This document shows positions 1 through 64,000 of a stretch of 64,000 nucleotides of DNA, one piece after another. The DNA lies in the NCBI GenBank assembly GCA_019638775.1, contig JAHBTD010000003.1:62001-126000 (forward strand), given 5' to 3'. Origin of the DNA: Fimbriimonadaceae bacterium. Lineage in GTDB: Bacteria > Armatimonadota > Fimbriimonadia > Fimbriimonadales > Fimbriimonadaceae. A program made the position numbers and the translations under genes. Positions within the stretch are counted from its first letter, which is position 1. The number at the start of each line of letters is the position of its first letter. The notes under the pieces are model-generated. The model saw only the letters and a list, made by a program, of their open reading frames with translations. It had not been told where the DNA came from and searched no databases.

Positions 1-1
1 G

Positions 2-643
2 TATCCTGTTTTTGAATCACTTGGGCTCCAGCTTCGCAACAGGATTGTCTGGCATTTTGGGCATGGGTTGCATGCAACAAAACGCTTTTCAGGCCGTTAT
101 GAGGTCATTCTTTGGTTCACACGCAGCCCAGACTACTACTTCGATCTGGATCCTATCCGTGTGCCCCAGAAGTATCCAAACAAGAAGGCGTTCAAAGGTG
201 ACAAAGCTGGACAATTATCCTGCAATCCTCTTGGTAAGAATCCATCAGATGTTTGGGATGTTCCCAATGTAAAGTCGAACCATATTGAAAAGACGATCCA
301 CCCTTGTCAGTTTCCAGTTGAGTTGATTGAGCGACTGGTTCTATCCATGACTCGCCCTGGCGATCTCGTCATCGATCCGTTCATGGGCGTGGCATCAACA
401 GCTATTGCTGCGTTGATTCACGGTAGGCGTGCTGCAGGAGCAGAGATCATGGATGACTATTACCAAGAGGCGCTGGATAGGCTAAAACAAGCTCATAACG
501 GACTCCTGAAAATTCGCCCCATGGAACGCCCGGTTCATAACCCTAATGGAACGACTAGCTATGTCCCACCGAAGCTTGTCCAGATTGCAGATAGTCCACA
601 GTCTCGATTGTTTGAACGTGTTAAACCGTATGGGGTTGACTGA
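2..643 (+). CDS. DNA methyltransferase, beta class (5' end outside window)
   Basis: C-terminal 213 residues of an N4-cytosine or N6-adenine methyltransferase; the frame is open from base 2, so the catalytic DPPY/SPPY motif lies upstream of the window. Visible are a segment beginning LRNRIVWHFGHG, typical of the region after motif IV, then HPCQFPVELIERLV and VIDPFMGVAST, the motif X/I region that binds S-adenosylmethionine. Motif I following the target-recognition part fits the beta-class order. Its TGA shares one base with the ATG of the nuclease gene (TGATG), so the two are translationally coupled. It should protect host DNA at the partner nuclease's site. The gene is visibly richer in AT than polA next door, suggesting transfer. 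Whether it methylates C or A cannot be decided from this part. Confidence 0.9.
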   Translation, partial: YPVFESLGLQLRNRIVWHFGHGLHATKRFSGRYEVILWFTRSPDYYFDLDPIRVPQKYPNKKAFKGDKAGQLSCNPLGKNPSDVWDVPNVKSNHIEKTIHPCQFPVELIERLVLSMTRPGDLVIDPFMGVASTAIAALIHGRRAAGAEIMDDYYQEALDRLKQAHNGLLKIRPMERPVHNPNGTTSYVPPKLVQIADSPQSRLFERVKPYGVD

Positions 644-1254
644 TGCGCGTCGTTCAATACTATTCGCATCTGAATGGGTATGAGCACATAGTTGTTCACA
701 AGCCGCATCTCTGGGAGGAGATTGAGAGAGTCATTTCTCTTGTTGATGCTCATTCATTACGGACGAAGATAAGCAACGAAAAAGGAATGGTTGGCAAGGC
801 TCTTTTTGACCCTAAGGCAATGAATTCTGAATTCAAGAGGTTGCTTGTCGAACGTCAGTGGCGTGAGTCTAGGACTAGCTATTTTGTGACGTCCGATCAT
901 GTTCTGATTCGGCAGACAATGACGATGTCAAAAGAAGAACAGAAGCGGGAGATTGAGAGAGCCGGCCTTAATCCAATCTATTCATACAATCAGACTGACT
1001 TCGTGAAAGAGCGTGTTGAGATTGAGGTTCAGTTTGGAAAGTATTTTTCGGTTGCCTATGACCTCTTTGTAAAGCACATGGCGTTTTTCATTGGAGACGT
1101 GATTGATGTTGGCGTAGAAATTGTCCCAATGAAAGAGTTGCAAGTCGAGATGTCTTCTGGTGTTCCCTATTACGAGGGCGAGCTTTACAACCTCCTACGG
1201 CAAGGACGATCCACGCCAGCCGTCCCTCTGGTCATGATCGGCATTGCCCCGTGA
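643..1254 (+). CDS. type II restriction endonuclease, BglII/BstYI-like
   Basis: 203 residues, a full-length small type II enzyme. The key block is NQTDFVKERVEIEVQFGK: Asp119 followed nine residues later by Glu128-x-Gln130. That is the spacing and the Q-variant of the PD-(D/E)xK site known in BglII (Asp84, Glu93-x-Gln95). The downstream YDLFVKHMAFFIGDVIDVGVE stretch is also typical of this family. BglII, BstYI and relatives cut sequences with a GATC core, so a GATC-containing target is a reasonable inference, not something read from the sequence. It overlaps the methyltransferase stop by one base and has no visible promoter of its own. Low GC like its partner. Confidence 0.85.
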   Translation: MRVVQYYSHLNGYEHIVVHKPHLWEEIERVISLVDAHSLRTKISNEKGMVGKALFDPKAMNSEFKRLLVERQWRESRTSYFVTSDHVLIRQTMTMSKEEQKREIERAGLNPIYSYNQTDFVKERVEIEVQFGKYFSVAYDLFVKHMAFFIGDVIDVGVEIVPMKELQVEMSSGVPYYEGELYNLLRQGRSTPAVPLVMIGIAP

Positions 1255-1275
1255 CGGTGCTTGTGCGATACGTGG

Positions 1276-1281
1276 TACCTT
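1276..1281 (+). promoter_or_regulatory. -10 box TACCTT of polA, leaderless arrangement
   Basis: TACCTT lies seven bases before the ATG at 1289, with no Shine-Dalgarno sequence between. The spacing puts the transcription start at or next to the start codon. A GTGACG at 1251-1256 could be a weak -35 (19-base spacer). The same arrangement recurs at many genes in the window. Confidence 0.55.
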
Positions 1282-1288
1282 CACTCGC

Positions 1289-3904
1289 ATGAGCCGACAC
1301 AGGCTGATCATCATCGACGGCTATAGCCTGCTCTTCCGGGCGTTCTATTCCACCCGTTTCATGAGCACGACCGACGGGCGCCCCACAAACGCGCTCTACG
1401 GCTTCACGGGAATGATCTTTTCGATCCTGGAGCGCGAGAAGCCCGACGCGCTTGTTCTTGCGTTGGACGGCCCTGGAAAGACATTCCGGCACGCCGAATA
1501 CGCCGAGTACAAAGGCACCCGCAAAGAGCCCGAACCCGAGCTTGTGCAGCAATTTCCGTGGGCACGTGATCTGTTGGACGCCCTTGGCATACCCGCGATC
1601 GAAGTCCCGGGCTACGAGGCGGATGACATCGTCGGCACGATAAGCAAAGAGGCCGAATCGAAGGGTTACGACACATACATCGTGACGGGCGACAACGATC
1701 AACTGCAGCTTGTGGATGAATATGTAAACGTGCTCACGACGAAGGTGGGTGTCTCCGACCTGCTCGTTTACACGCCGGAGAAGGTCCTCGAAAAGTTTGG
1801 CGTTCCCCCGATCAATGTGCCCGACTGGAAGGCGATTGTGGGTGACAGCTCCGACAACATCCCAGGCGTTCCAGGAATTGGCGAGAAGGGCGCGACCTAC
1901 CTATTGCAAAAGTATCAGACCATCGAGAACCTGCTCGAAAATCTCGATGAGGTCGAAGAGAAATACCGCAAGAAGATTTTGCCTGTGATTGAGCAAGTGC
2001 CAAAGTCGAAATGGCTTGCGACGATCTGCCGAGAGGTTCCGCTAGAGTATGACTTTGAGCCGTTCCGAGTGTCTGCCGAGCAGCTTGAAACCGCGAAGTC
2101 GATGCTGGAATCGTTTGAGTTCAAGTCGCATCATAAGCGATTGCCAGCGGTGATGTCGCGTTACATGGAGGGGGGGCAGGCGATGGATGCTCCGGTGGTG
2201 GAGGTTGCACAAGAGTCGCTTGCTGTCACCTCTTCGGAGATTCAAGACCCCGACGCGCTGATTGCGTTCGTTGGCAACTCTCCCTTTGCCGTTCTGCTCG
2301 ACTCCGGTCCTGCGCAGATGAGCATGTTCGACGAATCTGGCCGTGCTGCCTATGTCGCCGTCGGCTCGAAGGTTGCCAAGACTACCGACAAGGCCGTTCT
2401 GAACCTCGTCCACAAGGACCCCTCCAAGCTGATCGGGCATGACGTCAAGCCACTTTTCAAGGCGATCCCCGCGACACAAACTGCGCCTCGATTTGATACG
2501 ATGCTCGCGGCGTATGTGCTTTATCCAGGCCGTTCCAGCTATTCCCTTCGAGATCAAGTTTCGGCGTATTTGGATATCGCCATGCCGGAGACCCAAGAGG
2601 GGATGGCCTCGGCGATTTTCCTTTTGGACGCAGCGATGAGCGAGCGGTTGGAGAAGGAGGGGCAGACGAAGGTCATGCGGGAGATCGAACTCCCACTCCT
2701 GCCCGTGCTTGCCGAGATGGAGAATTACGGCATCAAAACCAGCGCCGATTACCTTCGTGAATTCTCGAAGTCGCTCGATGTGACCATTCAAGAAACTCAG
2801 AAGAAGGTTTATGAAATGGCGGGGCAGGAGTTCAATATAGGTTCTCCTAAGCAGCTTGGTGAAGTGCTCTTCGACAAGATGGGCATTCCCGGCGAGAAGA
2901 AGACGAAAACGGGTTACGCTACGGGTGCAGAGATTCTGCAAGTGCTCGCTCCCGAGCATCCCATCGCCACTGAGGTCTTGAACTGGCGCGAGTTAACCAA
3001 GCTCAAATCGACTTACGCCGATGCCCTGCCGCGCATGATCCGGGAAGACGGACGCATCCACACAACGTATGCCCAAGCTGTTGCCGCAACCGGACGCCTC
3101 AGCTCGAACGATCCGAACCTGCAAAATATCCCCACACGCACAGAGTTGGGTCGGCAAATTCGTAAGGCGTTCACCGCCGATGAGGGCTTCATACTCGCCT
3201 CATTTGACTACTCTCAGATTGAGCTGCGGCTGCTGGCGCACATGTGCAAGGACCAAGCGCTGGTGGACGCTTTCGCCAATCACGAGGACGTTCACAAGGC
3301 GACGGCTGTGCTTATGTTTGGGGCGGCGGGTGATGACGTCACGAAGGAGCAGCGTGGGTTTGCGAAGCTGCTGAACTTCGCCGTCTTGTACGGGGTCACT
3401 GACTTTGGTCTTGCGAACCAGCTCGGCGGCAACTTCTCGGTGTCTGAGGCAAAAGCGCTGATCACCCAATACTACGAGCGATTCCCGAAGGTGAAGGGCT
3501 TTACCGACTCGGTGATCGCCGATGCCAAGGCGAAGGGCTTTACGACGACGCTCTACGGCAGGCGAAGATACTTCCCCGACATTCATGCCCAAAACCGAAA
3601 TGAACGCCTGTACGCAGAACGTCAGGCGATGAACGCACCGATCCAGGGTTCCGCCGCCGACATGATCAAGCTCGCGATGCTTGAAGTTCGCAAAAAGCTG
3701 GACGGAAAGAAGACACGAATGTTGCTGCAAGTTCACGACGAGCTTGTGTTTGAGCTTGCGAAGGGTGAAGAAACCGGGCTGATAGAGCCGATCCGCAAAG
3801 CGATGGAAGAGGCCATGCCGCTTGATGTCCCCATCGAAGTGGATTCAAAGTTCGGCCCCAACTGGAATGAGATGGGGCCGCTGGAAGCTTTGGCAAAGGG
3901 GTAA
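1289..3904 (+). CDS. polA: DNA polymerase I
   Basis: 871 residues. The N-terminal about 290 residues form the 5'-3' flap exonuclease (IIIDGYSLLFRAFY; GYEADDIVGT; TGDNDQLQLV; GDSSDNIPGVPGIGEKGA). The middle domain is degenerate: the proofreading DxE motif is replaced by VLLDSGPAQ, so 3'-5' exonuclease activity is probably absent, as in Taq polymerase. The polymerase domain is complete: motif A DYSQIELRLLAH, motif B RGFAKLLNFAVLYG (Ala where most family A enzymes have Gly), motif C QVHDELVFE. It acts in Okazaki-fragment maturation and repair. A longer reading from 1244 would overlap the nuclease gene; the ATG at 1289 is chosen because homologues begin at this point and TACCTT sits seven bases before it. 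Confidence 0.97.
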   Translation: MSRHRLIIIDGYSLLFRAFYSTRFMSTTDGRPTNALYGFTGMIFSILEREKPDALVLALDGPGKTFRHAEYAEYKGTRKEPEPELVQQFPWARDLLDALGIPAIEVPGYEADDIVGTISKEAESKGYDTYIVTGDNDQLQLVDEYVNVLTTKVGVSDLLVYTPEKVLEKFGVPPINVPDWKAIVGDSSDNIPGVPGIGEKGATYLLQKYQTIENLLENLDEVEEKYRKKILPVIEQVPKSKWLATICREVPLEYDFEPFRVSAEQLETAKSMLESFEFKSHHKRLPAVMSRYMEGGQAMDAPVVEVAQESLAVTSSEIQDPDALIAFVGNSPFAVLLDSGPAQMSMFDESGRAAYVAVGSKVAKTTDKAVLNLVHKDPSKLIGHDVKPLFKAIPATQTAPRFDTMLAAYVLYPGRSSYSLRDQVSAYLDIAMPETQEGMASAIFLLDAAMSERLEKEGQTKVMREIELPLLPVLAEMENYGIKTSADYLREFSKSLDVTIQETQKKVYEMAGQEFNIGSPKQLGEVLFDKMGIPGEKKTKTGYATGAEILQVLAPEHPIATEVLNWRELTKLKSTYADALPRMIREDGRIHTTYAQAVAATGRLSSNDPNLQNIPTRTELGRQIRKAFTADEGFILASFDYSQIELRLLAHMCKDQALVDAFANHEDVHKATAVLMFGAAGDDVTKEQRGFAKLLNFAVLYGVTDFGLANQLGGNFSVSEAKALITQYYERFPKVKGFTDSVIADAKAKGFTTTLYGRRRYFPDIHAQNRNERLYAERQAMNAPIQGSAADMIKLAMLEVRKKLDGKKTRMLLQVHDELVFELAKGEETGLIEPIRKAMEEAMPLDVPIEVDSKFGPNWNEMGPLEALAKG

Positions 3905-3925
3905 GGATTGTCAGAGTGGTAAAGA

Positions 3926-4044
3926 GGTAAGGAGGTAAAGGGGGGGAGGCGGAAAATCGGGAAAAAGCGCAACTTCCTGGACCACAGCAAAGTGGCTCGT
4001 TCCCAATCTCGACGTCCTTACACCTGACTCGTTACCTCCTTACC
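3926..4044. repeat. 13-bp inverted repeat between convergent genes
   Basis: GGTAAGGAGGTAA at 3926-3938 is exactly complementary to TTACCTCCTTACC at 4032-4044. The left arm sits in a run of related words (GGTAAAGAGGTAAGGAGGTAAAG pattern, G- and A-rich). The pair lies between the 3' ends of polA (+) and the tricorn-like gene (-), so a bidirectional terminator is the simplest reading, although the 93-base loop is long. Similar word-like inverted repeats occur at 14322-14387 and 34831-34922. Confidence 0.5.
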
Positions 4045-4050
4045 AACCGC

Positions 4051-7000
4051 TCAATCCATCTTCCCGAGAAGGATCTCAATCGCCTTATCGAGCTGAGGAT
4101 CACGTCCCGCGAGATAGTCCTCGTAGGTGAGTGGGACGTTAACGTCCGGCATCTGTCCGAGGTTCTCCATTGGCGAGCCGTCCATCCGGTACGAGCCCGA
4201 GTTTGGCATTCGTGCGCTGGTTCCGTCGATCAATCGCAAGCCGTACGTCCAGATCACGTATCCCGGCGTTTGGACGCCAACCAGCGTGGCCAGCTTCCTT
4301 GCCTTCATTGCGGCGGGGAACATCTCGGCATTTGAGAAGCTAGTCTCGGCATGCATCACGACCGTTGGGATGTTCCAACTATTCGCGGGAGCAAGGCCTG
4401 CTTCCTGATCTCGAGCTTGATAGTAGCTATGGGGCACTCGCTCGAGCATGTCCACAAGCGAGTCGGCGATATTGCCGCCTCCGTTGTTGCGAACGTCGAT
4501 GATGGCGGCCTTCTTGCCGTCGATAAACTCCCAAGCCTCGCGGTTGAAGGTCGTGAAGTTGTTTCCACCCATGCCGGAGATGTGGAAGTAAGCGATCCTT
4601 CCGCCTGACTTCTCCTCGACATACTTTTGCCGATCTTCGATACGGTTGCGATATTGGATGCCGTTCCAGGCTCCACCAGACAGCGCACGGTACTTCACCT
4701 CACGCGCGCCCGATTTGGTGGGGGTCTTGTTCACGAGGAGCGTAATGTCTCGTCCATCTTGGGCGTTGAGCACGTCTCGGAACAGCGCTTCGTTTGCTGA
4801 AACGTCGGTTCCATTGATCGCCATCACATACTCCCCTGCGCCGAGCTTTGTCTTCGCGTAGCTTCCAGGAGCGTAGCGGGGGACCTCGGCAATCTTGATT
4901 CCGGGGCCACTGTAGGAGTAGTCAATCGTGAACCCTGGGTGCGCCGAATTCTCCCCTTGAGGGTTGCCCGGCGCGGGACCGACTTCAGAGTGCGAAGATT
5001 CTAGTTCGCCGACCATCATGTTCAGGACCGTCGCGAACTCATTTCGGTGTCCCACCGAGGACAGCATCGGTTCGTACCGCTTACGTAAAGCCATCCAATC
5101 GCGCCCGTGCATGTTCGGGTCGTAGAATCGGCTGTTGAAGTTGCGCCAGAACTGCGAGAATGCGGCTTGGCGCTCTTTGCGTACGTCGCGAGACCAGTCG
5201 GCACGAAACTCGACCTGTGACACTTGGAACTGCGGCGGCTTTGGGTTCAACAAAGAGATGTTTCCACCCTTGACCAGCAGGAACTGCGAGTAGTCCGCAT
5301 TGGGCTCGAAAGATTGAAGCCCTCCGCCCTGGCTGATGCGTCGAACTTCACTGCCATCGTAGCTTGCCATCCACACATCGCCCTCACTTCGGAAGTAGAG
5401 AGTTCCGTTCTCCGGGTTCATTCGCAGGTTGCCCTGGGGTGATTGCGAAATCACTCGACGCATACGGCGATGGATGTCATCAAAGTCGATGTCCACCTTG
5501 ACGGCTTCCTTCGGCTTTTCATATTTGAGCTCCAGTTCGGTCTCACGAGCATCTTCGGCTTTGAGTGGAAGCGCGTAAATCGCGGACCCTCCGTCTCGAT
5601 TTGAACTGAAGAAGAGGTATCGACCATCGGGCGACCAAAGAGGATCGCCGTGTTGGGCGTTGAGCCGAGTTACGTTGATCTCTTTTCCAGTCGTGCTGTC
5701 AAAAATCCAGATGTTGACGGGCGGCGCCATGTTAATGACGGTTCCGCCTGTTTGCCGCGAGTACGCAAGATAGCGTCCATCGGGCGACCAAGCGTAAGGT
5801 GTTCCGACGCTCGATTGACTTCCGGTGATCTTCTTGGGGGCTCCGCCAGCGACAAGCGCTCCGTAAAGGCCGCCATTCGTGCCGGTTTGCCACCAATAGA
5901 CCGATTTCTTGTCGGGCGAGAGTGTGACCACGGATACGTCAGAGCCAGGAGCGCTCACAGCGGTGACGGCCTTGGTCGCGACGTCCATTCGATAAAGTCG
6001 GTCGCTGTCCTCTCTGTCTGAAGTGAAGAAAATGCTCTTACCATCGGGAGTCCAGAGGGGCTCTTGATCGGAGCCTGCCCAGTCCGTAAGCTGGGTCGCA
6101 TCATTGGCGTTTGGCCCCTTGCCCTTCTTCACGGGGACGGTCCAAATCTCTCCCCGCACCGTAAACGCGACTTTGTCGCTGGCTGGGTTCAGTGCGGCGT
6201 CGGAGACGCCATCGGTGAGGATCAATCGCTCTTGGTAGTTGACCTTATCGTCGGTCGAGGCGATGATATCAATTTTCTTGGGCTCACCACCTGGCGTCAT
6301 TGTATACACGTAGCCCTCGTATTCGAAGGCAGCAGTTCCGGCGTTGCGGGCGACACTGAGATAGCGCACTCCCCCGCCAACGAAGTTTGTCATGCGTACC
6401 GTGCGTCCGTTAAGGTCGATCTTGTAAACGTTCGGTGTTCGGTTGACGTTATCGACGTTCTTCGGAATCGGCTTGTCCAGGAAGCTAGCGCTGGGCGTCT
6501 TCTCGCTGACCGTAACTGTCATGAGAGACTTGCCGTCGGGGTTGAAACCAGCCCAAAGATGTTGAAACTGATTGTCGCGGAGGGCCCTTGCCTTTTTGCT
6601 CGTCGTATCAAAGAGCCAGAGCGCTGAAGCTCCTGTTCCTTGGTAGCGCGCTCGGTACCAGGGGAAACCGTTTCGGTTATAAGCGACCATCGTGCCGTCA
6701 TTTGACATGATGGGGTTACGCACCGTCGTCTGGTCGATCAGGAACCTTGCAAAGGCTCCCGTTCGCACATCTAAAGAGAAGAGGCCGTTGTCTTGAGCAT
6801 CACGAGTGGAGCGGAAAAGCAACTGCTTTCCGTCTGGAGTCCAATCGCTGGCGACATCGCTTCCCGCAAACCAGGTGAGGCGTCGGCTCTCGCCACCATC
6901 TGCTGGCACCACGTAGATATCGTCTGCGCCGTTGCGGTTCGTTGAAAACGCGATCCACTTGCCATCCGGCGACCAGATAGGGTTGTCGTCCATCTCGATA

Positions 7001-7215
7001 TGGGTGGTTACGGGGACCGCTCTGCCGCCTTCGCTTGAAACGACCCACACGTCGCCGAGGTAGGAGAATGCAACGCGTGTGCCGTCGGGGCTGATCGAGA
7101 TCGACCGTGCGCCAAGAATATTTTTCGGCTTGGGATCGCCAAGCTGTCGTGCATCACTCGACGCCGATAGGGCAAGTGCGGGCACGAGGATAAGGCTTAA
7201 ATACTTCGGTTTCAT
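4051..7215 (-). CDS. tricorn-like protease (beta-propeller + PDZ + S41 peptidase)
   Basis: 1054 residues. A signal peptide (MKPKYLSLILVPALALSASS) is followed by many TolB/WD40-like blades (repeated SPDGxxIAFSxxRxG), then a helical region, a PDZ-like segment (GAGEYVMAINGTDVSANEALF) and a C-terminal S41 catalytic domain. IIDVRNNGGGNI and ETSFSNAE carry the S41 hallmarks; Ser961 in FSNAE is the likely nucleophile. The architecture matches tricorn, a large peptidase that trims oligopeptides. The signal peptide implies action in the periplasm. The open frame extends upstream to 7353, but only the ATG at 7215 gives a signal peptide. It follows a secreted protein gene by 47 bases on the same strand, probably one transcript. 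Confidence 0.9.
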   Translation of the reverse strand: MKPKYLSLILVPALALSASSDARQLGDPKPKNILGARSISISPDGTRVAFSYLGDVWVVSSEGGRAVPVTTHIEMDDNPIWSPDGKWIAFSTNRNGADDIYVVPADGGESRRLTWFAGSDVASDWTPDGKQLLFRSTRDAQDNGLFSLDVRTGAFARFLIDQTTVRNPIMSNDGTMVAYNRNGFPWYRARYQGTGASALWLFDTTSKKARALRDNQFQHLWAGFNPDGKSLMTVTVSEKTPSASFLDKPIPKNVDNVNRTPNVYKIDLNGRTVRMTNFVGGGVRYLSVARNAGTAAFEYEGYVYTMTPGGEPKKIDIIASTDDKVNYQERLILTDGVSDAALNPASDKVAFTVRGEIWTVPVKKGKGPNANDATQLTDWAGSDQEPLWTPDGKSIFFTSDREDSDRLYRMDVATKAVTAVSAPGSDVSVVTLSPDKKSVYWWQTGTNGGLYGALVAGGAPKKITGSQSSVGTPYAWSPDGRYLAYSRQTGGTVINMAPPVNIWIFDSTTGKEINVTRLNAQHGDPLWSPDGRYLFFSSNRDGGSAIYALPLKAEDARETELELKYEKPKEAVKVDIDFDDIHRRMRRVISQSPQGNLRMNPENGTLYFRSEGDVWMASYDGSEVRRISQGGGLQSFEPNADYSQFLLVKGGNISLLNPKPPQFQVSQVEFRADWSRDVRKERQAAFSQFWRNFNSRFYDPNMHGRDWMALRKRYEPMLSSVGHRNEFATVLNMMVGELESSHSEVGPAPGNPQGENSAHPGFTIDYSYSGPGIKIAEVPRYAPGSYAKTKLGAGEYVMAINGTDVSANEALFRDVLNAQDGRDITLLVNKTPTKSGAREVKYRALSGGAWNGIQYRNRIEDRQKYVEEKSGGRIAYFHISGMGGNNFTTFNREAWEFIDGKKAAIIDVRNNGGGNIADSLVDMLERVPHSYYQARDQEAGLAPANSWNIPTVVMHAETSFSNAEMFPAAMKARKLATLVGVQTPGYVIWTYGLRLIDGTSARMPNSGSYRMDGSPMENLGQMPDVNVPLTYEDYLAGRDPQLDKAIEILLGKMD

Positions 7216-7262
7216 AGGCTGACCGCCGCTATATACGGAGATGAGCCTGTAGATTACTTCAT

Positions 7263-8192
7263 CTATTTGGCGATGCGGATCGAGTTCAAAACCCAGTCGG
7301 CGATATTCGCACCCGCCGCATCGGCCTTCTTTCGCGCGATGAGGACGCGCCAAGTCTCATCGCCTCTAACCAAAAGCAGAGCCGAGAAAGCGCCTTCGCT
7401 AGAGGCGAGACGAAACTCGTAGTCGATGCGGACTCCATCAATTCCAGACATTTTGACTGGCTGAATCGCTTTTCGGAAGATGTCGGCATCTGTAGGGATT
7501 CCCAAATCGGCATCGACGCCCGCGATCTGCTTGGCCAAGTCCGGGCCTTGACCCTTCACGGTCTCAATTTCGGTGACTGTGACAATGGCAGCATCGGTGA
7601 CGGATGTGAATGTCGACAAGCGATAGGCGTTCGGAACGCTTCCAAACGAGATGTCGGGTTCGTTGGGTAGGGATACGGTTACTTTCGAGTTCTTGAGCTG
7701 TTGGCTACGCCAGCTTGCAGGAGAAGTAAGCGCGACTGTGGCAGAGTCCAAGATCGCATCGCGGGCCTTTGCCGCGGTCAAGGCCTTTACTCGGGCAAGG
7801 ATGCGCCAGGATTTTTCGCCTGCCTGAATGTAAAGACCCGAAGCAAGCTGCCCCCGAGAAAACCGTCGTGCTTGGAGTCCGCTCACGCTCACAGGTCTGA
7901 ACGTCGGTTTAAGGTCAGCCGCGCCCGGAAGAAGGTCGGCAGCGGCCCGCGATGAAAACTCGATATCGGTAAGAACGCCTGCCGGAGCTTCGCGGTAAGT
8001 GACAATCACGTCCACCCCTTGAACCGAGAAGTTGTAAGTTTGGTTGTTATCGGAAGAGCCTTCTGCAAGTTTAAGCTCAACCGTGGGCAGGCTCAGCGTG
8101 AGTCCAGTCGTTCCGACCTTCTTCGCGCTCATCGCGGTTCCTGCCTGACCCATGCCAAGCACAACCGTTGCAACCATCCAAGAAACAGCCAT
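7263..8192 (-). CDS. secreted protein of unknown function with two similar halves
   Basis: 309 residues starting with a hydrophobic signal peptide (MAVSWMVATVVLGMGQAGTAMSA). I recognise no family. The two halves look related: each has a SLP-x-E segment near its start (LTLSLPTVELKL; VTVSLPNEPDISF), a V-(S/T)-V-T-(Y/E) strand, a ROAR-like R(R/I) strand and a closing SW/TWR(I/V)L(I/A)AR strand followed by an A-rich helix (SWRILARVKAL; TWRVLIARKKA). This suggests duplication of a domain of about 150 residues, possibly of the PsbP/Mog1 type, but that is a guess. It is the first gene of a two-gene unit with the tricorn-like protease, so may assist or supply it. Leaderless start. Confidence 0.75.
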   Translation of the reverse strand: MAVSWMVATVVLGMGQAGTAMSAKKVGTTGLTLSLPTVELKLAEGSSDNNQTYNFSVQGVDVIVTYREAPAGVLTDIEFSSRAAADLLPGAADLKPTFRPVSVSGLQARRFSRGQLASGLYIQAGEKSWRILARVKALTAAKARDAILDSATVALTSPASWRSQQLKNSKVTVSLPNEPDISFGSVPNAYRLSTFTSVTDAAIVTVTEIETVKGQGPDLAKQIAGVDADLGIPTDADIFRKAIQPVKMSGIDGVRIDYEFRLASSEGAFSALLLVRGDETWRVLIARKKADAAGANIADWVLNSIRIAK

Positions 8193-8198
8193 AGTCGT

Positions 8199-8204
8199 AT
8201 TTTA
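8199..8204 (-). promoter_or_regulatory. -10 box TAAAAT of the 8192 gene, leaderless
   Basis: On the minus strand TAAAAT is followed by ACGACT and then the ATG at 8192, a six-base gap with no ribosome binding site. The region is divergent with rfbA, whose own box lies at 8251. Confidence 0.55.
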
Positions 8205-8250
8205 TTGACGTTCGAGACCCCTAAGTGTTCGGGATCGGGACTTTGCGAGC

Positions 8251-8256
8251 CAAAAT
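8251..8256 (+). promoter_or_regulatory. -10-like box CAAAAT of rfbA
   Basis: CAAAAT, GATGCTC, then ATG at 8264: a seven-base gap. The same CAAAAT variant precedes the MPG glycosylase start at 50897. This supports the third of the three nearby ATG codons as the real start. Confidence 0.4.
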
Positions 8257-8263
8257 GATGCTC

Positions 8264-9142
8264 ATGGCTGCAAACAGAAAGGGGATCATTCTTGCCGGTG
8301 GATCGGGCACGAGGCTGTATCCGCTCACGATGGGGGTGAGCAAGCAGCTCATGCCGATTTACAACAAGCCGATGATCTACTTTCCGCTGACAACGCTCAT
8401 GCTGGCGGGCTTGCGAGAGGTTCTGATCATCACGACACCGCACGATCAGGCCGCTTTTCAAGCCGTTTTGGGCGACGGCTCGCAGTGGGGAATCCAGATT
8501 GAATATGCCGTCCAGCCCAACCCAGGAGGCTTGGCTCAAGCCTTCTTGATTGGAAAGGAGTTCGTTGGAGATGGCTCCGCGACGTTGATTCTTGGAGACA
8601 ATATCTTTTATGGGCATGGGTTGGTGGAGATGGTTCAGCGGGCCAACGCACAACCTTCGGGGGCAACTGTCTTTGCTTATTGGGTAAACAATCCGTCCGA
8701 GTATGGAGTGGTTGCGTTCGACGAGTCGATGAAGGCGACGAGTATTGAGGAGAAGCCTGCCGAGCCGAAGTCGAACTATGCGGTGACGGGGCTCTATTTC
8801 TATGATAATTCCGTGCTCGACGTCGCCGCTAACTTAAGACCGTCGCCGCGTGGTGAGCTTGAAATCACCGACGTCAACCGTGAGTTTCTGACGCGCGGGC
8901 AGCTTCAGGTTGAGATCATGGGCCGGGGGTTTGCCTGGCTCGATACGGGCACCCACGAGTCGCTCCTTGAGGCCGCAAACTTCGTGCAGACGATCGAGAA
9001 GCGTCAGGGGTTGATGATGGCCTGCCCTGAGGAGATTGCCTATCGGCAAGGCTACATTTCGCTTGACGACGTAGCTAAGCTCGCAGAACCGATGCGCAAA
9101 AATCCTTACGGGCAGTATTTGATGGGCTTGATCAAGCGTTGA
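8264..9142 (+). CDS. rfbA: glucose-1-phosphate thymidylyltransferase
   Basis: 292 residues, the usual RmlA length. It couples glucose-1-phosphate and dTTP to dTDP-glucose, the first step to dTDP-rhamnose for surface polysaccharide. The nucleotide-binding start [17 protein letters not shown], the [16 protein letters not shown] block, [10 protein letters not shown] and [20 protein letters not shown] are all canonical. In-frame ATGs at 8255 and 8258 would add a few residues; the ATG at 8264 places MAANRKGI as the N terminus, as in homologues. The other rml genes are not in the window. Confidence 0.95.
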
Positions 9143-9188
9143 TGCGCAGGTTGTGGGACCCGGTTGCAATCTGACCCTTCAGTGGGCT

Positions 9189-9194
9189 TAAACT
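9189..9194 (+). promoter_or_regulatory. -10 box TAAACT of pheS
   Basis: TAAACT lies ten bases before the ATG at 9205, predicting a leader of only a few bases. TTGCAA at 9164-9169 could serve as -35 with a 19-base spacer. Confidence 0.45.
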
Positions 9195-9204
9195 TAGCCC
9201 GCGC

Positions 9205-10203
9205 ATGCAATCGATTGAATCCCTCGAAAAGGAAGCAGCCTCTGCAATAGAGGCGGCAACGACGACCTCTGAACTCCGCGATGCGGAGATCAAATATCTC
9301 GGCAAGAGCGGTCTGCTGACCGGCTTGATGCGCAACATTGGCCAATTGCCACCCGAGGAAAAGCCGCTGTTTGGCAAGAAGGTCAACGAGGCTAAAGCAC
9401 GCCTTGAGGAGATTTTGGAAGGCCGGATGTCGGCGCTCAAACGAGCTGAGCAGAGTCAAGCGTTTGAGTCGGAGAGAATCGACATCACCATGCCGAGCCG
9501 CAAAGCAAATGGGGGCATGGAGCACATTCTTCGGCGGACCGAAGAGCGCATTCGCGAGGTTTTTGTTGGGCTTGGGTTCGAGTGTTACGACGGTCCTGAG
9601 CTTGAGGAGTTTCGATACAACTTCGACGCGCTGAACTATCCGCCCGATCATCCAGCGATGGATGAGCAGGACACCTTTTATGTGACCGATCGTAAGGTTC
9701 TCCGCACCCAATGCACCGCCATTCAGGGTCGCGTCTTCGAGAAGAAGAAGCCGCCACTCCGCTACTTCACGGTAGGCCGCACCTATCGGAACGAAGCGGT
9801 AGACCGCACACATTCACACACCTTCCACCAAGTTGACGCATTTATGGTTGACGAGGGGATTTCCATGGCGCACCTCAAGGGCACGCTTGGGGCATTTGCG
9901 CGGGCGATGTTTGGCGACGATGTGAACATCCGCTTTCGGCCCGACTTTTTCCCGTTCGTGGAGCCGGGCGTGGATTATGCGATCTCAACTCCCAAGCTTT
10001 TTAACGGCCGATGGGTCGAGCTTGGCGGCGCGGGCTTGATCCATCCGAACATCCTTGAGGCTTACGGGATCGACTCTGAGAAGTACAGTGGGTTTGCTTT
10101 TGGGCTTGGCGTTGAGCGCATCCCGATGATGCAGTACGGGATCGACGATCTGCGGCACTTTATGGAGAACGATCTGCGGTTCTTGGAGCAGTTTCAAGCG
10201 TGA
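9205..10203 (+). CDS. pheS: phenylalanyl-tRNA synthetase alpha subunit
   Basis: 332 residues. A helical N-terminal coiled-coil arm (residues 1-90, with LGKSGLLTGLMRNIG) contacts tRNA; the class II catalytic core follows. Motif 2 is seen as RYFTVGRTYRNEAVDRTHSHTFHQVD and motif 3 as GFAFGLGVERIPMMQYGIDDLR. It makes Phe-tRNA as an alpha2beta2 enzyme with PheT. Unusually, pheT is not adjacent: it lies at 36243-38300 on the other strand, 26 kb away, so the two subunits are expressed from separate promoters. Confidence 0.97.
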   Translation: MQSIESLEKEAASAIEAATTTSELRDAEIKYLGKSGLLTGLMRNIGQLPPEEKPLFGKKVNEAKARLEEILEGRMSALKRAEQSQAFESERIDITMPSRKANGGMEHILRRTEERIREVFVGLGFECYDGPELEEFRYNFDALNYPPDHPAMDEQDTFYVTDRKVLRTQCTAIQGRVFEKKKPPLRYFTVGRTYRNEAVDRTHSHTFHQVDAFMVDEGISMAHLKGTLGAFARAMFGDDVNIRFRPDFFPFVEPGVDYAISTPKLFNGRWVELGGAGLIHPNILEAYGIDSEKYSGFAFGLGVERIPMMQYGIDDLRHFMENDLRFLEQFQA

Positions 10204-10204
10204 G

Positions 10205-10250
10205 GGCCGAGGTCCGTGATCCGTAATCAGTGATCGGCGATCATCAATCT
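10205..10250. repeat. word-like degenerate repeat (GATCC/GTAATC/GATCGG)
   Basis: The short gap after pheS is built from variations on one word: GTGATCCGTAATCAGTGATC, then GGCGATCATCAATC and TACAATCAAC. It contains the near-palindrome TGATCGGCGATCA. It sits between convergent genes and may act as a terminator. Its style matches the gaps at 3926-4044 and 14322-14387. Confidence 0.35.
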
Positions 10251-11254
10251 ACAATCAACAGATTCTTGGGTGTGGCGAACAGCGTCACGGCCCCGCCGGT
10301 ATGCCAAAAGAGCACACGCCCCTTCAATTCGCCCTTGCCAACCATATCCATGAGCCCGGCAAAGGCTTTGCCGCTATAGGTCGGGTCCAACAAAATTCCT
10401 TCTGATCTCGCCACTTTCAGGATCGCCCGATTGCCTTCGGGGCTTGGGATCGAATATCCCTCGCCGAAGTAGTCCATGCGGAGGTCAAGGTCTTCGTAGC
10501 GGAGATTCTTGGGCTGTCCAGTGAGTTCGCCTAGCCCGATGGTAAGTTCGTGGACGTCGTGCTGGAGAACTTCATCGGGGTCGGGGTCGGCAGAGATGCC
10601 GATGACCTTCGTTGAGGAACCGGCAAAGGCAAAGGCGAGGCCCGCGTGGGTGCTTCCACTGCTGCTAGCAGTGACGATGGTATCGAACGGCTCTGCGCTT
10701 TGGGCCATGACCTCCTGAGCGGCAAGATAGAACGAGTAGGCCCCGAGAACGGAGCTGCCGCCGATCGGGATCTCAAATGTCTTCAACCCTATAGCTTGGT
10801 ACTCGTGAGCGATGGCTTCCGCATAAGCTTCGAGCTGATCCCAGTCGCCATCGGGGAAGAGGCGCACATCCATGCCAAAAATCTCATCGGCAAGCACGTT
10901 GCCGCCAGAGGAGTCGGGTACGTAGTCAATGGCAGGTCGACCAGCCGCTGCATAGTAAGGCAGCCCCATTACAGCGGCTGCGGAGCGAAGTCCGTATTTG
11001 GCGCATGCGGCGGCAAGCTGGCGAAGGAAGTTCGACTGTGATGCTCCCATCCCGACCACGACCTCCGCGCCTTGTCGAAGAGCTTCGGCGATCAAGAATT
11101 CGAGCTTGCGCCCTTTATTGCCGCCAAGTGCAAACCCGGTGAGATCATCGCGCTTGATCCACAGATCGATCCCCAGCTCTTTCGAAAGATTGGGAAGTGC
11201 GTGCAAAGGCGTTGGGGTGACGATCAGATCGACTTTTTCAGGGACCGTTGGCAC
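10244..11254 (-). CDS. PLP-dependent D-cysteine desulfhydrase / ACC deaminase family
   Basis: 336 residues, the usual family length. The PLP lysine is in ALGGNKGRKLEF and the phosphate-binding region resembles the tryptophan synthase beta fold (TASSSGSTHAGLAF). WIKRDDLTG and VGMGASQSNFLRQLAAAC are typical of this family. The enzyme should release pyruvate or 2-oxobutyrate, ammonia and possibly sulfide from D-cysteine or a related amino acid; the exact substrate cannot be read. The open frame continues upstream to 11383, but the GTG at 11254 matches homologues and avoids overlap with the divergent gene at 11335. Confidence 0.85.
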   Translation of the reverse strand: MPTVPEKVDLIVTPTPLHALPNLSKELGIDLWIKRDDLTGFALGGNKGRKLEFLIAEALRQGAEVVVGMGASQSNFLRQLAAACAKYGLRSAAAVMGLPYYAAAGRPAIDYVPDSSGGNVLADEIFGMDVRLFPDGDWDQLEAYAEAIAHEYQAIGLKTFEIPIGGSSVLGAYSFYLAAQEVMAQSAEPFDTIVTASSSGSTHAGLAFAFAGSSTKVIGISADPDPDEVLQHDVHELTIGLGELTGQPKNLRYEDLDLRMDYFGEGYSIPSPEGNRAILKVARSEGILLDPTYSGKAFAGLMDMVGKGELKGRVLFWHTGGAVTLFATPKNLLIVD

Positions 11255-11321
11255 ATCTTGATTATGACTTTCAGCCTGGGTGCTTGTGGGGGGACGGACC
11301 GGTGGTGAGCTACGGGCGTCA

Positions 11322-11327
11322 TAATCT
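11322..11327 (+). promoter_or_regulatory. -10 box TAATCT of the 11335 gene, leaderless
   Basis: TAATCT, then GATAGGT, then ATG at 11335: a seven-base gap. This chooses the first of two close ATGs (11335, 11344). Confidence 0.5.
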
Positions 11328-11334
11328 GATAGGT

Positions 11335-11877
11335 ATGGCAAAGATGAGTCGAGGAAAAAAATGGGGGATCGCGCTGGTTGCACTTGTCGCGATTGGAGTT
11401 TTGGTCGACCAGTTCACGCCAGCACGCGAAGCGTTCATCCTTTGGCGAGCAGGTTCCTTCGACAAAGCGGACAAGGTCAAATACAGGGGCGATCTCGAAG
11501 ACAGTCTTAAGAAACTGCGGGCCGCTTTAATGCTCTATCACGACAGCGAGGGCCAGTTCCCAGATGCGGCAGGCTGGATGGATGCCATTCGCAATCGGGT
11601 GCGCACTGGAAACATGGCGGATTCGGAGGCGATGAAGAAGTTTATGGACCCCTCAGCCCAAACGGGCGCGGAGGGTGTTTATGGAATCGCGATGAACGAC
11701 GCTTTCAGCGGTCAGTACATCGACGATGTAAAAGACCTCGACAAGACCCCCCTTCTTTTTGTGAGCTCAGATACAAAGTGGAATGCCCACGGAACGCCGG
11801 AAAAACTCCTGCCTAAGCCAGCCCGCGAAGCTGGCAACTGGGCGATCATGGTGGATGGGAAGATACTGGAGTTATGA
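11335..11877 (+). CDS. membrane-anchored pseudopilin-like protein
   Basis: 180 residues. A basic N terminus (MAKMSRGKKWG) and one hydrophobic helix (residues 9-24, IALVALVAIGVLVDQF) are followed by a soluble domain. The segment SLKKLRAALMLYHDSEGQFP resembles the alpha-helix and loop of GspG-type pseudopilin domains, and the rest (GVYGIAMNDAFSG; NWAIMVDGKILEL) fits a pilin-like beta sheet. There is no canonical prepilin cleavage site (G/FTLxE), so it is probably a fixed membrane-anchored relative. It overlaps the next gene by four bases (ATGA). Function unknown. Confidence 0.65.
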   Translation: MAKMSRGKKWGIALVALVAIGVLVDQFTPAREAFILWRAGSFDKADKVKYRGDLEDSLKKLRAALMLYHDSEGQFPDAAGWMDAIRNRVRTGNMADSEAMKKFMDPSAQTGAEGVYGIAMNDAFSGQYIDDVKDLDKTPLLFVSSDTKWNAHGTPEKLLPKPAREAGNWAIMVDGKILEL

Positions 11878-12284
11878 TTCAGCGAAGCGGTATCCAACGT
11901 GCGCGGGCCTTCGCTGTTCTCATGGCGTCTGCTTTGACGTTTATGATTGAGAAAAAGACGCCGCAGTTGGGGAGCGCATCGCTAACCGTAGGCGGGGTGA
12001 TTTCGGCGGTTCTGTTTGGGGTAGGGCTGTTGATTCTCCGATCTGATATGAAGACCTTTCGAGGCGCATTGCGGCTCAAGAGTGGCTTTATGATGGTGGG
12101 ATTCTCGTGGTTGATTGCCGCGCTCACAACGGCGATGGTTGTCCCTCTCGTATGGGCGGGGGCTCCAGCGATCTTTGCGGGCTGCGGTCTGGCAGCGATT
12201 GGATTCGCGGTCCAACTCACAACCTTGTATCTTCAAATCCGTCGTGGGACCCCTTCTCGGAAAGATGCGCCGGATCAGCTATAA
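11874..12284 (+). CDS. small membrane protein, about four transmembrane helices
   Basis: 136 residues, strongly hydrophobic, with helices near 12-25, 36-55, 70-90 and 97-120 and a polar tail (RRGTPSRKDAPDQL). No family recognised. ATGA overlap with the preceding gene shows co-translation. Its stop codon lies inside the TATAAT box of the following dehydrogenase gene. Confidence 0.65.
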   Translation: MIQRSGIQRARAFAVLMASALTFMIEKKTPQLGSASLTVGGVISAVLFGVGLLILRSDMKTFRGALRLKSGFMMVGFSWLIAALTTAMVVPLVWAGAPAIFAGCGLAAIGFAVQLTTLYLQIRRGTPSRKDAPDQL

Positions 12285-12285
12285 T
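12280..12285 (+). promoter_or_regulatory. TATAAT -10 box of the E1 dehydrogenase gene
   Basis: A perfect TATAAT overlaps the TAA stop of the upstream gene (12282-12284). No good TTGACA is seen 17 bases upstream. Transcription would begin near 12292, giving a leader of about 55 bases that carries AGAGGT, a normal ribosome binding site, before the ATG at 12347. Confidence 0.5.
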
Positions 12286-12346
12286 TCAGCCAAGATTTAG
12301 CGGCCCGTCCGCGATCCTTTTTCAGCGCCGAAAAAGAGGTTTTCTC

Positions 12347-14314
12347 ATGTCCACCGTACCTGCTTCAGCAACCTTCAAAAAGCTCGATTTTCTACGCCTC
12401 ATGATGCTTAGTCGTGAAGGCGACCGACGAGAGGGCATTCTTCTTCGCCAGAGCAAAGGCTGGTTCCAGGTCGGTGGCTTGGGCCACGAAGCGCTTGCGG
12501 CATTTGCCTATTGTCTTCGCTCAGACGACTATATTTTTCCGTACTACCGAAGCCGAGCGCTGATGCTCGCACGGGGCATGAAAAATTCCGACTTGGCGAC
12601 GGCTTACTTTGCCAAGAGGGATTCCAGCTCGGGCGGACGCCAGATGCCGGGCCACTATAGCTCGCGCAAGCTAAATGTTTTTAGCGTCCCGACTCCTACC
12701 GGCGCGAACCTGCTACCGGCTTGCGGAACTGCTTGGGCAATGAAGCTGAGTGGGACGGACTCGGTCTGCTTTGCTAGCATCGGCGATGCTGCCTCCCGGC
12801 AAGGCGAATTCTACGAAGCGATCGCTTTTGCCGTACAAGAAAAGCTCCCGGTGATCTTTGTCATTGAGGACAACAAGTACGGTATCTCGACTCCGACAGA
12901 AAAGTTTATGCCGTTGAACCTCGGGGTCATCAATCCCGACCTTGTGGTTCACGTCAACGCTCGTTACGCCGAGAACGTATTGCAGGCTGGGCAAGCCGCA
13001 GTTGACAAGGCCCGCCGAGGCGATGGCCCAACGATTCTGTGGTGCGACCTCGACCGGCTGGGCAGCCACACCTCCTCCGACGACCACCGTGTGTACCGCG
13101 ATCTCGACGACATCGACGAGATGATGAAGCGAGACCCGATTCTCATCCTCAAGCAGGAGTTGGTGGACGCGGGCGAACTCAGTGAAGATGAGTTTGACAA
13201 GATTCAAGAGGAGTTAGCGGCGGCGGTTGATGCCGACTACCAGAAGGCGGAGACGCTGGAAGATCCACGCGCCGACGAAGTTCTTCTCCACAACTTTGGC
13301 TCAGAGACAGCGGCGACCATGCCCCCGATTCAAGCGGGCGAACGCCAGACGATGGTCAACACCATCAACCAAACCTTCCGTAAAGCGCTCGAAGAGGACC
13401 CGAAAGTTATCTTCTTCGGTGAGGACATCGAGGACCCCAAGGGCGGCGTGTTTGGCATCACCAAGGGGCTTAGCCAAAGTTTCCCGAAGCAAGTCTTCAA
13501 CAGTCCGCTTGCTGAGGCCACCATCGTCGGGGTCGCCGTCGGCATGTCGATCTTCGGCATGCGTCCCATTTTCGAGATTCAATTCATCGACTTTATGTCT
13601 CCAGGATGGAATCAGTTCGTCACCAACGTTTCGACACTGCGATGGCGCACGTATGGCGATTGGAAGTGCCCGATGGTTCTTTACGCCCCGTGCGGCGCGT
13701 ATCTGCCGGGCGGATCCTTGTGGCACTCGATGTCGAATGAGGCCTATCTGGCTCACACGACCGGTGTACAGGTGGCGATGCCATCAACACCCGAAGACGC
13801 CGCCGGAATCTTCTGGACGGCGATCCACGCCGACGATCCGACTGTTGTCCTGGTACCGAAGCACATTTTCCGAAAGCCGATCAATGTGACGAGCGTGAAC
13901 CCGGTTCCGCTTGGCAAGGCCCGTGTTGTCAAAGCTGGGGCAGATGTCACCGTCGTCAGTTACGGCAACTGTTTGGAGCTTGCAGAAGAGGCTCAAAAGA
14001 AGCTGGAGGGCGAGGTTGATCTTGAGATCGTCGATCTTCGGTCGATTGTGCCTTGTGACTATGAGACGATCAGCAAGTCGGTGGAGAAGACCGGACGACT
14101 TGTGGTGATCTACGAAGATAATCGAACGGCCGGATTTGGACAAACGGTCGTAGCGGAGATGACGTCGAAGCCAGAGCGCTGGAATCTGTTCTTGTCACCC
14201 CCGCAGATCGTCGCCCGCGAAGATGTTCCGATTGGCTTCCATCCGACGTACGAATATGCGGCATTGCCTGACGTCGATCAAGTGATCAGCGCAATCCGGG
14301 TAACAATGGAATAG
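12347..14314 (+). CDS. 2-oxoacid dehydrogenase E1, alpha and beta subunits fused
   Basis: 655 residues. The first half (about 1-340) is an E1 alpha: SKGWFQVGGLGHEA, the thiamine diphosphate motif GDAASRQGEFYEA with EDNKYGIS, and SHTSSDDHRVYR. The second half (from about residue 345) is an E1 beta: MVNTINQTFRKALEEDP, FFGEDIEDPKGGVFG, PLAEATIVGVAVGMSIFGMRPIFEIQF and a transketolase C-terminal domain. It decarboxylates a 2-oxoacid and passes the acyl group to an E2 lipoyl protein. The fused form is most often of branched-chain 2-oxoacid type, but pyruvate cannot be excluded. No E2 or E3 gene is nearby. Start fixed by AGAGGT eight bases before ATG; a longer upstream frame overlaps the preceding gene. 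Confidence 0.9.
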   Translation: MSTVPASATFKKLDFLRLMMLSREGDRREGILLRQSKGWFQVGGLGHEALAAFAYCLRSDDYIFPYYRSRALMLARGMKNSDLATAYFAKRDSSSGGRQMPGHYSSRKLNVFSVPTPTGANLLPACGTAWAMKLSGTDSVCFASIGDAASRQGEFYEAIAFAVQEKLPVIFVIEDNKYGISTPTEKFMPLNLGVINPDLVVHVNARYAENVLQAGQAAVDKARRGDGPTILWCDLDRLGSHTSSDDHRVYRDLDDIDEMMKRDPILILKQELVDAGELSEDEFDKIQEELAAAVDADYQKAETLEDPRADEVLLHNFGSETAATMPPIQAGERQTMVNTINQTFRKALEEDPKVIFFGEDIEDPKGGVFGITKGLSQSFPKQVFNSPLAEATIVGVAVGMSIFGMRPIFEIQFIDFMSPGWNQFVTNVSTLRWRTYGDWKCPMVLYAPCGAYLPGGSLWHSMSNEAYLAHTTGVQVAMPSTPEDAAGIFWTAIHADDPTVVLVPKHIFRKPINVTSVNPVPLGKARVVKAGADVTVVSYGNCLELAEEAQKKLEGEVDLEIVDLRSIVPCDYETISKSVEKTGRLVVIYEDNRTAGFGQTVVAEMTSKPERWNLFLSPPQIVAREDVPIGFHPTYEYAALPDVDQVISAIRVTME

Positions 14315-14321
14315 TCCAACT

Positions 14322-14387
14322 TACGATTGACGACTTAAGATTTAAGATTAGGAATTAACAATCATAATTCTTAAATCGTCAATCGTA
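14322..14387. terminator. long AT-rich inverted repeat between convergent genes
   Basis: TACGATTGACGACTTAAG at 14322-14339 pairs with the complement of AATTCTTAAATCGTCAATCGTA at 14366-14387, with two mismatches over about 22 bases. The loop repeats the same word (TTTAAGATTAGGAATTAAC). It is placed between the 3' ends of the E1 gene (+) and the AAA ATPase (-), as expected for a bidirectional terminator. Confidence 0.6.
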
Positions 14388-14398
14388 TTCCAAATTAG

Positions 14399-15901
14399 TT
14401 AGTCTCCGTCTTGCTTGCTCGCAGGGCGGGTTCTCATTTGAGCCCACTCTCGCAGGTCTTCAATCTCTTCCCGCATCATCACACTGAGGGGAACAATGGT
14501 TTTGCTTTCCTTCAATAGATCGTCCTGTGTGAGGTCTCTCCCCGCTTCAAATGCTGGATAAAGAGAGCCGGAGACGATCTGCTCGATCTCGGCGCCGCTA
14601 TAGCCCTTAGTTACTTTGGCAAGCTCTTCCAGATCAAACTTAGCAGGGTCGCGCTTTCGTTTAGAAATATGAATCGAAAAGATCTCTTTGCGCTCTTGCT
14701 TGTCGGGGAGATCAACGAAGAAAATGTCGTCAAATCGTCCCTTGCGTAGCATCTCTGGTGGGAGTTTTGAAACGTCGTTCGCGGTGGCGATAAGGAAGAC
14801 CGGTTTGGTCTTTTCTTGCATCCAAGTAAGGAAGGTAGCGAAGACGCGCGCGGTAGTCCCACTATCGCTCACACCGCTTCCCGACATCCCGGCAAAACCC
14901 TTCTCTATCTCGTCCATCCAGAGGACGCAAGGCGCGACGGATTCCGCGATTCGGACAGCCCGGCGCATATTGTCTTCGCTCTGCCCGACCAAGGAGCCGA
15001 AGATCCGCCCGACATCCATCTTGAGCATCGGGAGGCTCCAGTGGGCGGCGACGGCTTTCGCGAGCAACGACTTTCCGCAACCCTGCACACCAAGAATAAG
15101 GATGCCTTTGGGAACGGGAATGCCGAACTCCTTGGCCTTGTCGGTGAAGCTGGCCTTGCGCTCTTCAAGCCACTCCTTGAGGATTTCCATTCCACCAACG
15201 TCCTTCAGGCGGTTCTCTGCAGGGTAGTACTCCAAGAGGCCCGACTTGCGGACAATCTGCTTCTTTTCTTCAAGGATGACGCTGACGTCGAACTTCCGTT
15301 TTTCGACAAAGCTTCGGGCAAAGACGTTTTCAATCTCGTCAAGCGTGAGCCCCTGTGCCGATTTTATGAGCAGTTCTCGATCCTCGGGCTCCATCTTCGT
15401 GTCGATCTTTCCATCGCCCACCACCGCCGCAATGACCTTATCCAGCGACTCTTCGATCTGCTCGCGGGAAGGAAGTCCAAACTCAACGACGTTGACGTCC
15501 TTTTCAAGCTCGGTAGGGAGGTTTATGACTGGGCTGAGCAAAATGATGGTGATCGTGCGATCCCTGAGCCTGAGGGCAAGATCACGCAAGAGACGGATGA
15601 CCCGCGAATCCTTCATGTAGGGGTGAAAATCCCGAAGTAGGAAGACGCTGCGCTCGGGCGCTTCATGGATGAGCGCCAGCGATTCTAGTTCAGCTGGAAG
15701 CTGCGAGGGCGCTTTGGGGCCGCTCGTTCGTGGAACGTTGGGCTTGGTGCCCGATGTAATCGACCAGGTGTAGAGCGTTCGATCTAGCTTCTGGCACATC
15801 GCGCGAAGGGACTCTTCGACGCGGCGTTCCTCCCACGACACGAGGTACAAAATGGGGTACTTGGCGCGCACCAAAACGTCGATTTCGGCGATGGGGTCCA
15901 T
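14399..15901 (-). CDS. ycf46: AAA+ ATPase, Ycf46-like
   Basis: 500 residues. The N-terminal 225 residues resemble the substrate domain of cyanobacterial Ycf46 ([33 protein letters not shown]). The AAA module follows: Walker A GVQGCGKS (about residues 271-278), Walker [13 protein letters not shown], sensor and arginine finger region [15 protein letters not shown]. In cyanobacteria Ycf46 influences inorganic carbon use; elsewhere the role is unknown. Two ATGs compete (15910 and 15901). The first lies inside the TAATAT box, so the second, seven bases after the box, is chosen. Convergent with the E1 gene. Confidence 0.85.
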
Positions 15902-15908
15902 CCCAGCC

Positions 15909-15914
15909 ATATTA
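15909..15914 (-). promoter_or_regulatory. -10 box TAATAT of the Ycf46-like gene, leaderless
   Basis: On the minus strand TAATAT, GGCTGGG, ATG: a seven-base gap. The box contains part of an alternative upstream ATG, which argues against that codon. Confidence 0.55.
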
Positions 15915-15975
15915 GCATGGGGTTGAGCGTATTGAGGGGTATTCAGGCTCTTTGGCTTGTTCGTGCGGTGTTGCT

Positions 15976-16740
15976 CTAGAGCCTCTGCTGGTTGGTCATC
16001 GTGCCCGCTGCCTTTTCTTGAGCTTGTTTGGCAAGGTCATCTTTTCCGGCGGCACGATAAAGCTCAATCACTTTTGTCCACGCTCTGGCTTCGTGGTAGC
16101 CCTTGGCAGATAGGAAAGTCACTCCCGATTCGGTTTGTGGGTCAACGATGACTTCGTTGTGCTGGGCGATCGCCTCTTCGAGTAGTTCCGCGAGATCGGC
16201 ATCCCTCTTGTTTCCCTGGGCAGCTGGCACAAGTTCATAGAGAACCCCGTAAAGAATTGGAGCTTTGCCCGAGGCGGGAGTTGTAAAAGTCTTACGTGTG
16301 AATTCAAAAGCTTTGTCGTAGTTGTCCAGCTTGGCCTCAACCTGCGCGAGTCGGAGCAGATCGTTTACACGCCGGTCTTCGTTCTTGGTTTTTTCCGCGT
16401 GTTCGACGGCCACCGTGAGCAGCTTTTGAGCCTCTTCCCACTTTCTCGCCAGTCTGAACACATCCCCGTACTTCCAGGCGGTCTGTGGGATTATTTTCGT
16501 GACGTCGATGTTCGCGGTGAGCTTATCGGCGTACTTGGCGAGGATGTCTTTGCCCTCTTCGTCCGTAATCTCCTTTTTTGCAACCCGTTCGTTGACGACA
16601 ATCGATGCCGTCTTGAGGTTTCGCATGAGGACCTCGGGGTCCATCACGCCAACATCGGCAGGATCGTTGGGATCGGGGGGCGGTTTGCATCCTGCGATGG
16701 CAATCAAGGCCACAAGCAGGATTCCAAAAAATCTAAGCAT
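15976..16740 (-). CDS. TPR-like lipoprotein at the end of the pyr operon
   Basis: 254 residues. The N terminus is a lipoprotein signal with lipobox IAIAGC (Cys near 17), followed by a proline-rich linker. The rest is alpha-helical with TPR-like repeats (WKYGDVFRLARKWEEAQKLLTVAVEHAE; LLRLAQVEAKLDNYDKAFEFTRK; EARAWTKVIELYRAAGKDDLAKQAQEKA). Function unknown; probably a periplasmic scaffold on a membrane. The ATG at 16740 shares one base with the pyrC stop (TGATG); a GTG one codon earlier is also possible. Its place in a pyrimidine operon may only reflect co-transcription. Confidence 0.8.
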   Translation of the reverse strand: MLRFFGILLVALIAIAGCKPPPDPNDPADVGVMDPEVLMRNLKTASIVVNERVAKKEITDEEGKDILAKYADKLTANIDVTKIIPQTAWKYGDVFRLARKWEEAQKLLTVAVEHAEKTKNEDRRVNDLLRLAQVEAKLDNYDKAFEFTRKTFTTPASGKAPILYGVLYELVPAAQGNKRDADLAELLEEAIAQHNEVIVDPQTESGVTFLSAKGYHEARAWTKVIELYRAAGKDDLAKQAQEKAAGTMTNQQRL

Positions 16741-18062
16741 CACATCACCGAGCGGTAACGGCTCCCTTCAAACTGTGAATCGCGATAAATCTCGCCTCCA
16801 CAGAAGGTTAGCATCGCTTTGCCCTTCATCTTATGCCCATCGAACGGGGTGTTTTTACTCTTGCTGAACGTCTTGTTGACGTCGAAGGTCCATTCGAGAT
16901 CGGGGTTGATGACGGTCACTTGCGCGATAGGAGTCTCCCCTGGCTTCAGGGTTCCCGCATCTAGTCTTAAGATACGCGCCGGGTTCGTGCTTAGTTTCTC
17001 AATCGTATTCAGGGGGCTTAGCAGTCCCTTGTGTGTGAGATGGGTGAGTGTGAGCCCAACAACCGTTTCTAAACCCACAATTCCAAACGGCGCTTCGTCG
17101 AAAGGCGCCTGGACCTCATAGCTGGCATGAGGGGAATGGTCGGTAGCGATGCAGTCGATAGTGCCGTCTTGGAGGGCTTGGATGATGATGTCGACGTCAA
17201 TCTGGGTCCGTAGTGGGGGCGTGATCTTGTAGTGGGGATCAAACTCTTTGACCATCTCATCGGTGAGGATGAAGTGGTGCGGAGAGACTTCGCACGTCAC
17301 CGGTGTACCGAGGTGCTTGGCAAGCCGGATGAGTTCAACCGTCCCCCATGTGCTCACACGCATGATGTGAAGTTGACAGCCGGTTTGCATCGCCAGAATG
17401 CAGTTGCGCATGACGGCAATGTCCTCGGCGCTTCGCGGGATGCCCTTCACACCCAGCATCGCGCTCATGGAGCCTTCATTCATGTGCCCGTCTTTGGAGA
17501 GGGATGCGTCTTCGCAGTGGGCCATGATCGGCATGTCCAACTGGAGACACATCTCCATCGCCTTCATCATGAGCGCGCTGTTCTGGACGGGCGCTCCTTC
17601 GTCGCTGGCGGCGACGACTCCCGCTCGTTTAAGCGCAGCCAGGTCAGAGAGCTGTTCGGCTTTGTTTCCCCGGGTTAAGGCGCCGACCGGGGCGACAAAC
17701 ACGCCTCCGGCTTCGGGAGATGCGGCTTTGTCGAGGATAAAGTCGATGAGTGCGGGGTTGTCGAGCGGCGGATCGGTGTTCGGCATCGTGCAGATGGTGG
17801 TGAATCCGCCTGCTGCCGCGGCTTGCGTTCCGCTGACGATGGTCTCCTTGTGCTCTTGTCCAGGTTCGCGAAGATGGACATGGGGGTCAACCAGGCCCGG
17901 GCAAATCCACATCCCGGTACAGTCATAAACCTCGTCCGCCAGATCGTCCATAGCTTCGGGGCCCATGTCCACGACTTGGTCCATGTCGATCAGCACATTG
18001 CCGATGATGTCGAGGTTTTGCGCAGGGTCGAGAATTCGCCCATTTTTAAGTAGGATGCTCAT
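16740..18062 (-). CDS. pyrC: dihydroorotase
   Basis: 440 residues, the type I (long) dihydroorotase. It closes carbamoyl-aspartate to dihydroorotate. Metal-binding motif DPHVHLREPGQEHKETI is intact; further ligands are in IMAHCEDASL, CEVSPHHFIL and CIATDHSPHA. The pyrB stop overlaps its ATG by four bases. Third gene of pyrR-pyrB-pyrC. Confidence 0.96.
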   Translation of the reverse strand: MSILLKNGRILDPAQNLDIIGNVLIDMDQVVDMGPEAMDDLADEVYDCTGMWICPGLVDPHVHLREPGQEHKETIVSGTQAAAAGGFTTICTMPNTDPPLDNPALIDFILDKAASPEAGGVFVAPVGALTRGNKAEQLSDLAALKRAGVVAASDEGAPVQNSALMMKAMEMCLQLDMPIMAHCEDASLSKDGHMNEGSMSAMLGVKGIPRSAEDIAVMRNCILAMQTGCQLHIMRVSTWGTVELIRLAKHLGTPVTCEVSPHHFILTDEMVKEFDPHYKITPPLRTQIDVDIIIQALQDGTIDCIATDHSPHASYEVQAPFDEAPFGIVGLETVVGLTLTHLTHKGLLSPLNTIEKLSTNPARILRLDAGTLKPGETPIAQVTVINPDLEWTFDVNKTFSKSKNTPFDGHKMKGKAMLTFCGGEIYRDSQFEGSRYRSVM

Positions 18063-19057
18063 GCCTTTGCTTTCCCCTTCGGCTTGGCCTTAGTTGTTCG
18101 CGTGGATTTGGCTGTTGATGTGCTTGCCTCAGAGCTGTTTTTCTTGCGTCCCCCACCAAAGCACCAATAGAGCGCTGCCATACGAACGAAGACTCCGTTT
18201 TCAACTTGGCTGGTGATGACAGATTGCTCGCCATCGGCGGCATGATCGTCGAGTTCGATACCCCGGTTAAGCGGTCCTGGGTGCATCACCAAGCAGCCAG
18301 GGGCAGCCCAGCGCAAGGTCTGCTTATTGATTTGGTACATCTTTGCGTATTCGCCGATGCTGCTGATCATGGTGCCGTTCATGCGCTCTTTTTGCAGCCG
18401 CAGGCACATCACCACATCCGCGTCTTCGATGCCATCCTCAAGCTCAAAGAAAACGTCGCCGGGGAGCATGCCACTATGGGCGGGCATCAGTGTTCGCGGC
18501 CCTACGAAGTTGACCTTTGCGCCCAGCTTGTGGAGGAGCCATGCGTTTGATCTTGCGACGCGCGAATGAAGAACATCGCCGACGATCGCAACCTTTAGGC
18601 CTTTGATCTGCCCCTTGCGTTCCAAAATGGTCACGGCATCGCCAAGCGCTTGTGTGGGGTGTTCGTGCTGTCCATCTCCAGCGTTCAGCACTGGTCCACC
18701 GAAGTATTCGGCAGCAAGCATAGGCGCTCCCGACGCGCTGTGTCGAATGACCAGACCGTTCAAGCGTTCATAACGGAGAGTTAGGATTGTATCTTTGAGC
18801 GTTTCCCCCTTGCTCATCGAGCTCCCGGCTTGTCCGAAGTTTGCGCTTTTCATGCGCAGGTAGTGAGCCGCTTGTTCGAACGAAACGCGCGTTCGTGTGG
18901 AATTCTCAAAGAACAGCATGCCCATCACGAGACCGCTCATATCGGGCAGGGCTTTGCTTTCGTTGACACGTTTCTTGAGCTCTTGGCCTAGATCGATCAG
19001 CTCTTCGATCTGGTCGACTTCAAGGTGTCTGATCGCCAACAAGTTTCTCTGTGTCAC
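18059..19057 (-). CDS. pyrB: aspartate carbamoyltransferase catalytic subunit
   Basis: 332 residues. Carbamoyl phosphate motif STRTR, the HEHPTQALGD block and LVMHPGPLNRGIEL near the C terminus identify it. It joins aspartate and carbamoyl phosphate, the committed step of pyrimidine synthesis. Odd: after the normal end (AALYWCFGG) there is a tail of about 28 residues rich in Lys, Ser and Thr (RKKNSSEAS..TKAKPKGKAKA), not part of the family fold. Four-base overlaps with pyrR and pyrC. No pyrI. Confidence 0.96.
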   Translation of the reverse strand: MTQRNLLAIRHLEVDQIEELIDLGQELKKRVNESKALPDMSGLVMGMLFFENSTRTRVSFEQAAHYLRMKSANFGQAGSSMSKGETLKDTILTLRYERLNGLVIRHSASGAPMLAAEYFGGPVLNAGDGQHEHPTQALGDAVTILERKGQIKGLKVAIVGDVLHSRVARSNAWLLHKLGAKVNFVGPRTLMPAHSGMLPGDVFFELEDGIEDADVVMCLRLQKERMNGTMISSIGEYAKMYQINKQTLRWAAPGCLVMHPGPLNRGIELDDHAADGEQSVITSQVENGVFVRMAALYWCFGGGRKKNSSEASTSTAKSTRTTKAKPKGKAKA

Positions 19058-19590
19058 CCCGTCACTCCTTGCGGCGAGGGTTCCAGCACCACCGCATCTT
19101 CACCGTCGTATTCATTGAACTTGACAACCACGGTTTCCCCTTTTTCCGTGGTCACGATTCTGCCGCAATAATTGGGCTGGATCGGGAGTTCACGGTGTCC
19201 TCTGTCGATCAGGACGGCTAATTCAACCTTTGAAGGCCTGCCGAAGTGGAAAAGCGCTTCAAGAGCGGCCCGAGTGGACCGGCCCGTATAGATGACCTCA
19301 TCGACGATGACGACGCGCTTTCCGGTGACCTCGAATGGGATGTCCGATTCGTCAGTTTCCGACTGCGGGCGATCATCACGGTATGGGCCGATACTCAGCT
19401 TCCCACACGGGACCTGGACCCCTTCAATCTGGCTCATCGCGAATGCGAGGCGTTTTGCCAGGGGCCAACCACGACGAAGGACTCCGATGACGACTAGCTC
19501 CTCACCGCCCTGGTTGGCTTCCAGTATCTCGTGAGCCATACGCCCAAGCGTTCGCCGCATATCGGCTGCGTCGAGGAGAACGTTGCTCAT
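19054..19590 (-). CDS. pyrR: PyrR regulator / uracil phosphoribosyltransferase
   Basis: 178 residues. The PRPP-binding motif VVIVDEVIYTGRSTRAALEAL is intact, as is the N-terminal DAADMRRTLGRMAHEILE. PyrR binds pyr mRNA in response to UMP and can also make UMP from uracil. As first gene of the pyr operon it should regulate that operon; a G/C-rich hairpin lies directly upstream (19605-19628). The frame is open further upstream to 19635, but family alignment and the CATAAT box nine bases before favour the ATG at 19590. Confidence 0.93.
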   Translation of the reverse strand: MSNVLLDAADMRRTLGRMAHEILEANQGGEELVVIGVLRRGWPLAKRLAFAMSQIEGVQVPCGKLSIGPYRDDRPQSETDESDIPFEVTGKRVVIVDEVIYTGRSTRAALEALFHFGRPSKVELAVLIDRGHRELPIQPNYCGRIVTTEKGETVVVKFNEYDGEDAVVLEPSPQGVTG

Positions 19591-19599
19591 GTAACCCCG

Positions 19600-19628
19600 A
19601 TTATGGCGGGTTAGGGAGAGGCCCCGCC
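19600..19628 (-). promoter_or_regulatory. CATAAT box and upstream hairpin of the pyr operon
   Basis: On the minus strand a hairpin GGCGGG (complement of 19623-19628) with 12-base loop and CCCGCC (complement of 19605-19610) is followed at once by CATAAT (19605-19600) and, nine bases later, the pyrR ATG. If CATAAT is the -10 box the hairpin is DNA-level only. If transcription starts upstream, the hairpin with its CCUCUCC loop could be a PyrR target. I cannot decide which, and it is not a match to the Bacillus PyrR consensus. Confidence 0.3.
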
Positions 19629-19877
19629 ACCGCAAACCCCGTACTTTAGGCGTGATGTCTGGACCAAGGATGCTGGAAGGTCTCTAAACAGAGCGCGTTG
19701 AAACTGCACGCTACCTTCGGCAAGGATGCCTTACTGCCACCTCACCCGACATGTGCTCCCCATCACTCCCGGACTGCTTTGTTCCGGGGCCCCTTCTTAC
19801 ACAAAAGTTCATGTAGGGCCTGAGGTTTCGCGAATATCACCCGACAAATTTACTGGGATCGAAACGGAGATCGAACG
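19629..19877. other. intergenic region upstream of the pilus operon
   Basis: About 250 bases without a convincing gene. It holds a hairpin CCCGGA (19768-19773) / TCCGGG (19783-19788) with a nine-base loop, and TACCTT at 19712-19717 eight bases before an ATG that opens a 65-codon frame with no recognisable product. The promoter of the ExeA-like gene should be here. No known riboswitch pattern seen. Confidence 0.4.
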
Positions 19878-20699
19878 ATGCATGAGTCTTATTGGGGTTT
19901 ACAGGAACCGCCCTTCAGCCTGACACCAGACCCGCGCTTTCTCTTCATGAGCCGAGGCCATGAAGATGCGCTGATGATGTTGCACTACGCCATCACGCGC
20001 AATAAAGGTGCGGCGATGCTTAGTGGAGATATCGGATTAGGCAAGACCACCATCAGCCGCAAGCTGTTGGAGGTTCTCGACCCGGTCAAGCACCGCCTGG
20101 TGCTGATCGTGAATCCGATCTTGACACCGACGCAGATTTTACAAGAGATATTGAGCCAGCTCGATGTTGAGATATTGAGCCGAAACCGTCAGGTTTTGGT
20201 TCAGCAGCTCCACGACACGCTCATTCAGAACTATGATCGAGGACAGCAGGTCGTGCTCCTGATCGACGAAGCACACCTCATTCGCTCCACCAGCACGCTG
20301 GAAGAGCTGAGGCTGTTGCTGAATTGTCAGATGAACGATCAGTTCTTGATCAATCTGATCCTTTTGGGCCAGGTTGAACTCCGACCCAAGATAGCGAAGG
20401 TTCCTGCATTGGAGCAGCGTATGGCGGTGCGCTATACCCTGCAGCCCCTCGACGTCCACGACGTTGGAAATCTTGTGAATCACCGACTTCAAGTCGCTGG
20501 ATACTCGCAAGAGCAGAGCCCATTCAGCCCCGATGCGATCTTTGAGATTCATAAGTACACCAAGGGTGTGCCGCGGTTGATCTGTCAGGTCGCCGATACA
20601 GCTCTTCTTATGGGCATGGCTCAGCGAGTGAAGATGATTGACGGCTTCCTCATGCACAGCGTCATTGCAGAATTCAGCGGAGAGGAGCGTGCAGCGTGA
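19878..20699 (+). CDS. ExeA/GspA-like AAA ATPase
   Basis: 273 residues. It begins MHESYWGLQEPPFSLTPDPRFLFMS, the classic ExeA N terminus, with Walker A GDIGLGKTT (about residues 50-58) and Walker B VVLLIDEAH, then a lid domain (GVPRLICQVADTALLMG). ExeA works with ExeB to place secretins through peptidoglycan, but this protein has only the ATPase module: no transmembrane helix and no peptidoglycan-binding domain. Heading an operon that ends in the secretin pilQ, it probably powers assembly or regulation of the pilus machine. GGAG lies nine bases upstream of ATG. Its TGA overlaps the next GTG. Confidence 0.85.
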   Translation: MHESYWGLQEPPFSLTPDPRFLFMSRGHEDALMMLHYAITRNKGAAMLSGDIGLGKTTISRKLLEVLDPVKHRLVLIVNPILTPTQILQEILSQLDVEILSRNRQVLVQQLHDTLIQNYDRGQQVVLLIDEAHLIRSTSTLEELRLLLNCQMNDQFLINLILLGQVELRPKIAKVPALEQRMAVRYTLQPLDVHDVGNLVNHRLQVAGYSQEQSPFSPDAIFEIHKYTKGVPRLICQVADTALLMGMAQRVKMIDGFLMHSVIAEFSGEERAA

Positions 20700-21202
20700 A
20701 CCTCGCCGATGCCATTCGACAAGCTGCCGCTCGGAATGTTGACGATCCGATGATTCCGGCGGTTGAGCCCACACAGCAGCAGTTCGTTCCTGCCGAAACA
20801 CCGGCAGTGAAGGAGCCGAAGCCAAAGGCAGTCGTCGCTGAAGACGATGAGCCCGAAACCGATTTGTTGATTGAAGCGGTCGCCGGAGATATGTCCGACG
20901 CCCCACAAGCGCCTCATGCGGCAATCAAAGCCGGCAACGCGGTGCGCATTGAGCTATTCCTTTCACCGGAGCAGATGACCACGATGCTTCGCTCGATTAT
21001 CTCGAGCCAGCACACGATGATGACACTCCGCGAGGCAGCTAGCTACCTGCGTATCAACTCGTCGACTCTTGAGGAGATGGCGCAAACGGGCGAAGTCCCG
21101 GCAATCCATATCGACGGACGTTGGCGCTTCTCGCGCAACGTGGTCGATGAGTGGTTAACCGCGAAGTCGTTCGAGGAGGAGAGACAGTCTGATGTCGCTT
21201 AG
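20696..21202 (+). CDS. excisionase-type helix-turn-helix protein in the pilus operon
   Basis: 168 residues. A low-complexity acidic/proline linker (residues 20-75) leads to a helical strip (VRIELFLSPEQMTTMLRSII) and a C-terminal MerR/excisionase DNA-binding domain: MMTLREAASYLRINSSTLEEMAQTG followed by EVPAIHIDGRWRFSRNVVDEWL. GTG start within the ExeA stop (GTGA) and 11-base overlap with pilM. A DNA-binding protein inside a pilus assembly operon is unexpected; it may link the ATPase to DNA or regulate the operon. Function not known. Confidence 0.8.
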   Translation: MNLADAIRQAAARNVDDPMIPAVEPTQQQFVPAETPAVKEPKPKAVVAEDDEPETDLLIEAVAGDMSDAPQAPHAAIKAGNAVRIELFLSPEQMTTMLRSIISSQHTMMTLREAASYLRINSSTLEEMAQTGEVPAIHIDGRWRFSRNVVDEWLTAKSFEEERQSDVA

Positions 21203-22292
21203 TATTTTTAAACGCCAAAATGTTGTCGGCCTTGATCTTGGCCACCATACTTTTCAAGCCGTCGAGATGGAACGCTCGGGCGATGTATGGAAGGTTGTCA
21301 AGGCGGGTAGCGTTCAAACCCCTCCCGACTCTGTTCGGGATGGTGTGATCATCGATCCAGAGAGCGCCGCCTTTGCGATCAAACAGCTTTTGCGGGATAC
21401 GCACATCGGAGCTTCCGGTGTGCATATCGCCGTTGCTGGCGGAACCGTTGTCGTTCGTAACGTAAAGATGCCGGCGATGACCGAGCAAACGCTTCGCAAA
21501 TCGATCCAGTTCGAAGCGAGCCGGTATGTGCCGTCATCGGTCGAGGACAGCTACATCGAGTTCGAGATTCTTGGCAAGGCCGAGGATAACCAGATGGACG
21601 TTCTCATCGTTGCTGCTCCGAAGGACATCGTCCAGTCGCGAGTCTTGGCGTGTGAGAAAGCTGGCTTACGGGTCGAAAGCGTTGACGTCGAAGTCTTTGC
21701 TGCCTATCGCGCCCTCATTGAGGCGGGTGATATTGAAGCATGGCAAGACAAGACGGTCGCGCTTGTAGACATCGGCGCCTCCACTACGAACGTCAGCGTG
21801 ATTCAGCGGGGAACGTTCGCAATGACGCGAACCATGCCTCAAGGCGGACAGATCCTCACCGACGCCCTCAAGAGCTACTTCAAGCTGGGCGACGAAGAGG
21901 CTGAAGCTGGCAAGGCATCTCTCGACTTTAAGGAGCTTTTGGACGATTCGACGCCTAAAGAGAATCCGCCCCTTCGAGTATTGCAGCCGCACGTCGACGA
22001 TCTCGTTCGTGAAGTGCGCCGCTCGCTCAACTACTACCAGTCCCAGCAGCAAGAAGCAAATCAATCGAAGCAGATCGACGCGCTAATCATCACCGGTGGT
22101 GGGGCAATGCTCAACGGTTTGTCCCAATACATGGGCCACAAACTCGGCTTGGCAACAGAGTCCTTGGGTGTCTTCGTGAACCCACGCTTTGTTCTGCCGG
22201 AGCCGACCGAAGACGCTGGACTTGCGTGGAGTGTGGTCATGGGGCTGGCGATGCGTTCGCACGCAAAGTCTGCCAAGGCTAAGGCCGCTTAA
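21192..22292 (+). CDS. pilM: type IV pilus assembly protein PilM
   Basis: 366 residues of the actin-like (FtsA/PilM) fold: VVGLDLGHHTFQAVEME phosphate-1 loop, ALVDIGASTTNVSVIQRG phosphate-2 loop and ALIITGGGAMLNGLSQYM adenosine loop. The N-terminal helix binds the PilN tail. PilM is the cytoplasmic ring component that joins the inner membrane alignment complex to the ATPases. Eleven-base overlap with the HTH gene, with AGGAG-like sequence ahead (GAGGAGAGA). Confidence 0.95.
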   Translation: MSLSIFKRQNVVGLDLGHHTFQAVEMERSGDVWKVVKAGSVQTPPDSVRDGVIIDPESAAFAIKQLLRDTHIGASGVHIAVAGGTVVVRNVKMPAMTEQTLRKSIQFEASRYVPSSVEDSYIEFEILGKAEDNQMDVLIVAAPKDIVQSRVLACEKAGLRVESVDVEVFAAYRALIEAGDIEAWQDKTVALVDIGASTTNVSVIQRGTFAMTRTMPQGGQILTDALKSYFKLGDEEAEAGKASLDFKELLDDSTPKENPPLRVLQPHVDDLVREVRRSLNYYQSQQQEANQSKQIDALIITGGGAMLNGLSQYMGHKLGLATESLGVFVNPRFVLPEPTEDAGLAWSVVMGLAMRSHAKSAKAKAA

Positions 22293-22303
22293 GGAGAAGT
22301 CAC

Positions 22304-22906
22304 ATGCCCTTTATTAATCTTATTGAAGAAGAAAGGCTCGCCCGTAAGCGCGCCGAGCAAAAGACGCGATTTGCGTTTCTTGGATTTTCTGCAAGCCTTG
22401 GGCTTTCAGTCTTTGGGGTTGGAGTGCTTCTCTTTATGAACGAGGCGCTCGGCTCCGAGGTGAGCAAACTGCGAAGCGAGTCCCAAAAACAAGCTCCTTT
22501 GCTGAGCGAGATTGAGGCGAACTCGAAAGCGCTCTCGAACCTCACTCCCAGGCTGAGCACGCTTGAGGATGCTCAAGAAGCCACCAACCGCTGGAGCGAC
22601 ATTCTCAACCATTTGACCAATCACACACCGATAGGCGTGACGCTTACCGGTCTGCGATGTGTCTCCTCCGATCCTACTAAGCCGATTGAAGCCAACTTCA
22701 CCGGTATTAGCAATCGGCTGGACATCATCGGAGAGTCGATTTTGCGATTGCAGGGCTGTGAGCGGCTTGAGAATGTGAACTTGAGATTTGCACAAGAGCG
22801 GACAACCGGCGAAGTACGAAATATCGAGTTTGAGATCAACTCTCAATTAGCAGGCACTGCAGAGCAGAAGCCGAAGGACGAAAGCAAGAACGAGGGGTCG
22901 AACTGA
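22304..22906 (+). CDS. pilN: type IV pilus assembly protein PilN
   Basis: 200 residues. The N-terminal MPFINLIEEERLARKRAEQK contains the conserved INL(I/L) PilM-binding motif. One transmembrane helix (about 25-45) is followed by a coiled coil and a ferredoxin-like periplasmic domain. It pairs with PilO to make the inner membrane alignment complex. AAGGAG precedes the ATG. Acidic/lysine-rich C-terminal tail. Stop shares a base with pilO (TGATG). Confidence 0.88.
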   Translation: MPFINLIEEERLARKRAEQKTRFAFLGFSASLGLSVFGVGVLLFMNEALGSEVSKLRSESQKQAPLLSEIEANSKALSNLTPRLSTLEDAQEATNRWSDILNHLTNHTPIGVTLTGLRCVSSDPTKPIEANFTGISNRLDIIGESILRLQGCERLENVNLRFAQERTTGEVRNIEFEINSQLAGTAEQKPKDESKNEGSN

Positions 22907-23526
22907 TGAAAAAGACACCAAAACCCACCGGCTACATCGTGATGATGATAGCAACGCTAGTGCTTGGCGGAGGCGGCATGTTCTACCTTTGGGGAGAGGT
23001 TAGCGGACGAGCCGGCGAAGTTGCACAAATGCGTTCATCGGTCCGATCAGGCGACGACCTCCAGAAAGAAGTCTGGGAGTCGAGCGCAAAGCTGGTCGAC
23101 AGTGAGGCAAAGCTGAACCACCTCGAAAAGGGTGTACCCGACTTTGCTTACATCCCGACCATGCTCAAGGAGTTGGAGACCACCGGCAAGCTTCAAGGGA
23201 TCGATGTTTTTGGCGTGAGGCCAATCACGATCGCCGAGCCGCCGAAGAAGTCGGACGGTACAAAGCCACAGCGCAAGGCTTACGACGAGCTTGCGATTGA
23301 GGTCAAAGGCCGTGGCTCTTACCGCTCAGTATTGAATTTTGTTGATGCGCTGAAGACGTTTCCAAAGATCGTGGCGGCACGAACTGTCTCGCTTCAGCCG
23401 ATCCGCACCGGAAAACCCGACGATGTCAAAGGCCAACTCGACGTAACCATCGAGCTGCGCGCTTATGTGTTCGCCGTAAAGGAAGACACGAAGCCGAAGG
23501 CCAAGGCCGAGGGTTCCAGCAATTAA
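22906..23526 (+). CDS. pilO: type IV pilus assembly protein PilO
   Basis: 206 residues: short basic N terminus, one transmembrane helix (GYIVMMIATLVLGGGGMFYLW), coiled coil, then a ferredoxin-like domain (YDELAIEVKGRGSYRSVLNFVDALKTFPKIVAAR) characteristic of PilO. Lys-rich tail. Partner of PilN. Overlaps pilN by one base. Confidence 0.9.
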   Translation: MKKTPKPTGYIVMMIATLVLGGGGMFYLWGEVSGRAGEVAQMRSSVRSGDDLQKEVWESSAKLVDSEAKLNHLEKGVPDFAYIPTMLKELETTGKLQGIDVFGVRPITIAEPPKKSDGTKPQRKAYDELAIEVKGRGSYRSVLNFVDALKTFPKIVAARTVSLQPIRTGKPDDVKGQLDVTIELRAYVFAVKEDTKPKAKAEGSSN

Positions 23527-23538
23527 GGAGAGCAAAGG

Positions 23539-24303
23539 ATGGCAATCAAAGGTGATGCGGACAAGAAAAAGATGATCGTCCTGGGCGTGCTCGTAGTCGT
23601 GATTGGCTGCGTTGGTGCGTTTCAGTTCATCTCTGGATCGTCGGATACCGCTCCGACCGCGAAAAAAGAAAAGAAGGATCCTGCGGCTGCAGGGCCGATC
23701 AAGAACGACATTAACGCCGCCAACAACGTCGCCGCCAGCGGGAATGCTGCCACAGGCACAGCGAATGCAGCTATGCCTGAGGGCAATCCCAACGGGCAGA
23801 CTACAGACGTCACAGCGGCAGTGGCTTCGAATTTCCCAGAGGACAGCCCCTTGAGGACGCTTTACACTTACAAGCTTCCGACGCGGGACCCCTTTGCGGA
23901 TACCACGAACCCCGCGATCACGGTCCCGACGGCACAGCAGACACCGCCTCCGGCCGATACAAAGCCGCCGAGATCTAATGGCCGACCGCCATATAACGAA
24001 CTCGGCCCGCTCGATCCGAGCGCGTTCCAGCTTCCTGGAGCCTCCGGTGGCAACATCAACATCGAGCAGGGTGCAGGGCTTCCGAATGCCGGCGCGTTTA
24101 ACTATCACGTCACAGGCGTGATCGAAGGTGCTCGACCCGCAGCAGTTTTCTCTGACGACCAAGGCAACCAGAGACTCCTCACCGAAGGAGAAAAGATCGA
24201 TGGTGACAGCCGAGTGATCTCGGTGACAAAGGGGAAGGTCGTCGTCAGCCACAAAGGCAAAAAAATAACGCTCACTATGGGAGGACAACCCGATGCAAAG
24301 TAA
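23539..24303 (+). CDS. PilP/GspC-like inner membrane-secretin linker
   Basis: 254 residues. A transmembrane helix near residues 11-30, a long disordered Ala/Pro/Thr linker, TRDPFADT (the conserved RDPF motif of PilP) and a C-terminal beta domain (YHVTGVIEGARPAAVFSDD..LLTEGEKIDGDSRVISV..VVVSHKGKKITL) resembling the homology region of GspC and PilP. It should connect the PilN/PilO platform to PilQ. It lacks a lipobox, unlike proteobacterial PilP, and is membrane-anchored like GspC. GGAGAGCAAAGG before ATG. Overlaps pilQ by 11 bases. Confidence 0.8.
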   Translation: MAIKGDADKKKMIVLGVLVVVIGCVGAFQFISGSSDTAPTAKKEKKDPAAAGPIKNDINAANNVAASGNAATGTANAAMPEGNPNGQTTDVTAAVASNFPEDSPLRTLYTYKLPTRDPFADTTNPAITVPTAQQTPPPADTKPPRSNGRPPYNELGPLDPSAFQLPGASGGNINIEQGAGLPNAGAFNYHVTGVIEGARPAAVFSDDQGNQRLLTEGEKIDGDSRVISVTKGKVVVSHKGKKITLTMGGQPDAK

Positions 24304-26824
24304 TGCTAAAGGCCTCTGGGTGATCGGCCTATCGGCGGCGCTCATTGGAGGAGCGTTTGCCCAAGGCCAGATCTCAGGGATCAAACTCGACAAGGAAGCC
24401 GACGGCGTTTCCATTCATATCCAGGGGAGTGAACTTGCTAAGCCTAAGATGACCTCATCTAACGGCGGCAAGAACGTCAAACTTGTGTTTGACGCCAAGC
24501 TTCTCGGTAAACACGGCTACACAAGCGTCCGCAAAAACGGTGTTCGCTACGTTAGCTGGGGATGGCTTGCCAGCAAGCCCCCGAAGATTCATGTGAATTT
24601 TGTCTTCGATGATCCGTCGACGATGAAGCTCGTGGAGACAGAGAAGGGTTGGGCTGCCGTTTTCGGCAACGCAACCGTTGAAGCCAAGGCCGCTCCGGCA
24701 CCCAAGCAGACTGTCGCACAGAAGTTTCCTGACAAGGTTCCGCCTCTCGACATGCTGAAGCCAGCCTATGCGAAGGACAACTATACGCCCAAGACCTCCG
24801 AGATGCTTGTCGCAACCGGATCGGGCGAATCGGTGCCTTCCGTATTGAATTGGCAGGAATCGAGAGTCAGCCTGAACTTCGTCAACACCGACGTTGTGCA
24901 GATCATCAAGGCGCTTGCGCTTCAAGCGAATGTCAACATCGTCACGTCTCCGGACGTGTCCGGCAAGCTCACGGTTGCTCTTGACCGGGTTGCCTTGAGC
25001 GAAGCCCTCGATTTTGTCACGACGCTCTCTGGCCTCAAGTACGCCAAGATTGGTCGAACTTTTGTGGTCACAACCGCAGCTAAGTTCGCTGAGACCGTTC
25101 GCCAAATCTCGAATAAGAACGAGTTGTCGAGCGAGACTCGTGTTGTTCCGATCTTCAGCGGTCAGGGCACACAGATCAAAGCTGCTGTTCTTAAGGCAGT
25201 CTCGATTGACACCGTGAAGGGTCAGTTTGAGATTCTTCTTCCTTCGGATCAGCTCAAAGTTAGCAAGACCGAAGATGTTGGCGCGGCAAAGGGAACCGGC
25301 GCAGATGCCGGACAGGCAGGTCAAGCCGCAGGAACCGGCACTATCGTTGAAGCAACGACCGGAACAGGCGAGCAGAAGGACCAGTATGTCGTTCTGATCG
25401 GTACATCCGACCGTCTTCAGGAAGTCGAACTTTATGTTCGCGCTATCGACCGCCAAATCGCTTCAGCGATGGGCGTGGACTATCCGTCCAGCAATGCTGT
25501 CGTTCGCGAGACTTACTTCGTACGCGGCGGACTTGCTGCTGACCTTGCCGAATCGCTTGGCGCAAAGAGCAACAAGCTTGGCAACGTAGAAATCGCAGCA
25601 ACGCCGAAGACCAGCACGAGCCGACAGTCGATCGTTTTGACGGGTCGAGAAGATGAAGTGAAGCGCATGGTCGCATCGCTTCAGCAGCTTGATTCGGAAG
25701 ACACAACCGAAAGCTCTTTCATCGCTTATGACGTGAAGTACGCCGACCCGCGAGCTTTGCGCGAAGAGTTGCTTGCTCAGGTCCCCGGAATTCGAGCTTC
25801 GATCCCGCCCGCTTCGGCTGGCAACCCGAAACTCTATGTTGCGGGTGATACCAAAGCGAAGGCGACTGAAGTTGTTGATCCGAACGCGACATCTACACAG
25901 AACGCTCCTGGCAACAAGCAAGCGATCAGCATCAAGAGCGACCAGGGCAAGGACCAAGGCCTCGGGCAGCCTTACAGCAGCCTTGAGGATGTGGCCTACC
26001 CGATGCGTTTAATCTTGCGCGGCAGCCCAAATCAGCTGAGCCGTGCGAAGGAGATGTTGTCGGTTCTCGACATCGCTCCGCGACAGATTGCGCTTGAGCT
26101 TCGAATCATGGAGCTTACGAAGACCGACGCTCAGCGGCTCGGTATCGACTGGAATCTTCTTACCGGAGGAACCCTACAATCGATCCGCATTAACCAAGGC
26201 ACAGGCGATACATCTGCTACTCCTGGCAACGTGGGCGGCAGCTTAGGCCACCATGGAGCCTCGATCTCGGCTCTTGCAACTCTTGATCAGATTGCCAATA
26301 ATCGTAACCTGATCGCACGCCCGAATCTGTTCGCCATGGACGGACGCGAGACTGAGTTGTTTGTCGGTGATGTGGTTCGCTACATCGAGTCGTTGCAGAC
26401 GACACAGAACGGTACTACCGTTGTCACTGGTGAAGTGCCGGTCGGCATCCGGTTTGCTGTCCTGCCGAGAATCGGCGGCGAAGGCAAGATCACGATGGAC
26501 ATCCGTCCGGTTGTGGCAAGTCTGACAGGGTTCACCCCAGTGCCTGGTGGTGGAAACCTTCCGCAGACAAGCGTTCGCGTTGCTCAGAGCAGCGTGGCGA
26601 TCAACAGTGGTGAAACGATTGCCCTAGGCGGTCTCATTCAGGAGACCGAGCGACGAAACGTCTCGGGGATTCCGATCCTCAAGGACCTTCCGTTGATCGG
26701 CGCTCTGTTCCGCCGGTCGGATATTTCAAAGGATCGCACGGAGATTGTGTTCTTCATCACGGCGCGAGTTGTGAACCCTGAAGACCGCGAGAATGCTGCG
26801 AATCCTAAGAAAGGCGGCAACTAA
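24293..26824 (+). CDS. pilQ: type IV pilus secretin PilQ
   Basis: 843 residues. Signal peptide (GLWVIGLSAALIGGAFAQ), an AMIN-like N-terminal domain (about 25-130), an STN/N0 domain (VSLNFVNTDVVQIIKALALQ..LSEALDFVTTLSGLKY), two secretin N-type repeats separated by a Gly/Ala/Thr-rich insert near residues 325-360, and the C-terminal secretin barrel (IAINSGETIALGGLIQE-like block: VAINSGETIALGG, then ILKDLPLIGALFRRSD). It forms the outer membrane gate for the pilus. Last gene of the operon; terminator at 26845. Confidence 0.95.
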   Translation: MQSNAKGLWVIGLSAALIGGAFAQGQISGIKLDKEADGVSIHIQGSELAKPKMTSSNGGKNVKLVFDAKLLGKHGYTSVRKNGVRYVSWGWLASKPPKIHVNFVFDDPSTMKLVETEKGWAAVFGNATVEAKAAPAPKQTVAQKFPDKVPPLDMLKPAYAKDNYTPKTSEMLVATGSGESVPSVLNWQESRVSLNFVNTDVVQIIKALALQANVNIVTSPDVSGKLTVALDRVALSEALDFVTTLSGLKYAKIGRTFVVTTAAKFAETVRQISNKNELSSETRVVPIFSGQGTQIKAAVLKAVSIDTVKGQFEILLPSDQLKVSKTEDVGAAKGTGADAGQAGQAAGTGTIVEATTGTGEQKDQYVVLIGTSDRLQEVELYVRAIDRQIASAMGVDYPSSNAVVRETYFVRGGLAADLAESLGAKSNKLGNVEIAATPKTSTSRQSIVLTGREDEVKRMVASLQQLDSEDTTESSFIAYDVKYADPRALREELLAQVPGIRASIPPASAGNPKLYVAGDTKAKATEVVDPNATSTQNAPGNKQAISIKSDQGKDQGLGQPYSSLEDVAYPMRLILRGSPNQLSRAKEMLSVLDIAPRQIALELRIMELTKTDAQRLGIDWNLLTGGTLQSIRINQGTGDTSATPGNVGGSLGHHGASISALATLDQIANNRNLIARPNLFAMDGRETELFVGDVVRYIESLQTTQNGTTVVTGEVPVGIRFAVLPRIGGEGKITMDIRPVVASLTGFTPVPGGGNLPQTSVRVAQSSVAINSGETIALGGLIQETERRNVSGIPILKDLPLIGALFRRSDISKDRTEIVFFITARVVNPEDRENAANPKKGGN

Positions 26825-26844
26825 GTCATCTCATAAACAAACAG

Positions 26845-26875
26845 AAACGAGGCGCATATCGCGCCTCGTTTTCTT
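26845..26875 (+). terminator. rho-independent terminator after pilQ
   Basis: AAACGAGGCGC (26845-26855), loop ATATC, GCGCCTCGTTT (26861-26871): an 11-bp perfect stem followed by TCTTTG. Twenty bases past the pilQ stop. It can also serve the convergent gene ending at 26880. Confidence 0.92.
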
Positions 26876-26879
26876 TGCG

Positions 26880-27401
26880 TCAGACCTTCTTCGTAAAGGT
26901 GCCTTCACCGACTTTGACCCACTTGTCGCCCTCTTTGAACTCAAGCAAGAAGTGAATCTCGGTGGCGCTTTTCTTGGTCATCGTTCCTCGCCCGATGGTT
27001 GGCGCGCCATCTCCAACGTTCCAGGGCTCGCTGACCATGACCATTTTGTCGCCTGTCAGTGTTCCGTGCTCAATTCGAGGATCGGGGCTGAAGTTTGTGA
27101 AAGCCCATGAGTCGTACTGCTTCTTTGTCGAATTCCAACCGATGTACATCGATTCGGTCATCTTGGCGCCCATCATGTCCATGAGTGTTGTTGACTTCAA
27201 GAACTGTCCATCAAACTCATTTTTCATCGTGTACTTGGTCTCGAAGTCCATGCCTTGCATGCTCATCTTGACCGTGGCTGACCAATCTCCGATTAACCAG
27301 TCCAGTTTCTTCACCTCGGCTGGGGCTTCAAGGTTCGGAACTTGGGCGATGCAGAGCGCTGCAAGGACAATCGTCGAAAATATAAGTGTCAATCGCTTCA
27401 T
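26880..27401 (-). CDS. secreted DUF1579-family protein
   Basis: 173 residues. Signal peptide MKRLTLIFSTIVLAALCIAQ, then a lipocalin-like beta-barrel domain: LDWLIGDWSATVKM, FDGQFLKSTTLMDMMGAKMTESMYIGWNSTKKQYDSWAF. This W-x-G-x-W plus GxDxxxxxY pattern is DUF1579. Function unknown; likely binds a small hydrophobic ligand. The ATG at 27401 gives the signal peptide; an upstream in-frame GTG at 27416 adds five residues only. Confidence 0.82.
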   Translation of the reverse strand: MKRLTLIFSTIVLAALCIAQVPNLEAPAEVKKLDWLIGDWSATVKMSMQGMDFETKYTMKNEFDGQFLKSTTLMDMMGAKMTESMYIGWNSTKKQYDSWAFTNFSPDPRIEHGTLTGDKMVMVSEPWNVGDGAPTIGRGTMTKKSATEIHFLLEFKEGDKWVKVGEGTFTKKV

Positions 27402-27514
27402 TGTAGATATCACCATTCGTGCCGGAATTCATCCGACGGATTGCCCTCAACATAGCACACCCTTCGAGGATTGTGAAGTCGGGACGGACCTTGAGCCTGC
27501 GCTCGAACTTCCCG

Positions 27515-27520
27515 TAAACT
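27515..27520 (+). promoter_or_regulatory. -10 box TAAACT of hisI, leaderless
   Basis: TAAACT, CTGCTT, ATG: a six-base gap, no ribosome binding site. TTGAGC at 27491-27496 is a fair -35 with an 18-base spacer. Confidence 0.6.
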
Positions 27521-27526
27521 CTGCTT

Positions 27527-27898
27527 ATGTCCAGCGCTCTCACCGACGTAATCAACCAAATTAAGTTCAATTCCGATGGCCTCGTCCCCGCTATCGTGCA
27601 AGACCATGAGAACGGGCAGGTGTTGATGATGGCTTGGATGAATCGTGAGGCGGTGGTGGCAACGGTCGAGACCAAACGATGTACGTTTTGGAGTCGGTCG
27701 AGGGAGAAATTCTGGATCAAAGGCGAGACCAGTGGGCACTTCCAGTTTGTAAAGCGGATTGCCGTGGACTGTGACATGGATACGCTGCTCGTCTGGGTTG
27801 AGCAAGTGGGCGCGGCGTGCCACGAAAATTACCGGTCTTGCTTCTTTAGAGATTTGGATGAGGAAGGCTTAAAAGTCAACGCTGAACGAGTGCGTTAA
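27527..27898 (+). CDS. hisI: phosphoribosyl-AMP cyclohydrolase
   Basis: 123 residues, the stand-alone form without the HisE pyrophosphohydrolase. It opens the purine ring of PR-AMP in histidine synthesis. [30 protein letters not shown], the metal site DCDMDTLL and the Cys-containing [14 protein letters not shown] are all present. Isolated from other his genes in this window. Convergent with prfA. Confidence 0.96.
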
Positions 27899-27932
27899 CT
27901 CAGGGGGATGCGATAATCAAGCTCAGCACCGT

Positions 27933-29006
27933 TTACTCTGCGCTTTCTTCCTCTGCCAATCTCCGTGCTTGCTCGTCTTGTGAAAGCGCGTCCAGCATCG
28001 CCTGAATATCTCCGTCCATAAAGGTTACGGTGTTATGAACATCAAATCCGATCCGGTGGTCGGTGATGCGGGATTGTGGGAAGTTATAGGTTCGGATTTT
28101 CTCGGAGCGGTCTCCTGAGCCGATCTGCCCTTTGCGCAGTTCGCCGCGCTCCTTTGCAAGGCGCTCTTGTTCCGCCTGATAAATCTTGGCGCGAAGAACC
28201 GACATGCCCTGAAGCTTGTTTTGCTGTTGGCTACGCTGGTCTTGGCAAGTAACGACCGTTCCGGTGGGCTTATGGACGATTCGAATTGCGGTTTCGTTCT
28301 TTTGCATGTGCTGCCCGCCCGCAGAGCTTGAACGAAACGTAGAGATCTCAAGGTCATCGTCTTTGATCTCGATATCGACATCATCCGCTTCGGGAAGAAC
28401 AGCAACGGTCACTGTCGAAGTGTGGATGCGGCCGCCGCTTTCGGTCTTGGGGACGCGCTGAACCCGGTGCACACCGCTTTCGTGCTTGAGCTGGCTGTAG
28501 GCGCCCTTGGCGTCGATGCTGAACGTGACACGGTCTAAGCCACCGATCCCAGACTCCAAAATATCGCTGACTTCGTACTTCCACTTTCGGCGTTCGGCAT
28601 AGCGCGTATACATCCTGAAGAGGTCACCGGCGAAAAGCGCGGCTTCGTCTCCTCCGGCAGCGGGCCGGATTTCGATGATAACTGGCTTGTCGTCCATCGG
28701 GTCTTTGGGGACGAGCATCAGCTTGAGCTGATCTTCAAGCTGTGAGACTTTCTCTTTGGTCGGCTCTAGCTCGACCTGGGCAAACTCGCGTGTTTCGGGG
28801 TCGGAGTCGTTGAGCAGGTCTTCGATCTCTTTGAGGTCATCAAGAGCTTTTTTGTATTGGCGAATAAGCCCAACAATCTCTTGGAGGTCGGAGCTTTCTT
28901 TGCCGAGGCGTTGGAGTTCGGAAATGTTGGAGGTGATCGAAGGATTTTGAAGATCCGCTTCGACCTGTTCAAAGCGTTTTTCAATCCCTTCGAGCTTAGC
29001 GAGCAT
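27933..29006 (-). CDS. prfA: peptide chain release factor 1
   Basis: 357 residues. The catalytic GGQ is in SSAGGQHMQKNETAIRI. The stop-codon reading PxT tripeptide appears as PKT in RVQRVPKTESGGRIHTS, the RF1 pattern, so it reads UAA and UAG. N-terminal coiled coil is complete. Starts at ATG 29006 seven bases after TAAACT. prmC is not next to it. Confidence 0.97.
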   Translation of the reverse strand: MLAKLEGIEKRFEQVEADLQNPSITSNISELQRLGKESSDLQEIVGLIRQYKKALDDLKEIEDLLNDSDPETREFAQVELEPTKEKVSQLEDQLKLMLVPKDPMDDKPVIIEIRPAAGGDEAALFAGDLFRMYTRYAERRKWKYEVSDILESGIGGLDRVTFSIDAKGAYSQLKHESGVHRVQRVPKTESGGRIHTSTVTVAVLPEADDVDIEIKDDDLEISTFRSSSAGGQHMQKNETAIRIVHKPTGTVVTCQDQRSQQQNKLQGMSVLRAKIYQAEQERLAKERGELRKGQIGSGDRSEKIRTYNFPQSRITDHRIGFDVHNTVTFMDGDIQAMLDALSQDEQARRLAEEESAE

Positions 29007-29013
29007 GGGGTTG

Positions 29014-29019
29014 AGTTTA
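29014..29019 (-). promoter_or_regulatory. -10 box TAAACT of prfA, leaderless
   Basis: On the minus strand TAAACT, CAACCCC, ATG at 29006. It is the same hexamer as hisI and pheS. Confidence 0.6.
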
Positions 29020-29064
29020 CCAGTGAGGCTGGATCAGCCTTAGGACAGACTGTCATGGATTGAA

Positions 29065-29412
29065 CTAGTTTGATTGAGTTGAGGCGATGTGATCTTCCCA
29101 TTGCATCGCTGTATGAAGGATTCGTATGATACGAATGCCGCCGCTGATCTGTCTGTAGACAATTCTGTGACCGTGCGCAGAGCGCCTGTTTCGGATCTTC
29201 GCGAGGTACATCATCAATTCGGGATATTGTTGAATTGTACGACCAATCGACGGGTTGGTAGCAAGGCTCTGAAGCGTCTCTTGCAAGAAGGCGGTGTACC
29301 GGTTTGCCTGTTCATCGCCCCAGTTTGAGGCTGTAGCATTGTCGATAGAGGCGAGATCAAGCATCGCTGCCTCTGTGAGCAGAACTAAGCGCTCTGGTTG
29401 GACTTCATCCAT
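29065..29412 (-). CDS. RelE/ParE-family toxin
   Basis: 115 residues. The fold signature is clear: ERLVLLTEAAMLDLASIDNATASNWG at the N terminus, a helix (TLQSLATNPSIGR) and the C-terminal strands HGHRIVYRQISGGIRIIRILHTAMQWEDHI, which match ParE toxins (gyrase inhibitors) of the plasmid-stabilisation type. Its start overlaps the last 28 bases of the antitoxin gene in another frame, so it is probably made by coupled translation. Confidence 0.87.
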   Translation of the reverse strand: MDEVQPERLVLLTEAAMLDLASIDNATASNWGDEQANRYTAFLQETLQSLATNPSIGRTIQQYPELMMYLAKIRNRRSAHGHRIVYRQISGGIRIIRILHTAMQWEDHIASTQSN

Positions 29413-29564
29413 TTTTTGCGGCGCTCTTTCGCAAATTTGACCGCTTCGTCGAGAGTGACGAAGTTGCCCTGTTCCTCGGATTCGATGCCTTCTTTGATCG
29501 CGGCGACCGTGGCTGCGTCAAGAACTTCGGGGCTCTCAGCCTTTTCTTTTTCATTCGGTTTCAT
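29385..29564 (-). CDS. antitoxin partner of the ParE-like toxin (59 codons)
   Basis: A 59-codon frame from ATG 29564 to TAG 29385: MKPNEKEKAESPEVLDAATV and, further on, EGIESEEQGNFVTLDEAVK, ending KERRKKWMKSNQSA. Short, highly charged, placed directly upstream of and overlapping the toxin. The EGNFVTLDE-type segment is common in small antitoxins paired with ParE toxins. The N-terminal part would bind DNA for autoregulation but I cannot assign it to a fold. GGGTTGTC-rich upstream has no strong ribosome binding site. Confidence 0.75.
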   Translation of the reverse strand: MKPNEKEKAESPEVLDAATVAAIKEGIESEEQGNFVTLDEAVKFAKERRKKWMKSNQSA

Positions 29565-29627
29565 CGGGTTGTCTTATTCTACGATACGCTGCTCTTAACT
29601 GATTCAATTCATGGGCTGGCGGAGAGC

Positions 29628-31040
29628 TTAACGAGACGCCTTCTCCCCGAACTCAATCAGAAACTCCGCCGATTGTGTAATCGCGTCGCTTGGCCCGAGC
29701 ATGGCATCAATCTCGGCAAACGCCTCTAGCTGATTCGTGCGAGTTTCACTATCTTTCAAGACAGCCAATAGCTTTTCGCGGATCGCAGCCCCGGTAGCGG
29801 CATATTGGATCAGTTCTGGCACAACTTCTCGGTCGAGGAGAATGTTGGGTTGAGAGATGTGCTTCACCTTGAAGCCGACCAGGCGGGCCTCTATCTCGGT
29901 GGTCTTTGAGATGCGATAAATGACGACGTGTGGGCATCCACAAAGGGCTGCTTCAAGGGTTGCCGTACCGCTGCAGACGATCCCTGCCCTTGCCTTCAGG
30001 AGGACCTGCGCGGTTTTGCCGACGATAAACTCGTCGTTTCTTCCGGGCGATAGCTTTGACCACCGACTTTGAAGGTCAACAAGGTCCAGGTTTGGAGATA
30101 CGGCAAAGGCGGCTGTTTCGGGCAGGTCCTTGAGCGCGTCGGAGATGGCTGGGAGGTTCTGCTCAATCTCGGCAACTCGGCTGCCGGGGAGAATGGCGAT
30201 GCCCTCCCGTTGATCTGTCGAGGGAGAGGAATGATGATCCGGCATCGACGGAGCGATGCCCTCCCGCTGCTCTCGCACGAGCTGTTTGAGCGGGTGCCCA
30301 AGGAAGTGGGCGTCCACGCCCATCTCCTTCAAAATCTCGGCAGACCAAGGAAACGGGGTAATTACTGCGTCGCAAAGATTCGGCAGGTCTTTGCCTTGCC
30401 GATCTTTGCGCCAGCTGCCTGGGGGAATAAAATAGATCACCTTCCATCCAGCTGCCTTCGCCTGCCGGGAGAGTCTTAGGTTGGCAAAGCCGAAGTCGAT
30501 GGGGATGAAGATGCCGGGCGGGCCTTCGTTCAGAGCGCGTACCGCCTTTCGGTATCCGGCAAGAACTCTGAAATACACACGGACGGCCTGCGTGATTCCA
30601 ATCGCTCCCCATTTGCGGGAGTCGGCGACGATCTGGACGCCTTCGTCGCGCATCTTGGCTCCTCCGATGCCTTCAAATCTTGCTGATATTGGGTTGCTCT
30701 TCGTTCGTCCGTCGGGAGGAAGTGCGCGGTTCTCAGCCTGGGCGACGAGGCGGTAAAGATCGCCGAAGGTGCGCAAGCCTGCTGCTTCCTTATCCGGGGC
30801 TTCAAAGCCGAGAACATTCTCGGCTTGCATGACCATCTCCATGGTATCGAGCGAATCGAGACCCTCAGCAATGAGCAACTCTTGGTCAGTTGGGGTTTGG
30901 CTCAAGCCCAACGCTTGGGCAACGCGGGTCCGGAAAGGATCGGCTTCTTCCATCGGCTGATTCAGCCGCTTCATCTCCCGCACAAGCGCGGCCCCGTATG
31001 CATCGCCGGAAGCCTCGCCTGCAGAAAGGAAGTACCTCAT
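29628..31040 (-). CDS. lpxB: lipid-A-disaccharide synthase with inserted ACP-like domain
   Basis: 470 residues against about 380 usual. LpxB joins UDP-diacylglucosamine and lipid X to the lipid A disaccharide at the inner membrane. The N terminus MRYFLSAGEASGDAYGAALV is canonical, as are FEGIGGAKM, IPIDFGFANL (catalytic-type Asp), FLGHPL, ILPGSRVAEIEQ and SGTATLEAALCGCPHVVIY. Between the first helix (REMKR, residue 25) and FEGIGG (residue 122) lies about 95 extra residues containing an acyl carrier protein-like domain (see 30732-30950). A second oddity is the linker before ILPGSR, where QREGIA occurs twice 19 residues apart. Start ATG overlaps the lpxA stop (ATGA). Last of fabZ-lpxA-lpxB. Confidence 0.9.
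   Translation of the reverse strand: MRYFLSAGEASGDAYGAALVREMKRLNQPMEEADPFRTRVAQALGLSQTPTDQELLIAEGLDSLDTMEMVMQAENVLGFEAPDKEAAGLRTFGDLYRLVAQAENRALPPDGRTKSNPISARFEGIGGAKMRDEGVQIVADSRKWGAIGITQAVRVYFRVLAGYRKAVRALNEGPPGIFIPIDFGFANLRLSRQAKAAGWKVIYFIPPGSWRKDRQGKDLPNLCDAVITPFPWSAEILKEMGVDAHFLGHPLKQLVREQREGIAPSMPDHHSSPSTDQREGIAILPGSRVAEIEQNLPAISDALKDLPETAAFAVSPNLDLVDLQSRWSKLSPGRNDEFIVGKTAQVLLKARAGIVCSGTATLEAALCGCPHVVIYRISKTTEIEARLVGFKVKHISQPNILLDREVVPELIQYAATGAAIREKLLAVLKDSETRTNQLEAFAEIDAMLGPSDAITQSAEFLIEFGEKASR
30732..30950 (-). other. acyl-carrier-protein-like domain inside LpxB
   Basis: Residues 31-103 of LpxB. Helix I FRTRVAQALGL, the loop, then AEGLDSLDTMEMVMQAENVL with Asp62-Ser63-Leu64, the phosphopantetheine attachment motif of ACP, then GFEAPDKEAAGLRTFGDLYRLV matching the acidic PDEEA.. 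T..D helix III/IV part of ACP. Compared with E. coli AcpP, DSLDT, E, VM, PD and EA are shared at equivalent places. The domain is in frame with no stop, so the host protein reads through. The serine codon is at 30852-30854. Confidence 0.88.
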
Positions 31041-31825
31041 CTCTGGTCGCCGCGACCGTTCTTACCCTTGAACAGCCGTTCAAGAAATGCCAGGAGGTAC
31101 TCAAGCTCCACGCTGGAATCAACCTCCTTGCGAACGATCTCCAGCGCATGGGATAGGCCAAGCTCTGACTTAAAGAGAAGCTTGCAGGCTTTATGCAGAC
31201 CCATTCGCACAGGCTGGGTGACACCAATCCGGCGAAGACCGACGGCGTTGATGTCGGCAACCTGCTCGTCTCCGGAGCTATACAGCATAAACGGGGGGAT
31301 GTCTCGAACGATCTTTCCGAAGCCGCCCACCATCGCGATCTTTCCAATGCGCACAAACTGGTGGATGCCGACCATTCCTCCGATGTTGGCCATCTCTTCG
31401 ACGGTGACGTGTCCAGAAAGTCCGACATTGTTTGCCATGGTCACATGGTCGTGCAAGACGACGTTATGGCCAAGATGGCAATAGGCCATCAAAAAGCAAT
31501 CATTACCCACCACCGTGGTGTTGCCTTCGCCCGAGGCACGGTGGATGGTCACATATTCGCGGAAAATGTTGTCGTTGCCGATGGTGAGAAACGTGGGTTC
31601 GCCTTTGTATTTGCGGTCCTGCGGAGGGCCGCCGATGACCGAACCTTGCCCAAAGAAGTTGCGCTCGCCGATCGTGGTGCCGCTTTTGATGGTCACGTGG
31701 GAATCGAGTTTGCAATCCGACCCAATGGTGACACCACCCTCAATGTAGCAAAACGGGCCGATCTCGACATTAGCCGCGATCTGCGCCGAGGGGTCTACGT
31801 GAGCAAGGGCGTGTATGGTTGGCAA
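31037..31825 (-). CDS. lpxA: UDP-GlcNAc O-acyltransferase (acyl-ACP dependent)
   Basis: 262 residues. Left-handed beta-helix hexapeptide repeats run from residue 5 to about 190; FREYVTIHRA and YCHLGHNVVL (catalytic His) and GGMVGIHQFVRIG are signature blocks. It starts lipid A synthesis by moving 3-hydroxyacyl from ACP to UDP-GlcNAc. The start codon is TTG directly after the TAG stop of fabZ, with no gap, so translation depends on re-initiation. ATGA overlap with lpxB. Confidence 0.95.
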   Translation of the reverse strand: MPTIHALAHVDPSAQIAANVEIGPFCYIEGGVTIGSDCKLDSHVTIKSGTTIGERNFFGQGSVIGGPPQDRKYKGEPTFLTIGNDNIFREYVTIHRASGEGNTTVVGNDCFLMAYCHLGHNVVLHDHVTMANNVGLSGHVTVEEMANIGGMVGIHQFVRIGKIAMVGGFGKIVRDIPPFMLYSSGDEQVADINAVGLRRIGVTQPVRMGLHKACKLLFKSELGLSHALEIVRKEVDSSVELEYLLAFLERLFKGKNGRGDQR

Positions 31826-32263
31826 CTACTCTTCCCTCGGTACCAGCTTGCAGATGATCTCAGCCTCTGCGACACGCTGGTCGTCGACGGTCGCCGAGAC
31901 GATGACTTTACCGATGACGCCTTTGATCCAAGCAATCTCGGCGACACTGACCAAGCGGTCACCAGGAATGACGGGTCTTCGGAGCTTCACATTGTCGATA
32001 GAACCGATGAGTGGGACGAGTCCACCAAGTTTGGGGTCGCTCAACAAAAGCACCGCACCGACTTGGGCCATTGCTTCGATGATGAGAACGCCGGGCATGA
32101 CTGGCATCCCTGGATAATGGCCTTGAAAAAACTGCTCGTTAAACGTAACGCATTTAAGGCCTTTGATCGACTTCCCAGGTTCAATCTCAAGAATCCGGTC
32201 GACGAGAAGCATCGGGTAGCGATGCGGCAGGTACGCCAGGATTCTCTCGATATTCATGGGCAT
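31826..32263 (-). CDS. fabZ: 3-hydroxyacyl-ACP dehydratase
   Basis: 145 residues from the ATG at 32263. Hot-dog fold with LPHRYPMLLVDRIL, FFQGHYPGMPVMPGVLIIEAMAQ (catalytic His and Glu region) and IDNVKLRRPVIPGD. It dehydrates 3-hydroxyacyl-ACP in fatty acid elongation and competes with LpxA for the same substrate, which explains the common fabZ-lpxA pairing. The frame stays open upstream to 32371 but that extension is not like FabZ; ATG 32257 two codons later is an alternative. No clear ribosome binding site. Confidence 0.93.
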   Translation of the reverse strand: MPMNIERILAYLPHRYPMLLVDRILEIEPGKSIKGLKCVTFNEQFFQGHYPGMPVMPGVLIIEAMAQVGAVLLLSDPKLGGLVPLIGSIDNVKLRRPVIPGDRLVSVAEIAWIKGVIGKVIVSATVDDQRVAEAEIICKLVPREE

Positions 32264-32401
32264 CGTGAGGTCGTCCGCTTGCACGGGGTGAAGAATACCC
32301 GGCAGTCGGCGGTTGCCCCCGATCTTTGGGCGTGTTGATCGCCTGCATGAAACTCCCCGAATGAAATCCATCGGCGACAGTTGTAGAATAGGCCGTACAC
32401 C

Positions 32402-34825
32402 ATGAAATCCTTACGGGTCCTCGCTGCCTTCTTGTGCCTGTTCTCAGGCTTTGCGATGGCCCAAGAACGTCAGAAGGTGATCGTGTGGGGAGTGAAGCTT
32501 GGCCCGACTACGAAGGGGCTTGAAGCAGTTGTCCGCGAGTTTGAGCGTCGAAATCCCGACGTCAAGCTGGTCGTAACCACGATGGGCGCGGGCGGAATGA
32601 ACCCGCAAAAGCTGATGACTGCCATCGTTGGAAAGGTGCCCCCCGACGTCATCGCCCAAGACCGCTTTACGCTTGCCGATTGGGCTAGCCGTGGCGCCTT
32701 CCAGCCGCTTGACGAACTCATCGCTCGCGATGCTGGCAAAGACCCTCTCACCCCCACGCCAGACCAGTTCTACACGCCCGCCTGGGATGAGGCGAAGTAC
32801 GACGGCAAAATCTATGGCATTCCCACGGAAGCCGACAACCGGATTCTCTACTACAACAAAGAGATCTTTCGCAAGAAAGCGAAGGAGCTCCGTGCGGCTG
32901 GGCTCGATCCCGACCGTGCGCCGAGAACGTGGTCGGAGATTCTGGCTTACTCCAAAGTTCTGACCGAATACAACAAAGACGGCTCGATCAAGATCGCCGG
33001 TTTTTTGCCCAACTACGGCAACGTTTGGCTCTACATGTACGCGTTCCAGAACAACGCAAACTTCATGAGCGCAGACGGTTCCACTTGCACCATGGCGACC
33101 CCCGAAGCTGCGGAGGCTTTGGCCTTTATGGTCAAAGGCTACGATGCAGTGGGCGGATATCAGAACGCGCTGAACTTTCAGAGCGGCTTCTTGAGCGACC
33201 TCAACGACTCTTTCGTCATCGGCAAAGTTGCGATGAAGATCGACGGTGAGTGGATTATCCGCAACCTCGCTCGGTACGGACCGAAGTTGGATTTTGGCGC
33301 GGCACCACCGCCCGTACCGGATGACCGCTTTCACAAGCGCGGAAGATTCGCCGACGAGCCCGATCAATTTGTGACCTGGATGGGCGGCTTTTCTTACGCC
33401 ATCCCGACGGGAGCGCGCAACCGCGACGGCGCATGGCGATTCATCAAATGGGCTACGAGCTTGGAGGGAAGGCTTGTCGATATGCGCGAGCAGAAAGCGT
33501 GGGAGACTCGGCTGGGCCGAGAGTACGTACCGCCGCTCTCAGCTCATATTCAGGCATCGGAGATCGGCGCAACGGAGTTCACACCAACCGACCCTCGAAT
33601 TCAGTCTGCAAAGAAACTGTCGGTTGAGCTTCAACCTTTCGCACGATACCGACCCAAGACAGTTGTTGCTCAGATGCTGTGGGATGAGCACGTGCGCGCT
33701 GTCGAGAACGCATGCCTCAAGAAGATGACGCCGATGGAGGCTCTTCAAAAGGGGCAGGACACCGTGAATCGCGAGCTAAAGGAGATTAACTCGCAAAAGG
33801 ATTACCCGGTGGTGAGCAGCAATCTGCCGGTTTGGATCGCCTCAACCGTGATCGCGCTAGCGATCATGGCAGGAGTTATCGCTTTCATGAGAAAGCGAAT
33901 CGGACGTCTTGAGCGAACCGAGGCAAAGTGGGCGTATTTCTTCATTTCTCCCTGGATTATCGGATTTCTGGTCCTGACAATCGGGCCGATGATCGCCTCG
34001 CTGTTCTACAGCTTCACGATGTGGAATGTCCTTGGAGAGGCTCACTGGGTGGGGGTCAAGAACTACGCGGACCTTGCTGGATACGACCGCGACAACGTAA
34101 CGAAGTCGCTCGCTAACGTCTTCTACCTGGGTGGGATTGGAGTTCCACTCAGCTTGATGACGGGCCTTGCTGTGGCGATGCTCCTCAACGCAGCGGTGCG
34201 GGGCATGCGGTTCTACCGGACGCTCTTTTACATGCCCTCCATCGTTCCAATTGTGGCCTCGGCAGTGTTGTGGGCATGGATCCTTGCAAGTGATCCAACC
34301 AAGGGGCTGATGAACTCGTGGTGGCAATCGACCATTGGGGAATGGTTTGGAACGACACCGCCCGGCTGGCTGAACGCCGAGACTTGGGCTAAGCCAGCCC
34401 TCATCGTTCAGGGGCTATGGGGAGCAGGCGGTGGCATGATTCTGTGGCTTGCTGGGCTGAAGGGCATCTCGAACACGCTCTATGAAGCCTCAAGCCTGGA
34501 CGGGGCTTCACCCACGAAACAGTTCTTCTTCGTAACACTCCCCCAACTTAGTCCGGTCATCTTTTTTAACACCGTGATGGGTTTTATTGGAGCCTTGCAA
34601 GAGTTCGACCGGGTTTACATCATGAAGCCAGCCGACTCTACTGGCGCGGGTCCTGCCGATTCACTGTTGGTGCCTGTGTATCTGCTTTTCACCAACGGCT
34701 TTAGCTACTTCAAGATGGGTTATGCCTCGGCAATCGCCTGGGGCATTTTTGCGGTGATTCTGATCTTGACGGGCATCCAGTTCAAGCTCGCTCCGAAGTG
34801 GGTTCACTATGAGGTGGAGAAGTAG
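32402..34825 (+). CDS. ABC transporter fusion: sugar-binding protein + MalF-type permease
   Basis: 807 residues. Signal peptide (residues 1-20), a family 1 extracellular solute-binding domain (about 25-455; VIVWGVK, FERRNPDVKLVV, VPPDVIAQD, YGIPTEADNRILYYNKEIF, WRFIKWATS), then an extra hydrophobic helix at about 477-496 followed by basic RKRIGRLER, then a complete MalF-like permease (about 505-807) with its EAA loop near residues 693-715 (EASSLDGASPTKQFFFVTLP). The extra helix brings the chain back to the cytoplasm, so the topology is consistent: binding domain tethered outside, permease inside the membrane. Neither a MalG-type partner nor an ATPase gene is next to it. TAGAAT lies 12 bases before ATG. 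Confidence 0.9.
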   Translation: MKSLRVLAAFLCLFSGFAMAQERQKVIVWGVKLGPTTKGLEAVVREFERRNPDVKLVVTTMGAGGMNPQKLMTAIVGKVPPDVIAQDRFTLADWASRGAFQPLDELIARDAGKDPLTPTPDQFYTPAWDEAKYDGKIYGIPTEADNRILYYNKEIFRKKAKELRAAGLDPDRAPRTWSEILAYSKVLTEYNKDGSIKIAGFLPNYGNVWLYMYAFQNNANFMSADGSTCTMATPEAAEALAFMVKGYDAVGGYQNALNFQSGFLSDLNDSFVIGKVAMKIDGEWIIRNLARYGPKLDFGAAPPPVPDDRFHKRGRFADEPDQFVTWMGGFSYAIPTGARNRDGAWRFIKWATSLEGRLVDMREQKAWETRLGREYVPPLSAHIQASEIGATEFTPTDPRIQSAKKLSVELQPFARYRPKTVVAQMLWDEHVRAVENACLKKMTPMEALQKGQDTVNRELKEINSQKDYPVVSSNLPVWIASTVIALAIMAGVIAFMRKRIGRLERTEAKWAYFFISPWIIGFLVLTIGPMIASLFYSFTMWNVLGEAHWVGVKNYADLAGYDRDNVTKSLANVFYLGGIGVPLSLMTGLAVAMLLNAAVRGMRFYRTLFYMPSIVPIVASAVLWAWILASDPTKGLMNSWWQSTIGEWFGTTPPGWLNAETWAKPALIVQGLWGAGGGMILWLAGLKGISNTLYEASSLDGASPTKQFFFVTLPQLSPVIFFNTVMGFIGALQEFDRVYIMKPADSTGAGPADSLLVPVYLLFTNGFSYFKMGYASAIAWGIFAVILILTGIQFKLAPKWVHYEVEK

Positions 34826-34830
34826 GCGGA

Positions 34831-34922
34831 GGGCACGGGGCGTTTGGCGTTGGGTAGGGAAAGTGTCAGGCCCTGAACAGCTTCACAGCCCCGAACGCCT
34901 AACACCTTAACGCCCTGTGCCC
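34831..34922. repeat. GC-rich word-like inverted repeat
   Basis: GGGCACGGGGCGTTTGGCG at 34831-34849 pairs imperfectly with the complement of AACGCCTAACACCTTAACG and CCCTGTGCCC (34894-34922). The outer arms GGGCAC(G/A)GGGCGTT match well. It follows the transporter fusion gene and may terminate it. The middle repeats words such as AACGCC. No gene seen. Confidence 0.5.
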
Positions 34923-34930
34923 AAAATGGC

Positions 34931-34936
34931 TATACT
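34931..34936 (+). promoter_or_regulatory. -10 box TATACT, leaderless GTG start
   Basis: TATACT, CTCCCC, GTG at 34943: a six-base gap. It argues that the GTG is used although ATG codons occur later in frame. Confidence 0.55.
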
Positions 34937-34942
34937 CTCCCC

Positions 34943-36319
34943 GTGCGGCGATGGCTTCTTGCTCTTGGATTGGTCATCCTGAGTTGTATCCCCATCTATA
35001 CGATGCGGGCGTCGAGCCCCGCCCTCCTGCAAGATAGCGATACCGCTGTTCTTCTTTCCGCGATTCGTGAACGACAAGCCCCTTTGAGCTGGTTTGTTGG
35101 CGATTGGCCCCTTCAGAATCACTTTTACCGGCCCTTCTCAACCCTTAGTTTTGAGCTGGACAACCGCTTGTTTGGCGATAACGCAGCCGGGTACGGACAA
35201 ACGCAGGCGCTGCTCTGCATTGCTTGCGTTCTAGCTTTGTTTTGGTTTGTTCGAGAGCTCACCGACAAGGCTTGGATGGCGACCGCATCGGGGATGCTTT
35301 TTGCTCTGTGGCACTTTGCGTCCGTTGCATGGCTTCAAACTTTGGTCGTGGCAATGGGTGTCTTGTGCCTGTTCACTGTTCTCTTGCCAAAACGGAAACC
35401 CTTGCTGTCAGTGGTCGGGTTTCTCGTCAGTTGGACAGTCGCGGCCTTGGTCTCACCGATGGCAGATATTCCCGCTCGTGTTGTCGGCTGGCTACCTGGG
35501 CGGACGGCCTCAATCATGGCTTTGTTTGGTCTCATCGCCCTCGCCGCGTATGTCCGGTTCGAACGAACGTCTGCCCTTCGCGTGGCAGCTCCCGAGCCAT
35601 CGCCGCTTGATCCTCCTGCAACGAGGAGTACGACTTTGAAAAGCGACCCATCTCGCCGAGCTTGGCTTTGGCTGATCGTGTCAGCCATAAGCCTCTGGTT
35701 TGCACTGGGTTCTTACGAACAAGCGATTATGCTCCCCGCTTGTCTCTTGATTGTTGCCGTTGCGCTGCGGCTACGGCGCTATCGCGTGCGTTGGGCTTGG
35801 CAAAGTATCGCTTGGGGGATGTTGGTGGCTTATCTAGCCCTGCGGCAGATCATGCTCCCCAGCGACGTTTCCGGCTATCAGGCTCAACAGTTCCGGTCTG
35901 GCCCTGGCGTCTGGCTTTCGATCGGAGAATATATTTTGCCGTCAGCGATGAGCCTTTACTCCGGATTGAGGGCGGTAGGCAAAGATGTCCTCGATACGGG
36001 AGGCTTTGTCGGGGTGCTGATGGTGCTCCCTTATGCAGCGCTTCTGGGCTTGCTTTCGAATATTGCAACGATGTGGGAGGCGCGCAAAGATTGGCTCATA
36101 CCAGCGACGGCCCTGTTGCTTGCTTTCTTTTCCTTCTTGCCAATGGCGTGGCTGAAGCACTTTGACCACTATCACTATTGGCCGATGGCGTTCCGGGCAC
36201 TTCTCGCGGTGTCTCTGATGGAATTTGCGTTGAGCTCGCTTGTTAGCGCGGCGTCGCTCCCAGCGAAGCGAGCGCCTGAACGGCCCGATCCCGCACCTGG
36301 TTCGCTTCCTCGTCCGTAA
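34943..36319 (+). CDS. GT-C-like polytopic membrane protein
   Basis: 458 residues with about nine to eleven hydrophobic helices and a luminal-type first loop after helix 1 (residues 25-70) containing LQDSDTAVLLSAIRE and FYRPFSTLSFELDNRLFG. This RPF(S/T)xLSFxLD pattern is seen in bacterial relatives of GT-C glycosyltransferases (O-mannosyltransferase/TMTC-like). A likely role is transfer of a sugar from a polyprenyl carrier outside the membrane; substrate unknown. A disordered Pro/Arg tail ends inside pheT on the other strand: the last 77 bases overlap the pheT 3' end. Confidence 0.65.
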   Translation: MRRWLLALGLVILSCIPIYTMRASSPALLQDSDTAVLLSAIRERQAPLSWFVGDWPLQNHFYRPFSTLSFELDNRLFGDNAAGYGQTQALLCIACVLALFWFVRELTDKAWMATASGMLFALWHFASVAWLQTLVVAMGVLCLFTVLLPKRKPLLSVVGFLVSWTVAALVSPMADIPARVVGWLPGRTASIMALFGLIALAAYVRFERTSALRVAAPEPSPLDPPATRSTTLKSDPSRRAWLWLIVSAISLWFALGSYEQAIMLPACLLIVAVALRLRRYRVRWAWQSIAWGMLVAYLALRQIMLPSDVSGYQAQQFRSGPGVWLSIGEYILPSAMSLYSGLRAVGKDVLDTGGFVGVLMVLPYAALLGLLSNIATMWEARKDWLIPATALLLAFFSFLPMAWLKHFDHYHYWPMAFRALLAVSLMEFALSSLVSAASLPAKRAPERPDPAPGSLPRP

Positions 36320-38300
36320 AGTTTTCGCCGAGTTTGCGAAGCTGCAATGCTACAGATAGGCTATGCTGGCCTTCCGGGATTCCCGGCCCCTCATACCGAT
36401 CGAAAAGCCAAAGCTTCTCCAGCACATCTCCACAAGCCTCGCGAATGACTGTCTCAACCGACGAGAAGCCCACGGACTTGGCGATTCCAAACGACATGTC
36501 TCGACGCACTGCCGGATTGCGGCTGAACTGTTTGAGCTGGGGATCGGTGGGTTTCTCGGTCGCCAGAACGCTAAGGTCAAGCTCGCCCATGATCGTATTC
36601 GTCGGTAAGCCTACTTCGGCGGCAACATCAGGGTGGATCTGCCCGATTGTGCCAACCCACAGCTTGCCGTCGTTGACGAGCACTCCAGATTGGCGAGTCG
36701 GATGGAAACGTCGGTCAGGGTTCTTTGGCGGTCGGAACCCGATTTCGATGCCCAGAGACTGCGCTATATAGTCGATGACGCCTTTGGCGCTATAAAAATC
36801 GGCCTCGGCGGGCTTGCTGCCGTGCCAGTGCCTTGCAGTGAGGGCACCGATGGAGAGGAAGCCCAACTCGGGGCTCTCATCGACTTGGACTTCTCCTTTG
36901 ATGAAAACCTGCCCGATCTCGAAAAGATGGATATCCTTCGCTCCATTGCGCTTGGCTGCGTCGGCAAGACACGGCAACACGCTATCGCGGAGGTAAGCCA
37001 TTTCCGGAGAGTGGGGATTGCGGACAGCCAGCCTATACTCGTCGCTAAAATCAAGCGGGCTGACATCGCGAAGAGCATGGCTGACAATTTCGTGGTAGCC
37101 ACACCGCAAAACAAGCTCTCGCAGTCTCATCTTGAGCTTCGTGATGCCTACCACACCGCCTTGAGTCGTGGTCCCCACCGGGAGAACGTCAGGAATTTTG
37201 TCGAAGCCGTGAACCCGTCCAATCTCTTCGACGACGTCGATTTCGCGTACGACGTCCGGCCTCCATGTCGGAATGACCACGTCGAACGGTTCGCCATCCC
37301 CGGAGATTCCAAAGCCAAGACGCTCCAAGTACCTTTTTGCGTCTTCGGCGGAGATCGGCATCCCCAGTAACTTCGTTGCCCGGCTGACCCTCACCGTTGT
37401 AGATCGCGGCTCGGGCTTACCCGGATACTCGTCGACGACACCCGGGATGATTTTTGCCGATGGCTGAATCTGCTCCAAGAGCTGAGCAAAGCGATTGAGC
37501 GCGGCAACGACGGATTCAGGATCGACGCTTCGTTCGAAGCGATACGATGCTTCCGTATTTAGATTCATCAGCTTGCGTGTTTTACGGACCGACGTGTTCA
37601 AGAAATTCGCCGACTCCAGTAGCACCACTTTCGTACTGTCTGAGACCTCAGTTTCCAAGCCACCCATCACTCCTCCCACGCCGACGGGCTTCTCCGCGTC
37701 GCAGATCATGAGCTGATTCGGTAGGAGTTCGTGTTCGACTTCATCCAAAGTGACGAGCTTCTCTCCAGGCGTTGCTTGACGGACAATTATTCGATGCCCC
37801 GCGAGTTTGTCGAAGTCGAACGCATGAAGTGGCTGTCCGAGTTCAATCATCACGTAGTTTGTGAGGTCGACGAGAAGGCTTATGGGGCGCTGTCCGCACT
37901 GACGAATGCGTTTCTGGAGCCATTCGGGCGAATCGCCGTTGTCGATACTCTCAAACAGTCGGCAGCCATAGCGGAGGCAATCGCTCGATTCAATCTTCAC
38001 CGAAGCTCTTTGAGCCGTTTCGGTTGCCGACTCGTCCACCATTTTGAAGCGGTTTTGGGCTGACTTGTAAAGGTCTGTGGCTTGGGCACTTGCGTCCTTG
38101 GCAAGGACTTCGCGAGCGAGCCCGAAGACAGAAAGGCCGTCCCCACGGTTGGAGACGACCTTGATATCCAGAACCGGATCGCCCTCAACATCCTCAATCC
38201 CTTCCAGTTCAAAGGTCGCCATGGTCAGCAGATCGCCTACCTGCTCAGCAGAAAGCGAGGTCTGCACGTAATCGTAAAGCATCGAGATCGGGAACTTCAT
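36243..38300 (-). CDS. pheT: phenylalanyl-tRNA synthetase beta subunit, short form
   Basis: 685 residues against about 790 usual. MKFPISMLYDYVQTSLSAEQVGDLLTMATFELEGIEDVEGD is followed directly by VLDIKVVSNRGDGLSVFGLAREV: the OB-fold tRNA-binding (EMAPII-like) domain normally inserted near residues 40-150 is missing. The B3/B4 editing region (SLLVDLTNYVMIELGQPLHAFDFDKL), B5 (VRVSRATKLLGMPISAEDAKRYLERLGF), the catalytic-like core and the C-terminal ferredoxin-fold anticodon-binding domain (SRNPAVRRDMSFGI) are all present. Acts with PheS, encoded 26 kb away. No obvious T-box or attenuator upstream. Confidence 0.95.
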   Translation of the reverse strand: MKFPISMLYDYVQTSLSAEQVGDLLTMATFELEGIEDVEGDPVLDIKVVSNRGDGLSVFGLAREVLAKDASAQATDLYKSAQNRFKMVDESATETAQRASVKIESSDCLRYGCRLFESIDNGDSPEWLQKRIRQCGQRPISLLVDLTNYVMIELGQPLHAFDFDKLAGHRIIVRQATPGEKLVTLDEVEHELLPNQLMICDAEKPVGVGGVMGGLETEVSDSTKVVLLESANFLNTSVRKTRKLMNLNTEASYRFERSVDPESVVAALNRFAQLLEQIQPSAKIIPGVVDEYPGKPEPRSTTVRVSRATKLLGMPISAEDAKRYLERLGFGISGDGEPFDVVIPTWRPDVVREIDVVEEIGRVHGFDKIPDVLPVGTTTQGGVVGITKLKMRLRELVLRCGYHEIVSHALRDVSPLDFSDEYRLAVRNPHSPEMAYLRDSVLPCLADAAKRNGAKDIHLFEIGQVFIKGEVQVDESPELGFLSIGALTARHWHGSKPAEADFYSAKGVIDYIAQSLGIEIGFRPPKNPDRRFHPTRQSGVLVNDGKLWVGTIGQIHPDVAAEVGLPTNTIMGELDLSVLATEKPTDPQLKQFSRNPAVRRDMSFGIAKSVGFSSVETVIREACGDVLEKLWLFDRYEGPGIPEGQHSLSVALQLRKLGENFTDEEANQVRDRAVQALASLGATPR

Positions 38301-38416
38301 GGGCTTGGCTGCGAGGCGTCTGCCAGTGTGGACCTAGCGTCGGCTATCTCGGGCTTATATTACTCAGGGCATTCCCAAGCAGACGGGGCATTTTGGTCAT
38401 CCCTGAGAGTGAGGAC

Positions 38417-39727
38417 TTAAACGCGCGAAGATTCTATCGCCAAAATCGCGGTTTGAGCTGCGCTAAGGCTGAGGTTGTTGTCAACGGGTTTGATGGCCGA
38501 GATCGGCATTTGTCCGCCATCGCTGACAAGGCGTCCGGTTACCGCAATGTACTTGGTGCCGTTCTCGCGCTCGGAGAGGTGTACGTCGTCGATGAGCAGT
38601 TGTATTCCTGGCGTGAGCCGTTCGATGGCTTTGGCAGTCGCGTGAACCACCGATTCGACGACCGATCCGCCTGCCCTTGAGTGGACGCCGGAAGCGACGT
38701 CCGGGCCGCGGCTAAGCAAAACAGTTGTCAACCCTGCGGGGTTCGCCTCGTCGGCGAACACTTCATCAACTCGAATTCCAACCTCTGGAGTTTCGACGAT
38801 TGCTTCTTCTGGAGCGGCAGCTACGGCAAATCGTGGCTCTTCGGGGACGAATCCGTTCTTGAGCTTCTTGCGGTTTAGCTTGTCAACCTGACAGTCTTGG
38901 CTGGCGAGGTTGATGAGGTTGTCCAGTGTAGCAGCGTAGTGAATGCTTTCTCGCTCTTTGCTCCTACGTCCACCCGAGACACCCATCGAGAGTGAGATGG
39001 GTTCTTCGGCGTCGCTGATGTTGATAACGCGCACACGTTCGCGCACGGCTTCGGCGAACTCTTTTGCGGTGACTTGATAGCGGACTGTCGCAAGTACGAA
39101 TTCGTCGCCACCGTAACGTACGAGCAGGTCTCGGTCTTCGTCGATGAGTTCCCGAAGGCATTCGGCAACAACTTGAAGAACGCGGTCGCCTACGATGTGT
39201 CCGAACTTCTTGTTATACAGACCGAAGTCGTCGATATCGAGGAAGATGATGGTCAGCTCTTCGCTTTCTTTGAGGCGATCAATTCCCCAGTCACGGAGCC
39301 GGTCGCTCCAGGACAGGCCGGTAATCGGGTCCCACGTCCGGAGCAGTTCCTTGAGGAGCATTGTGGCAGTTGCTATACCAAGGTACTTTTCGCCAGCGAC
39401 AACAGGGGCAGAATCGAGATTCTGGGTATGGAATTCTTCGGCGAGACGCCGGATAGTCATCTCGCTATGTACGACGAAACCCGTGGGTCGCATGTAGTCG
39501 CTTACCTTTGCAAGTTCTGGGACATCTGCAGGTATATCATACAGCGAAAGAGCCCCGACGAGACGAACTCCGTCGAGGACAGCAATGGTACGCATATTGT
39601 GCCCTTGCAGCAGCAGCCTAGCGCTCGATATTAGGCTATCTGGATTGACCCAGACTGGCAAGAGCTTGAGCTCAGAAACGAGTTTCAATGCCGCACTTTT
39701 TTCTGTACTAAACCCAGATGAGCCCAC
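38417..39727 (-). CDS. CBS-pair diguanylate cyclase with unrecognised C-terminal domain
   Basis: 436 residues. Residues 15-130 form two CBS motifs (VNPDSLISSARLLLQGHNMRTIAVLD; VVHSEMTIRRLAEEFHTQNLDSAPVV) that usually bind adenine nucleotides. A GGDEF domain follows (DPITGL at 133; DIDDFGLYNKKFGHIVGD; GGDEF at 206-210), so it should make cyclic di-GMP. The residues where the RxxD inhibitory site belongs read EDRD, so product inhibition may be absent. After an acidic linker, residues 320-436 form an alpha/beta domain (ASGVHSRAGGSVVESVV; IAVTGRLVSDGG) I cannot place. GTG start four bases after TACCTT. Confidence 0.85.
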   Translation of the reverse strand: MGSSGFSTEKSAALKLVSELKLLPVWVNPDSLISSARLLLQGHNMRTIAVLDGVRLVGALSLYDIPADVPELAKVSDYMRPTGFVVHSEMTIRRLAEEFHTQNLDSAPVVAGEKYLGIATATMLLKELLRTWDPITGLSWSDRLRDWGIDRLKESEELTIIFLDIDDFGLYNKKFGHIVGDRVLQVVAECLRELIDEDRDLLVRYGGDEFVLATVRYQVTAKEFAEAVRERVRVINISDAEEPISLSMGVSGGRRSKERESIHYAATLDNLINLASQDCQVDKLNRKKLKNGFVPEEPRFAVAAAPEEAIVETPEVGIRVDEVFADEANPAGLTTVLLSRGPDVASGVHSRAGGSVVESVVHATAKAIERLTPGIQLLIDDVHLSERENGTKYIAVTGRLVSDGGQMPISAIKPVDNNLSLSAAQTAILAIESSRV

Positions 39728-39731
39728 AAAG

Positions 39732-39737
39732 AAGGTA
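39732..39737 (-). promoter_or_regulatory. -10-like TACCTT of the GGDEF gene
   Basis: On the minus strand TACCTT, CTTT, GTG at 39727: a four-base gap, the shortest in the set, so less certain. Confidence 0.35.
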
Positions 39738-39854
39738 CCTCGAGAAGTCGTACAAACCGCCCAAAGAACGACCCTCTCAGACTCAAATAATAAACTACGC
39801 TTGCGTTATAACACGAAAATCGCGACCATACGAACGTTAGAATTGCCGGGTTTG

Positions 39855-40862
39855 CTATCTTTCAAGCTGAACGACTAACTCTCTGCTGGCCCGTTCGAGC
39901 CACTTTTGCTCAGCAGGATCGACGAGTAAACGACCAGAAAAGGCCTTCGCCCCAGCATAGGCGGCCGAAGGTTCGATTCGCATGGAACGCGCGGCATCCT
40001 CTTCGTTGAGGCAGGCAATTTTTAGCATCAAATACAGCGCAAGTTGGTCCGCCTCACGCTCCGAATCCATTTGGGACTTAGCGGATGAAACGATCGCATC
40101 GGCGAGATCCCAGTTCGGACAATCCGAGAAATAGGGGTTGAGCAGACCGCACGCGCGTATGACCTCGGCGTCGGAGAGCCAACGATTGCCGCTTAGCTTG
40201 AGGCGATTCAACGCTCCTTCGTAGGATCTGCCGTTGACGTCAAGCTTGCCGGCAAGTATGTTGCGCAGCGTGTCAGAAAGGACAAGCCCCTCCCGCTTTG
40301 CCATTGCATCGACGATAACCTGTCGCTCGGCCTTCTCCGGTTGACGAATGGAGGCAACTTGCCACTCTCGTAGGTTAGGGATCACTTGGGAGAAGTTGGC
40401 GGGGAGGCGCTCGCCGGTCAAACTAAGGAGAGTTGGCCACCCTGCCCTCAAGCGCCGCTCCAGCGCAAGCCGCAATTGCAAGCGCTGCCGAGTAAGGGAT
40501 AGGCAATCCTGAACGTGATCGAGAATCAACGGCGTGGATTGCATTCTCGACCAAAAGCCGGTGACCCACTCTGACGCGGAGAGAACGTGTACGTTCGAAC
40601 CTGGGAAGAGTTTGCGGTGGTGCATTGCCGCCGATTCGAGAAGGTGCGTCTTTCCCCACCCGCTTTGCCCGTGAAGAACGACAAAAGGGTTGAGTCCGTT
40701 TGCAAAAAGCAGAGCGGCCTCCACGGCGTCGACGTTCGAGGGCAGGACCGAGAAAGTTCTGAAGCCGTTCCGATCTGCGTTAAAGAGCACTTCGGACAGT
40801 CGCAACGGGGAAACATCTTGTTTTTTGGGACGCTCTTGAATCGTGGAATATGCGGTCATCAT
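39855..40862 (-). CDS. DnaA-like AAA+ ATPase (paralogue, divergent)
   Basis: 335 residues from the ATG at 40862. The core resembles DnaA domain III: NADRNGFRTFSVLPSNVDAVEAAL (as in DnaA FVVGPSN), Walker A GQSGWGKTHLL (about 65-72; DnaA has GGVGLGKTHLL), and a Walker B LILDHVQD where DnaA has LxIDDIQ, so the second Asp is His. The C-terminal helices (MDSEREADQLALYLMLKIACLNEEDAARSM) recall domain IV, but the DNA-binding signature of DnaA (GRDHTTV) is not present. It may be a Hda-like regulator of initiation or an unrelated recruiter. Upstream in-frame start at 40895 is less likely. Confidence 0.72.
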   Translation of the reverse strand: MMTAYSTIQERPKKQDVSPLRLSEVLFNADRNGFRTFSVLPSNVDAVEAALLFANGLNPFVVLHGQSGWGKTHLLESAAMHHRKLFPGSNVHVLSASEWVTGFWSRMQSTPLILDHVQDCLSLTRQRLQLRLALERRLRAGWPTLLSLTGERLPANFSQVIPNLREWQVASIRQPEKAERQVIVDAMAKREGLVLSDTLRNILAGKLDVNGRSYEGALNRLKLSGNRWLSDAEVIRACGLLNPYFSDCPNWDLADAIVSSAKSQMDSEREADQLALYLMLKIACLNEEDAARSMRIEPSAAYAGAKAFSGRLLVDPAEQKWLERASRELVVQLER

Positions 40863-41054
40863 ACTGCTCTGCCATCCCGAGGGTCGGCTAGTCAAGAGGT
40901 CTCAGCGCGTGCTTTCCTCTCCCCAGATAGTGATATTACAAAACAGCCGGGGGAATCAAGAGCAGATTATCCTGAAATAGAATCCCTTTTCTGAGTGGAT
41001 AGGGCAATATTCGCTCGTTTTCTACGGTTTTTATAATAATTTGAACTATGGAAG
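40863..41054. other. AT-rich intergenic region upstream of the DnaA-like gene
   Basis: About 190 bases without a gene. The part 40930-41050 is AT-rich (TTTTTATAATAATTTG at 41025-41042 is the most extreme) and contains TTATCCTGA at about 40968, one arm of a DnaA-box-like word. It holds the promoter of the DnaA-like gene, which I cannot place exactly. Confidence 0.4.
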
Positions 41055-41080
41055 TGTGGAAAAAGACGGTCTTTTCCACA
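41055..41080. repeat. inverted TGTGGAAAA / TTTTCCACA pair
   Basis: TGTGGAAAA (41055-41063) and TTTTCCACA (41072-41080) form a perfect 9-bp inverted repeat with an eight-base spacer, touching the stop codon of the cytochrome gene. Two readings compete: a terminator hairpin for that gene (though no T-run follows), or two DnaA boxes (consensus TTATCCACA, one mismatch each) facing each other next to the DnaA-like gene. Confidence 0.6.
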
Positions 41081-42340
41081 TCAGTGCTTGATCTTCTTCC
41101 AGTAGCTCTCAAAATCAAAATTCGGGCTGTGCTCCGGAACATGACACTTGGCGCATGATTTCTCGCCAACCTTGCCCATCTTAAAGAACTCTGGCTTAAG
41201 CGAGTGTTTATCGCCAGGACCGTGGCAGCTCTCACAGCCCACGTTTGCAAGCTGGGGGGTCTCTTTGAGCGATCGGAAGCCAAGTGTGCTCTCCAGGCCA
41301 ACCACGTGGCAAGAAACACAATCTGGGTCACGGCCATGGTTTTCGTCTTCGAGTGTTTTAAGCGCTCCGGCGTGCTTGGACGACTTCCAAACTTTGAGCG
41401 CTTCGCCATGACACGATCCGCACTTGGCATTCCCTGAGAATGCGTCTGTCTTGATGCGCGGCAGCTTATCGAGCAGCTTTTCGTCGGCGACGCGGGTCAG
41501 GTAGTCGTCATAGATCGACTTCACCTTCTTGTCGTCGTCGTAGTGGGGTTCTAGTTTGACGGCAGCATAGCCCGTCCACTTGCCCCCGGTGTAGAGGAGG
41601 CGGATCACGTGTTTGCCTTTTTCTCCAGGGGAGGCTATCGCTGTCGTGCCCACGTATTCGAGCGCTTGGGGAGGGTTGCTGCCACTGCGGTACTGAATCA
41701 ATCGGAGTTTTGGAAATCGTTTCGCGATATCTACAGCTACATCTCTCCCGGCCTGCAGCATGAGAATAGGCTGCAGACCGGCCCGCTCTGCCTCATTCAG
41801 CAGGTTTGTTATTGCGGTGTCTACTCCGATGGCCTTTTCTCGAAGAGCCGATGCCATCGAATCCGCTCGAGGGTCAACAGCCCCTATCAGAAACGGCCCT
41901 TTTGGAATGGTCTGAGGGACGTTGAAAGTTGACGATGTAGCGATGGATGACGTGACCAGCCGATCGTCGGAGAGCTGCTGCATTGCAAGGAGCATCCCCG
42001 GTCCAAGCTGGCTTTCTGGGAAGGAGTAGTGAATTGCCGTTGCGTTCATCGCTTTGAGCGTTTCGGCGAGAGCTTCTGCCTTGAGCTCATCTTGCCGACT
42101 GTGCCCGTGGACAAATGCGCCATTTTCGAGATACATCCCTTGGCGTTCGCCAATGAGTGAGCGTACAGCGGTCGCCCTTCGCGTTATTCCGCCTGACATC
42201 GGCTTCGTGCAGCCGCATGGCGAGAGGTAGCCATCGGTATCGCCACCCAACACGACGACAAAGGGCGTGTCCGGCTTTGCCTGAATCGCCCAGCCTCCAG
42301 CAATTGTGGTCAGGGCTGCAAGCAACCCCCATAGTTTCAT
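41081..42340 (-). CDS. tetraheme cytochrome c with phosphoesterase-like N-terminal half
   Basis: 419 residues. Signal peptide, then a region like the N terminus of secreted 5'-nucleotidases (VVVLGGDTDGYLSPCGCTKPMSGGITRRAT), with the conserved SPCGC that in related proteins precedes cytochrome c554-type modules. The C-terminal part has four CxxCH heme sites: CGSCH, CVSCH, CESCH and CAKCH, with extra His for axial ligation (SSKHAGAL; HGRDPD). A periplasmic electron carrier; partner unknown. ATG overlaps the stop of the DUF1573 gene (ATGA). Confidence 0.87.
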   Translation of the reverse strand: MKLWGLLAALTTIAGGWAIQAKPDTPFVVVLGGDTDGYLSPCGCTKPMSGGITRRATAVRSLIGERQGMYLENGAFVHGHSRQDELKAEALAETLKAMNATAIHYSFPESQLGPGMLLAMQQLSDDRLVTSSIATSSTFNVPQTIPKGPFLIGAVDPRADSMASALREKAIGVDTAITNLLNEAERAGLQPILMLQAGRDVAVDIAKRFPKLRLIQYRSGSNPPQALEYVGTTAIASPGEKGKHVIRLLYTGGKWTGYAAVKLEPHYDDDKKVKSIYDDYLTRVADEKLLDKLPRIKTDAFSGNAKCGSCHGEALKVWKSSKHAGALKTLEDENHGRDPDCVSCHVVGLESTLGFRSLKETPQLANVGCESCHGPGDKHSLKPEFFKMGKVGEKSCAKCHVPEHSPNFDFESYWKKIKH

Positions 42341-43938
42341 CTCTGGAGGGCTCGCAGGAGGACAGTGACAACCGGCGTTTTGGGATCGTTGGTTTTCACC
42401 TTGATCGTGGCTTCAATGCGTACGTCAGGGGCCTTGCCATCGTATTGAATCGTCACTCGGTGCTCCCATTTGCCCCTAACGGGTCTGTGAGTGAAAGTTA
42501 GGAAGGGGCTATTCGATTCGATACTTAGGATTTCAAAGTCTTTCTGAGCGCTGTTGACAAGGAAACTCGCCCTTTTTGGACCTCTCGATATCTGACCAAG
42601 GTTGATCGTTTCGGGCATCGCAACGATGCCGCTTTGAACGCTGAGCTGCTGTCGCAGCACGGGCAGAGTCTTGCTCTTTGTGCTGACAACCAATGTCGTG
42701 GAGTTTCTGCCAACGTAGGTGCCGGGTTCGATGTTTACGGTGAACTTGTAACCTTTTCTCTGCTTTTTTGGCTCGTTGAGCATTGGATCGGCAAGTTCTC
42801 CCGACCAAGCTTGTGTTGTGACTGCTGCTGGGAGTCCGTCAAGGCGCACGTCTTCGGGCACGATGTCCGAACCCTCTGGGACAGTCAGGAAGACTTCCCG
42901 TGTTCCCCCCTTAGCGTCCACGTTGATGATCTCGCCGTCCGGGACAAGGAACCGATAGGCAGGGTCAACGTAAAACCGAACCTTGATCTCTCGTGTTGGG
43001 TTGTCTGGATCGTTTGTGTAAACAAGGATCGCCTTATGTTGCTCACCAATAAAATCTGCGGTCTGAACCGCCAGATGGATCAATCGCGATTGCCCGGCAT
43101 CAATGGGCTCTACCTTGGGTTGAGCCACACATCCACAGTCCGGGATCATCGAAGTCATCAAAAGGCCATGCCCGATGTTCGTGAGTTGGTAGGAGAATTC
43201 GCGAATCTGGCCTTGTGGGATCGTGCCCAGGTCGAACATCATCTTGTCAATCGTTGCTTTCGGCGGATTCCAGGAAAGCTCTTCAGATTTTGCGATGGAG
43301 GCTTTGACGAGGTCGCCTATTTCCACAAGCATTCGCGCAAGGTTCATTTCGCCGGGGTGAGGCCGCACCAAGATGGCCGTCGGGACTTCGGCTCGCGTTG
43401 TGTAGCTTCCAAAGTTTGGAGTTCGGGCAAGCCCCAAGTACAGCGCAAATCCATAAGCGACTTCGTTATGGATGTCGGTGGCCTCGCTCGGGAGTGGTGG
43501 GTCACCTCTTTCAAGTCCAATAACGACCTCTAGCCGGGGGTCCTCCGGCGAGTATCCGAAGAAGTGAACGGCAGCGGGTACCTCTTTGCTGCCTGCGATG
43601 GGGGCAAGTTTTGGCTCAAAAGTAAACTTGATATCTGGCTTCGTGCCGATCTTCATCGTGAACTGCGGCATGAACTGTCGCCACTGAGTAAACACGCGGT
43701 CTCTAGCCTCGGCAAACTCGTTGCGAAGGTGGGCAGGAACCTTGGAATCGTCCCATTGGATAACGATATTCTCCTTCGGTAAAAGCGCGGAAAGCTTTTT
43801 CGCTTCGGCAAAGTTGCGCTCTGAGGTGGCCTGGATAACGCTGCCATAGAGCTGCTGAAATTCGGCGCTTGTTCCGGCAGGAAGGGTTGGCGCAGGATTG
43901 GCGATCATCCCGACAAGGCAAAGAAGTGCGCTAAGCAT
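42337..43938 (-). CDS. DUF1573 protein with degenerate peptidase-like N-terminal domain
   Basis: 533 residues with a signal peptide. Residues 90-230 resemble a matrixin-like fold, but the zinc motif HExxH is degenerate (IHNEVAYGFALYLGLA), so it is probably not catalytic. From residue 235 come immunoglobulin-like domains: FDLGTIPQGQIREFSYQLTN and MIPDCGCVAQPKVEPIDAG are the hallmark of DUF1573, whose CGC lies in a loop. Two more Ig-like repeats follow to the end (INLGQISRGPKRASFLV). Paired by four-base overlap with the cytochrome. GAGG precedes the ATG. Confidence 0.82.
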   Translation of the reverse strand: MLSALLCLVGMIANPAPTLPAGTSAEFQQLYGSVIQATSERNFAEAKKLSALLPKENIVIQWDDSKVPAHLRNEFAEARDRVFTQWRQFMPQFTMKIGTKPDIKFTFEPKLAPIAGSKEVPAAVHFFGYSPEDPRLEVVIGLERGDPPLPSEATDIHNEVAYGFALYLGLARTPNFGSYTTRAEVPTAILVRPHPGEMNLARMLVEIGDLVKASIAKSEELSWNPPKATIDKMMFDLGTIPQGQIREFSYQLTNIGHGLLMTSMIPDCGCVAQPKVEPIDAGQSRLIHLAVQTADFIGEQHKAILVYTNDPDNPTREIKVRFYVDPAYRFLVPDGEIINVDAKGGTREVFLTVPEGSDIVPEDVRLDGLPAAVTTQAWSGELADPMLNEPKKQRKGYKFTVNIEPGTYVGRNSTTLVVSTKSKTLPVLRQQLSVQSGIVAMPETINLGQISRGPKRASFLVNSAQKDFEILSIESNSPFLTFTHRPVRGKWEHRVTIQYDGKAPDVRIEATIKVKTNDPKTPVVTVLLRALQR

Positions 43939-43986
43939 AAGTTTCGATTTTCCTCAAGAGCGTGACTATAGTTCGACGTGCAAACA

Positions 43987-43992
43987 TAGAAT
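43987..43992 (+). promoter_or_regulatory. -10 box TAGAAT of the 43998 gene, leaderless
   Basis: TAGAAT, ACGTC, ATG at 43998: a five-base gap. It favours this ATG over the in-frame upstream GTG/ATG codons. Confidence 0.5.
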
Positions 43993-43997
43993 ACGTC

Positions 43998-44417
43998 ATG
44001 CGCGATGATACAAACGGGTCAACGGAAGGGCATCTTGGCAAGTTCCGAGCCTGGTTTTATGCCGCCGCACTTTACAACGTGGCATGGGGAGTCGGTGTGA
44101 TCCTATTCCCCAACCTCATCTTTGAGCTTGTTGGCATGCCTCCGCCAAACTATCTGAGCCTTTTCCAGTGCATCGGCATGATGGTATTGGTTTATGGACT
44201 CGGCTACTATCTGCTCGCCCGCGATCCAATTCGCTACGCTCACTTTGTATGGATCGGTTTGGCGGGCAAAACGTTCGGGCCAGTCGGTTTTTTGTGGGCT
44301 GCGCTACAAGGCGATCTGCCGTGGGTCTTTGGCTGGACTGTGCTATTCAACGACATCGTCTGGTGGCCTGCCTTCTGGATGTTTGCGCTAAAACACGCCA
44401 GACATCGCTTGAAATAG
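43998..44417 (+). CDS. small membrane protein, four helices
   Basis: 139 residues. After a polar N terminus there are four helices (FYAAALYNVAWGVGVILF; FQCIGMMVLVYGLGYYLLA; HFVWIGLAGKTFGPVGFLWAAL; VLFNDIVWWPAFWMFAL). Pattern resembles small DoxX/alkyl-hydroperoxide-reductase-associated membrane proteins, but I make no functional call. Single gene with its own promoter and terminator. Confidence 0.7.
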   Translation: MRDDTNGSTEGHLGKFRAWFYAAALYNVAWGVGVILFPNLIFELVGMPPPNYLSLFQCIGMMVLVYGLGYYLLARDPIRYAHFVWIGLAGKTFGPVGFLWAALQGDLPWVFGWTVLFNDIVWWPAFWMFALKHARHRLK

Positions 44418-44419
44418 CA

Positions 44420-44451
44420 AGAGAGGCCTTGCTTACACAAGACCTCTCTTT
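44420..44451. terminator. bidirectional terminator hairpin
   Basis: AAGAGAGGCCTTG (44420-44432), loop CTTACA, CAAGACCTCTCTT (44439-44451): 13 bp with one G-T pair, ending in T residues on both strands. Between convergent genes ending at 44417 and 44471. Confidence 0.85.
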
Positions 44452-44470
44452 GTGATCGTGCTTTAAACGA

Positions 44471-45172
44471 TTACTTGCTTGCCTTTCGGCGTCGGATCAA
44501 CGCGAGAGCGCCGAGACCGAGAACAGCCATGGTGGCGGGCTCGGGAACGGGGGTTGCGTCGAACGACCAGCTCTCAACTGTGCCGAGGTCCTGGCCAACG
44601 CTGTCCCAGACATCGAGTCTCCAATCGCCGTTCATGGCTAAGCCGCTGAAGACGTTGTAGTCGTTGCCGTTGAACTGAGCGATGCCCTGGCTATTGTTGC
44701 CAGCGCCTGCGCCGAACGCATGGGTGGAACGAGCATAGTCGCCGTTTGCGATGACAACGCCATCACCAACTGCTGCTGCTGCTGCTGCAAAGCTAGCTGC
44801 GCCGCTTGCCGCCGAGAAGAATCGATACCGACCAGCAACGTTGCTCGAGTCGCCAACGCCACCAGCGGTTACCGAACCGACGCGGCTCATCAGATGAACG
44901 CTCGTGCCCGTACCGACGTGCGTGAACTTAGCGATCAGGTCGCCAACCCACGTGTGCATCGATGGGTGCGAAGATCCTGTACCTGTCGGCCAGAAGTTAA
45001 TCTCAACCCAGTTCAGCGTGCCAACTGTGGGAGGCTGACCGCTTACGTTAATTGTCGAGCTGCCAGCGGTTGCGCTAGCGTCAGGAATATCGAATCCAGC
45101 ACCCGGGCCAAAGGTAACTGCCATCGCGGACGATGCCACGACGCTAAGCCCAAGAATCATTAATTTTTTCAA
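44471..45172 (-). CDS. PEP-CTERM sorted secreted protein
   Basis: 233 residues. Signal peptide MKKLMILGLSVVASSAMAVTF, a beta-rich body with DWRLDVWDSVGQDLGTVESWSF (proprotein-convertase P-domain-like strands), and the C-terminal sorting signal VPEPATMAVLGLGALALIRRRKASK (shown here as PVPEPATM, helix, then RRRK). An exosortase should cleave it and release or attach it at the surface; none is in the window. Poly-Ala segment near residue 130. The start is TTG at 45172, five bases after GGAGGAG; an ATG at 45160 is the alternative. It uses a normal ribosome binding site, unlike many neighbours. Confidence 0.85.
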   Translation of the reverse strand: MKKLMILGLSVVASSAMAVTFGPGAGFDIPDASATAGSSTINVSGQPPTVGTLNWVEINFWPTGTGSSHPSMHTWVGDLIAKFTHVGTGTSVHLMSRVGSVTAGGVGDSSNVAGRYRFFSAASGAASFAAAAAAVGDGVVIANGDYARSTHAFGAGAGNNSQGIAQFNGNDYNVFSGLAMNGDWRLDVWDSVGQDLGTVESWSFDATPVPEPATMAVLGLGALALIRRRKASK

Positions 45173-45465
45173 CTCATCTCCTCCAAACCAAAGGACGTCA
45201 AAGCGAGACGTGAACAACTCACGCCCGGCTTGGTTCGTTCAATATATGACAATTCGTTCATTTTTGCAACGGTAATCGCATGCTTCCCGCACAATTACCG
45301 GTTGAAATGTTTGTCAGTAGCTCCGACAATGCCGAAAGTCAAAAAATGGAACGGTCCGAAGACCCGAAATGACAGGCGCGACAGACCATGCTCGGGTACA
45401 ATCCGCTCCTCTATACCCCTGCTCGGCTAAGCCTGAGCCGGAAAATCCGTCCACAGGGAAAATCT
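45173..45465. promoter_or_regulatory. divergent promoter region; rpsF leader
   Basis: About 290 bases. It has an inverted repeat CGGTAAT (45270-45276)/ATTACCG (45294-45300), a candidate rpsF -10 box TACAAT at 45397-45402, and in the predicted leader a small hairpin CGGCT (45424-45428)/AGCCG (45436-45440). Many rpsF leaders bind S6-S18, so the hairpin could be autoregulatory, but no match to that motif is claimed. Short basic frame 45330-45431 is not considered a gene. Confidence 0.4.
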
Positions 45466-45759
45466 ATGAATTCACGAAAGTACGAAGCAATGGTGATTGT
45501 CAAGCCGGCAATCGGCGATGGCGATGTTCAGAAACTTGCCGACCGCTACAAAGGCGTCATCGAGAGCAAGGGAGGCTCCGTCTCCAAAGCTGGAAAGTGG
45601 GAGAAGCGAAAGCTTGCTTACGAGATCGAAGGTTTCAAAGAAGGCACCTACATCCTCATGAACTTTGAATCGGCTGCCGACGTGCCCCAAGAGCTCAGCC
45701 GCCAGCTTGGCAACAATGACGACGTGATTCGTCATCGCATCTTCAAACTCGAAGGTTGA
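45466..45759 (+). CDS. rpsF: ribosomal protein S6
   Basis: 97 residues. RKYEAMVIVKPAIGDGDVQ, KLADRYKGVIESKGGSVSKAGKWEKRKLAYEI and RHRIFKLEG are typical. Binds 16S rRNA with S18. AGGG eight bases before ATG. Followed by ssb after 17 bases; the usual rpsR and rplI do not follow. Confidence 0.95.
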   Translation: MNSRKYEAMVIVKPAIGDGDVQKLADRYKGVIESKGGSVSKAGKWEKRKLAYEIEGFKEGTYILMNFESAADVPQELSRQLGNNDDVIRHRIFKLEG

Positions 45760-45764
45760 TCGGC

Positions 45765-45770
45765 TAACAT
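45765..45770 (+). promoter_or_regulatory. -10-like TAACAT before ssb
   Basis: TAACAT, AACGTT, ATG at 45777: a six-base gap inside the rpsF-ssb spacer, suggesting an internal leaderless promoter in addition to read-through from rpsF. Confidence 0.4.
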
Positions 45771-45776
45771 AACGTT

Positions 45777-46205
45777 ATGATTAACAGAGTTGTCCTCGTC
45801 GGTCGTTTGACGCATGATCCGCAGTTGCGGACAACGACGTCCGGCAAGAACGTGACCGACTTCCAGATCGCCGTCCAGAAGCGCATCAAGCCGAACGACG
45901 GTTCCCCCGACGCCGATTTCTTCCGCGTTACTTGCTGGGGTTCGACAGCCGAGTTCGTCGCCAATTACTTGTCGAAGGGCAGACTCGTTGCTGTGGATGG
46001 CCGCCTACAATCGCGTAAATATGTTGCGAGCGACGGCGGACAGCGCGAAGTTGTCGAAGTTGTCGCGGACTCCGTGCAAGGGCTGGATCGACCTCGGGAC
46101 GACGCGGGTGGAGGTGGTGGTGGAAGCCATGCCGTAGCCGCTGCTCCTGCAGCTGTATCCGCTGCCCCTGGAGAGGACGAGTACGACCCGTTCGCGGACG
46201 AGTGA
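45777..46205 (+). CDS. ssb: single-stranded DNA-binding protein
   Basis: 142 residues. OB fold (MINRVVLVGRLTHDPQLRTT; VTDFQIAVQKR; FFRVTCWGSTAEFVANYLSKGRLVAVDGRLQSR), a Gly/Ala-rich flexible linker, and the acidic tip EYDPFADE. The tip differs from DDDIPF in that Phe is not terminal. Its TGA shares one base with the next ATG. Confidence 0.95.
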   Translation: MINRVVLVGRLTHDPQLRTTTSGKNVTDFQIAVQKRIKPNDGSPDADFFRVTCWGSTAEFVANYLSKGRLVAVDGRLQSRKYVASDGGQREVVEVVADSVQGLDRPRDDAGGGGGGSHAVAAAPAAVSAAPGEDEYDPFADE

Positions 46206-47272
46206 TGGCACACATCCTCGACGATCGCGACTACCTGCTGCGCAACGATCCCAAAGGGATGTATCGCCTCACATGCGAATTCCCGGATCAATGCCGCAAA
46301 GCCCTTGATATCGCACAAAAGACGACGCTTCAACCGTTAAAGTTTGATCCGTCGTTCGTCGTTCTGTCTGGCTTGGGAGGGTCGGCGATCGGTGGCGATT
46401 TTCTGAGCGCGATCATTGAGGACCAGGGGTCGGTGCCGTTTCAAGTGAATCGCGATTATTCGCTCCCCAACTGCGTAGATAGCGGCACGCTCCTCATTGC
46501 ATCCAGTTATTCGGGCAATACCGAGGAGACTCTTTCTGCGTATGCCATTGCGAAGGCGAAAGGCGCGACTATCCTCGCCACGACGAGCGGCGGCAAGCTC
46601 GCCGAATTGGCACGAGCCGATGGTTTTGATGTAATTCAAATTCCTGGCGGACAACCGCCAAGAACGGCACTGGGCTATTCGCTTGTGCCAGCGCTGGTGG
46701 CGGCTGAGTCGTTCCGGTTGATCCCTCCGCAACCTTTTGCTGAGACGATTGCCGGGCTTGAAGAGGTTGTAAGATCGTGTGCCGTCGAGGTGCCGTTTGA
46801 GCAGAATCAAGCAAAGCAGATTGCAGCCCAACTTCATGGAAAGCTCAGCGTCATTTACGGGCTCGGCTCTTGGCAGGGAGTTGTGGCATACCGGTGGAAG
46901 GGCCAGATCAACGAGAACGCCAAGAACATGACGTTCTCGGCACGGTTCCCCGAACTCAACCATAACGAAGTCCTTGGTTGGGTTAAGGCGACAGACCAGG
47001 GTGTCGGGCAGTGGGTCGTTGTCGTCTTGAAGGATGGGACGGAGTCGGCAAAGATGCAGGCTAGGGGCAAGATCACGCTTGACCTGATCGGAGATCGAGC
47101 GGAGCATATCGTGGTCCAAGCGAAAGGCGACAGCCTGCTCGAAAAGGCATTAACGCTCACCCTTTTGGGTGATTTCGTCTCGCTCTACCTTGCTACACTC
47201 AACGATGTCGATCCCGAAAACATCGACTGGCTGAACCACCTAAAAGGCGAACTCGCGAACATTCCGAACTGA
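46205..47272 (+). CDS. bifunctional phosphoglucose/phosphomannose isomerase (SIS family)
   Basis: 355 residues. VVLSGLGGSAIGGDFLSAII and LLIASSYSGNTEETLSAYAIAKAKGA are SIS-domain sugar-phosphate sites; FPELNHNEVLGW carries the catalytic region typical of the archaeal-type Pgi/Pmi family, and YLATLNDVDPENIDWLNHLK the end. Interconverts glucose-6-P or mannose-6-P with fructose-6-P. ATG within the ssb stop (TGATG). Confidence 0.88.
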   Translation: MAHILDDRDYLLRNDPKGMYRLTCEFPDQCRKALDIAQKTTLQPLKFDPSFVVLSGLGGSAIGGDFLSAIIEDQGSVPFQVNRDYSLPNCVDSGTLLIASSYSGNTEETLSAYAIAKAKGATILATTSGGKLAELARADGFDVIQIPGGQPPRTALGYSLVPALVAAESFRLIPPQPFAETIAGLEEVVRSCAVEVPFEQNQAKQIAAQLHGKLSVIYGLGSWQGVVAYRWKGQINENAKNMTFSARFPELNHNEVLGWVKATDQGVGQWVVVVLKDGTESAKMQARGKITLDLIGDRAEHIVVQAKGDSLLEKALTLTLLGDFVSLYLATLNDVDPENIDWLNHLKGELANIPN

Positions 47273-47302
47273 TGCCCCCTGCCGGGCGTACTGGAAGGGT
47301 GG

Positions 47303-47308
47303 TACCCT
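47303..47308 (+). promoter_or_regulatory. -10-like TACCCT of hslU
   Basis: TACCCT lies ten bases before ATG 47319; the gap GCATCCATCT has no ribosome binding site. Confidence 0.35.
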
Positions 47309-47318
47309 GCATCCATCT

Positions 47319-48776
47319 ATGAGCCTCCCTATTGAGGACTTGACTCCACGTCAAATCGTAAGCGAGCTCGACCGCTACATCGTCGGGCAAAATGCCGCCA
47401 AAAAGGCGGTGGCTGTGGCGTTGCGCAACCGTTATCGCCGGCAGCAGCTCCCCGCGAAGCAAAGGGAGGAGATTCTCCCTAAGAACATCTTGATGATCGG
47501 TCCCACCGGGGTCGGCAAAACCGAAATAGCACGGCGACTGGCTCAGCTTGCGAAGGCGCCTTTTGTCAAAGTTGAGGCCACCAAGTTCACCGAGGTCGGC
47601 TATGTTGGGCGAGATGTTGAATCCATGATTCGTGATCTCGTTGCTGCTTCGGTCCGCCTTGTCGAGAAAGAACGCATCGATGCGGTGCAGCAAGAGGCAG
47701 AACGTCGAGCCATGGAACGACTGGTTGACATGGTCGACACCGGCCCCAAGCCTACTCGTGTGCGAAAGCGGGCCAGACCGGACTCGCAGATCATGGATAA
47801 CCCGGTTTTCCGACAGGCTTTTGAGGTCTTTGGTTCAAAGATAGATGACGACTACCCCGACCAAGAAACGGAAGTCGTAGAAGTTGACGAGAAGAAGCTT
47901 GCCCAAGAGCGGAAAAAGCTCGTCAAGAAGATTCAAAAGGGTGATTTTGACGATCACATCGTCGAGATTGACATAGAGGAACAATCGAATCCATTCGTCC
48001 AGGTTTTCAGCCCGCAAGGCATCGAGGAGATGGGATTCGATATGAACAGCCTGTCGAACCCGTTCGGCTCAAAGCAATCCACATTGAAAGTCACCGTTGG
48101 CGAGGCGAAGCAGATCTTGGTTGATGAAGAAGCCCGAAAGATGATTGACCGCAGCACGCTCAATCGCGATGCGATCACACGCGCCGAGCAGACAGGCATC
48201 ATCTTCCTTGACGAGATTGACAAGGTCGCCGGCAAGCAGGGGGGCTCCGGACCCGACGTGTCCCGCGAGGGCGTTCAGCGAGACCTGCTCCCCATCGTCG
48301 AAGGTTCGACGGTACAGAGTAAGTTCGGCCCGATACGAACAGATCACGTTCTGTTTATTGCAGCTGGGGCATTTCACATGTCCAAGCCAAGCGACCTCAT
48401 TCCTGAGCTTCAAGGCCGACTTCCCATTCGGGTTGAACTGGAACCGCTTACCGAAGAGGACTTCCGTCGCATCTTGCGCGAGCCCGAAAATGCCCTCATC
48501 AAGCAGTATCAACTTCTGCTCGGCACCGAGGGTATTAAGCTCACGATTACTGAGGACGGTGTTGATGAAATTGCCAAGCTCGCCGCTGAAGTCAATGGAA
48601 AGACTGAGAATATTGGAGCACGGCGACTTCACACAATGATGGAGAAGCTGCTTGAAGAGCTACTTTTTGAGGCTCCTGAGATCGAAGAGAAGAAGATAAC
48701 ACTCGATGCAAAATCCGTTCAATCTCGGCTTAGCGCACTTGTGAAGGATGTCGATTTGAGCCGATATATTCTTTAG
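47319..48776 (+). CDS. hslU: HslUV protease ATPase subunit
   Basis: 485 residues. Starts LTPRQIVSELDRYIVGQNAAKKAVAVALRNRYRR, Walker A GPTGVGKT (61-68), TKFTEVGYVGRDVESMIRDL pore region (GYVG), acidic I-domain (about 115-245), Walker B GIIFLDEID, sensor FQRDLLPIVEGS-like VQRDLLPIVEGSTV and the C-terminal DLSRYIL that docks into HslV. The peptidase gene hslV, normally just upstream, is not here. Confidence 0.95.
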   Translation: MSLPIEDLTPRQIVSELDRYIVGQNAAKKAVAVALRNRYRRQQLPAKQREEILPKNILMIGPTGVGKTEIARRLAQLAKAPFVKVEATKFTEVGYVGRDVESMIRDLVAASVRLVEKERIDAVQQEAERRAMERLVDMVDTGPKPTRVRKRARPDSQIMDNPVFRQAFEVFGSKIDDDYPDQETEVVEVDEKKLAQERKKLVKKIQKGDFDDHIVEIDIEEQSNPFVQVFSPQGIEEMGFDMNSLSNPFGSKQSTLKVTVGEAKQILVDEEARKMIDRSTLNRDAITRAEQTGIIFLDEIDKVAGKQGGSGPDVSREGVQRDLLPIVEGSTVQSKFGPIRTDHVLFIAAGAFHMSKPSDLIPELQGRLPIRVELEPLTEEDFRRILREPENALIKQYQLLLGTEGIKLTITEDGVDEIAKLAAEVNGKTENIGARRLHTMMEKLLEELLFEAPEIEEKKITLDAKSVQSRLSALVKDVDLSRYIL

Positions 48777-48793
48777 AAGCCTCACAAAGGCGT

Positions 48794-48841
48794 TACAATA
48801 GCGTGGAAGGAGACTGCATGATCGGTTCCCTTCTGACCTGA
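48794..48841 (+). promoter_or_regulatory. TACAAT box and seven-codon upstream ORF
   Basis: TACAAT at 48794-48799 is a good -10 box. After it GGAAGGAGA (48806-48813), the best ribosome binding site in this part of the window, precedes ATG 48818 of a seven-codon frame (MIGSLLT, stop at 48839-48841). It ends 19 bases before the real gene start at 48861. It may be a leader peptide or chance. Confidence 0.35.
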
Positions 48842-48860
48842 AGCTTTGGAGCAAACAAGG

Positions 48861-50267
48861 ATGTTGCGAATAGCCTCAATCATCTTAGGCACGGGAATAG
48901 CTGTCACCGGGTGGGCAGGCGCTTTTTCGGAAAAGGAACGATCGGATGTCGTTGCATATTGGAACAAGCCTGGACGCTACACCGCGACAGCGCCAAATTG
49001 GGCCACTCAAACCGGTCCATTCACCGTTAGATTAACCGTTGCCGGTTCGACGTGGCTTTGGAACTACAACAAAGTCAGGGGCATGGGCAAAGTCCCTCCA
49101 ACTCAAGACGCTGTCCCTCAAAACGCCGAGCAACAGGTCTGGCAGAAATGGATTGAAGCCAAGATAGTTTATGATCGCTGGTCGACCGGAAAGCGAGCGG
49201 CTGAGACAAACGCACAGATAATAGGTCGAGGTGTAGAGTTTAACCAGCCCGAACCGGAACATCCCGGCCCGGCGCCGCTTGGTCTGATCCTTCTCGCAGG
49301 TAATCCTCCCGACTTTGCTGAGGCGGTCACCCCGGTGGGCTACACCATTCGGTTTGGCGATAACGACGAAGTGCGATACGAAGACAACGTGAATATGCGC
49401 GACCGCTATGCGTACTACCGGTTTGAACGGGGGGTGATGTCGGGTGGCAAGAAGGTTCGTGAACTGCCCAAAGAAGAGCTTGACGCGATTTTCAAGCAGG
49501 CCGGACTCACGGAGTCAGAGCAGAGAATCATGGCGTCGGTCTCACTTCTTGAGGGCGGTTTCGACAGCGTTAACACCTACGACACGGGGTTCGTTTCCGT
49601 TGGATTCATCCAATTTGCATGCCAGCGCGATGGCTCAGGCGCGCTTGGCAGGATGCTGCGCAACTATAAACTGCAGAATGAGTCGGGATTCTCTACTGAT
49701 TTCCGAGCCTTTGGCATCGACATCGACGCCGATTGCAAGCTGATTGTTCTCGATCCGGCTACTGGTGCGGAGCTTGTGGGGCCTGCGGCTGCGGACAAGA
49801 TCATTAACGACAAGCGCCTCATCGCTGTATTCCAACGGTCCGGATTGAAGAGCCGGGCTTACCGGGTCGCTCAGATTCTCCACGCCAAGCAAGAGTTTTA
49901 TCCGGGCAACGACGCAATCAGCTTGAATGTGCGCGGTCGAGCGCTGAACTGCAAAGTCAGCGACGTTATTCGCTCGGAAGCAGGGCTCGCAACTTTGATG
50001 GACCGCAAGGTGAACACGGGGAATATTGAACCTTTGACGTCGATCATGGCTTTGGTTGCCGCAGAAAACAGCTTGTCCAGTTTGGATGATTTACGCAAGT
50101 TCGAGCGCGATATTGTCGTGGCGATGAAGTACCGAAAGGATTACTTTGAGGATAAGAGTCTGACTCAGCCTGGACCGGCGAAGACACCAAAGCGAGACTA
50201 TAGAGCTTTGTTGAATCGATCAGGCTCGCGTAGTGGGCGGGGTGGAAAGTCCGGCAGCAAAGGATAG
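48861..50267 (+). CDS. secreted lysozyme-like protein
   Basis: 468 residues. Signal peptide MLRIASIILGTGIAVTGWAGAF; an N-terminal beta-rich part with many Trp; then an alpha-helical part with MASVSLLEGGFDSVNTYDTGFVSVGFIQFACQ, where Glu in the helix and the GFVSVGFIQF strand recall the lysozyme/transglycosylase superfamily (E...Q/D...GxxQ). No clear family assignment. C-terminal tail rich in Arg, Gly, Ser and Lys. Its last 48 bases overlap the 3' end of the MPG gene on the other strand. ATG chosen for the signal peptide; GGAG lies 11 bases upstream. Confidence 0.6.
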   Translation: MLRIASIILGTGIAVTGWAGAFSEKERSDVVAYWNKPGRYTATAPNWATQTGPFTVRLTVAGSTWLWNYNKVRGMGKVPPTQDAVPQNAEQQVWQKWIEAKIVYDRWSTGKRAAETNAQIIGRGVEFNQPEPEHPGPAPLGLILLAGNPPDFAEAVTPVGYTIRFGDNDEVRYEDNVNMRDRYAYYRFERGVMSGGKKVRELPKEELDAIFKQAGLTESEQRIMASVSLLEGGFDSVNTYDTGFVSVGFIQFACQRDGSGALGRMLRNYKLQNESGFSTDFRAFGIDIDADCKLIVLDPATGAELVGPAAADKIINDKRLIAVFQRSGLKSRAYRVAQILHAKQEFYPGNDAISLNVRGRALNCKVSDVIRSEAGLATLMDRKVNTGNIEPLTSIMALVAAENSLSSLDDLRKFERDIVVAMKYRKDYFEDKSLTQPGPAKTPKRDYRALLNRSGSRSGRGGKSGSKG

Positions 50268-50897
50268 AATCTTTGACCAATCGCCTTCTTTGAGCGCTTC
50301 CAGGCCTTGTTTAGGTTCAGAAGCCCAGCCCGACTCCTGCGCGTGGATGAATCGCCAGGGGTAGTCGTCGCCCTTACCCTTAGCGAGCCCGATTCTTCGT
50401 CCAAACAGGACGTCCTGCACAGGTTCGCCCGCCTCAATCCTTAACTCGAATTCTGGATCAAGCAGATCAACTCCATTCTCGCTTTTGGCGATGTCGAACG
50501 CCGCACACACCTTTGCCGGACCAGACAGCAAGTCCGTTTCCCTCTTTGCTTTTGGTCTTCGCATTTGCATCTCTTCGATCCCCGATAAAGGCCTTGCCGC
50601 CCGGATCAGAATCGCCCCAGAGGTCCCTTCGCAGTCGACAACCAAATTCAAGAGCCAGTGCATCCCGTACGTGAAATACACGTAAGCAAAGCCCGGAGGT
50701 CCGTGCATGATCGCTGTTCTGGGTGTGATCCCATGCCAAGAGTGGCTTCCAGGGTCGTCCTTCCCGCGATAAGCCTCAACCTCGACGATCATCGCACGCC
50801 GGGTTCCGCGAACCAGAGTGCAGCCAAGCAGCCGAGGCGCGGCTTCGACTGCATTGAGTTGCACAAGCGCATTCAGCGGGTGCTCAACATGGGGCAT
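50220..50897 (-). CDS. 3-methyladenine DNA glycosylase (AAG/MPG family)
   Basis: 225 residues. IVEVEAYRGKDDPGSHSWHGITPRTAIM contains the catalytic Glu (VEAY) and the damaged-base pocket; PGFAYVYFTYGMHWLLNLVV and ILIRAARPL are hallmark blocks. It excises alkylated purines. Start ATG 50897 is six bases after CAAAAT; an upstream frame to 50927 adds ten unlikely residues. Divergent with asnS. Confidence 0.93.
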   Translation of the reverse strand: MPHVEHPLNALVQLNAVEAAPRLLGCTLVRGTRRAMIVEVEAYRGKDDPGSHSWHGITPRTAIMHGPPGFAYVYFTYGMHWLLNLVVDCEGTSGAILIRAARPLSGIEEMQMRRPKAKRETDLLSGPAKVCAAFDIAKSENGVDLLDPEFELRIEAGEPVQDVLFGRRIGLAKGKGDDYPWRFIHAQESGWASEPKQGLEALKEGDWSKILSFAAGLSTPPTTRA

Positions 50898-50903
50898 AGG
50901 GCG

Positions 50904-50909
50904 ATTTTG
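50904..50909 (-). promoter_or_regulatory. -10-like CAAAAT of the MPG gene
   Basis: On the minus strand CAAAAT, CGCCCT, ATG at 50897. It faces the asnS promoter (50935) across about 25 bases. Confidence 0.4.
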
Positions 50910-50934
50910 GCAGGTCCCCAAGCTCACCGAACGG

Positions 50935-50940
50935 TAAAAT
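50935..50940 (+). promoter_or_regulatory. -10 box TAAAAT of asnS, leaderless
   Basis: TAAAAT, CCGCCCG, ATG at 50948: a seven-base gap without ribosome binding site. Confidence 0.6.
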
Positions 50941-50947
50941 CCGCCCG

Positions 50948-52354
50948 ATGGATTATCGCCGCTCCTATATCCGCGATCTGTTCAACCTCGCGCCCGGCAG
51001 CGCAGCTAGCGCTTATGGTTGGGTGAAGACACGCCGCGACAGTAAAGGGATCTCCTTTGTCCAACTGAGCGATGGGTCGTGTTTTAAGGATTTGCAGGTT
51101 GTGGTGAATGAGGGAGCGCTGGATGCAGGCGAGTTCAGCAAGGTCACGACAGGAGCTTGTGTGCGCTTTGACGGCAAGATCGTCGAATCCCCCGCCGCAG
51201 GACAGCCCGTCGAGCTGGCGGCAGAGGGGCTAGAAGTCTACGGCGAAGCCGATCCCGCGACCTACCCGCTTCAGAAGAAAGGGGCCTCCTTTGAATTCTT
51301 ACGGGAGATTGGGCACCTTCGAGTGCGGGGCAATACCTTCGGCGCAGTTTTCCGAATGCGCAGCGAAGTGAGTTGGGCGATCCACAAGTTCTATAGAGAC
51401 AGGGGTTTCCACTACATCCATGCCCCTATCATTACCGCCTCCGACTGCGAAGGCGCAGGCGCGATGTTCGCCGTCACCACACTCTTAGAGCAGCCCCATC
51501 CCAACGGCGAAGAGGTGAAGGCCGCCCTTCAAAAGGTCGATTACAAAGAGGATTTCTTTGGTAAACCCGCCTACCTCACTGTTTCGGGCCAGCTCGAAGG
51601 CGAGACGATGGCCCTCGGCCTCACCAACATCTACACATTCGGCCCAACCTTCCGCGCCGAACAATCTAACACCGCCCGCCACCTTGCTGAGTTCTGGATG
51701 ATCGAGCCGGAGATGGCGTTCTGCGACCTCGAAGGCAACATGACCCTCGCCGAAGAATTCCTTCGCGAAGTCATCCAGCACTGTCTCGACAACTGCGGAG
51801 CCGACCTCGATTTCTTCAACCAGCGTATCGAGCCGTCGCTTCTGGACACACTAAAGCATGTGGTCGAATCGGGCTTTGAGCGCCTGACTTACACCGAAGC
51901 TGTCAAGATGCTCGAAGGCAGCGGCGAGACTTGGGAGAACCCGGTTTACTGGGGCGCCGACCTCCAGAGCGAGCACGAACGTTGGCTCACTGAGAAAAAG
52001 GTAGGCCGCCCCGTGATCTTGACCGACTACCCCAAAGAGATCAAGGCTTTTTACATGCGCGAGAATGAGGACGGAAAAACGGTTCGTGCGATGGATGTGC
52101 TTGCGCCTCGGATTGGTGAGATCATCGGCGGATCTCAGCGCGAAGAGCGACACGACATTCTCCTCAACCGAATAAGAGAACTTGGGCTCCCGGAAGAGGC
52201 GTACTGGTGGTATCTGGACCTGCGCAAGTTTGGCAGCGCGCCCCATGCAGGGTTCGGGCTTGGGCTGGAGAGATTGTTGATGTATGTCACCGGCATGAAG
52301 AACATGCGGGATGTCATTCCTTATCATCGCGCCCCCGGCCAAGCCGAATTCTGA
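50948..52354 (+). CDS. asnS: asparaginyl-tRNA synthetase
   Basis: 468 residues. N-terminal OB-fold anticodon-binding domain ([24 protein letters not shown]), then class II core: [64 protein letters not shown] (motif 2) and [17 protein letters not shown] plus [13 protein letters not shown] (motif 3). The WMIEPEMAF and late RDVIPYxRxPG blocks separate AsnS from AspS. No tRNA genes nearby. Confidence 0.95.
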
Positions 52355-52406
52355 GGCTCACAAGGTTGTGAGTTCGTATTAGCAAGAGCAAAGAACGGAG
52401 CATCCC

Positions 52407-54407
52407 CTGGCAATCAACATCTTTAAGAAGCTCGACCGACGGCTCGCTGCCGACCTTAAATCGCAGCGCGCGACGATCTTTGTCGGGCTGGTGTGTGTGC
52501 TTTTTGCCTCTCTATTGACAACGGCCCAAATTCCGCTCATTCGCACAGCCGTGCAAGCTATCAGCGATGCGGCGGGCTACACCGAGCAGCGGGTGCTCAC
52601 CGATGGCGAAGCCGCCGTCTTGGCCGAGAAACTTGGACAAGAAACCGGTGACGTCAAGGTTGCGCTTTCTAAGGTTCAGCAAGCCAGAGATGCCAGTCGC
52701 GAAACGCTACGTTCGGATGAAACGGAGCTGCTTGCCAAGGAGCTAAAGGAGGACCCGGAAGAGGTTCGCCAAGCTTTGACGGAGATGAAGGGAGAGCTTG
52801 TGCGCGAGCCTCAGACTGCGCGCGGAGCCGTAAGAATTCTCGGTCTGATGGGAATTCTTGTCGTTGTCCTCTATATCTTCAAGTACTGGTTCACGCGTGG
52901 GCAGACCTACTATCTCTCAAAAGCCGCTGCCCGACTTGCGAGCAATCTCCGCTTGAAGCTCTTCAAAAAGCTCCAACGACTTCCTATCACCTACTTCAAC
53001 GAAAAGCGCTCAGGAGGCATCCAGAGCGTGCTTACGAACGACGTGGGTGTGTACCAGACCGCCGTCACCATCATCCGCGACAGCATCGACGGTCCTCTCA
53101 AGGCCATCACCGCGTTGGGATATATCATCTACACGCAATGGCAACTCGCTGCACTGACGATGCTTTTCCTGCCGATCATGGCAGTGGCGATCAATCGCAA
53201 TTCAAGGAAGATGAAATTGGCCCAGTCGCAAGTGCAGGGCGATCTTGCCACGCTGAACGCAATGACGCTGGAGTCATTGCAGGGAACCCGTGTCGTCAAA
53301 GCATTCGCCGCCGAGGAGCGCGTTGAGGAGAACTACTCGGAGCTGGTTGAGAAGACCTTCCGCAGTCAAATGGCGGCTACGCGCCGACAAGCCGCTCTCA
53401 GGCCGTTGGTTGAGCTGATTGGAGCGGTTGCTCTTGCGCTTGTGCTCTATCTTTGCGGTTGGCTGGCTTTCCGACAAGAGCTTCAAGTCGCCGATCTTAT
53501 CGCTCTCATTTACGCGCTCGATGTGATCAACCAAGGCTTCCGAAACCTTGCATCCGTACAGAACACCTACGCGCAGGTCCAAGCCGCCTCCGACCGGATT
53601 TACGATGAGGTGCTTTCCGTCCCAGACGAGCACTTCGAATCTCGCGGAGCAAAGATTCTCGAATCGCCCAAGGCCGAGGTCGAGTTCCGAAATGTGAGCT
53701 TCACTTATCCCGATGGGACTGTAGCGCTCGACAACGTGAGCTTTACGATTAACGCCGGTCATAGCCTTGCCTTGGTGGGCAGCAGTGGCGCAGGAAAGAG
53801 CACCATCGCTGACCTCCTTCTGCGCTTTTATAACCCGACCTCGGGAGCGATTTACTATGACGGCGTGGATATTCGGGAGCTTGACGTGGCGTGGTGGCGA
53901 AGCCAGATCGGCGTCGTTCCTCAGCAAACGTTCCTTTTTGCCGGGTCCATCGCCGACAACGTCCGGTTAGGGAATGCGGACGCCTCTGACGAGGGGGTCG
54001 TTGAGGCCCTAAAAGCTGCGCATGCCGATGTCTTCGTCGAGCGATTCCCAGAGCGCCATAACTCGCTTATCGGTGAGCTTGGATCGGGCTTGAGCGGAGG
54101 CGAAAAGCAGCGCATCGCCATTGCCCGCGCACTCGTTCGAAAGCCGCACGTTCTCCTCCTCGACGAGGCCACCAGCAATCTTGACTCGGTGAGCGAGAAG
54201 GTTGTCCAGCAGGCTTTGGAAGAGGTCATGCACACCCGCACAACCCTTTTCATCGCCCACCGTCTCACCACTGCCGCCCGTGCTGACCGCATCCTTGTCC
54301 TTCGACGAGGCGAAGTGGTTGAGCTTGGCAGTCACAAAGAACTGCTTGCTCAAAACGGAGTCTACGCCGCCATGTACGGCGCATTCAGCAGCGGGGTGAT
54401 CGATTGA
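52407..54407 (+). CDS. ABC exporter (MsbA-like) with enlarged first periplasmic loop; CTG start
   Basis: 666 residues counting from CTG 52407. The reading AINIFKKLDRRLAADLKS directly after CTG is a typical exporter N terminus; GGAG lies six bases before. No ATG, GTG or TTG exists in frame between the stop at 52380 and the GTG at 52491, which lies inside the first transmembrane helix, so CTG start (or a sequencing change) is the best explanation. Six helices, then an ATPase domain with Walker A GSSGAGKST, Q-loop VVPQQTFLF, signature LSGGEKQRIAIARAL and Walker B VLLLDEATSNLD. Loop 1 contains a helical repeat (52602-52787). Probably exports lipid or drug; lipid A flipping is possible but unproved. 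Confidence 0.85.
   Translation: MAINIFKKLDRRLAADLKSQRATIFVGLVCVLFASLLTTAQIPLIRTAVQAISDAAGYTEQRVLTDGEAAVLAEKLGQETGDVKVALSKVQQARDASRETLRSDETELLAKELKEDPEEVRQALTEMKGELVREPQTARGAVRILGLMGILVVVLYIFKYWFTRGQTYYLSKAAARLASNLRLKLFKKLQRLPITYFNEKRSGGIQSVLTNDVGVYQTAVTIIRDSIDGPLKAITALGYIIYTQWQLAALTMLFLPIMAVAINRNSRKMKLAQSQVQGDLATLNAMTLESLQGTRVVKAFAAEERVEENYSELVEKTFRSQMAATRRQAALRPLVELIGAVALALVLYLCGWLAFRQELQVADLIALIYALDVINQGFRNLASVQNTYAQVQAASDRIYDEVLSVPDEHFESRGAKILESPKAEVEFRNVSFTYPDGTVALDNVSFTINAGHSLALVGSSGAGKSTIADLLLRFYNPTSGAIYYDGVDIRELDVAWWRSQIGVVPQQTFLFAGSIADNVRLGNADASDEGVVEALKAAHADVFVERFPERHNSLIGELGSGLSGGEKQRIAIARALVRKPHVLLLDEATSNLDSVSEKVVQQALEEVMHTRTTLFIAHRLTTAARADRILVLRRGEVVELGSHKELLAQNGVYAAMYGAFSSGVID
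52602..52787 (+). repeat. two copies of a 24-25-residue helical motif in exporter loop 1
   Basis: Residues 66-90 (DGEAAVLAEKLGQETGDVK then VALSKV) and 104-127 (DETELLAKELKEDPEEVRQ then ALTEM) share the pattern D..E...LA..L......V..AL... They sit between transmembrane helices 1 and 2, where MsbA-type exporters have only a short loop. Confidence 0.65.
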
Positions 54408-55222
54408 GCGAAGCTGCTCTTTCTGCTCGGTCTTTGTCCTGTGGCTATCCTGGGCGAACGGTCCTGTCGGATGTTAGCTTGGAGATCCGTTCCGGAGAAA
54501 TCATTGCACTCCTAGGCCAGAACGGGAGCGGCAAGACGACGCTTTTGAAGACTCTGTGCGGGTCGCTGCCGCCTGTGTCGGGCTCGGTGAACGTTGCAAC
54601 TCGTGAGATTGGACAATTGGGAAGTAAAGAGCTTGCCCAATTGATCGCCTATGTCCCCCAAGAGGAGCGGAGCGACTTTGCCTTTAGCGTTCGTGAGGTT
54701 GTCACGATGGGGCGGCTTCCGCTTAGCGCTACCTTTTTCGACTCTGAAGAGGATCGACTTAAGGCTACCGAAGCGATGCGCACTGCCGATTGTCTGCATC
54801 TCGCCGATCGTTCGATCCAAGAGATTAGCGCGGGTGAGCGCCAGAGGGTGATCCTTGCCCGGGCCTTGGCTCAAGAGGCGAAGATTATCCTTCTTGATGA
54901 GCCCACTGCTCATCTCGATCTCGGACACCAATTAGAAGTTTCAACTCTCTTGAAGCGACTGGCCCAAGCGGGTTACGTGATCGTTCTTGCTGTCCATGAT
55001 CTACAGCTTGCGGCAAGGACCGCTAGTCGGGGCCTGGTCCTGGAGGGTGGGCGCGTGATGCTCGACGCACGGTTCTCGGACGTGTTGGAGTCGTCAAGCT
55101 TGGATGTAGCCTACAGCGTGACCTTCCGTCGATTAAAAGACCCCGACCTTGGCACTGTGCTCGTTCCACTTACAACTCTTGCCCCGTCAGGCTCCGAAGC
55201 TGGCCTTCCGCCCAACCCATAA
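54404..55222 (+). CDS. FecE/BtuD-like ABC ATPase
   Basis: 272 residues. Walker A LLGQNGSGKTT, Q-loop YVPQEE, signature EISAGERQRVILARAL, Walker B IILLDEPTAHLD, H-loop AVHDLQ. The AGERQR signature and VREVVTMGRLP segment are typical of ATPases for iron-siderophore, heme or cobalamin import. No permease or binding protein is near. TTG start overlapping the exporter stop (TTGA). Its 3' end overlaps plsC on the other strand by 53 bases. Confidence 0.9.
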   Translation: MSEAALSARSLSCGYPGRTVLSDVSLEIRSGEIIALLGQNGSGKTTLLKTLCGSLPPVSGSVNVATREIGQLGSKELAQLIAYVPQEERSDFAFSVREVVTMGRLPLSATFFDSEEDRLKATEAMRTADCLHLADRSIQEISAGERQRVILARALAQEAKIILLDEPTAHLDLGHQLEVSTLLKRLAQAGYVIVLAVHDLQLAARTASRGLVLEGGRVMLDARFSDVLESSSLDVAYSVTFRRLKDPDLGTVLVPLTTLAPSGSEAGLPPNP

Positions 55223-55808
55223 TCTCATCGACTTCGGACTTTTTATCGAAGGAGTGAGGTTCTCCCCAGTCTGCCGACACCTTTGAAAAGGCTGGACGAG
55301 GGATCAGCTTTCCGTATGGCATGATCTTGTTCGTGTTCCTCAGCCCCAAGCAGATCACTTGACAGCCCGATTGCCGAACCAAGAGCGCGACCCCAGGCTT
55401 TAGCGGCAGCAAGTCACCCGATTCGCTGAGCTCGCCTTCGGGGAAAACGCAAACAGCTTTTCCTTCCTTGAGGTACTCAATCGCCTTTTTCAGCGCGTTT
55501 CGATCTGGCTCACCGCGCTTGACAGGAAAAGCCTTAAACCACCCCAAAATTTTGCCGAGCAGACCCATTTCAAACAGCTCAGACTTTGCCATGAAGTAGA
55601 TGGGACGCGGGCAAGAAACCTGAACGGCGACCGGGTCGAGATCGGCAAGATGGTTTGAGAGGATGAGCAGCCCTCCCGATTTTGGAACGCGGTACTTTCC
55701 CGTTGTGTGGAAGGGACCAAACACGGTCAGAAGAAGCCATCCGGCAAACTTGGCAAGGCCGAGACCAAACCTCAGAAAGAATCGAGAATGATGGGGCAAA
55801 TCACTCAT
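55170..55808 (-). CDS. plsC: 1-acylglycerol-3-phosphate acyltransferase family
   Basis: 212 residues. Acyltransferase motif NHLADLD (HxxxxD), then FPEGELSESG (FPEG) and PRPIYFMAKSELFE. One hydrophobic helix near residues 12-35 anchors it. Makes phosphatidic acid or a similar lipid. ATG 55808 overlaps the purN stop by eight bases; GAGAGG lies before it. Confidence 0.88.
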   Translation of the reverse strand: MSDLPHHSRFFLRFGLGLAKFAGWLLLTVFGPFHTTGKYRVPKSGGLLILSNHLADLDPVAVQVSCPRPIYFMAKSELFEMGLLGKILGWFKAFPVKRGEPDRNALKKAIEYLKEGKAVCVFPEGELSESGDLLPLKPGVALLVRQSGCQVICLGLRNTNKIMPYGKLIPRPAFSKVSADWGEPHSFDKKSEVDEIMGWAEGQLRSLTGQEL

Positions 55809-56391
55809 GGATCCTCTCCCAAACTTTCTGGATCGCCATTGGATACGCCTGGTGCTCAAGCTTCAAAACCTTCGCAGCGACGTCTTCCGGTGTATCGGTC
55901 GTTTCGAGCTCGGTCTGAAGTTGAAGAATGACCTGCCCTTCGTCGTAATGCTCGGTTACATAGTGAACGCTACACCCTGAAATGGACTCCCTTGCGGCAA
56001 CCACGGCCTCATGCACGTGCATTCCCCACATTCCCTTTCCTCCGAATTTCGGGAGTAGGGCAGGGTGAATGTTCAGAACTCTATTTTCATAAGCTTCGAG
56101 AACTTCGTTAGGCAACAGACGCATAAACCCAGCAAGACACACGATGTCAACTCCCGCTGATGTTAGGGCGTCCTTAAGCTGGACTCCGTAGTTCTCTAAC
56201 TTGTGACTAATGATCGCTATAGGCAATCCAAGCGCCTGGGCGGTTTCTACTGCGGGTGTGCCTTCAGCTTGCGTGATCACTACTGCCACCTCGGCGTTGA
56301 TCTTGCCGTCGCGACAAGCCTCCGCGATGGCTCTCATGTTTGAGCCGCGCCCCTTCATCCCAACCAATATCCCAAGCCGTGCCTTGCGCAT
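55801..56391 (-). CDS. purN: phosphoribosylglycinamide formyltransferase
   Basis: 196 residues. LGILVGMKGRGSNMRAIAEAC, the catalytic block VCLAGFMRLLPNEVLEAYENRVLNIHPALLPKFGGKGMWG (Asn, His and Asp follow) and SGCSVHYVTEHYDEGQVILQ. Formyl-THF dependent step of purine synthesis. TATAAC eight bases before ATG. First of a two-gene unit with plsC. Confidence 0.95.
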   Translation of the reverse strand: MRKARLGILVGMKGRGSNMRAIAEACRDGKINAEVAVVITQAEGTPAVETAQALGLPIAIISHKLENYGVQLKDALTSAGVDIVCLAGFMRLLPNEVLEAYENRVLNIHPALLPKFGGKGMWGMHVHEAVVAARESISGCSVHYVTEHYDEGQVILQLQTELETTDTPEDVAAKVLKLEHQAYPMAIQKVWERIHE

Positions 56392-56399
56392 TGCTAAGA

Positions 56400-56405
56400 G
56401 TTATA
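56400..56405 (-). promoter_or_regulatory. -10 box TATAAC of purN
   Basis: On the minus strand TATAAC, TCTTAGCA, ATG at 56391: an eight-base gap without ribosome binding site. Confidence 0.5.
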
Positions 56406-56505
56406 GCGGATGCGCGGCGCTGTAGGTTTTGAACGACACGTCCAGACACAGGAAATTGGTTCTTTTTGGAGTGTTGCGCCTCGTTGTGGAGTCTAATCCG
56501 GCGGG

Positions 56506-56835
56506 TTACTTCGACGGAAGAGTGGAAACAAACTCAAAGCTCCGATCCACGTACCGTTCTCGTATAGCTGGGTTCTGCCACTGCTCCTTCTCCAACTTCA
56601 CCCAGCCCCTCATCGGCTTGCCTGTAATGTCCATTGGAGTGCAACCGGGCTCCTGGAGAAGCCTTGCGGCGGCCTCTAACCCCACCCTGGCGATGAGCCA
56701 AGACTTGTACACTCCGCAGCAGATATTGCCATTCAGGTGGAAGCAAGCTCCGCCAAACATCTTCTTCTCGATAAGGCCGGGCCGCCCAACAAGTAAGTCG
56801 CGCAGATGTTCCACCAATTCTAAGTCCGAATGCAT
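56506..56835 (-). CDS. TfoX N-terminal-domain protein
   Basis: 109 residues. IEKKMFGGACFHLNGNICCGVYKSWLIARVG matches the TfoX_N fold; ITGKPMRGWVKLE also fits. Only this domain is present. In Proteobacteria TfoX regulates competence, but single-domain proteins like this have no proved role. Single gene. Confidence 0.85.
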   Translation of the reverse strand: MHSDLELVEHLRDLLVGRPGLIEKKMFGGACFHLNGNICCGVYKSWLIARVGLEAAARLLQEPGCTPMDITGKPMRGWVKLEKEQWQNPAIRERYVDRSFEFVSTLPSK

Positions 56836-56895
56836 TATTGTCCCAAGTTTGCAGTGGCCACGGCCTCGACAAAGGAGGCCGTGGATAAGTGCAGA

Positions 56896-57306
56896 TCAAA
56901 CGATCTTCATGCCTTCCGGCGGGGCTGGTTCGGCCACTGTCTGATAGAACCAGAGCTTGTAGCCGGACGGGTCGGTGACGATGAACAGGCGATCTCCCCA
57001 CCACATGTCTTCCAGTGGAGAGACTTCAATGCCTTTCGCCTTGATAGTTTCGTGGTAGGCGTTGACGTCGGCCACCTGGAAGTAAAGCTGCACCGGTGGC
57101 GTCGCTCCATTGAGTGGCTTCTCGGCACGGGTCAGCATGATCTTGCCGCCTCCGAGGTGTACCGAAACGAAGTCAAGTTGCCCATCTTCGGCAACAATGC
57201 CCATGTAATGATCGAATCCCAGGACATCGACATAGAACGCCCGCGCCTGATCAACGGAATCGACCTGGAGCATCGGCATAATCTGCGCATTTGTGTTTTC
57301 ACTCAT
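56896..57306 (-). CDS. VOC (glyoxalase/bleomycin-resistance) family protein
   Basis: 136 residues of two beta-alpha-beta-beta-beta repeats: MLQVDSVDQARAFYVDVLGFDHYMG and LYFQVADVNAYHETIKAKGIEV, ending WGDRLFIVTDPSGYKLWFYQ. Usual metal ligands (Gln/His and Glu) are only partly visible. Substrate unknown. AGAGG before ATG. Downstream of the DinB gene, same strand, 36-base gap. Confidence 0.87.
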   Translation of the reverse strand: MSENTNAQIMPMLQVDSVDQARAFYVDVLGFDHYMGIVAEDGQLDFVSVHLGGGKIMLTRAEKPLNGATPPVQLYFQVADVNAYHETIKAKGIEVSPLEDMWWGDRLFIVTDPSGYKLWFYQTVAEPAPPEGMKIV

Positions 57307-57342
57307 CGTTTTGTTTTCCTCTAAAAAGTTTGGGAATGCCGC

Positions 57343-57828
57343 TCACGGCCTCCAGTGAAAGTCGTCGTCGCCGTGCAACGTCTGGATGTAGTTCAACTGT
57401 CCTGAATGGTACATGATATGCCACACGGACAGGTTCGCCATTCCAAGCGGAGTGAACGGTCCGAACGGCGATTCGAACTCGTCGGAAATGGCATCACCCT
57501 TATAGTTGTGCAGGGCATCGACGAATGAAATCAGCGCGTCGTCAAAGGCGCTAGCAGCCTTCTCTTTGTTTTGAAACTCGGTCGGAGCTTTCACCCAGCC
57601 ATTTGGACCCTCGATTTCCCCCTTTCTCTGCTGCAGCAAATTTGTAAACATCGAATGCATTCCGATGAGTTCGTACGTGAGATCGTAAGGATTGCGGGAT
57701 TTTCCGCCGTTATCCTTGCTCAACATGCCAGCGGGCATGGATTCAAGGTCCTCAAGAAAGCGCTTTCGCGCGAATTCCAGTCTGCCGCAGACTTCGGCTA
57801 CCGGATCAAATGTGGTTGCGGTACTCAT
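57343..57828 (-). CDS. DinB-family four-helix-bundle protein
   Basis: 161 residues. FARKRFLEDLESMP, YDLTYELIGMHSMFTNLL and LSVWHIMYHSGQLNYIQTL give the three-His metal site of DinB_2. Members include thiol-dependent transferases; the role here is unknown. GGAG precedes ATG. Shares a divergent promoter with the TrmB regulator, which may control it. Confidence 0.85.
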   Translation of the reverse strand: MSTATTFDPVAEVCGRLEFARKRFLEDLESMPAGMLSKDNGGKSRNPYDLTYELIGMHSMFTNLLQQRKGEIEGPNGWVKAPTEFQNKEKAASAFDDALISFVDALHNYKGDAISDEFESPFGPFTPLGMANLSVWHIMYHSGQLNYIQTLHGDDDFHWRP

Positions 57829-57882
57829 TGTTTGTCTCCTTCGTCGGTTCTGTTTATCGTGCAGAGCCGATTACCGCTATAG

Positions 57883-57897
57883 TTTTGATGATCAAAA
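57883..57897. promoter_or_regulatory. 15-bp palindrome TTTTGATGATCAAAA, candidate operator
   Basis: TTTTGAT-G-ATCAAAA is a perfect inverted repeat around one base. It lies in the 109-base gap between dinB-VOC (-) and trmB (+) and touches CTATAG, a possible -10 box for the minus strand. A site of this shape next to a regulator gene is a natural TrmB operator. Confidence 0.55.
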
Positions 57898-57937
57898 GAG
57901 GCAATTCAACTACTAATTGGAGTAGAAAATAGAAATA

Positions 57938-58795
57938 ATGATTGCCGATGGCTTTTCAGCCTTAGAAGAGGCTGGGTTGACTCAATATGAACGCCGTGCG
58001 CTCATCACGCTTCTGCACGAAGGGATTGCCGACGCGGCAAAACTCTGCGAGAATGGTGACATTCCGACTTCAAAAATCTACTCTGCAATGGAGAAACTGG
58101 CTTCGATGCACCTGGTTGAGATTCAGCCAACAAGGCCAAAACTTTATGCAGCAATGTCTGTGGACCAAGTGATCGCTCGTCTCATTGAGCTGGCGCACGA
58201 ACGCACGAGGCAGTTTGAGGGGGAGATGCAGGCATTGCGAGAGGCCTTGGACGACGTAGCGTCGAAGGCGAAGGCAGGACCGATGTTTGCCGACCTTGCA
58301 TTGGGCTCAGAAAGCCATGTTCGGCGGCACTTGGCGCACTTGGCTACCGCTCGGCGGGAGGTCGTTTCGTACATGGAGAAGAACGACCTTCAAACGATCA
58401 GCGCCTCAAAGGATCGAGGATTCAATATTTTGCGACGAATCACACGCAACGCTGCCGACCGTGGTGTGCGCCATCGTGTTGTTTTTGGATTCACGCATCG
58501 TGATGCCGGGGAGCTGATCGCCTTCTTGAAGGAGAACCGAAATGACATTTCTGCGCTGACGGGTGTTCGGTATGCCGGTCTATTGGGGCACCCCTTTCAC
58601 GTGATCGATGGGGAGACTGTCATCCTCGCCTTGGACCATCCGTTCTTGCCGGAGCAGCGGTTTGCATCGCTGCTCATTCGCAGCCAGGACCTTGCTAGGC
58701 CATTGGTCGAAGGTTTCGACCGGCTCTGGACCAAGGCGATGAAAAGCCTTAGCGAGATTGATGTGCATCCTGGCGCGATGGGACGAGTTCGTTAG
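57938..58795 (+). CDS. TrmB-family transcriptional regulator
   Basis: 285 residues. N-terminal winged helix EEAGLTQYERRALITLLHEG..PTSKIYSAMEKLASMHLVEI, then RPKLYAAMSVDQVIARLIEL and a coiled coil (about 85-105). The C-terminal part (about 115-275) has the phospholipase D-like alpha/beta regulatory domain of TrmB relatives (VVSYMEKNDLQ; VRHRVVFGF; HPFHVIDGETVILAL). TrmB proteins, common in archaea, sense sugars. Divergent from the dinB-VOC pair. Confidence 0.87.
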   Translation: MIADGFSALEEAGLTQYERRALITLLHEGIADAAKLCENGDIPTSKIYSAMEKLASMHLVEIQPTRPKLYAAMSVDQVIARLIELAHERTRQFEGEMQALREALDDVASKAKAGPMFADLALGSESHVRRHLAHLATARREVVSYMEKNDLQTISASKDRGFNILRRITRNAADRGVRHRVVFGFTHRDAGELIAFLKENRNDISALTGVRYAGLLGHPFHVIDGETVILALDHPFLPEQRFASLLIRSQDLARPLVEGFDRLWTKAMKSLSEIDVHPGAMGRVR

Positions 58796-58820
58796 GCTGC
58801 CTACGGCGTAGGCGGGCTAA
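58792..58820. terminator. hairpin between convergent genes, REP-like
   Basis: TTAGGCTGCCTAC (58792-58804), loop GGC, GTAGGCGGGCTAA (58808-58820): 13-base arms with two mismatches. It begins within the trmB stop codon and ends 21 bases before the S9 peptidase stop. It could serve both genes. The GCCTACGGCGTAGGC core is of the type found in repeated extragenic palindromes. Confidence 0.65.
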
Positions 58821-58841
58821 AGCTCACCACGATACAGGCGC

Positions 58842-60998
58842 TCACTTCTTCTTCGCCGCTTTCCACATCGCTTTGAACTCCTTCGCGTCAGCCTTTGGTG
58901 TGCTGAAGATTAGGTTCTCGACGAAGTATTCAAGCATCTTTCCTGTCCCCACAAACGCATGCCCCTCATCGGGGCCTGCCATCATATCGAAGCTCTTGTT
59001 GGCTCGGCGCAGCTCCTTCGCAAGCTGATACGAATTTGATGGGTGGACATTGTTATCTGCTGTTCCATAAAACAGCAGCAGGCGGCCTTTCAGGTTGTTT
59101 GTATAGGTCATCGCTGAACCGGCCTCATAGCCTGCCTTGTTCTCATTCTCCCAAGGAAGGCCCTGATAACGCTCAGTGTAAATCGTGTCGTAGTTGTACC
59201 AAGCGGTGACGGCAGAGCTTGCGACGCCCACGTGGAAGACATCTGGATAGCGGAGAAGACACATCACGGTCGTGTAGCCGCCGTACGACGTGCCATAAAC
59301 CCCAACTCGCTTGCCATCCGCCCACGGAAACTGCTCGCTCATCGCCATCATTCCACTGGCCTGATCGTCGATCTCAACGATGCCAAGCTTGCCGTACAGG
59401 GCGTCTTTGAAAGCCTTGCCTCGTCCCTGGGTACCCCGTCCGTCGATCGACACGACGACAAAGCCAAATTCCGTTGTTGACGGCGGTGTTTCGAATCTTT
59501 CGGTACCCCCGCCGGAATCGGGGCCTGCGTACGTTGTGAGCAACATCGGATACTTCTGTTTAGGGTCGAAGTCGGATGGGAGCCAATACTTGCCATATAG
59601 TTCGGTCTTGCCGTCGTTCGCCATGAACTTGAAGCGTTGAGCGGGCTTAAAGCCGCGCTTGGCAAACTCCGAGATATCGCTCTCGCTGAGCACATGAAGC
59701 ACTTTCCCACTCGAATCACACACGACGGTTTTAGGTGGCGACGACATATTTTGCATCGAGTCAACGAAGAACTCGCCGCCGGGCTGAAGGCTGACCTGAT
59801 GGCTCATCGTCGGATCGGTCAGACGTTTGTCGTTCTTACCGTCAAGGCCGATCCGGTGAAGCTGCATGAGATAGGGGTTCGGTGCGCTGCGGGCGTTGTA
59901 GAAAAGCACTCCACCCTTTTCGTCCACACGGACGATCCCACCGACTTCGAACTTGTGTTGTGTGATCGGCTTGAGTGGCGCTCCGCTCATGTCGCCCATG
60001 TAGTAGTTGTCAAATCCGTTGCGTTCGGATACCCAGATGAATCGCTGAGGTTTGCCAGGCTGGGGGTCCAGCCAGGTGATCGAGGGGGAGTTGTCGGTCC
60101 AGCTTTGCGGCTGGGTTTCACGGACGATGACGCGGCACTTACCCGTATCGGGGTTCGCAGCACAAAACTCCATCGTGTTCTGCTTGCGATTGGTGCGATT
60201 GAAAAGGAGTTCCTTCCCATCGGGCGACCAGCGAACGGCATAAACGTAGTGTCCGAGGTCTGGGCCAGCTCCACTATCGAAGTCCTTGTCGATCTTGGTG
60301 AACTTCTTGGTGGCGAGGTCATACATGATGATCTCAGCCTTGGGATTGGGCGCTCCCGCCTTGGGATACGCTTCAACGTCAAGCGCGTTCTGCACCTTCG
60401 TCACGCTCATCGCCAAGAAGTAATCTTGAACTTCGCTTTCATCGAACCTGTAGAATGCGAGCTTTTTACTGTCCGGCGAGAACCACATCGCCTCGGTGAC
60501 GTTGAGCTCTTCGCCGTACACCCAGCTTGCAACCGCATTCTTGATGCGGTTCTCGACACTTCCGTCGGTGGTGATCTGGGTTTCGATACCAGCCTTATTG
60601 GCGAGATACAGATTGCGATCCTTGTACTTTGCCGTCCATTCTCCATCTGCGGAATAGGCAACAGCAAACTGCCGCCCGCGATCTCTCTGCCCTAGATTGC
60701 GGCCATTTCGTCCGGTTGGACGGCCTGAGCTTGCGGCTTTCTCGGTTTCGGTGACGGCCTTCGTTGCCACGTCGAAACGGTAGAGTTTGTCGTCCTTTCG
60801 GAAGGTGAAGAAGGTTCCGTCTTCGTTCCATGTGACGGCAACATTGCCTGCCTTATAAGTCTCGGAAATCCACTTGTTGAGGTTTTGGTATCGGTCGTAT
60901 CGGGGCATATCTGGGAGGCGCTGTTGCGCAGAGATGAGGGCGGAGAGCCCGCCAATGAAAATGAGTGAAGTGATGCAGATCGCAGGTACACGTCGCAT
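58842..60998 (-). CDS. S9 peptidase, dipeptidyl peptidase IV-like
   Basis: 718 residues with signal peptide (MRRVPAICITSLIFIGGLSALIS). Eight-bladed propeller N-terminal part, including WVYGEELNVTEAMWFSPD where the double Glu binds the substrate N terminus in DPP-IV. Catalytic domain with Ser571 (GTSYGGY), Asp648 (GTADNNVHP) and His680 (DEGHAF). Removes dipeptides from peptides outside the cytoplasm. Insert rich in Arg/Gly near residue 95. TAAAGT six bases before ATG. Confidence 0.95.
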   Translation of the reverse strand: MRRVPAICITSLIFIGGLSALISAQQRLPDMPRYDRYQNLNKWISETYKAGNVAVTWNEDGTFFTFRKDDKLYRFDVATKAVTETEKAASSGRPTGRNGRNLGQRDRGRQFAVAYSADGEWTAKYKDRNLYLANKAGIETQITTDGSVENRIKNAVASWVYGEELNVTEAMWFSPDSKKLAFYRFDESEVQDYFLAMSVTKVQNALDVEAYPKAGAPNPKAEIIMYDLATKKFTKIDKDFDSGAGPDLGHYVYAVRWSPDGKELLFNRTNRKQNTMEFCAANPDTGKCRVIVRETQPQSWTDNSPSITWLDPQPGKPQRFIWVSERNGFDNYYMGDMSGAPLKPITQHKFEVGGIVRVDEKGGVLFYNARSAPNPYLMQLHRIGLDGKNDKRLTDPTMSHQVSLQPGGEFFVDSMQNMSSPPKTVVCDSSGKVLHVLSESDISEFAKRGFKPAQRFKFMANDGKTELYGKYWLPSDFDPKQKYPMLLTTYAGPDSGGGTERFETPPSTTEFGFVVVSIDGRGTQGRGKAFKDALYGKLGIVEIDDQASGMMAMSEQFPWADGKRVGVYGTSYGGYTTVMCLLRYPDVFHVGVASSAVTAWYNYDTIYTERYQGLPWENENKAGYEAGSAMTYTNNLKGRLLLFYGTADNNVHPSNSYQLAKELRRANKSFDMMAGPDEGHAFVGTGKMLEYFVENLIFSTPKADAKEFKAMWKAAKKK

Positions 60999-61004
60999 GA
61001 AGAC

Positions 61005-61010
61005 ACTTTA
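61005..61010 (-). promoter_or_regulatory. -10 box TAAAGT of the S9 peptidase, leaderless
   Basis: On the minus strand TAAAGT, GTCTTC, ATG at 60998. Upstream is a GATTTTAGATTTTGGATT word repeat (61023-61040), in the style of the other gaps. Confidence 0.55.
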
Positions 61011-61094
61011 CACCCAACCGTCGGATTTTAGATTTTGGATTGTTTTTTTGGAGATGCTGTGAAGCTGTCAACGCCTCCGTATTAGGCGCTGAGA

Positions 61095-61826
61095 TCAAGT
61101 CTTGATCGCTGTATAGTGCAGCCTGTCGCTGTTTTTTCGTGGCTTTTCGAGTGTATACGAATGGTACGCCTGCACCTTTTCGAAGCCCGCTTCGTATAGC
61201 ATGCCCCTAAGCTCAGCGTCGCTGTAGGCTCGCTGGATGTGAGTCTCATAATACGGCTCACCCTGATACCAAAAGGTCATGTCTACCTTCACAATCTTTG
61301 TGACTTTGTCGTACTGAGATTTCCAGTCATACCGAACTTTTGCCCTCTTGCTAAGCTCGCGCTGATCGAACATGTTCTCCGTGAATGCAAATTCCGTATT
61401 GACATCGAAGATGAACGATCCGCCGGGTCGGATGTGCTTCCCGACTTGGATGATGGCTTTGCGCAGCTGCACCGGATCGTAAATGTAATTGAGACTGTCG
61501 AAGAACGAGAATGCGGCATCGTACTGCTTGCCCATGTCGGCAACTGCCGCGTCCATAACTTCGTATCGAATGTTGAGGCCTTTGTGCGCGGCTTTGCGTC
61601 GAGCTTGCTCAATCATCTCGGCGCTCAGGTCAAAGCCTTCAAGCTGGAAGTTCTCGTTCGTGAGCATTTCGCACAGCGTTCCTGTGCCGCAACAAACATC
61701 AAGCATCCGTTTTGGCTTGACGTCCTGGATGCTCAGCAGGAGGAGATAATAGCCCACCCACATCCGATACGGAACCTGCCGCATCAGATCGTCATAGAAC
61801 GGCGCTACAGGCCCGAAACTCGCCAC
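61095..61826 (-). CDS. class I SAM-dependent methyltransferase
   Basis: 243 residues. Motif I MLDVCCGTGTLCEML, motif II YEVMDAAVADM, motif III ..GGSFIFDVNTE. The opening ASFGPVAPFYDDLM is typical of small-molecule methyltransferases of the Methyltransf_25 group. Substrate unknown. GTG start six bases after TAGCTT. Confidence 0.9.
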   Translation of the reverse strand: MASFGPVAPFYDDLMRQVPYRMWVGYYLLLLSIQDVKPKRMLDVCCGTGTLCEMLTNENFQLEGFDLSAEMIEQARRKAAHKGLNIRYEVMDAAVADMGKQYDAAFSFFDSLNYIYDPVQLRKAIIQVGKHIRPGGSFIFDVNTEFAFTENMFDQRELSKRAKVRYDWKSQYDKVTKIVKVDMTFWYQGEPYYETHIQRAYSDAELRGMLYEAGFEKVQAYHSYTLEKPRKNSDRLHYTAIKT

Positions 61827-61832
61827 GAATAA

Positions 61833-61838
61833 AAGCTA
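61833..61838 (-). promoter_or_regulatory. -10 box TAGCTT of the methyltransferase, leaderless GTG
   Basis: On the minus strand TAGCTT, TTATTC, GTG at 61826. Confidence 0.5.
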
Positions 61839-61846
61839 CCCCAGGT

Positions 61847-63517
61847 TCAGAGCTTGCTTAGGTCTGGTCGCCTGCTCAGGAACCCGGCTTTATCCTGAAA
61901 AACCTTGGTGATTGCACACAGCATGTCTTCCTGATACAACCTTCCCACGAAGCTGCGACTCACCGAAATGCCTTTGCCGTCATCTCCGAATGGGATGAGG
62001 ATTTGCGGATGTCCAGTGTAGTTGGTTTGAATGAGGTTTTGACCTATGCCGGTTCCCATGACGGCGTCGAAATCTCCGAACTCTTGGTCGAACTGGTCCA
62101 TAAACATCCGTCGCAAGCGTTGGGCCTGCACATACTCGACCGCCGGAACATAACGTGCCGCTCTGAAGATGCCGGGCCATGCCGAGTCTTTCAGGTCATA
62201 GATCCTTTGCGAGCGCGTCAGCTCGTCGAATGCGCTGGCGCACTCAACGTTGATGATCATGTCGATTCCTGGCCCCATTGCCGTGATCGAGACAGGCTTG
62301 GGATCGAATCCGCACTCGCGCAGAATCTTGATCGCGGCATCGTTCTCGTCAAGGGGGTTGGGCTTCCCATCGCTGCCTTTGCGAGATAGGACGCCAAGCT
62401 TGACCTTTTTGGGATCGATGGTTTTGGGCCAGGAATACGGGCGATCTACGGCAGAAGGGTCATTCGGATCGGAGCCGGCGATCGCGCCGAGGACAAGGGC
62501 ACAGTCCTCGACCTCTCGGCATATCGGGCCAACCTTGTCCATGGTCCAGCTCAAAGCCATGCCTCCGGCTCGGCTGACGCGACCATAGCTCGGGCGCAGG
62601 CCGGTTACCCGGCACTCGTTCGATGGGCTCAAGATACTGCCGTAAGTTTCGGTTCCTATAGAGAAGGCGACCAGCCCAGCTGCGGTCGAAGACGCAGACC
62701 CGGCGCTCGAACCGCTGGAGCCTCGAGCCGGATTCCACGGGTTTTTGGTCTTGCCACCGAACCATACATCGTTCATTGCGAGTGCGCCGAGACTCGACTT
62801 CATGATGAGAATAGCTCCTGCCTTTTCCAGCCGGTTCACGACCTCCGCATCGTAATCAAACTTCTGGTCTTTGTAGGGTCCGGCTCCCCATGTTGTGAGG
62901 TCGCCTTTGGTGGCGAAGAGGTCTTTGAGGGCGTAAGGAAGTCCGTGCAAGGGGCCACGGTATTTTCCGGCTTTGATCTCCGCCTCGGCTTGTTTGGCAG
63001 ATGCCCTGGCACGGTCTTCGAGGAGCGAGATGACGTTGAGGAGCTTTGGCCCGTACTCTTTCAGTCTGGCGAGGTAAATCTCGGTGAGCCTAACTGGTGA
63101 AAGCTGTTTGGTGCGGACGAGTTCTCCCAACTCGCGCACCGAAGAAAAGGCGATGTCTTCGTCGGACATGGACTTGAGATCGAGCTTCTTCGCCCGGGTT
63201 GGCTTTGCGCTGATCTTCGCTCCGGCTTGTGTGCCACCACCGAGAGGCGTTTGGATGAGAGCCGGTTCAACGGTGTACGGAATCTCCGTTCGGCGCATTG
63301 CATTCATGCTTGCACGAGCCCGTCTTACATCATTTAGGATCGACTGGCGCTCCTCGTCGGTGAACGTAATGCCGATCATTTTTTCGTAGACTTTGAGATC
63401 ATCGACGGTGATGTCGGTTGGGTTTGGAGTCTGGTTCTCTTGTGTTGCAGGCATAGCCGCCGACGTAGCGGCGAGCAACGAAGAGATTAGAAACTCTTTG
63501 CGGGTTAGTAAATCCAT
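61847..63517 (-). CDS. amidase-signature enzyme, exported
   Basis: 556 residues. Catalytic triad Ser-cis-Ser-Lys: Lys in LPYALKDLFATKG, serines in RGSSGSSAGSASSTAAGLVAFSIGTETYGS. Homologous to GatA but longer at the N terminus: MDLLTRKEFLISSLLAATSAAM looks like a Tat-type signal (TRKEFLI; the second Arg is Lys), and residues 35-150 are extra. Probably hydrolyses amides outside the cytoplasm, not part of GatCAB. GAGG four bases before the ATG; the upstream frame to 63574 is not supported. Confidence 0.88.
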   Translation of the reverse strand: MDLLTRKEFLISSLLAATSAAMPATQENQTPNPTDITVDDLKVYEKMIGITFTDEERQSILNDVRRARASMNAMRRTEIPYTVEPALIQTPLGGGTQAGAKISAKPTRAKKLDLKSMSDEDIAFSSVRELGELVRTKQLSPVRLTEIYLARLKEYGPKLLNVISLLEDRARASAKQAEAEIKAGKYRGPLHGLPYALKDLFATKGDLTTWGAGPYKDQKFDYDAEVVNRLEKAGAILIMKSSLGALAMNDVWFGGKTKNPWNPARGSSGSSAGSASSTAAGLVAFSIGTETYGSILSPSNECRVTGLRPSYGRVSRAGGMALSWTMDKVGPICREVEDCALVLGAIAGSDPNDPSAVDRPYSWPKTIDPKKVKLGVLSRKGSDGKPNPLDENDAAIKILRECGFDPKPVSITAMGPGIDMIINVECASAFDELTRSQRIYDLKDSAWPGIFRAARYVPAVEYVQAQRLRRMFMDQFDQEFGDFDAVMGTGIGQNLIQTNYTGHPQILIPFGDDGKGISVSRSFVGRLYQEDMLCAITKVFQDKAGFLSRRPDLSKL

Positions 63518-63596
63518 AGGGCCCTCAGACAATCCAGGGTTTACCCGCTTTCGACCTGGTGATTGCACGGGCAACGAAATTTAGCCAACGCCCGAG

Positions 63597-63602
63597 TACC
63601 AT
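63597..63602 (+). promoter_or_regulatory. -10 box TACCAT of the glycosyltransferase, leaderless
   Basis: TACCAT, GGTCGCT, ATG at 63610: a seven-base gap. An ATG at 63601 overlaps the box and is therefore less likely. Confidence 0.5.
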
Positions 63603-63609
63603 GGTCGCT

Positions 63610-64000
63610 ATGTGGTTGGCGTGGGCGCTTGCGGTTGTTTATGCCTATTTGCTTGGCATAGCCGCGACAAACCGGCTCTTGATGCGCAAGCCAGGACAAT
63701 CTCCTACCATCGAACCCCGATTTTCCGTCCTCATCCCTGCACGTAACGAAGAGGCTAACCTTCGGCGACTGTTGCCACGACTGATCGAGCAGGGCGTTTC
63801 CGTATACGTTTTTGACGATGAATCAGAGGATGAAACGGCGAGGGTAGCTCGTGAGCTTGGCGCCAAAGTGATTCAGCCTCGCGAGCCGCTGCCCGAAGGC
63901 TGGACCGGCAAAAACCGAGCTTGCCATGAGTTAGCTAAAGTCGCCGCCGAGGATAGTCCGTTTGAGTGGTTCCTTTTTCTGGATGCCGATACGTTGCCGC
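63610..64000 (+). CDS. family 2 glycosyltransferase (3' end outside window)
   Basis: First 130 residues. One N-terminal helix (MWLAWALAVVYAYLLGIAAT), then FSVLIPARNEEANLRRLLP, VYVFDDESEDETARVARELGA and WFLFLDADTLP with the DAD metal motif. PLPEGWTGKNRACHELA is the block shared with HpnB- and CrtQ-type glycosyltransferases that act on hopanoids and carotenoids, so a lipid acceptor is likely but not proved. Confidence 0.85.
   Translation, partial: MWLAWALAVVYAYLLGIAATNRLLMRKPGQSPTIEPRFSVLIPARNEEANLRRLLPRLIEQGVSVYVFDDESEDETARVARELGAKVIQPREPLPEGWTGKNRACHELAKVAAEDSPFEWFLFLDADTLP

Follow-up and report, generated by a model that had tools for sequence, protein, structure and literature searches.

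An acyl carrier protein domain inserted in the lipid-A-disaccharide synthase of a Fimbriimonadaceae bacterium

The glycosyltransferase LpxB transfers 2,3-diacylglucosamine to lipid X, a step that uses no acyl carrier protein (ACP). In the stretch of Fimbriimonadaceae DNA analyzed here (64,000 nucleotides, hereafter the window), the lpxB gene has 470 codons, compared with 382 amino acids for E. coli LpxB. What are the additional residues, and what might they do in an otherwise ordinary LpxB? The gene belongs to an operon with the order fabZ-lpxA-lpxB (Table 1), in which fabZ is immediately upstream and a 4-base overlap joins the lpxA stop to the lpxB start. FabZ acts on ACP. So, in the lipid A pathway of E. 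coli, do LpxA, LpxD, LpxL, and LpxM (PMC9456370). The association of lpxB with lpxA and fabZ in one operon is shared with E. coli. A small ORF directly downstream of lpxB (29065-29412, minus strand) gives the impression of a ParE/RelE-type toxin in its sequence.

Table 1. Features of the lpxB locus, in window coordinates
Feature	Coordinates	Strand	Basis
lpxB, lipid-A-disaccharide synthase with inserted domain, 470 aa	29628..31040	-	Pfam LpxB 194.5 bits; catalytic residues invariant
ACP domain, residues 31-103 (Pfam match 37-99)	30732..30950	-	PP-binding above cut-off; ACPs in PDB; four model helices
Phosphopantetheine attachment motif Asp62-Ser63-Leu64	30849..30857	-	Sequence; aligned to E. 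coli AcpP D35-S36-L37
Linker from ACP domain to strand 2, about residues 104-119, low confidence	30684..30731	-	pLDDT about 56-66, <50 at 113-116
lpxA	31037..31825	-	ORF list; named by hexapeptide-repeat sequence and place; conserved neighbor
fabZ, first operon gene, true start may be internal	31826..32371	-	ORF list; conserved neighbor in relatives

An ACP domain in the first Rossmann domain of LpxB

The protein matches the Pfam LpxB family (PF02684) with a score of 194.5 bits against a cut-off of 22.6. Its TIGR00215 equivalog score is 168 bits, under the cut-off of 190, a shortfall that can be explained by the insert and by sequence divergence. It shares the whole GT-B core and the GEASGD loop with the GT19 enzyme of E. 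coli (5W8N, 5W8S, 5W8X). Asp182, Trp210, and Arg288 align with E. coli Asp98, Trp126, and Arg201, residues whose roles have been described (PMC5785501, PMC6286764), and they are invariant in 90 of 90 aligned sequences. Judged from its sequence, the catalytic core of this LpxB is intact, and a function in lipid A synthesis is predicted from these residues together with the pathway genes present (lpxA, fabZ, and genes for LpxK and an LpxL-like protein). The latter two, LpxK and an LpxL-type acyltransferase, are encoded side by side elsewhere on the contig that carries lpxB.

The difference from the E. coli enzyme consists of about 90 extra residues, and these form an ACP domain. They are inserted in frame between helix 1 and strand 2, where residues 31 and 34 of E. 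coli LpxB flank the site in the alignment. The loop that follows helix 1 has 98 residues here and approximately 4-16 in aligned relatives that lack an insert, which bears out the original prediction that this LpxB is about 90 residues longer than usual. Other long LpxB proteins are covered by the NF002173/PRK01021 model (610 positions), where the LpxB match begins only at about model position 255 and the extra sequence is therefore mainly N-terminal, whereas in the present protein it sits within the first Rossmann domain.

Within the full-length protein, residues 37-99 match the PF00550 PP-binding family (29.7 bits, E = 7.7e-7, curated cut-off 20.8), and the excised insert segment reaches 34.1 bits against the same cut-off. 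A genome-wide scan with PF00550 finds only three other ACPs above the cut-off. In NCBIfam the segment matches only acyl carrier proteins, each under its own cut-off, and its sequence relatives in the PDB are ACPs only among the matches listed (best E = 1.8e-6). A profile of seven related inserts aligns with a profile of free ACPs over 68 columns (98.7% probability) with the DSL motifs in register. Identity to AcpPs is approximately 30% over aligned columns. The insert retains Asp62, Ser63, Leu64, Asp65, Glu68, and Met71, which correspond in the alignment to AcpP D35-S36-L37-D38, E41, and M44, and it is hydrophobic at 15 of 20 positions that are hydrophobic in AcpP versus 5 of 44 polar positions (P = 9e-7).

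An AlphaFold2 model of LpxB, computed from an input alignment of 70 LpxB sequences (mean pLDDT 90.6), places insert helices at residues 35-43, 63-77, 83-87, and 92-102. This is the helix order of an ACP, and helix II begins with Ser63. The pLDDT of the ACP domain (about 65-86) is lower than the mean for LpxB, and the linkers are low too. A fold search with the whole chain returns GT-B enzymes, although such searches do not probe the ACP part. Among the closest structural matches of the LpxB model is also a subunit of Tetrahymena respiratory complex I (7tgh; 8gym chain T1; 8b6f chain A0), with a VIA Z of 26-27 over about 370 residues at 16% identity; this match, which rests on a model, suggests that ciliate complex I may contain an LpxB-like or GT-B subunit.

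An ACP domain with its DSL serine had been predicted between helix 1 and strand 2 of LpxB, and Pfam, the PDB relatives, and the helix order of the AlphaFold2 model agree on it. GC and GC3 of the insert are the same as in the remainder of lpxB, and independent assemblies show this architecture as well, which excludes the assembly error that had been raised as a concern. These results confirm that the insert is an ACP domain whose phosphopantetheine site motif is intact. It shares with AcpP and the PF00550 family the order of four helices, the DSL serine, and the acidic helix II, but it is neither free nor part of a PKS, NRPS, or FAS megasynthase and resides instead in a glycosyltransferase.

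The same genome separately encodes a canonical AcpP (an 84-aa ORF), so the insert is not a replacement for it. A second free ACP, of the DSM type (a 96-aa ORF), is present in two near-identical copies. These are on contigs C8 (L003) and C12 (L004) of this genome, in 3.2 kb stretches that are equal at 3163 of 3189 positions; this could be a genuine duplication, or the assembly may have kept variants from different strains.

Distribution and divergence of LpxB inserts

We searched 85 Fimbriimonadaceae genomes and could read LpxB from 78, including the source genome. A long insert occurs at the same site in 15 of these 78 proteins, and the remaining 63 (about four fifths) have a short loop. ACP inserts are recognizable in seven genomes, that is, in 7 of the 15 long inserts. 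The motif is DSL or DSM in four of these seven, the window's own (DSL) among them. L009 keeps DSL and an AcpP-like helix II, L007/L137 has DSM, and L036/L103 has DSL but is shortened after helix II and lacks helix IV. In the other three the serine is lost or the motif altered: Ser is replaced by Asp in L049/L104 and, by alignment, by Pro in L037/L147, and L046/L102 has a one-residue gap in the motif. Helix II of L104 is still acidic and hydrophobically patterned (DVDDLEGVEFL), with 18 of 21 core positions hydrophobic. The positions that are buried in AcpP are mostly hydrophobic in all seven ACP inserts (P = 0.003 to 1e-7).

Other long inserts occupy the same loop. We considered an ACP identity for those of L010, L021, L066, L067, L068, L069, L045, and L048 and rejected it, because profile comparison finds no ACP similarity in any of them. 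The insert of L045/L062 is decayed or unrelated sequence. Those of L010, L021/L100/L122, and L066-L069 are of a second kind, with approximately 65-80 residues, four predicted helices, and no Pfam similarity; a model of the L122 insert likewise has four helices, with predicted lengths unlike those of the ACP insert. Across 291 Armatimonadota genomes, no sequence from outside the Fimbriimonadaceae aligns into the insert region among the matches listed. One record titled as a Methanoregulaceae archaeon (L108) has a Fimbriimonadaceae lpxB, and its title or bin label looks wrong.

A link between the ACP insert and the neighborhood of lpxB was also considered. The gene adjoins lpxA in 8 of 9 cases with an ACP insert (two decayed inserts counted) and in 43 of 63 without an insert, which does not clearly set the insert-bearing genes apart from the family at large, and we rejected the link. 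In the stretches read, none of the six lpxB genes with a second-kind insert adjoins lpxA (0/6). No ACP gene was found beside lpxB in relatives.

The ACP inserts diverge rapidly. In genus g7 the most similar inserts reach 37% identity and the LpxB cores that carry them 65%; in genus g5 the corresponding values are 33% and 73%. Among congeners generally, insert identity is at most 33-37%, compared with 62-73% for the LpxB core and 89-96% for AcpP; within g7 the full range for inserts is 17-37%, against the same 89-96% for AcpPs. On a FastTree tree of LpxB cores whose deep branches are weak, the presence of an insert fits the tree better than shuffled labels do, yet it takes 4-6 changes to explain, or a single gain with about 15 losses. 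A tree of inserts and free ACPs places one group of inserts nearer AcpP-like sequences and another nearer a DSM-type ACP, but with approximately 70 residues it does not separate one origin from several.

Possible roles of the inserted domain

The domain has the look of an accessory for docking or regulation, not of a catalytic part, since relatives keep it, lose its serine, or have no such domain. We tentatively favor the reading that the domain is dispensable and serves the ACP-using enzymes of lipid A and fatty acid synthesis as a module for docking or regulation, probably in its holo form in this bacterium. An LpxB that is otherwise normal would have acquired an ACP-derived domain in its alpha1-beta2 loop and would still produce the lipid A disaccharide at the membrane through its usual residues. 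Ser63 would probably be converted to the holo form by a phosphopantetheinyl transferase, because the serine and the acidic helix II residues that are read by the transferase and by ACP-binding enzymes are kept. The genome encodes a PF01648 (ACPS-family) transferase with a score of 25.0 bits, equal to the cut-off.

In a Rossmann domain, the alpha1-beta2 connection is found at one end of the sheet, and the loops with GEASGD and the catalytic Asp are at the other. Loop 62-71 and helix 4 are thought to attach E. coli LpxB to the membrane, approximately 15 Angstrom away from the catalytic Asp (PMC5785501). From the Rossmann topology and these E. coli positions, we infer that the ACP is away from both the membrane-binding loop and the active site. 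It would project on flexible linkers from the noncatalytic, cytosolic end of the N-domain. If so, then its phosphopantetheine arm would be too far from the LpxB active site, which makes contacts with other proteins more likely. Through such docking or feedback, the domain may couple LpxB to the state of the acyl-ACP pool or to FabZ, LpxA, LpxD, or an LpxL-type acyltransferase.

We find no support for the suggestion in the original prediction that the domain holds acyl chains at the membrane, as the insert loop is by topology opposite the membrane-binding loop and L104 and L147 carry Asp and Pro, respectively, in place of the serine. The recruitment of LpxA or the sensing of acyl-ACP, which were proposed with it, are possible. 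In some relatives the domain may persist as a serine-less docking fold, and most would have lost it or never gained it. The acidic, serine-less helix II of L104 fits a docking fold that needs no prosthetic group, and rapid divergence combined with a retained hydrophobic core indicates that the domain is maintained as a fold and is free of the surface constraints of AcpP. A precedent for an ACP that works through protein-protein contact is the MukB-AcpP interaction (cited in PMC9456370), in which, however, the ACP is a free-standing protein and not a covalent part of the enzyme as here.

Several findings count against docking or regulation: the fast divergence of the insert, its absence from 63 of 78 proteins, the shortened domain of L103, and the lack of a clear gain in lpxA adjacency among insert-bearing genes. 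Nearly as likely as a docking or regulatory module is a drifting passenger, an ACP gene fragment that entered a permissive surface loop by chance, folds by itself, is tolerated, and is now drifting and being lost. Divergence that is fast relative to the LpxB core and AcpP fits such weak constraint. The altered motifs in 3 of 7 ACP inserts, the truncation in L103, the many relatives without an insert, and the other or unrecognizable inserts in the same loop (L010, L021, L045, and L048) point in the same direction. However, one would expect a useless insert of 90 residues to be deleted or disrupted fast, and yet all seven ACP inserts remain in frame and preserve the hydrophobic core pattern, and four of them still have DSL or DSM.

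It is unlikely that the holo domain is a working acyl carrier that takes up an acyl chain for delivery to an enzyme docked on LpxB (LpxA, LpxD, or an LpxL-type acyltransferase). The DSL motif and AcpP-like helix II are intact both here and in L009, and a pathway acyltransferase is present in the genome. Loss of the serine to Asp in L104 and to Pro in L147 nonetheless argues against a general carrier role, a canonical AcpP is available, and a carrier that serves multiple enzymes should match AcpP in conservation, which the inserts of genus g7 are far from doing. The Pfam score above the curated cut-off, the ACP-type AlphaFold2 model, the independent assemblies, and the equal GC3 refute the idea that the resemblance is fortuitous, the frame misread, or the assembly chimeric.

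A new domain architecture and its meaning

Our search of the literature (most subscription papers are outside its scope) returned no LpxB-ACP fusion, in agreement with the original prediction, which knew of none. The enzyme is known, but this domain architecture of it is new. The inserted domain differs from AcpP in that the serine is lost in the inserts of some relatives and in that its conservation is far lower. We give little credence to a more elaborate scenario in which ACPs were captured repeatedly in the same LpxB loop within one family and coupled lipid A disaccharide synthesis to acyl-ACP supply, with serine-less docking domains arising later in some lineages; this would be a form of control or scaffolding not known elsewhere.

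Related genomes supply a natural series of LpxB proteins with an intact ACP, a serine-less ACP, an unrecognizable insert, or no insert, and these are ready-made controls for the contribution of the domain. The host phylum, Armatimonadota, has an outer membrane that has hardly been studied. If the domain works, then it would be a physical link between acyl-ACP and a step of lipid A synthesis that does not itself use ACP.

Follow-up and report, generated by a model that had tools for sequence, protein, structure and literature searches.

The window analyzed here is the whole stretch of 64,000 nucleotides at positions 62,001-126,000 (forward strand) of contig JAHBTD010000003.1, from the Fimbriimonadaceae bacterium assembly GCA_019638775.1. 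On its forward strand, an open reading frame at 32402-34825 starts with ATG, has no internal stop, and encodes 807 amino acids in which a sugar-binding protein (SBP), an extra membrane helix, and a MalF-type permease follow one another in a single chain. Upstream of this fusion gene, on the opposite strand, are a FabA/FabZ-like gene, lpxA and lpxB; downstream of it are a 458-aa ORF, for which Pfam gives no match at E 0.01, and pheT. The features of the fusion gene are as follows, all on the + strand.

32402-34825, +: the entire SBP-helix-MalF fusion gene, 807 aa plus stop (ORF, Pfam, relatives)
32402-32464, +: signal peptide region, residues 1-21, with the cleavage site judged by eye from the sequence
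32465-33784, +: periplasmic CUT1-type sugar-binding domain, residues ~22-461 (PF01547 at 36-355; match to CpMnBP1, 4r9g)
33785-33904, +: linker of ~40 residues (462-501), missing in the unfused SBP and MalF relatives compared
33821-33892, +: extra membrane helix, residues 474-497, with a basic stretch after it (structure model and 80-row alignment)
33905-34822, +: complete MalF-type permease domain, residues ~502-807 (PF00528 at 586-799; identity to unfused MalF)
34484-34555, +: putative EAA-type coupling loop, residues 695-718 (invariant columns in a 16-row and an 80-row alignment)

Two other places in the window have unusual genes. The LpxB-like protein at 29628-31040 (- strand), whose gene adjoins lpxA and the FabA/FabZ-like gene, contains, about 30 residues into LpxB, an inserted ACP-like domain that carries a DSL motif (PF00550, residues 37-99); in 21 genomes searched, three (this one, G074, and G102) align through the ACP-like domain, and the other 18 only from residue 92-124. 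And a CBS plus GGDEF protein at 38417-39727 (- strand) adjoins a DnaA-like ATPase at 39855-40895 (- strand).

An earlier note on this DNA had read the chain as signal peptide, solute-binding domain, linker helix, and full permease, and that order is borne out by Pfam, by a structure model, and by the alignments. Both halves match Pfam above the curated cut-offs: SBP_bac_1 (PF01547) at residues 36-355 with an E-value of 1.4e-36, and BPD_transp_1 (PF00528) at residues 586-799 with an E-value of 4.3e-8. The permease domain also matches the UgpA and MalF models, with scores under their equivalog cut-offs. An AlphaFold2 model of the fusion built from 80 rows has a mean pLDDT of 86.7 and a pTM of 0.84, with the N-terminal helix (residues 2-14) at low confidence. 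In the structural comparison (VIA-align on the Foldseek top 1000), the SBP domain matches the mannotriose-bound CpMnBP1 (4r9g) with Z 38.0 and rmsd 2.9 over 384 residues (model residues 23-456), and the Bdellovibrio MalE domain 6ffl with Z 31.5 and rmsd 3.5 over 371 aligned residues at 21% identity. We take 6ffl to belong to the 2019 work of Licht and colleagues. The structural matches cover mainly residues 22-470, and the permease part was assessed by sequence. There, residues E695, A696, D700, G701, A702, T712, and P714 are invariant both in the 16-row and in the 80-row alignment; this loop (695-718) is presumably the one named the EAA-type loop.

The part of the chain that belongs to neither a binding protein nor a permease is the linker. 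In three sister operons with separate genes (L276, L296, and L299), the unfused SBP aligns to the fusion as far as residue 461 in the longest of the three cases, and the unfused MalF pairs from its own residue 3-12 onward with fusion residue 502-504 onward, at 40.9-42.7% identity. Because the SBP alignment stops by 461 and the MalF alignment starts at 502-504, residues 462-501 are extra to both parents. In the model, this region holds a helix of its own (474-497), which comes after the last SBP helix (444-463) and before the first permease helix (502-536). Across the 80 aligned rows, the stretch of residues 463-502 has 38-41 residues in every one, its best 19-mer hydropathy is at least 1.6 in 77 (the lowest value being 1.37), and the mean net charge is +3.1 for the columns of residues 494-508 and +0.3 for those of residues 462-476. 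A lipobox-like motif is found at the N terminus in seven of the 80 rows, and the window protein does not have it. The simplest reading is that the extra helix would be an outside-to-inside crossing that restores the cytoplasmic N terminus of MalF. Both the extra helix with its basic cytoplasmic end and the topological role that the earlier note gave to it hold up against Pfam, the model, the unfused operons, and the 80-row alignment.

How common is this arrangement? Matches to the fusion at E ≤ 1e-40, with partial matches counted, are present in 240 of 291 Armatimonadota genomes, this one included. When we count only near-full-length forms (spanning at least residues 25-790, with an open frame of at least 798 aa), we observe at least 150 rows in at least 139 of the 291 genomes, again including this one, and reaching down to 47% identity among the matches listed. 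One row, from G217, is interrupted by an in-frame TAG near residue 352. A scan of named genomes using two family-specific peptide patterns gave 127 confirmed relatives, and 80 of these were kept. The kept records have titles that stand for Armatimonadota or say plainly "bacterium," with one exception, L212 (JADZEW010000011.1), titled Methanoregulaceae archaeon; its content and its fusion locus are as in G129 of the window's family, and it is probably a mislabelled genome. The fusion is a phylum-wide family in Armatimonadota, and common there.

A count across the phylum had been proposed in the earlier note, where a frame error joining two genes, or separate genes in close relatives, were named as outcomes that would speak against a fusion. 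The frame is intact, and the close relatives among the matches listed are also fused. One can still imagine that a frame error, an assembly artifact, or a recent read-through joined two genes, and the unfused SBP and MalF genes of Sinorhizobium, 12 bp apart and in the same frame, are a pair that read-through alone could join. But a single frame recurring in at least 139 genomes and at such low identities, with a linker helix that the compared unfused relatives do not have and whose length is constant in 80 rows, makes the probability of such an accident negligible.

The Sinorhizobium pair came up as a candidate for a fusion outside the phylum, as a one-piece tblastn match over 98% of the query; in CP140955.1 it resolves into the two genes just described. 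In that plasmid search, 2408 records had a match. Even the best plasmid relatives from outside the phylum fall short of 60% identity, and those among the 15 listed are at 27.5-36.4%. The two out-of-phylum relatives examined, in Sinorhizobium and Allomeiothermus (2 of the 2408 plasmid records), are both separate genes. A seemingly split homolog within the named set, in L233, with SBP and permease in two ORFs, is a complete ordinary SBP-MalF-MalG operon that lies downstream of an intact fusion (L233:939-8074) and has 27.7% and 43.0% identity to the two fusion halves. This arrangement is a possible trace of the fusion having arisen by duplication.

The genome of the window carries a second SBP-MalF fusion, also of 807 aa (C1:1147835-1150255), and a second long MalG of 522 aa (C3:463486-465051). 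Outside family f1, the relatives of this second fusion and second MalG are neighbors (gap < 3 kb) in 34 of the 62 listed rows, lie apart in 25, and lack a listed partner in three; inside f1, none of the 67 listed rows has them as neighbors (65 apart, two with no listed partner). This genome, like all of family f1 as listed, has the second pair split, so the pairing rests on the other families. At one locus, L188 (G129:C11), 5022-11889, a single strand carries the first fusion, its MalG, and the second fusion consecutively. Taking as fused an open frame of about 800 aa or more, with the membrane pattern checked for all except one in G080, we count 6 fused among the 21 SBP_bac_1 proteins (22 matches) of G080, 3 among the 11 matches of G223, 1 among the 3 of G045, and 2 among the 6 of this genome.

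Did the fusion arise once? In a tree of SBP domains, the fused ones fall in three clades among unfused ones; three changes are needed and the starred branches force three, with a long-branch warning from the tool. In the permease tree, the fused permeases also form three clades and three changes are needed, but only one is forced by starred branches. A tree that keeps all fused permeases in a single clade is disfavored (p-AU 0.041). For the window type, the first tree gives a grouping with unfused SBPs (100/99), and the second a grouping with three unfused MalF whose support, 93/86, is below the starred level. We consider more than one origin the better reading, which the trees favor without proving; a single gain with later losses of the fusion is the less favored alternative.

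An importer would also need a second permease and an ATPase. The earlier note had remarked that neither a MalG nor an ATPase gene is adjacent, and this is true at this locus: ORFs and Pfam matches identify no MalG or MalK gene adjoining the fusion in the window. But the locus is an exception. Among the matches listed, we counted 137 rows from relatives, leaving out another 12. In 102 of the 137, MalG lies on the same strand within 600 bp after the fusion, and in 16 more it is 0.6-2.1 kb downstream, a total of 118; it is elsewhere in 17, and none is listed in two. For family f1, MalG is adjacent in 79 rows, apart in four, and without a listed partner in one. Similarly, a direct match to this MalG (malG1) is found at most 2.1 kb downstream in 62 of the 79 named loci, with the next commonest neighbor of the fusion clustered in 18. 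Of the 17 loci without a malG1 match, in L233 the one MalG is the ordinary one from its separate operon, and 16 gave none. Six of those 16 have less than 1.5 kb of sequence after the fusion, and at least four (L191, L192, L193, and L195) were missed by ORF calling, their counterparts G139, G140, G149, and G148 having malG1 adjacent.

A partner elsewhere in the genome, as the earlier note had suggested looking for, does turn up. It is a 578-aa MalG-type protein at C1:581821-583554, the ortholog of the MalG of the relatives, and its gene is followed directly by ftsY. Five distant loci (L169, L171, L237, L244, and L255) likewise have ftsY immediately following malG1 or no more than about 0.9 kb away, which suggests that in this genome malG1 probably kept its place while the fusion gene moved. 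This MalG is the likely partner of the fusion, a pairing suggested by the gene order of the relatives for two genes that are unlinked here. In two distant relatives, the space between the fusion and MalG has a recombinase-like ORF and a helix-turn-helix ORF, assigned by eye from sequence (L171:9715-11296 and L169:4141-5774). Very long MalG frames of 881, 1471, and 1951 aa, in G147, G148, and G149, looked like extra fusions; the G148 and G149 frames run back over the fusion gene.

As for the ATPase, a profile search of the genome gives one OB_MalK match above the cut-off, at C1:332301-332447, in a 378-aa protein that also has ABC_tran and TOBE domains. Its gene (C1:332.3 kb) is unlinked to the fusion. 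Ordinary permease pairs are found in the same genome at C1:713-717 kb, C1:959-962 kb, and C5:6-7.6 kb. The natural reading is that this single MalK would be shared among the sugar importers of the genome, the fusion importer presumably among them.

The MalG proteins have additions of their own. A structure model of the window-type MalG from relative L197 (61 rows, pLDDT 84.9, pTM 0.64) has a core that matches MalG structures by Foldseek, five extra N-terminal helices, and, placed after the first core helix and before the second, two small beta units (~231-350) at high confidence. Relatives of about 350 aa lack the N-terminal extension. Second-type MalGs with an insertion of about 270-415 residues are seen at L179:3787-5664 (-), L181:8923-10914 (+), L189:8518-10404 (+), and, in this genome's own relative, L019:8484-10052 (-). 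The insertions of the first three match Glyco_hydro_42 (E-values of 4.6e-16, 2.4e-11, and 6.6e-10), in two or three repeats, and the match covers only profile positions 147-214 of 376 in the best stretch; judged from this coverage, the repeats are a sub-motif and no whole enzyme. In the second-type MalG of this genome, a profile search gives no Glyco_hydro_42 match under E 1. Both kinds of insertion would face the periplasm, where the SBP docks. A doubtful extension of this, which we think rather less likely than its opposite, is that Armatimonadota repeatedly turned free-SBP sugar importers into tethered ones, and that the MalG insertions (the two-part beta domain or the GH42-like repeats) serve as a dock or gate specific to the tethered domain, in place of the exchange of free SBPs.

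With respect to the substrate, the evidence is of mixed direction. GH31 and GH13 relatives occur near the fusion in five of the 79 named loci, four of which also have a LacI-type regulator (one of each was confirmed by Pfam); the pair is missing from the other 74, on the locus DNA examined. The two unfused plasmid relatives examined adjoin amylo-alpha-1,6-glucosidase and GH13 genes. The closest solved SBP, CpMnBP1, binds manno-oligosaccharides, not alpha-glucans. The likeliest substrate would be an oligosaccharide; that it is an alpha-gluco-oligosaccharide has, in our estimation, a little under an even chance.

Putting these pieces together, we are rather confident that the fusion is the binding-protein/MalF subunit of a CUT1-family ABC sugar importer with a covalently tethered binding protein, where transport, assembly, and substrate are what we infer from the sequences. 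The signal peptide would export the N-terminal domain, and the extra helix would cross from periplasm to cytoplasm, placing the start of MalF on its usual cytoplasmic side. With a leash of about 10 residues, the SBP would dock on a heterodimer of the fusion MalF and the MalG of C1:581821-583554, and the MalK at C1:332.3 kb, which the other sugar importers of the genome probably share, would power the importer. Each complex would carry one permanently attached binding protein.

The gene standing alone in the window, with malG and malK not adjacent, and the 17 of 137 counted relatives that also have MalG elsewhere, could be taken to mean that the protein is a sensor or scavenging receptor, in which the SBP signals via the permease domain and there is no complete transporter. 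We find this quite unlikely, because the EAA-type loop residues, expected to couple to an ATPase, are invariant in 80 rows, because most counted relatives have MalG a short way downstream and this genome has retained it, and because Pfam identifies no signaling domain in the fusion. The chain might instead be made as one and be cut near the linker, to give a free binding protein and an ordinary MalF. Periplasmic proteases are general, but a linker that keeps a constant length in all 80 rows, and that is hydrophobic and then positively charged, is a better fit to a membrane anchor than to a cleavage spacer, and we regard cutting as improbable.

A free CUT1 binding protein has to find its transporter, release the sugar, and leave. 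A tethered one cannot leave, which would fix the stoichiometry at one per complex and makes the design a test of whether dissociation is needed. Several lineages keep the design in genomes that also have ordinary importers, which provides natural paired comparisons. And given that malG and malK can be unlinked from the SBP-permease gene, an importer that seems incomplete at one locus need not be so.

Canonical CUT1 importers (MalEFGK2, AlgM1M2, LpqY-SugABC, and the Sinorhizobium and Allomeiothermus relatives) likewise have an SBP_bac_1-type protein and two permeases, but their binding protein is separate, they have no extra helix, and their MalG is of ~270-305 aa as opposed to 578 aa here. The type I importers GlnPQ and OpuA, as far as the accounts we draw on describe them, also have the binding domain covalently linked to the permease, near the translocator. 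Their permease-SBD subunit occurs twice per complex, resulting in four (GlnPQ) or two (OpuA) binding domains, whereas the MalF/MalG heterodimer proposed here would carry one; that a distinct MalG is conserved close to the fusion argues for the heterodimer. The SBP family of the fusion we take to be different from theirs.

The earlier note had called binding-protein fusions not usual for MalF, which is fair in general; on the other hand, a MalE-MalF fusion in a maltose/maltodextrin importer has been published (Licht et al. 2019, Res Microbiol 170:1-12, cited in PMC7756565 and PMC9045158), and in Armatimonadota such a fusion is common. Going by the title of that report, its importer resembles ours in having the solute-binding domain fused to MalF in one chain, and differs from it in that here we have a phylum-wide family, several lineages, and a MalG with a periplasmic insertion. 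Among the open-licence papers listed, we found no published description of the fusion in Armatimonadota, and a term search of the F. ginsengisoli genome paper gives ABC gene counts with no mention of a fusion. The MalE-MalF fusion as such is thus, at the level of that title, already known; what looks new is its conservation throughout a phylum, the several fused lineages, and the MalG proteins with large periplasmic insertions.
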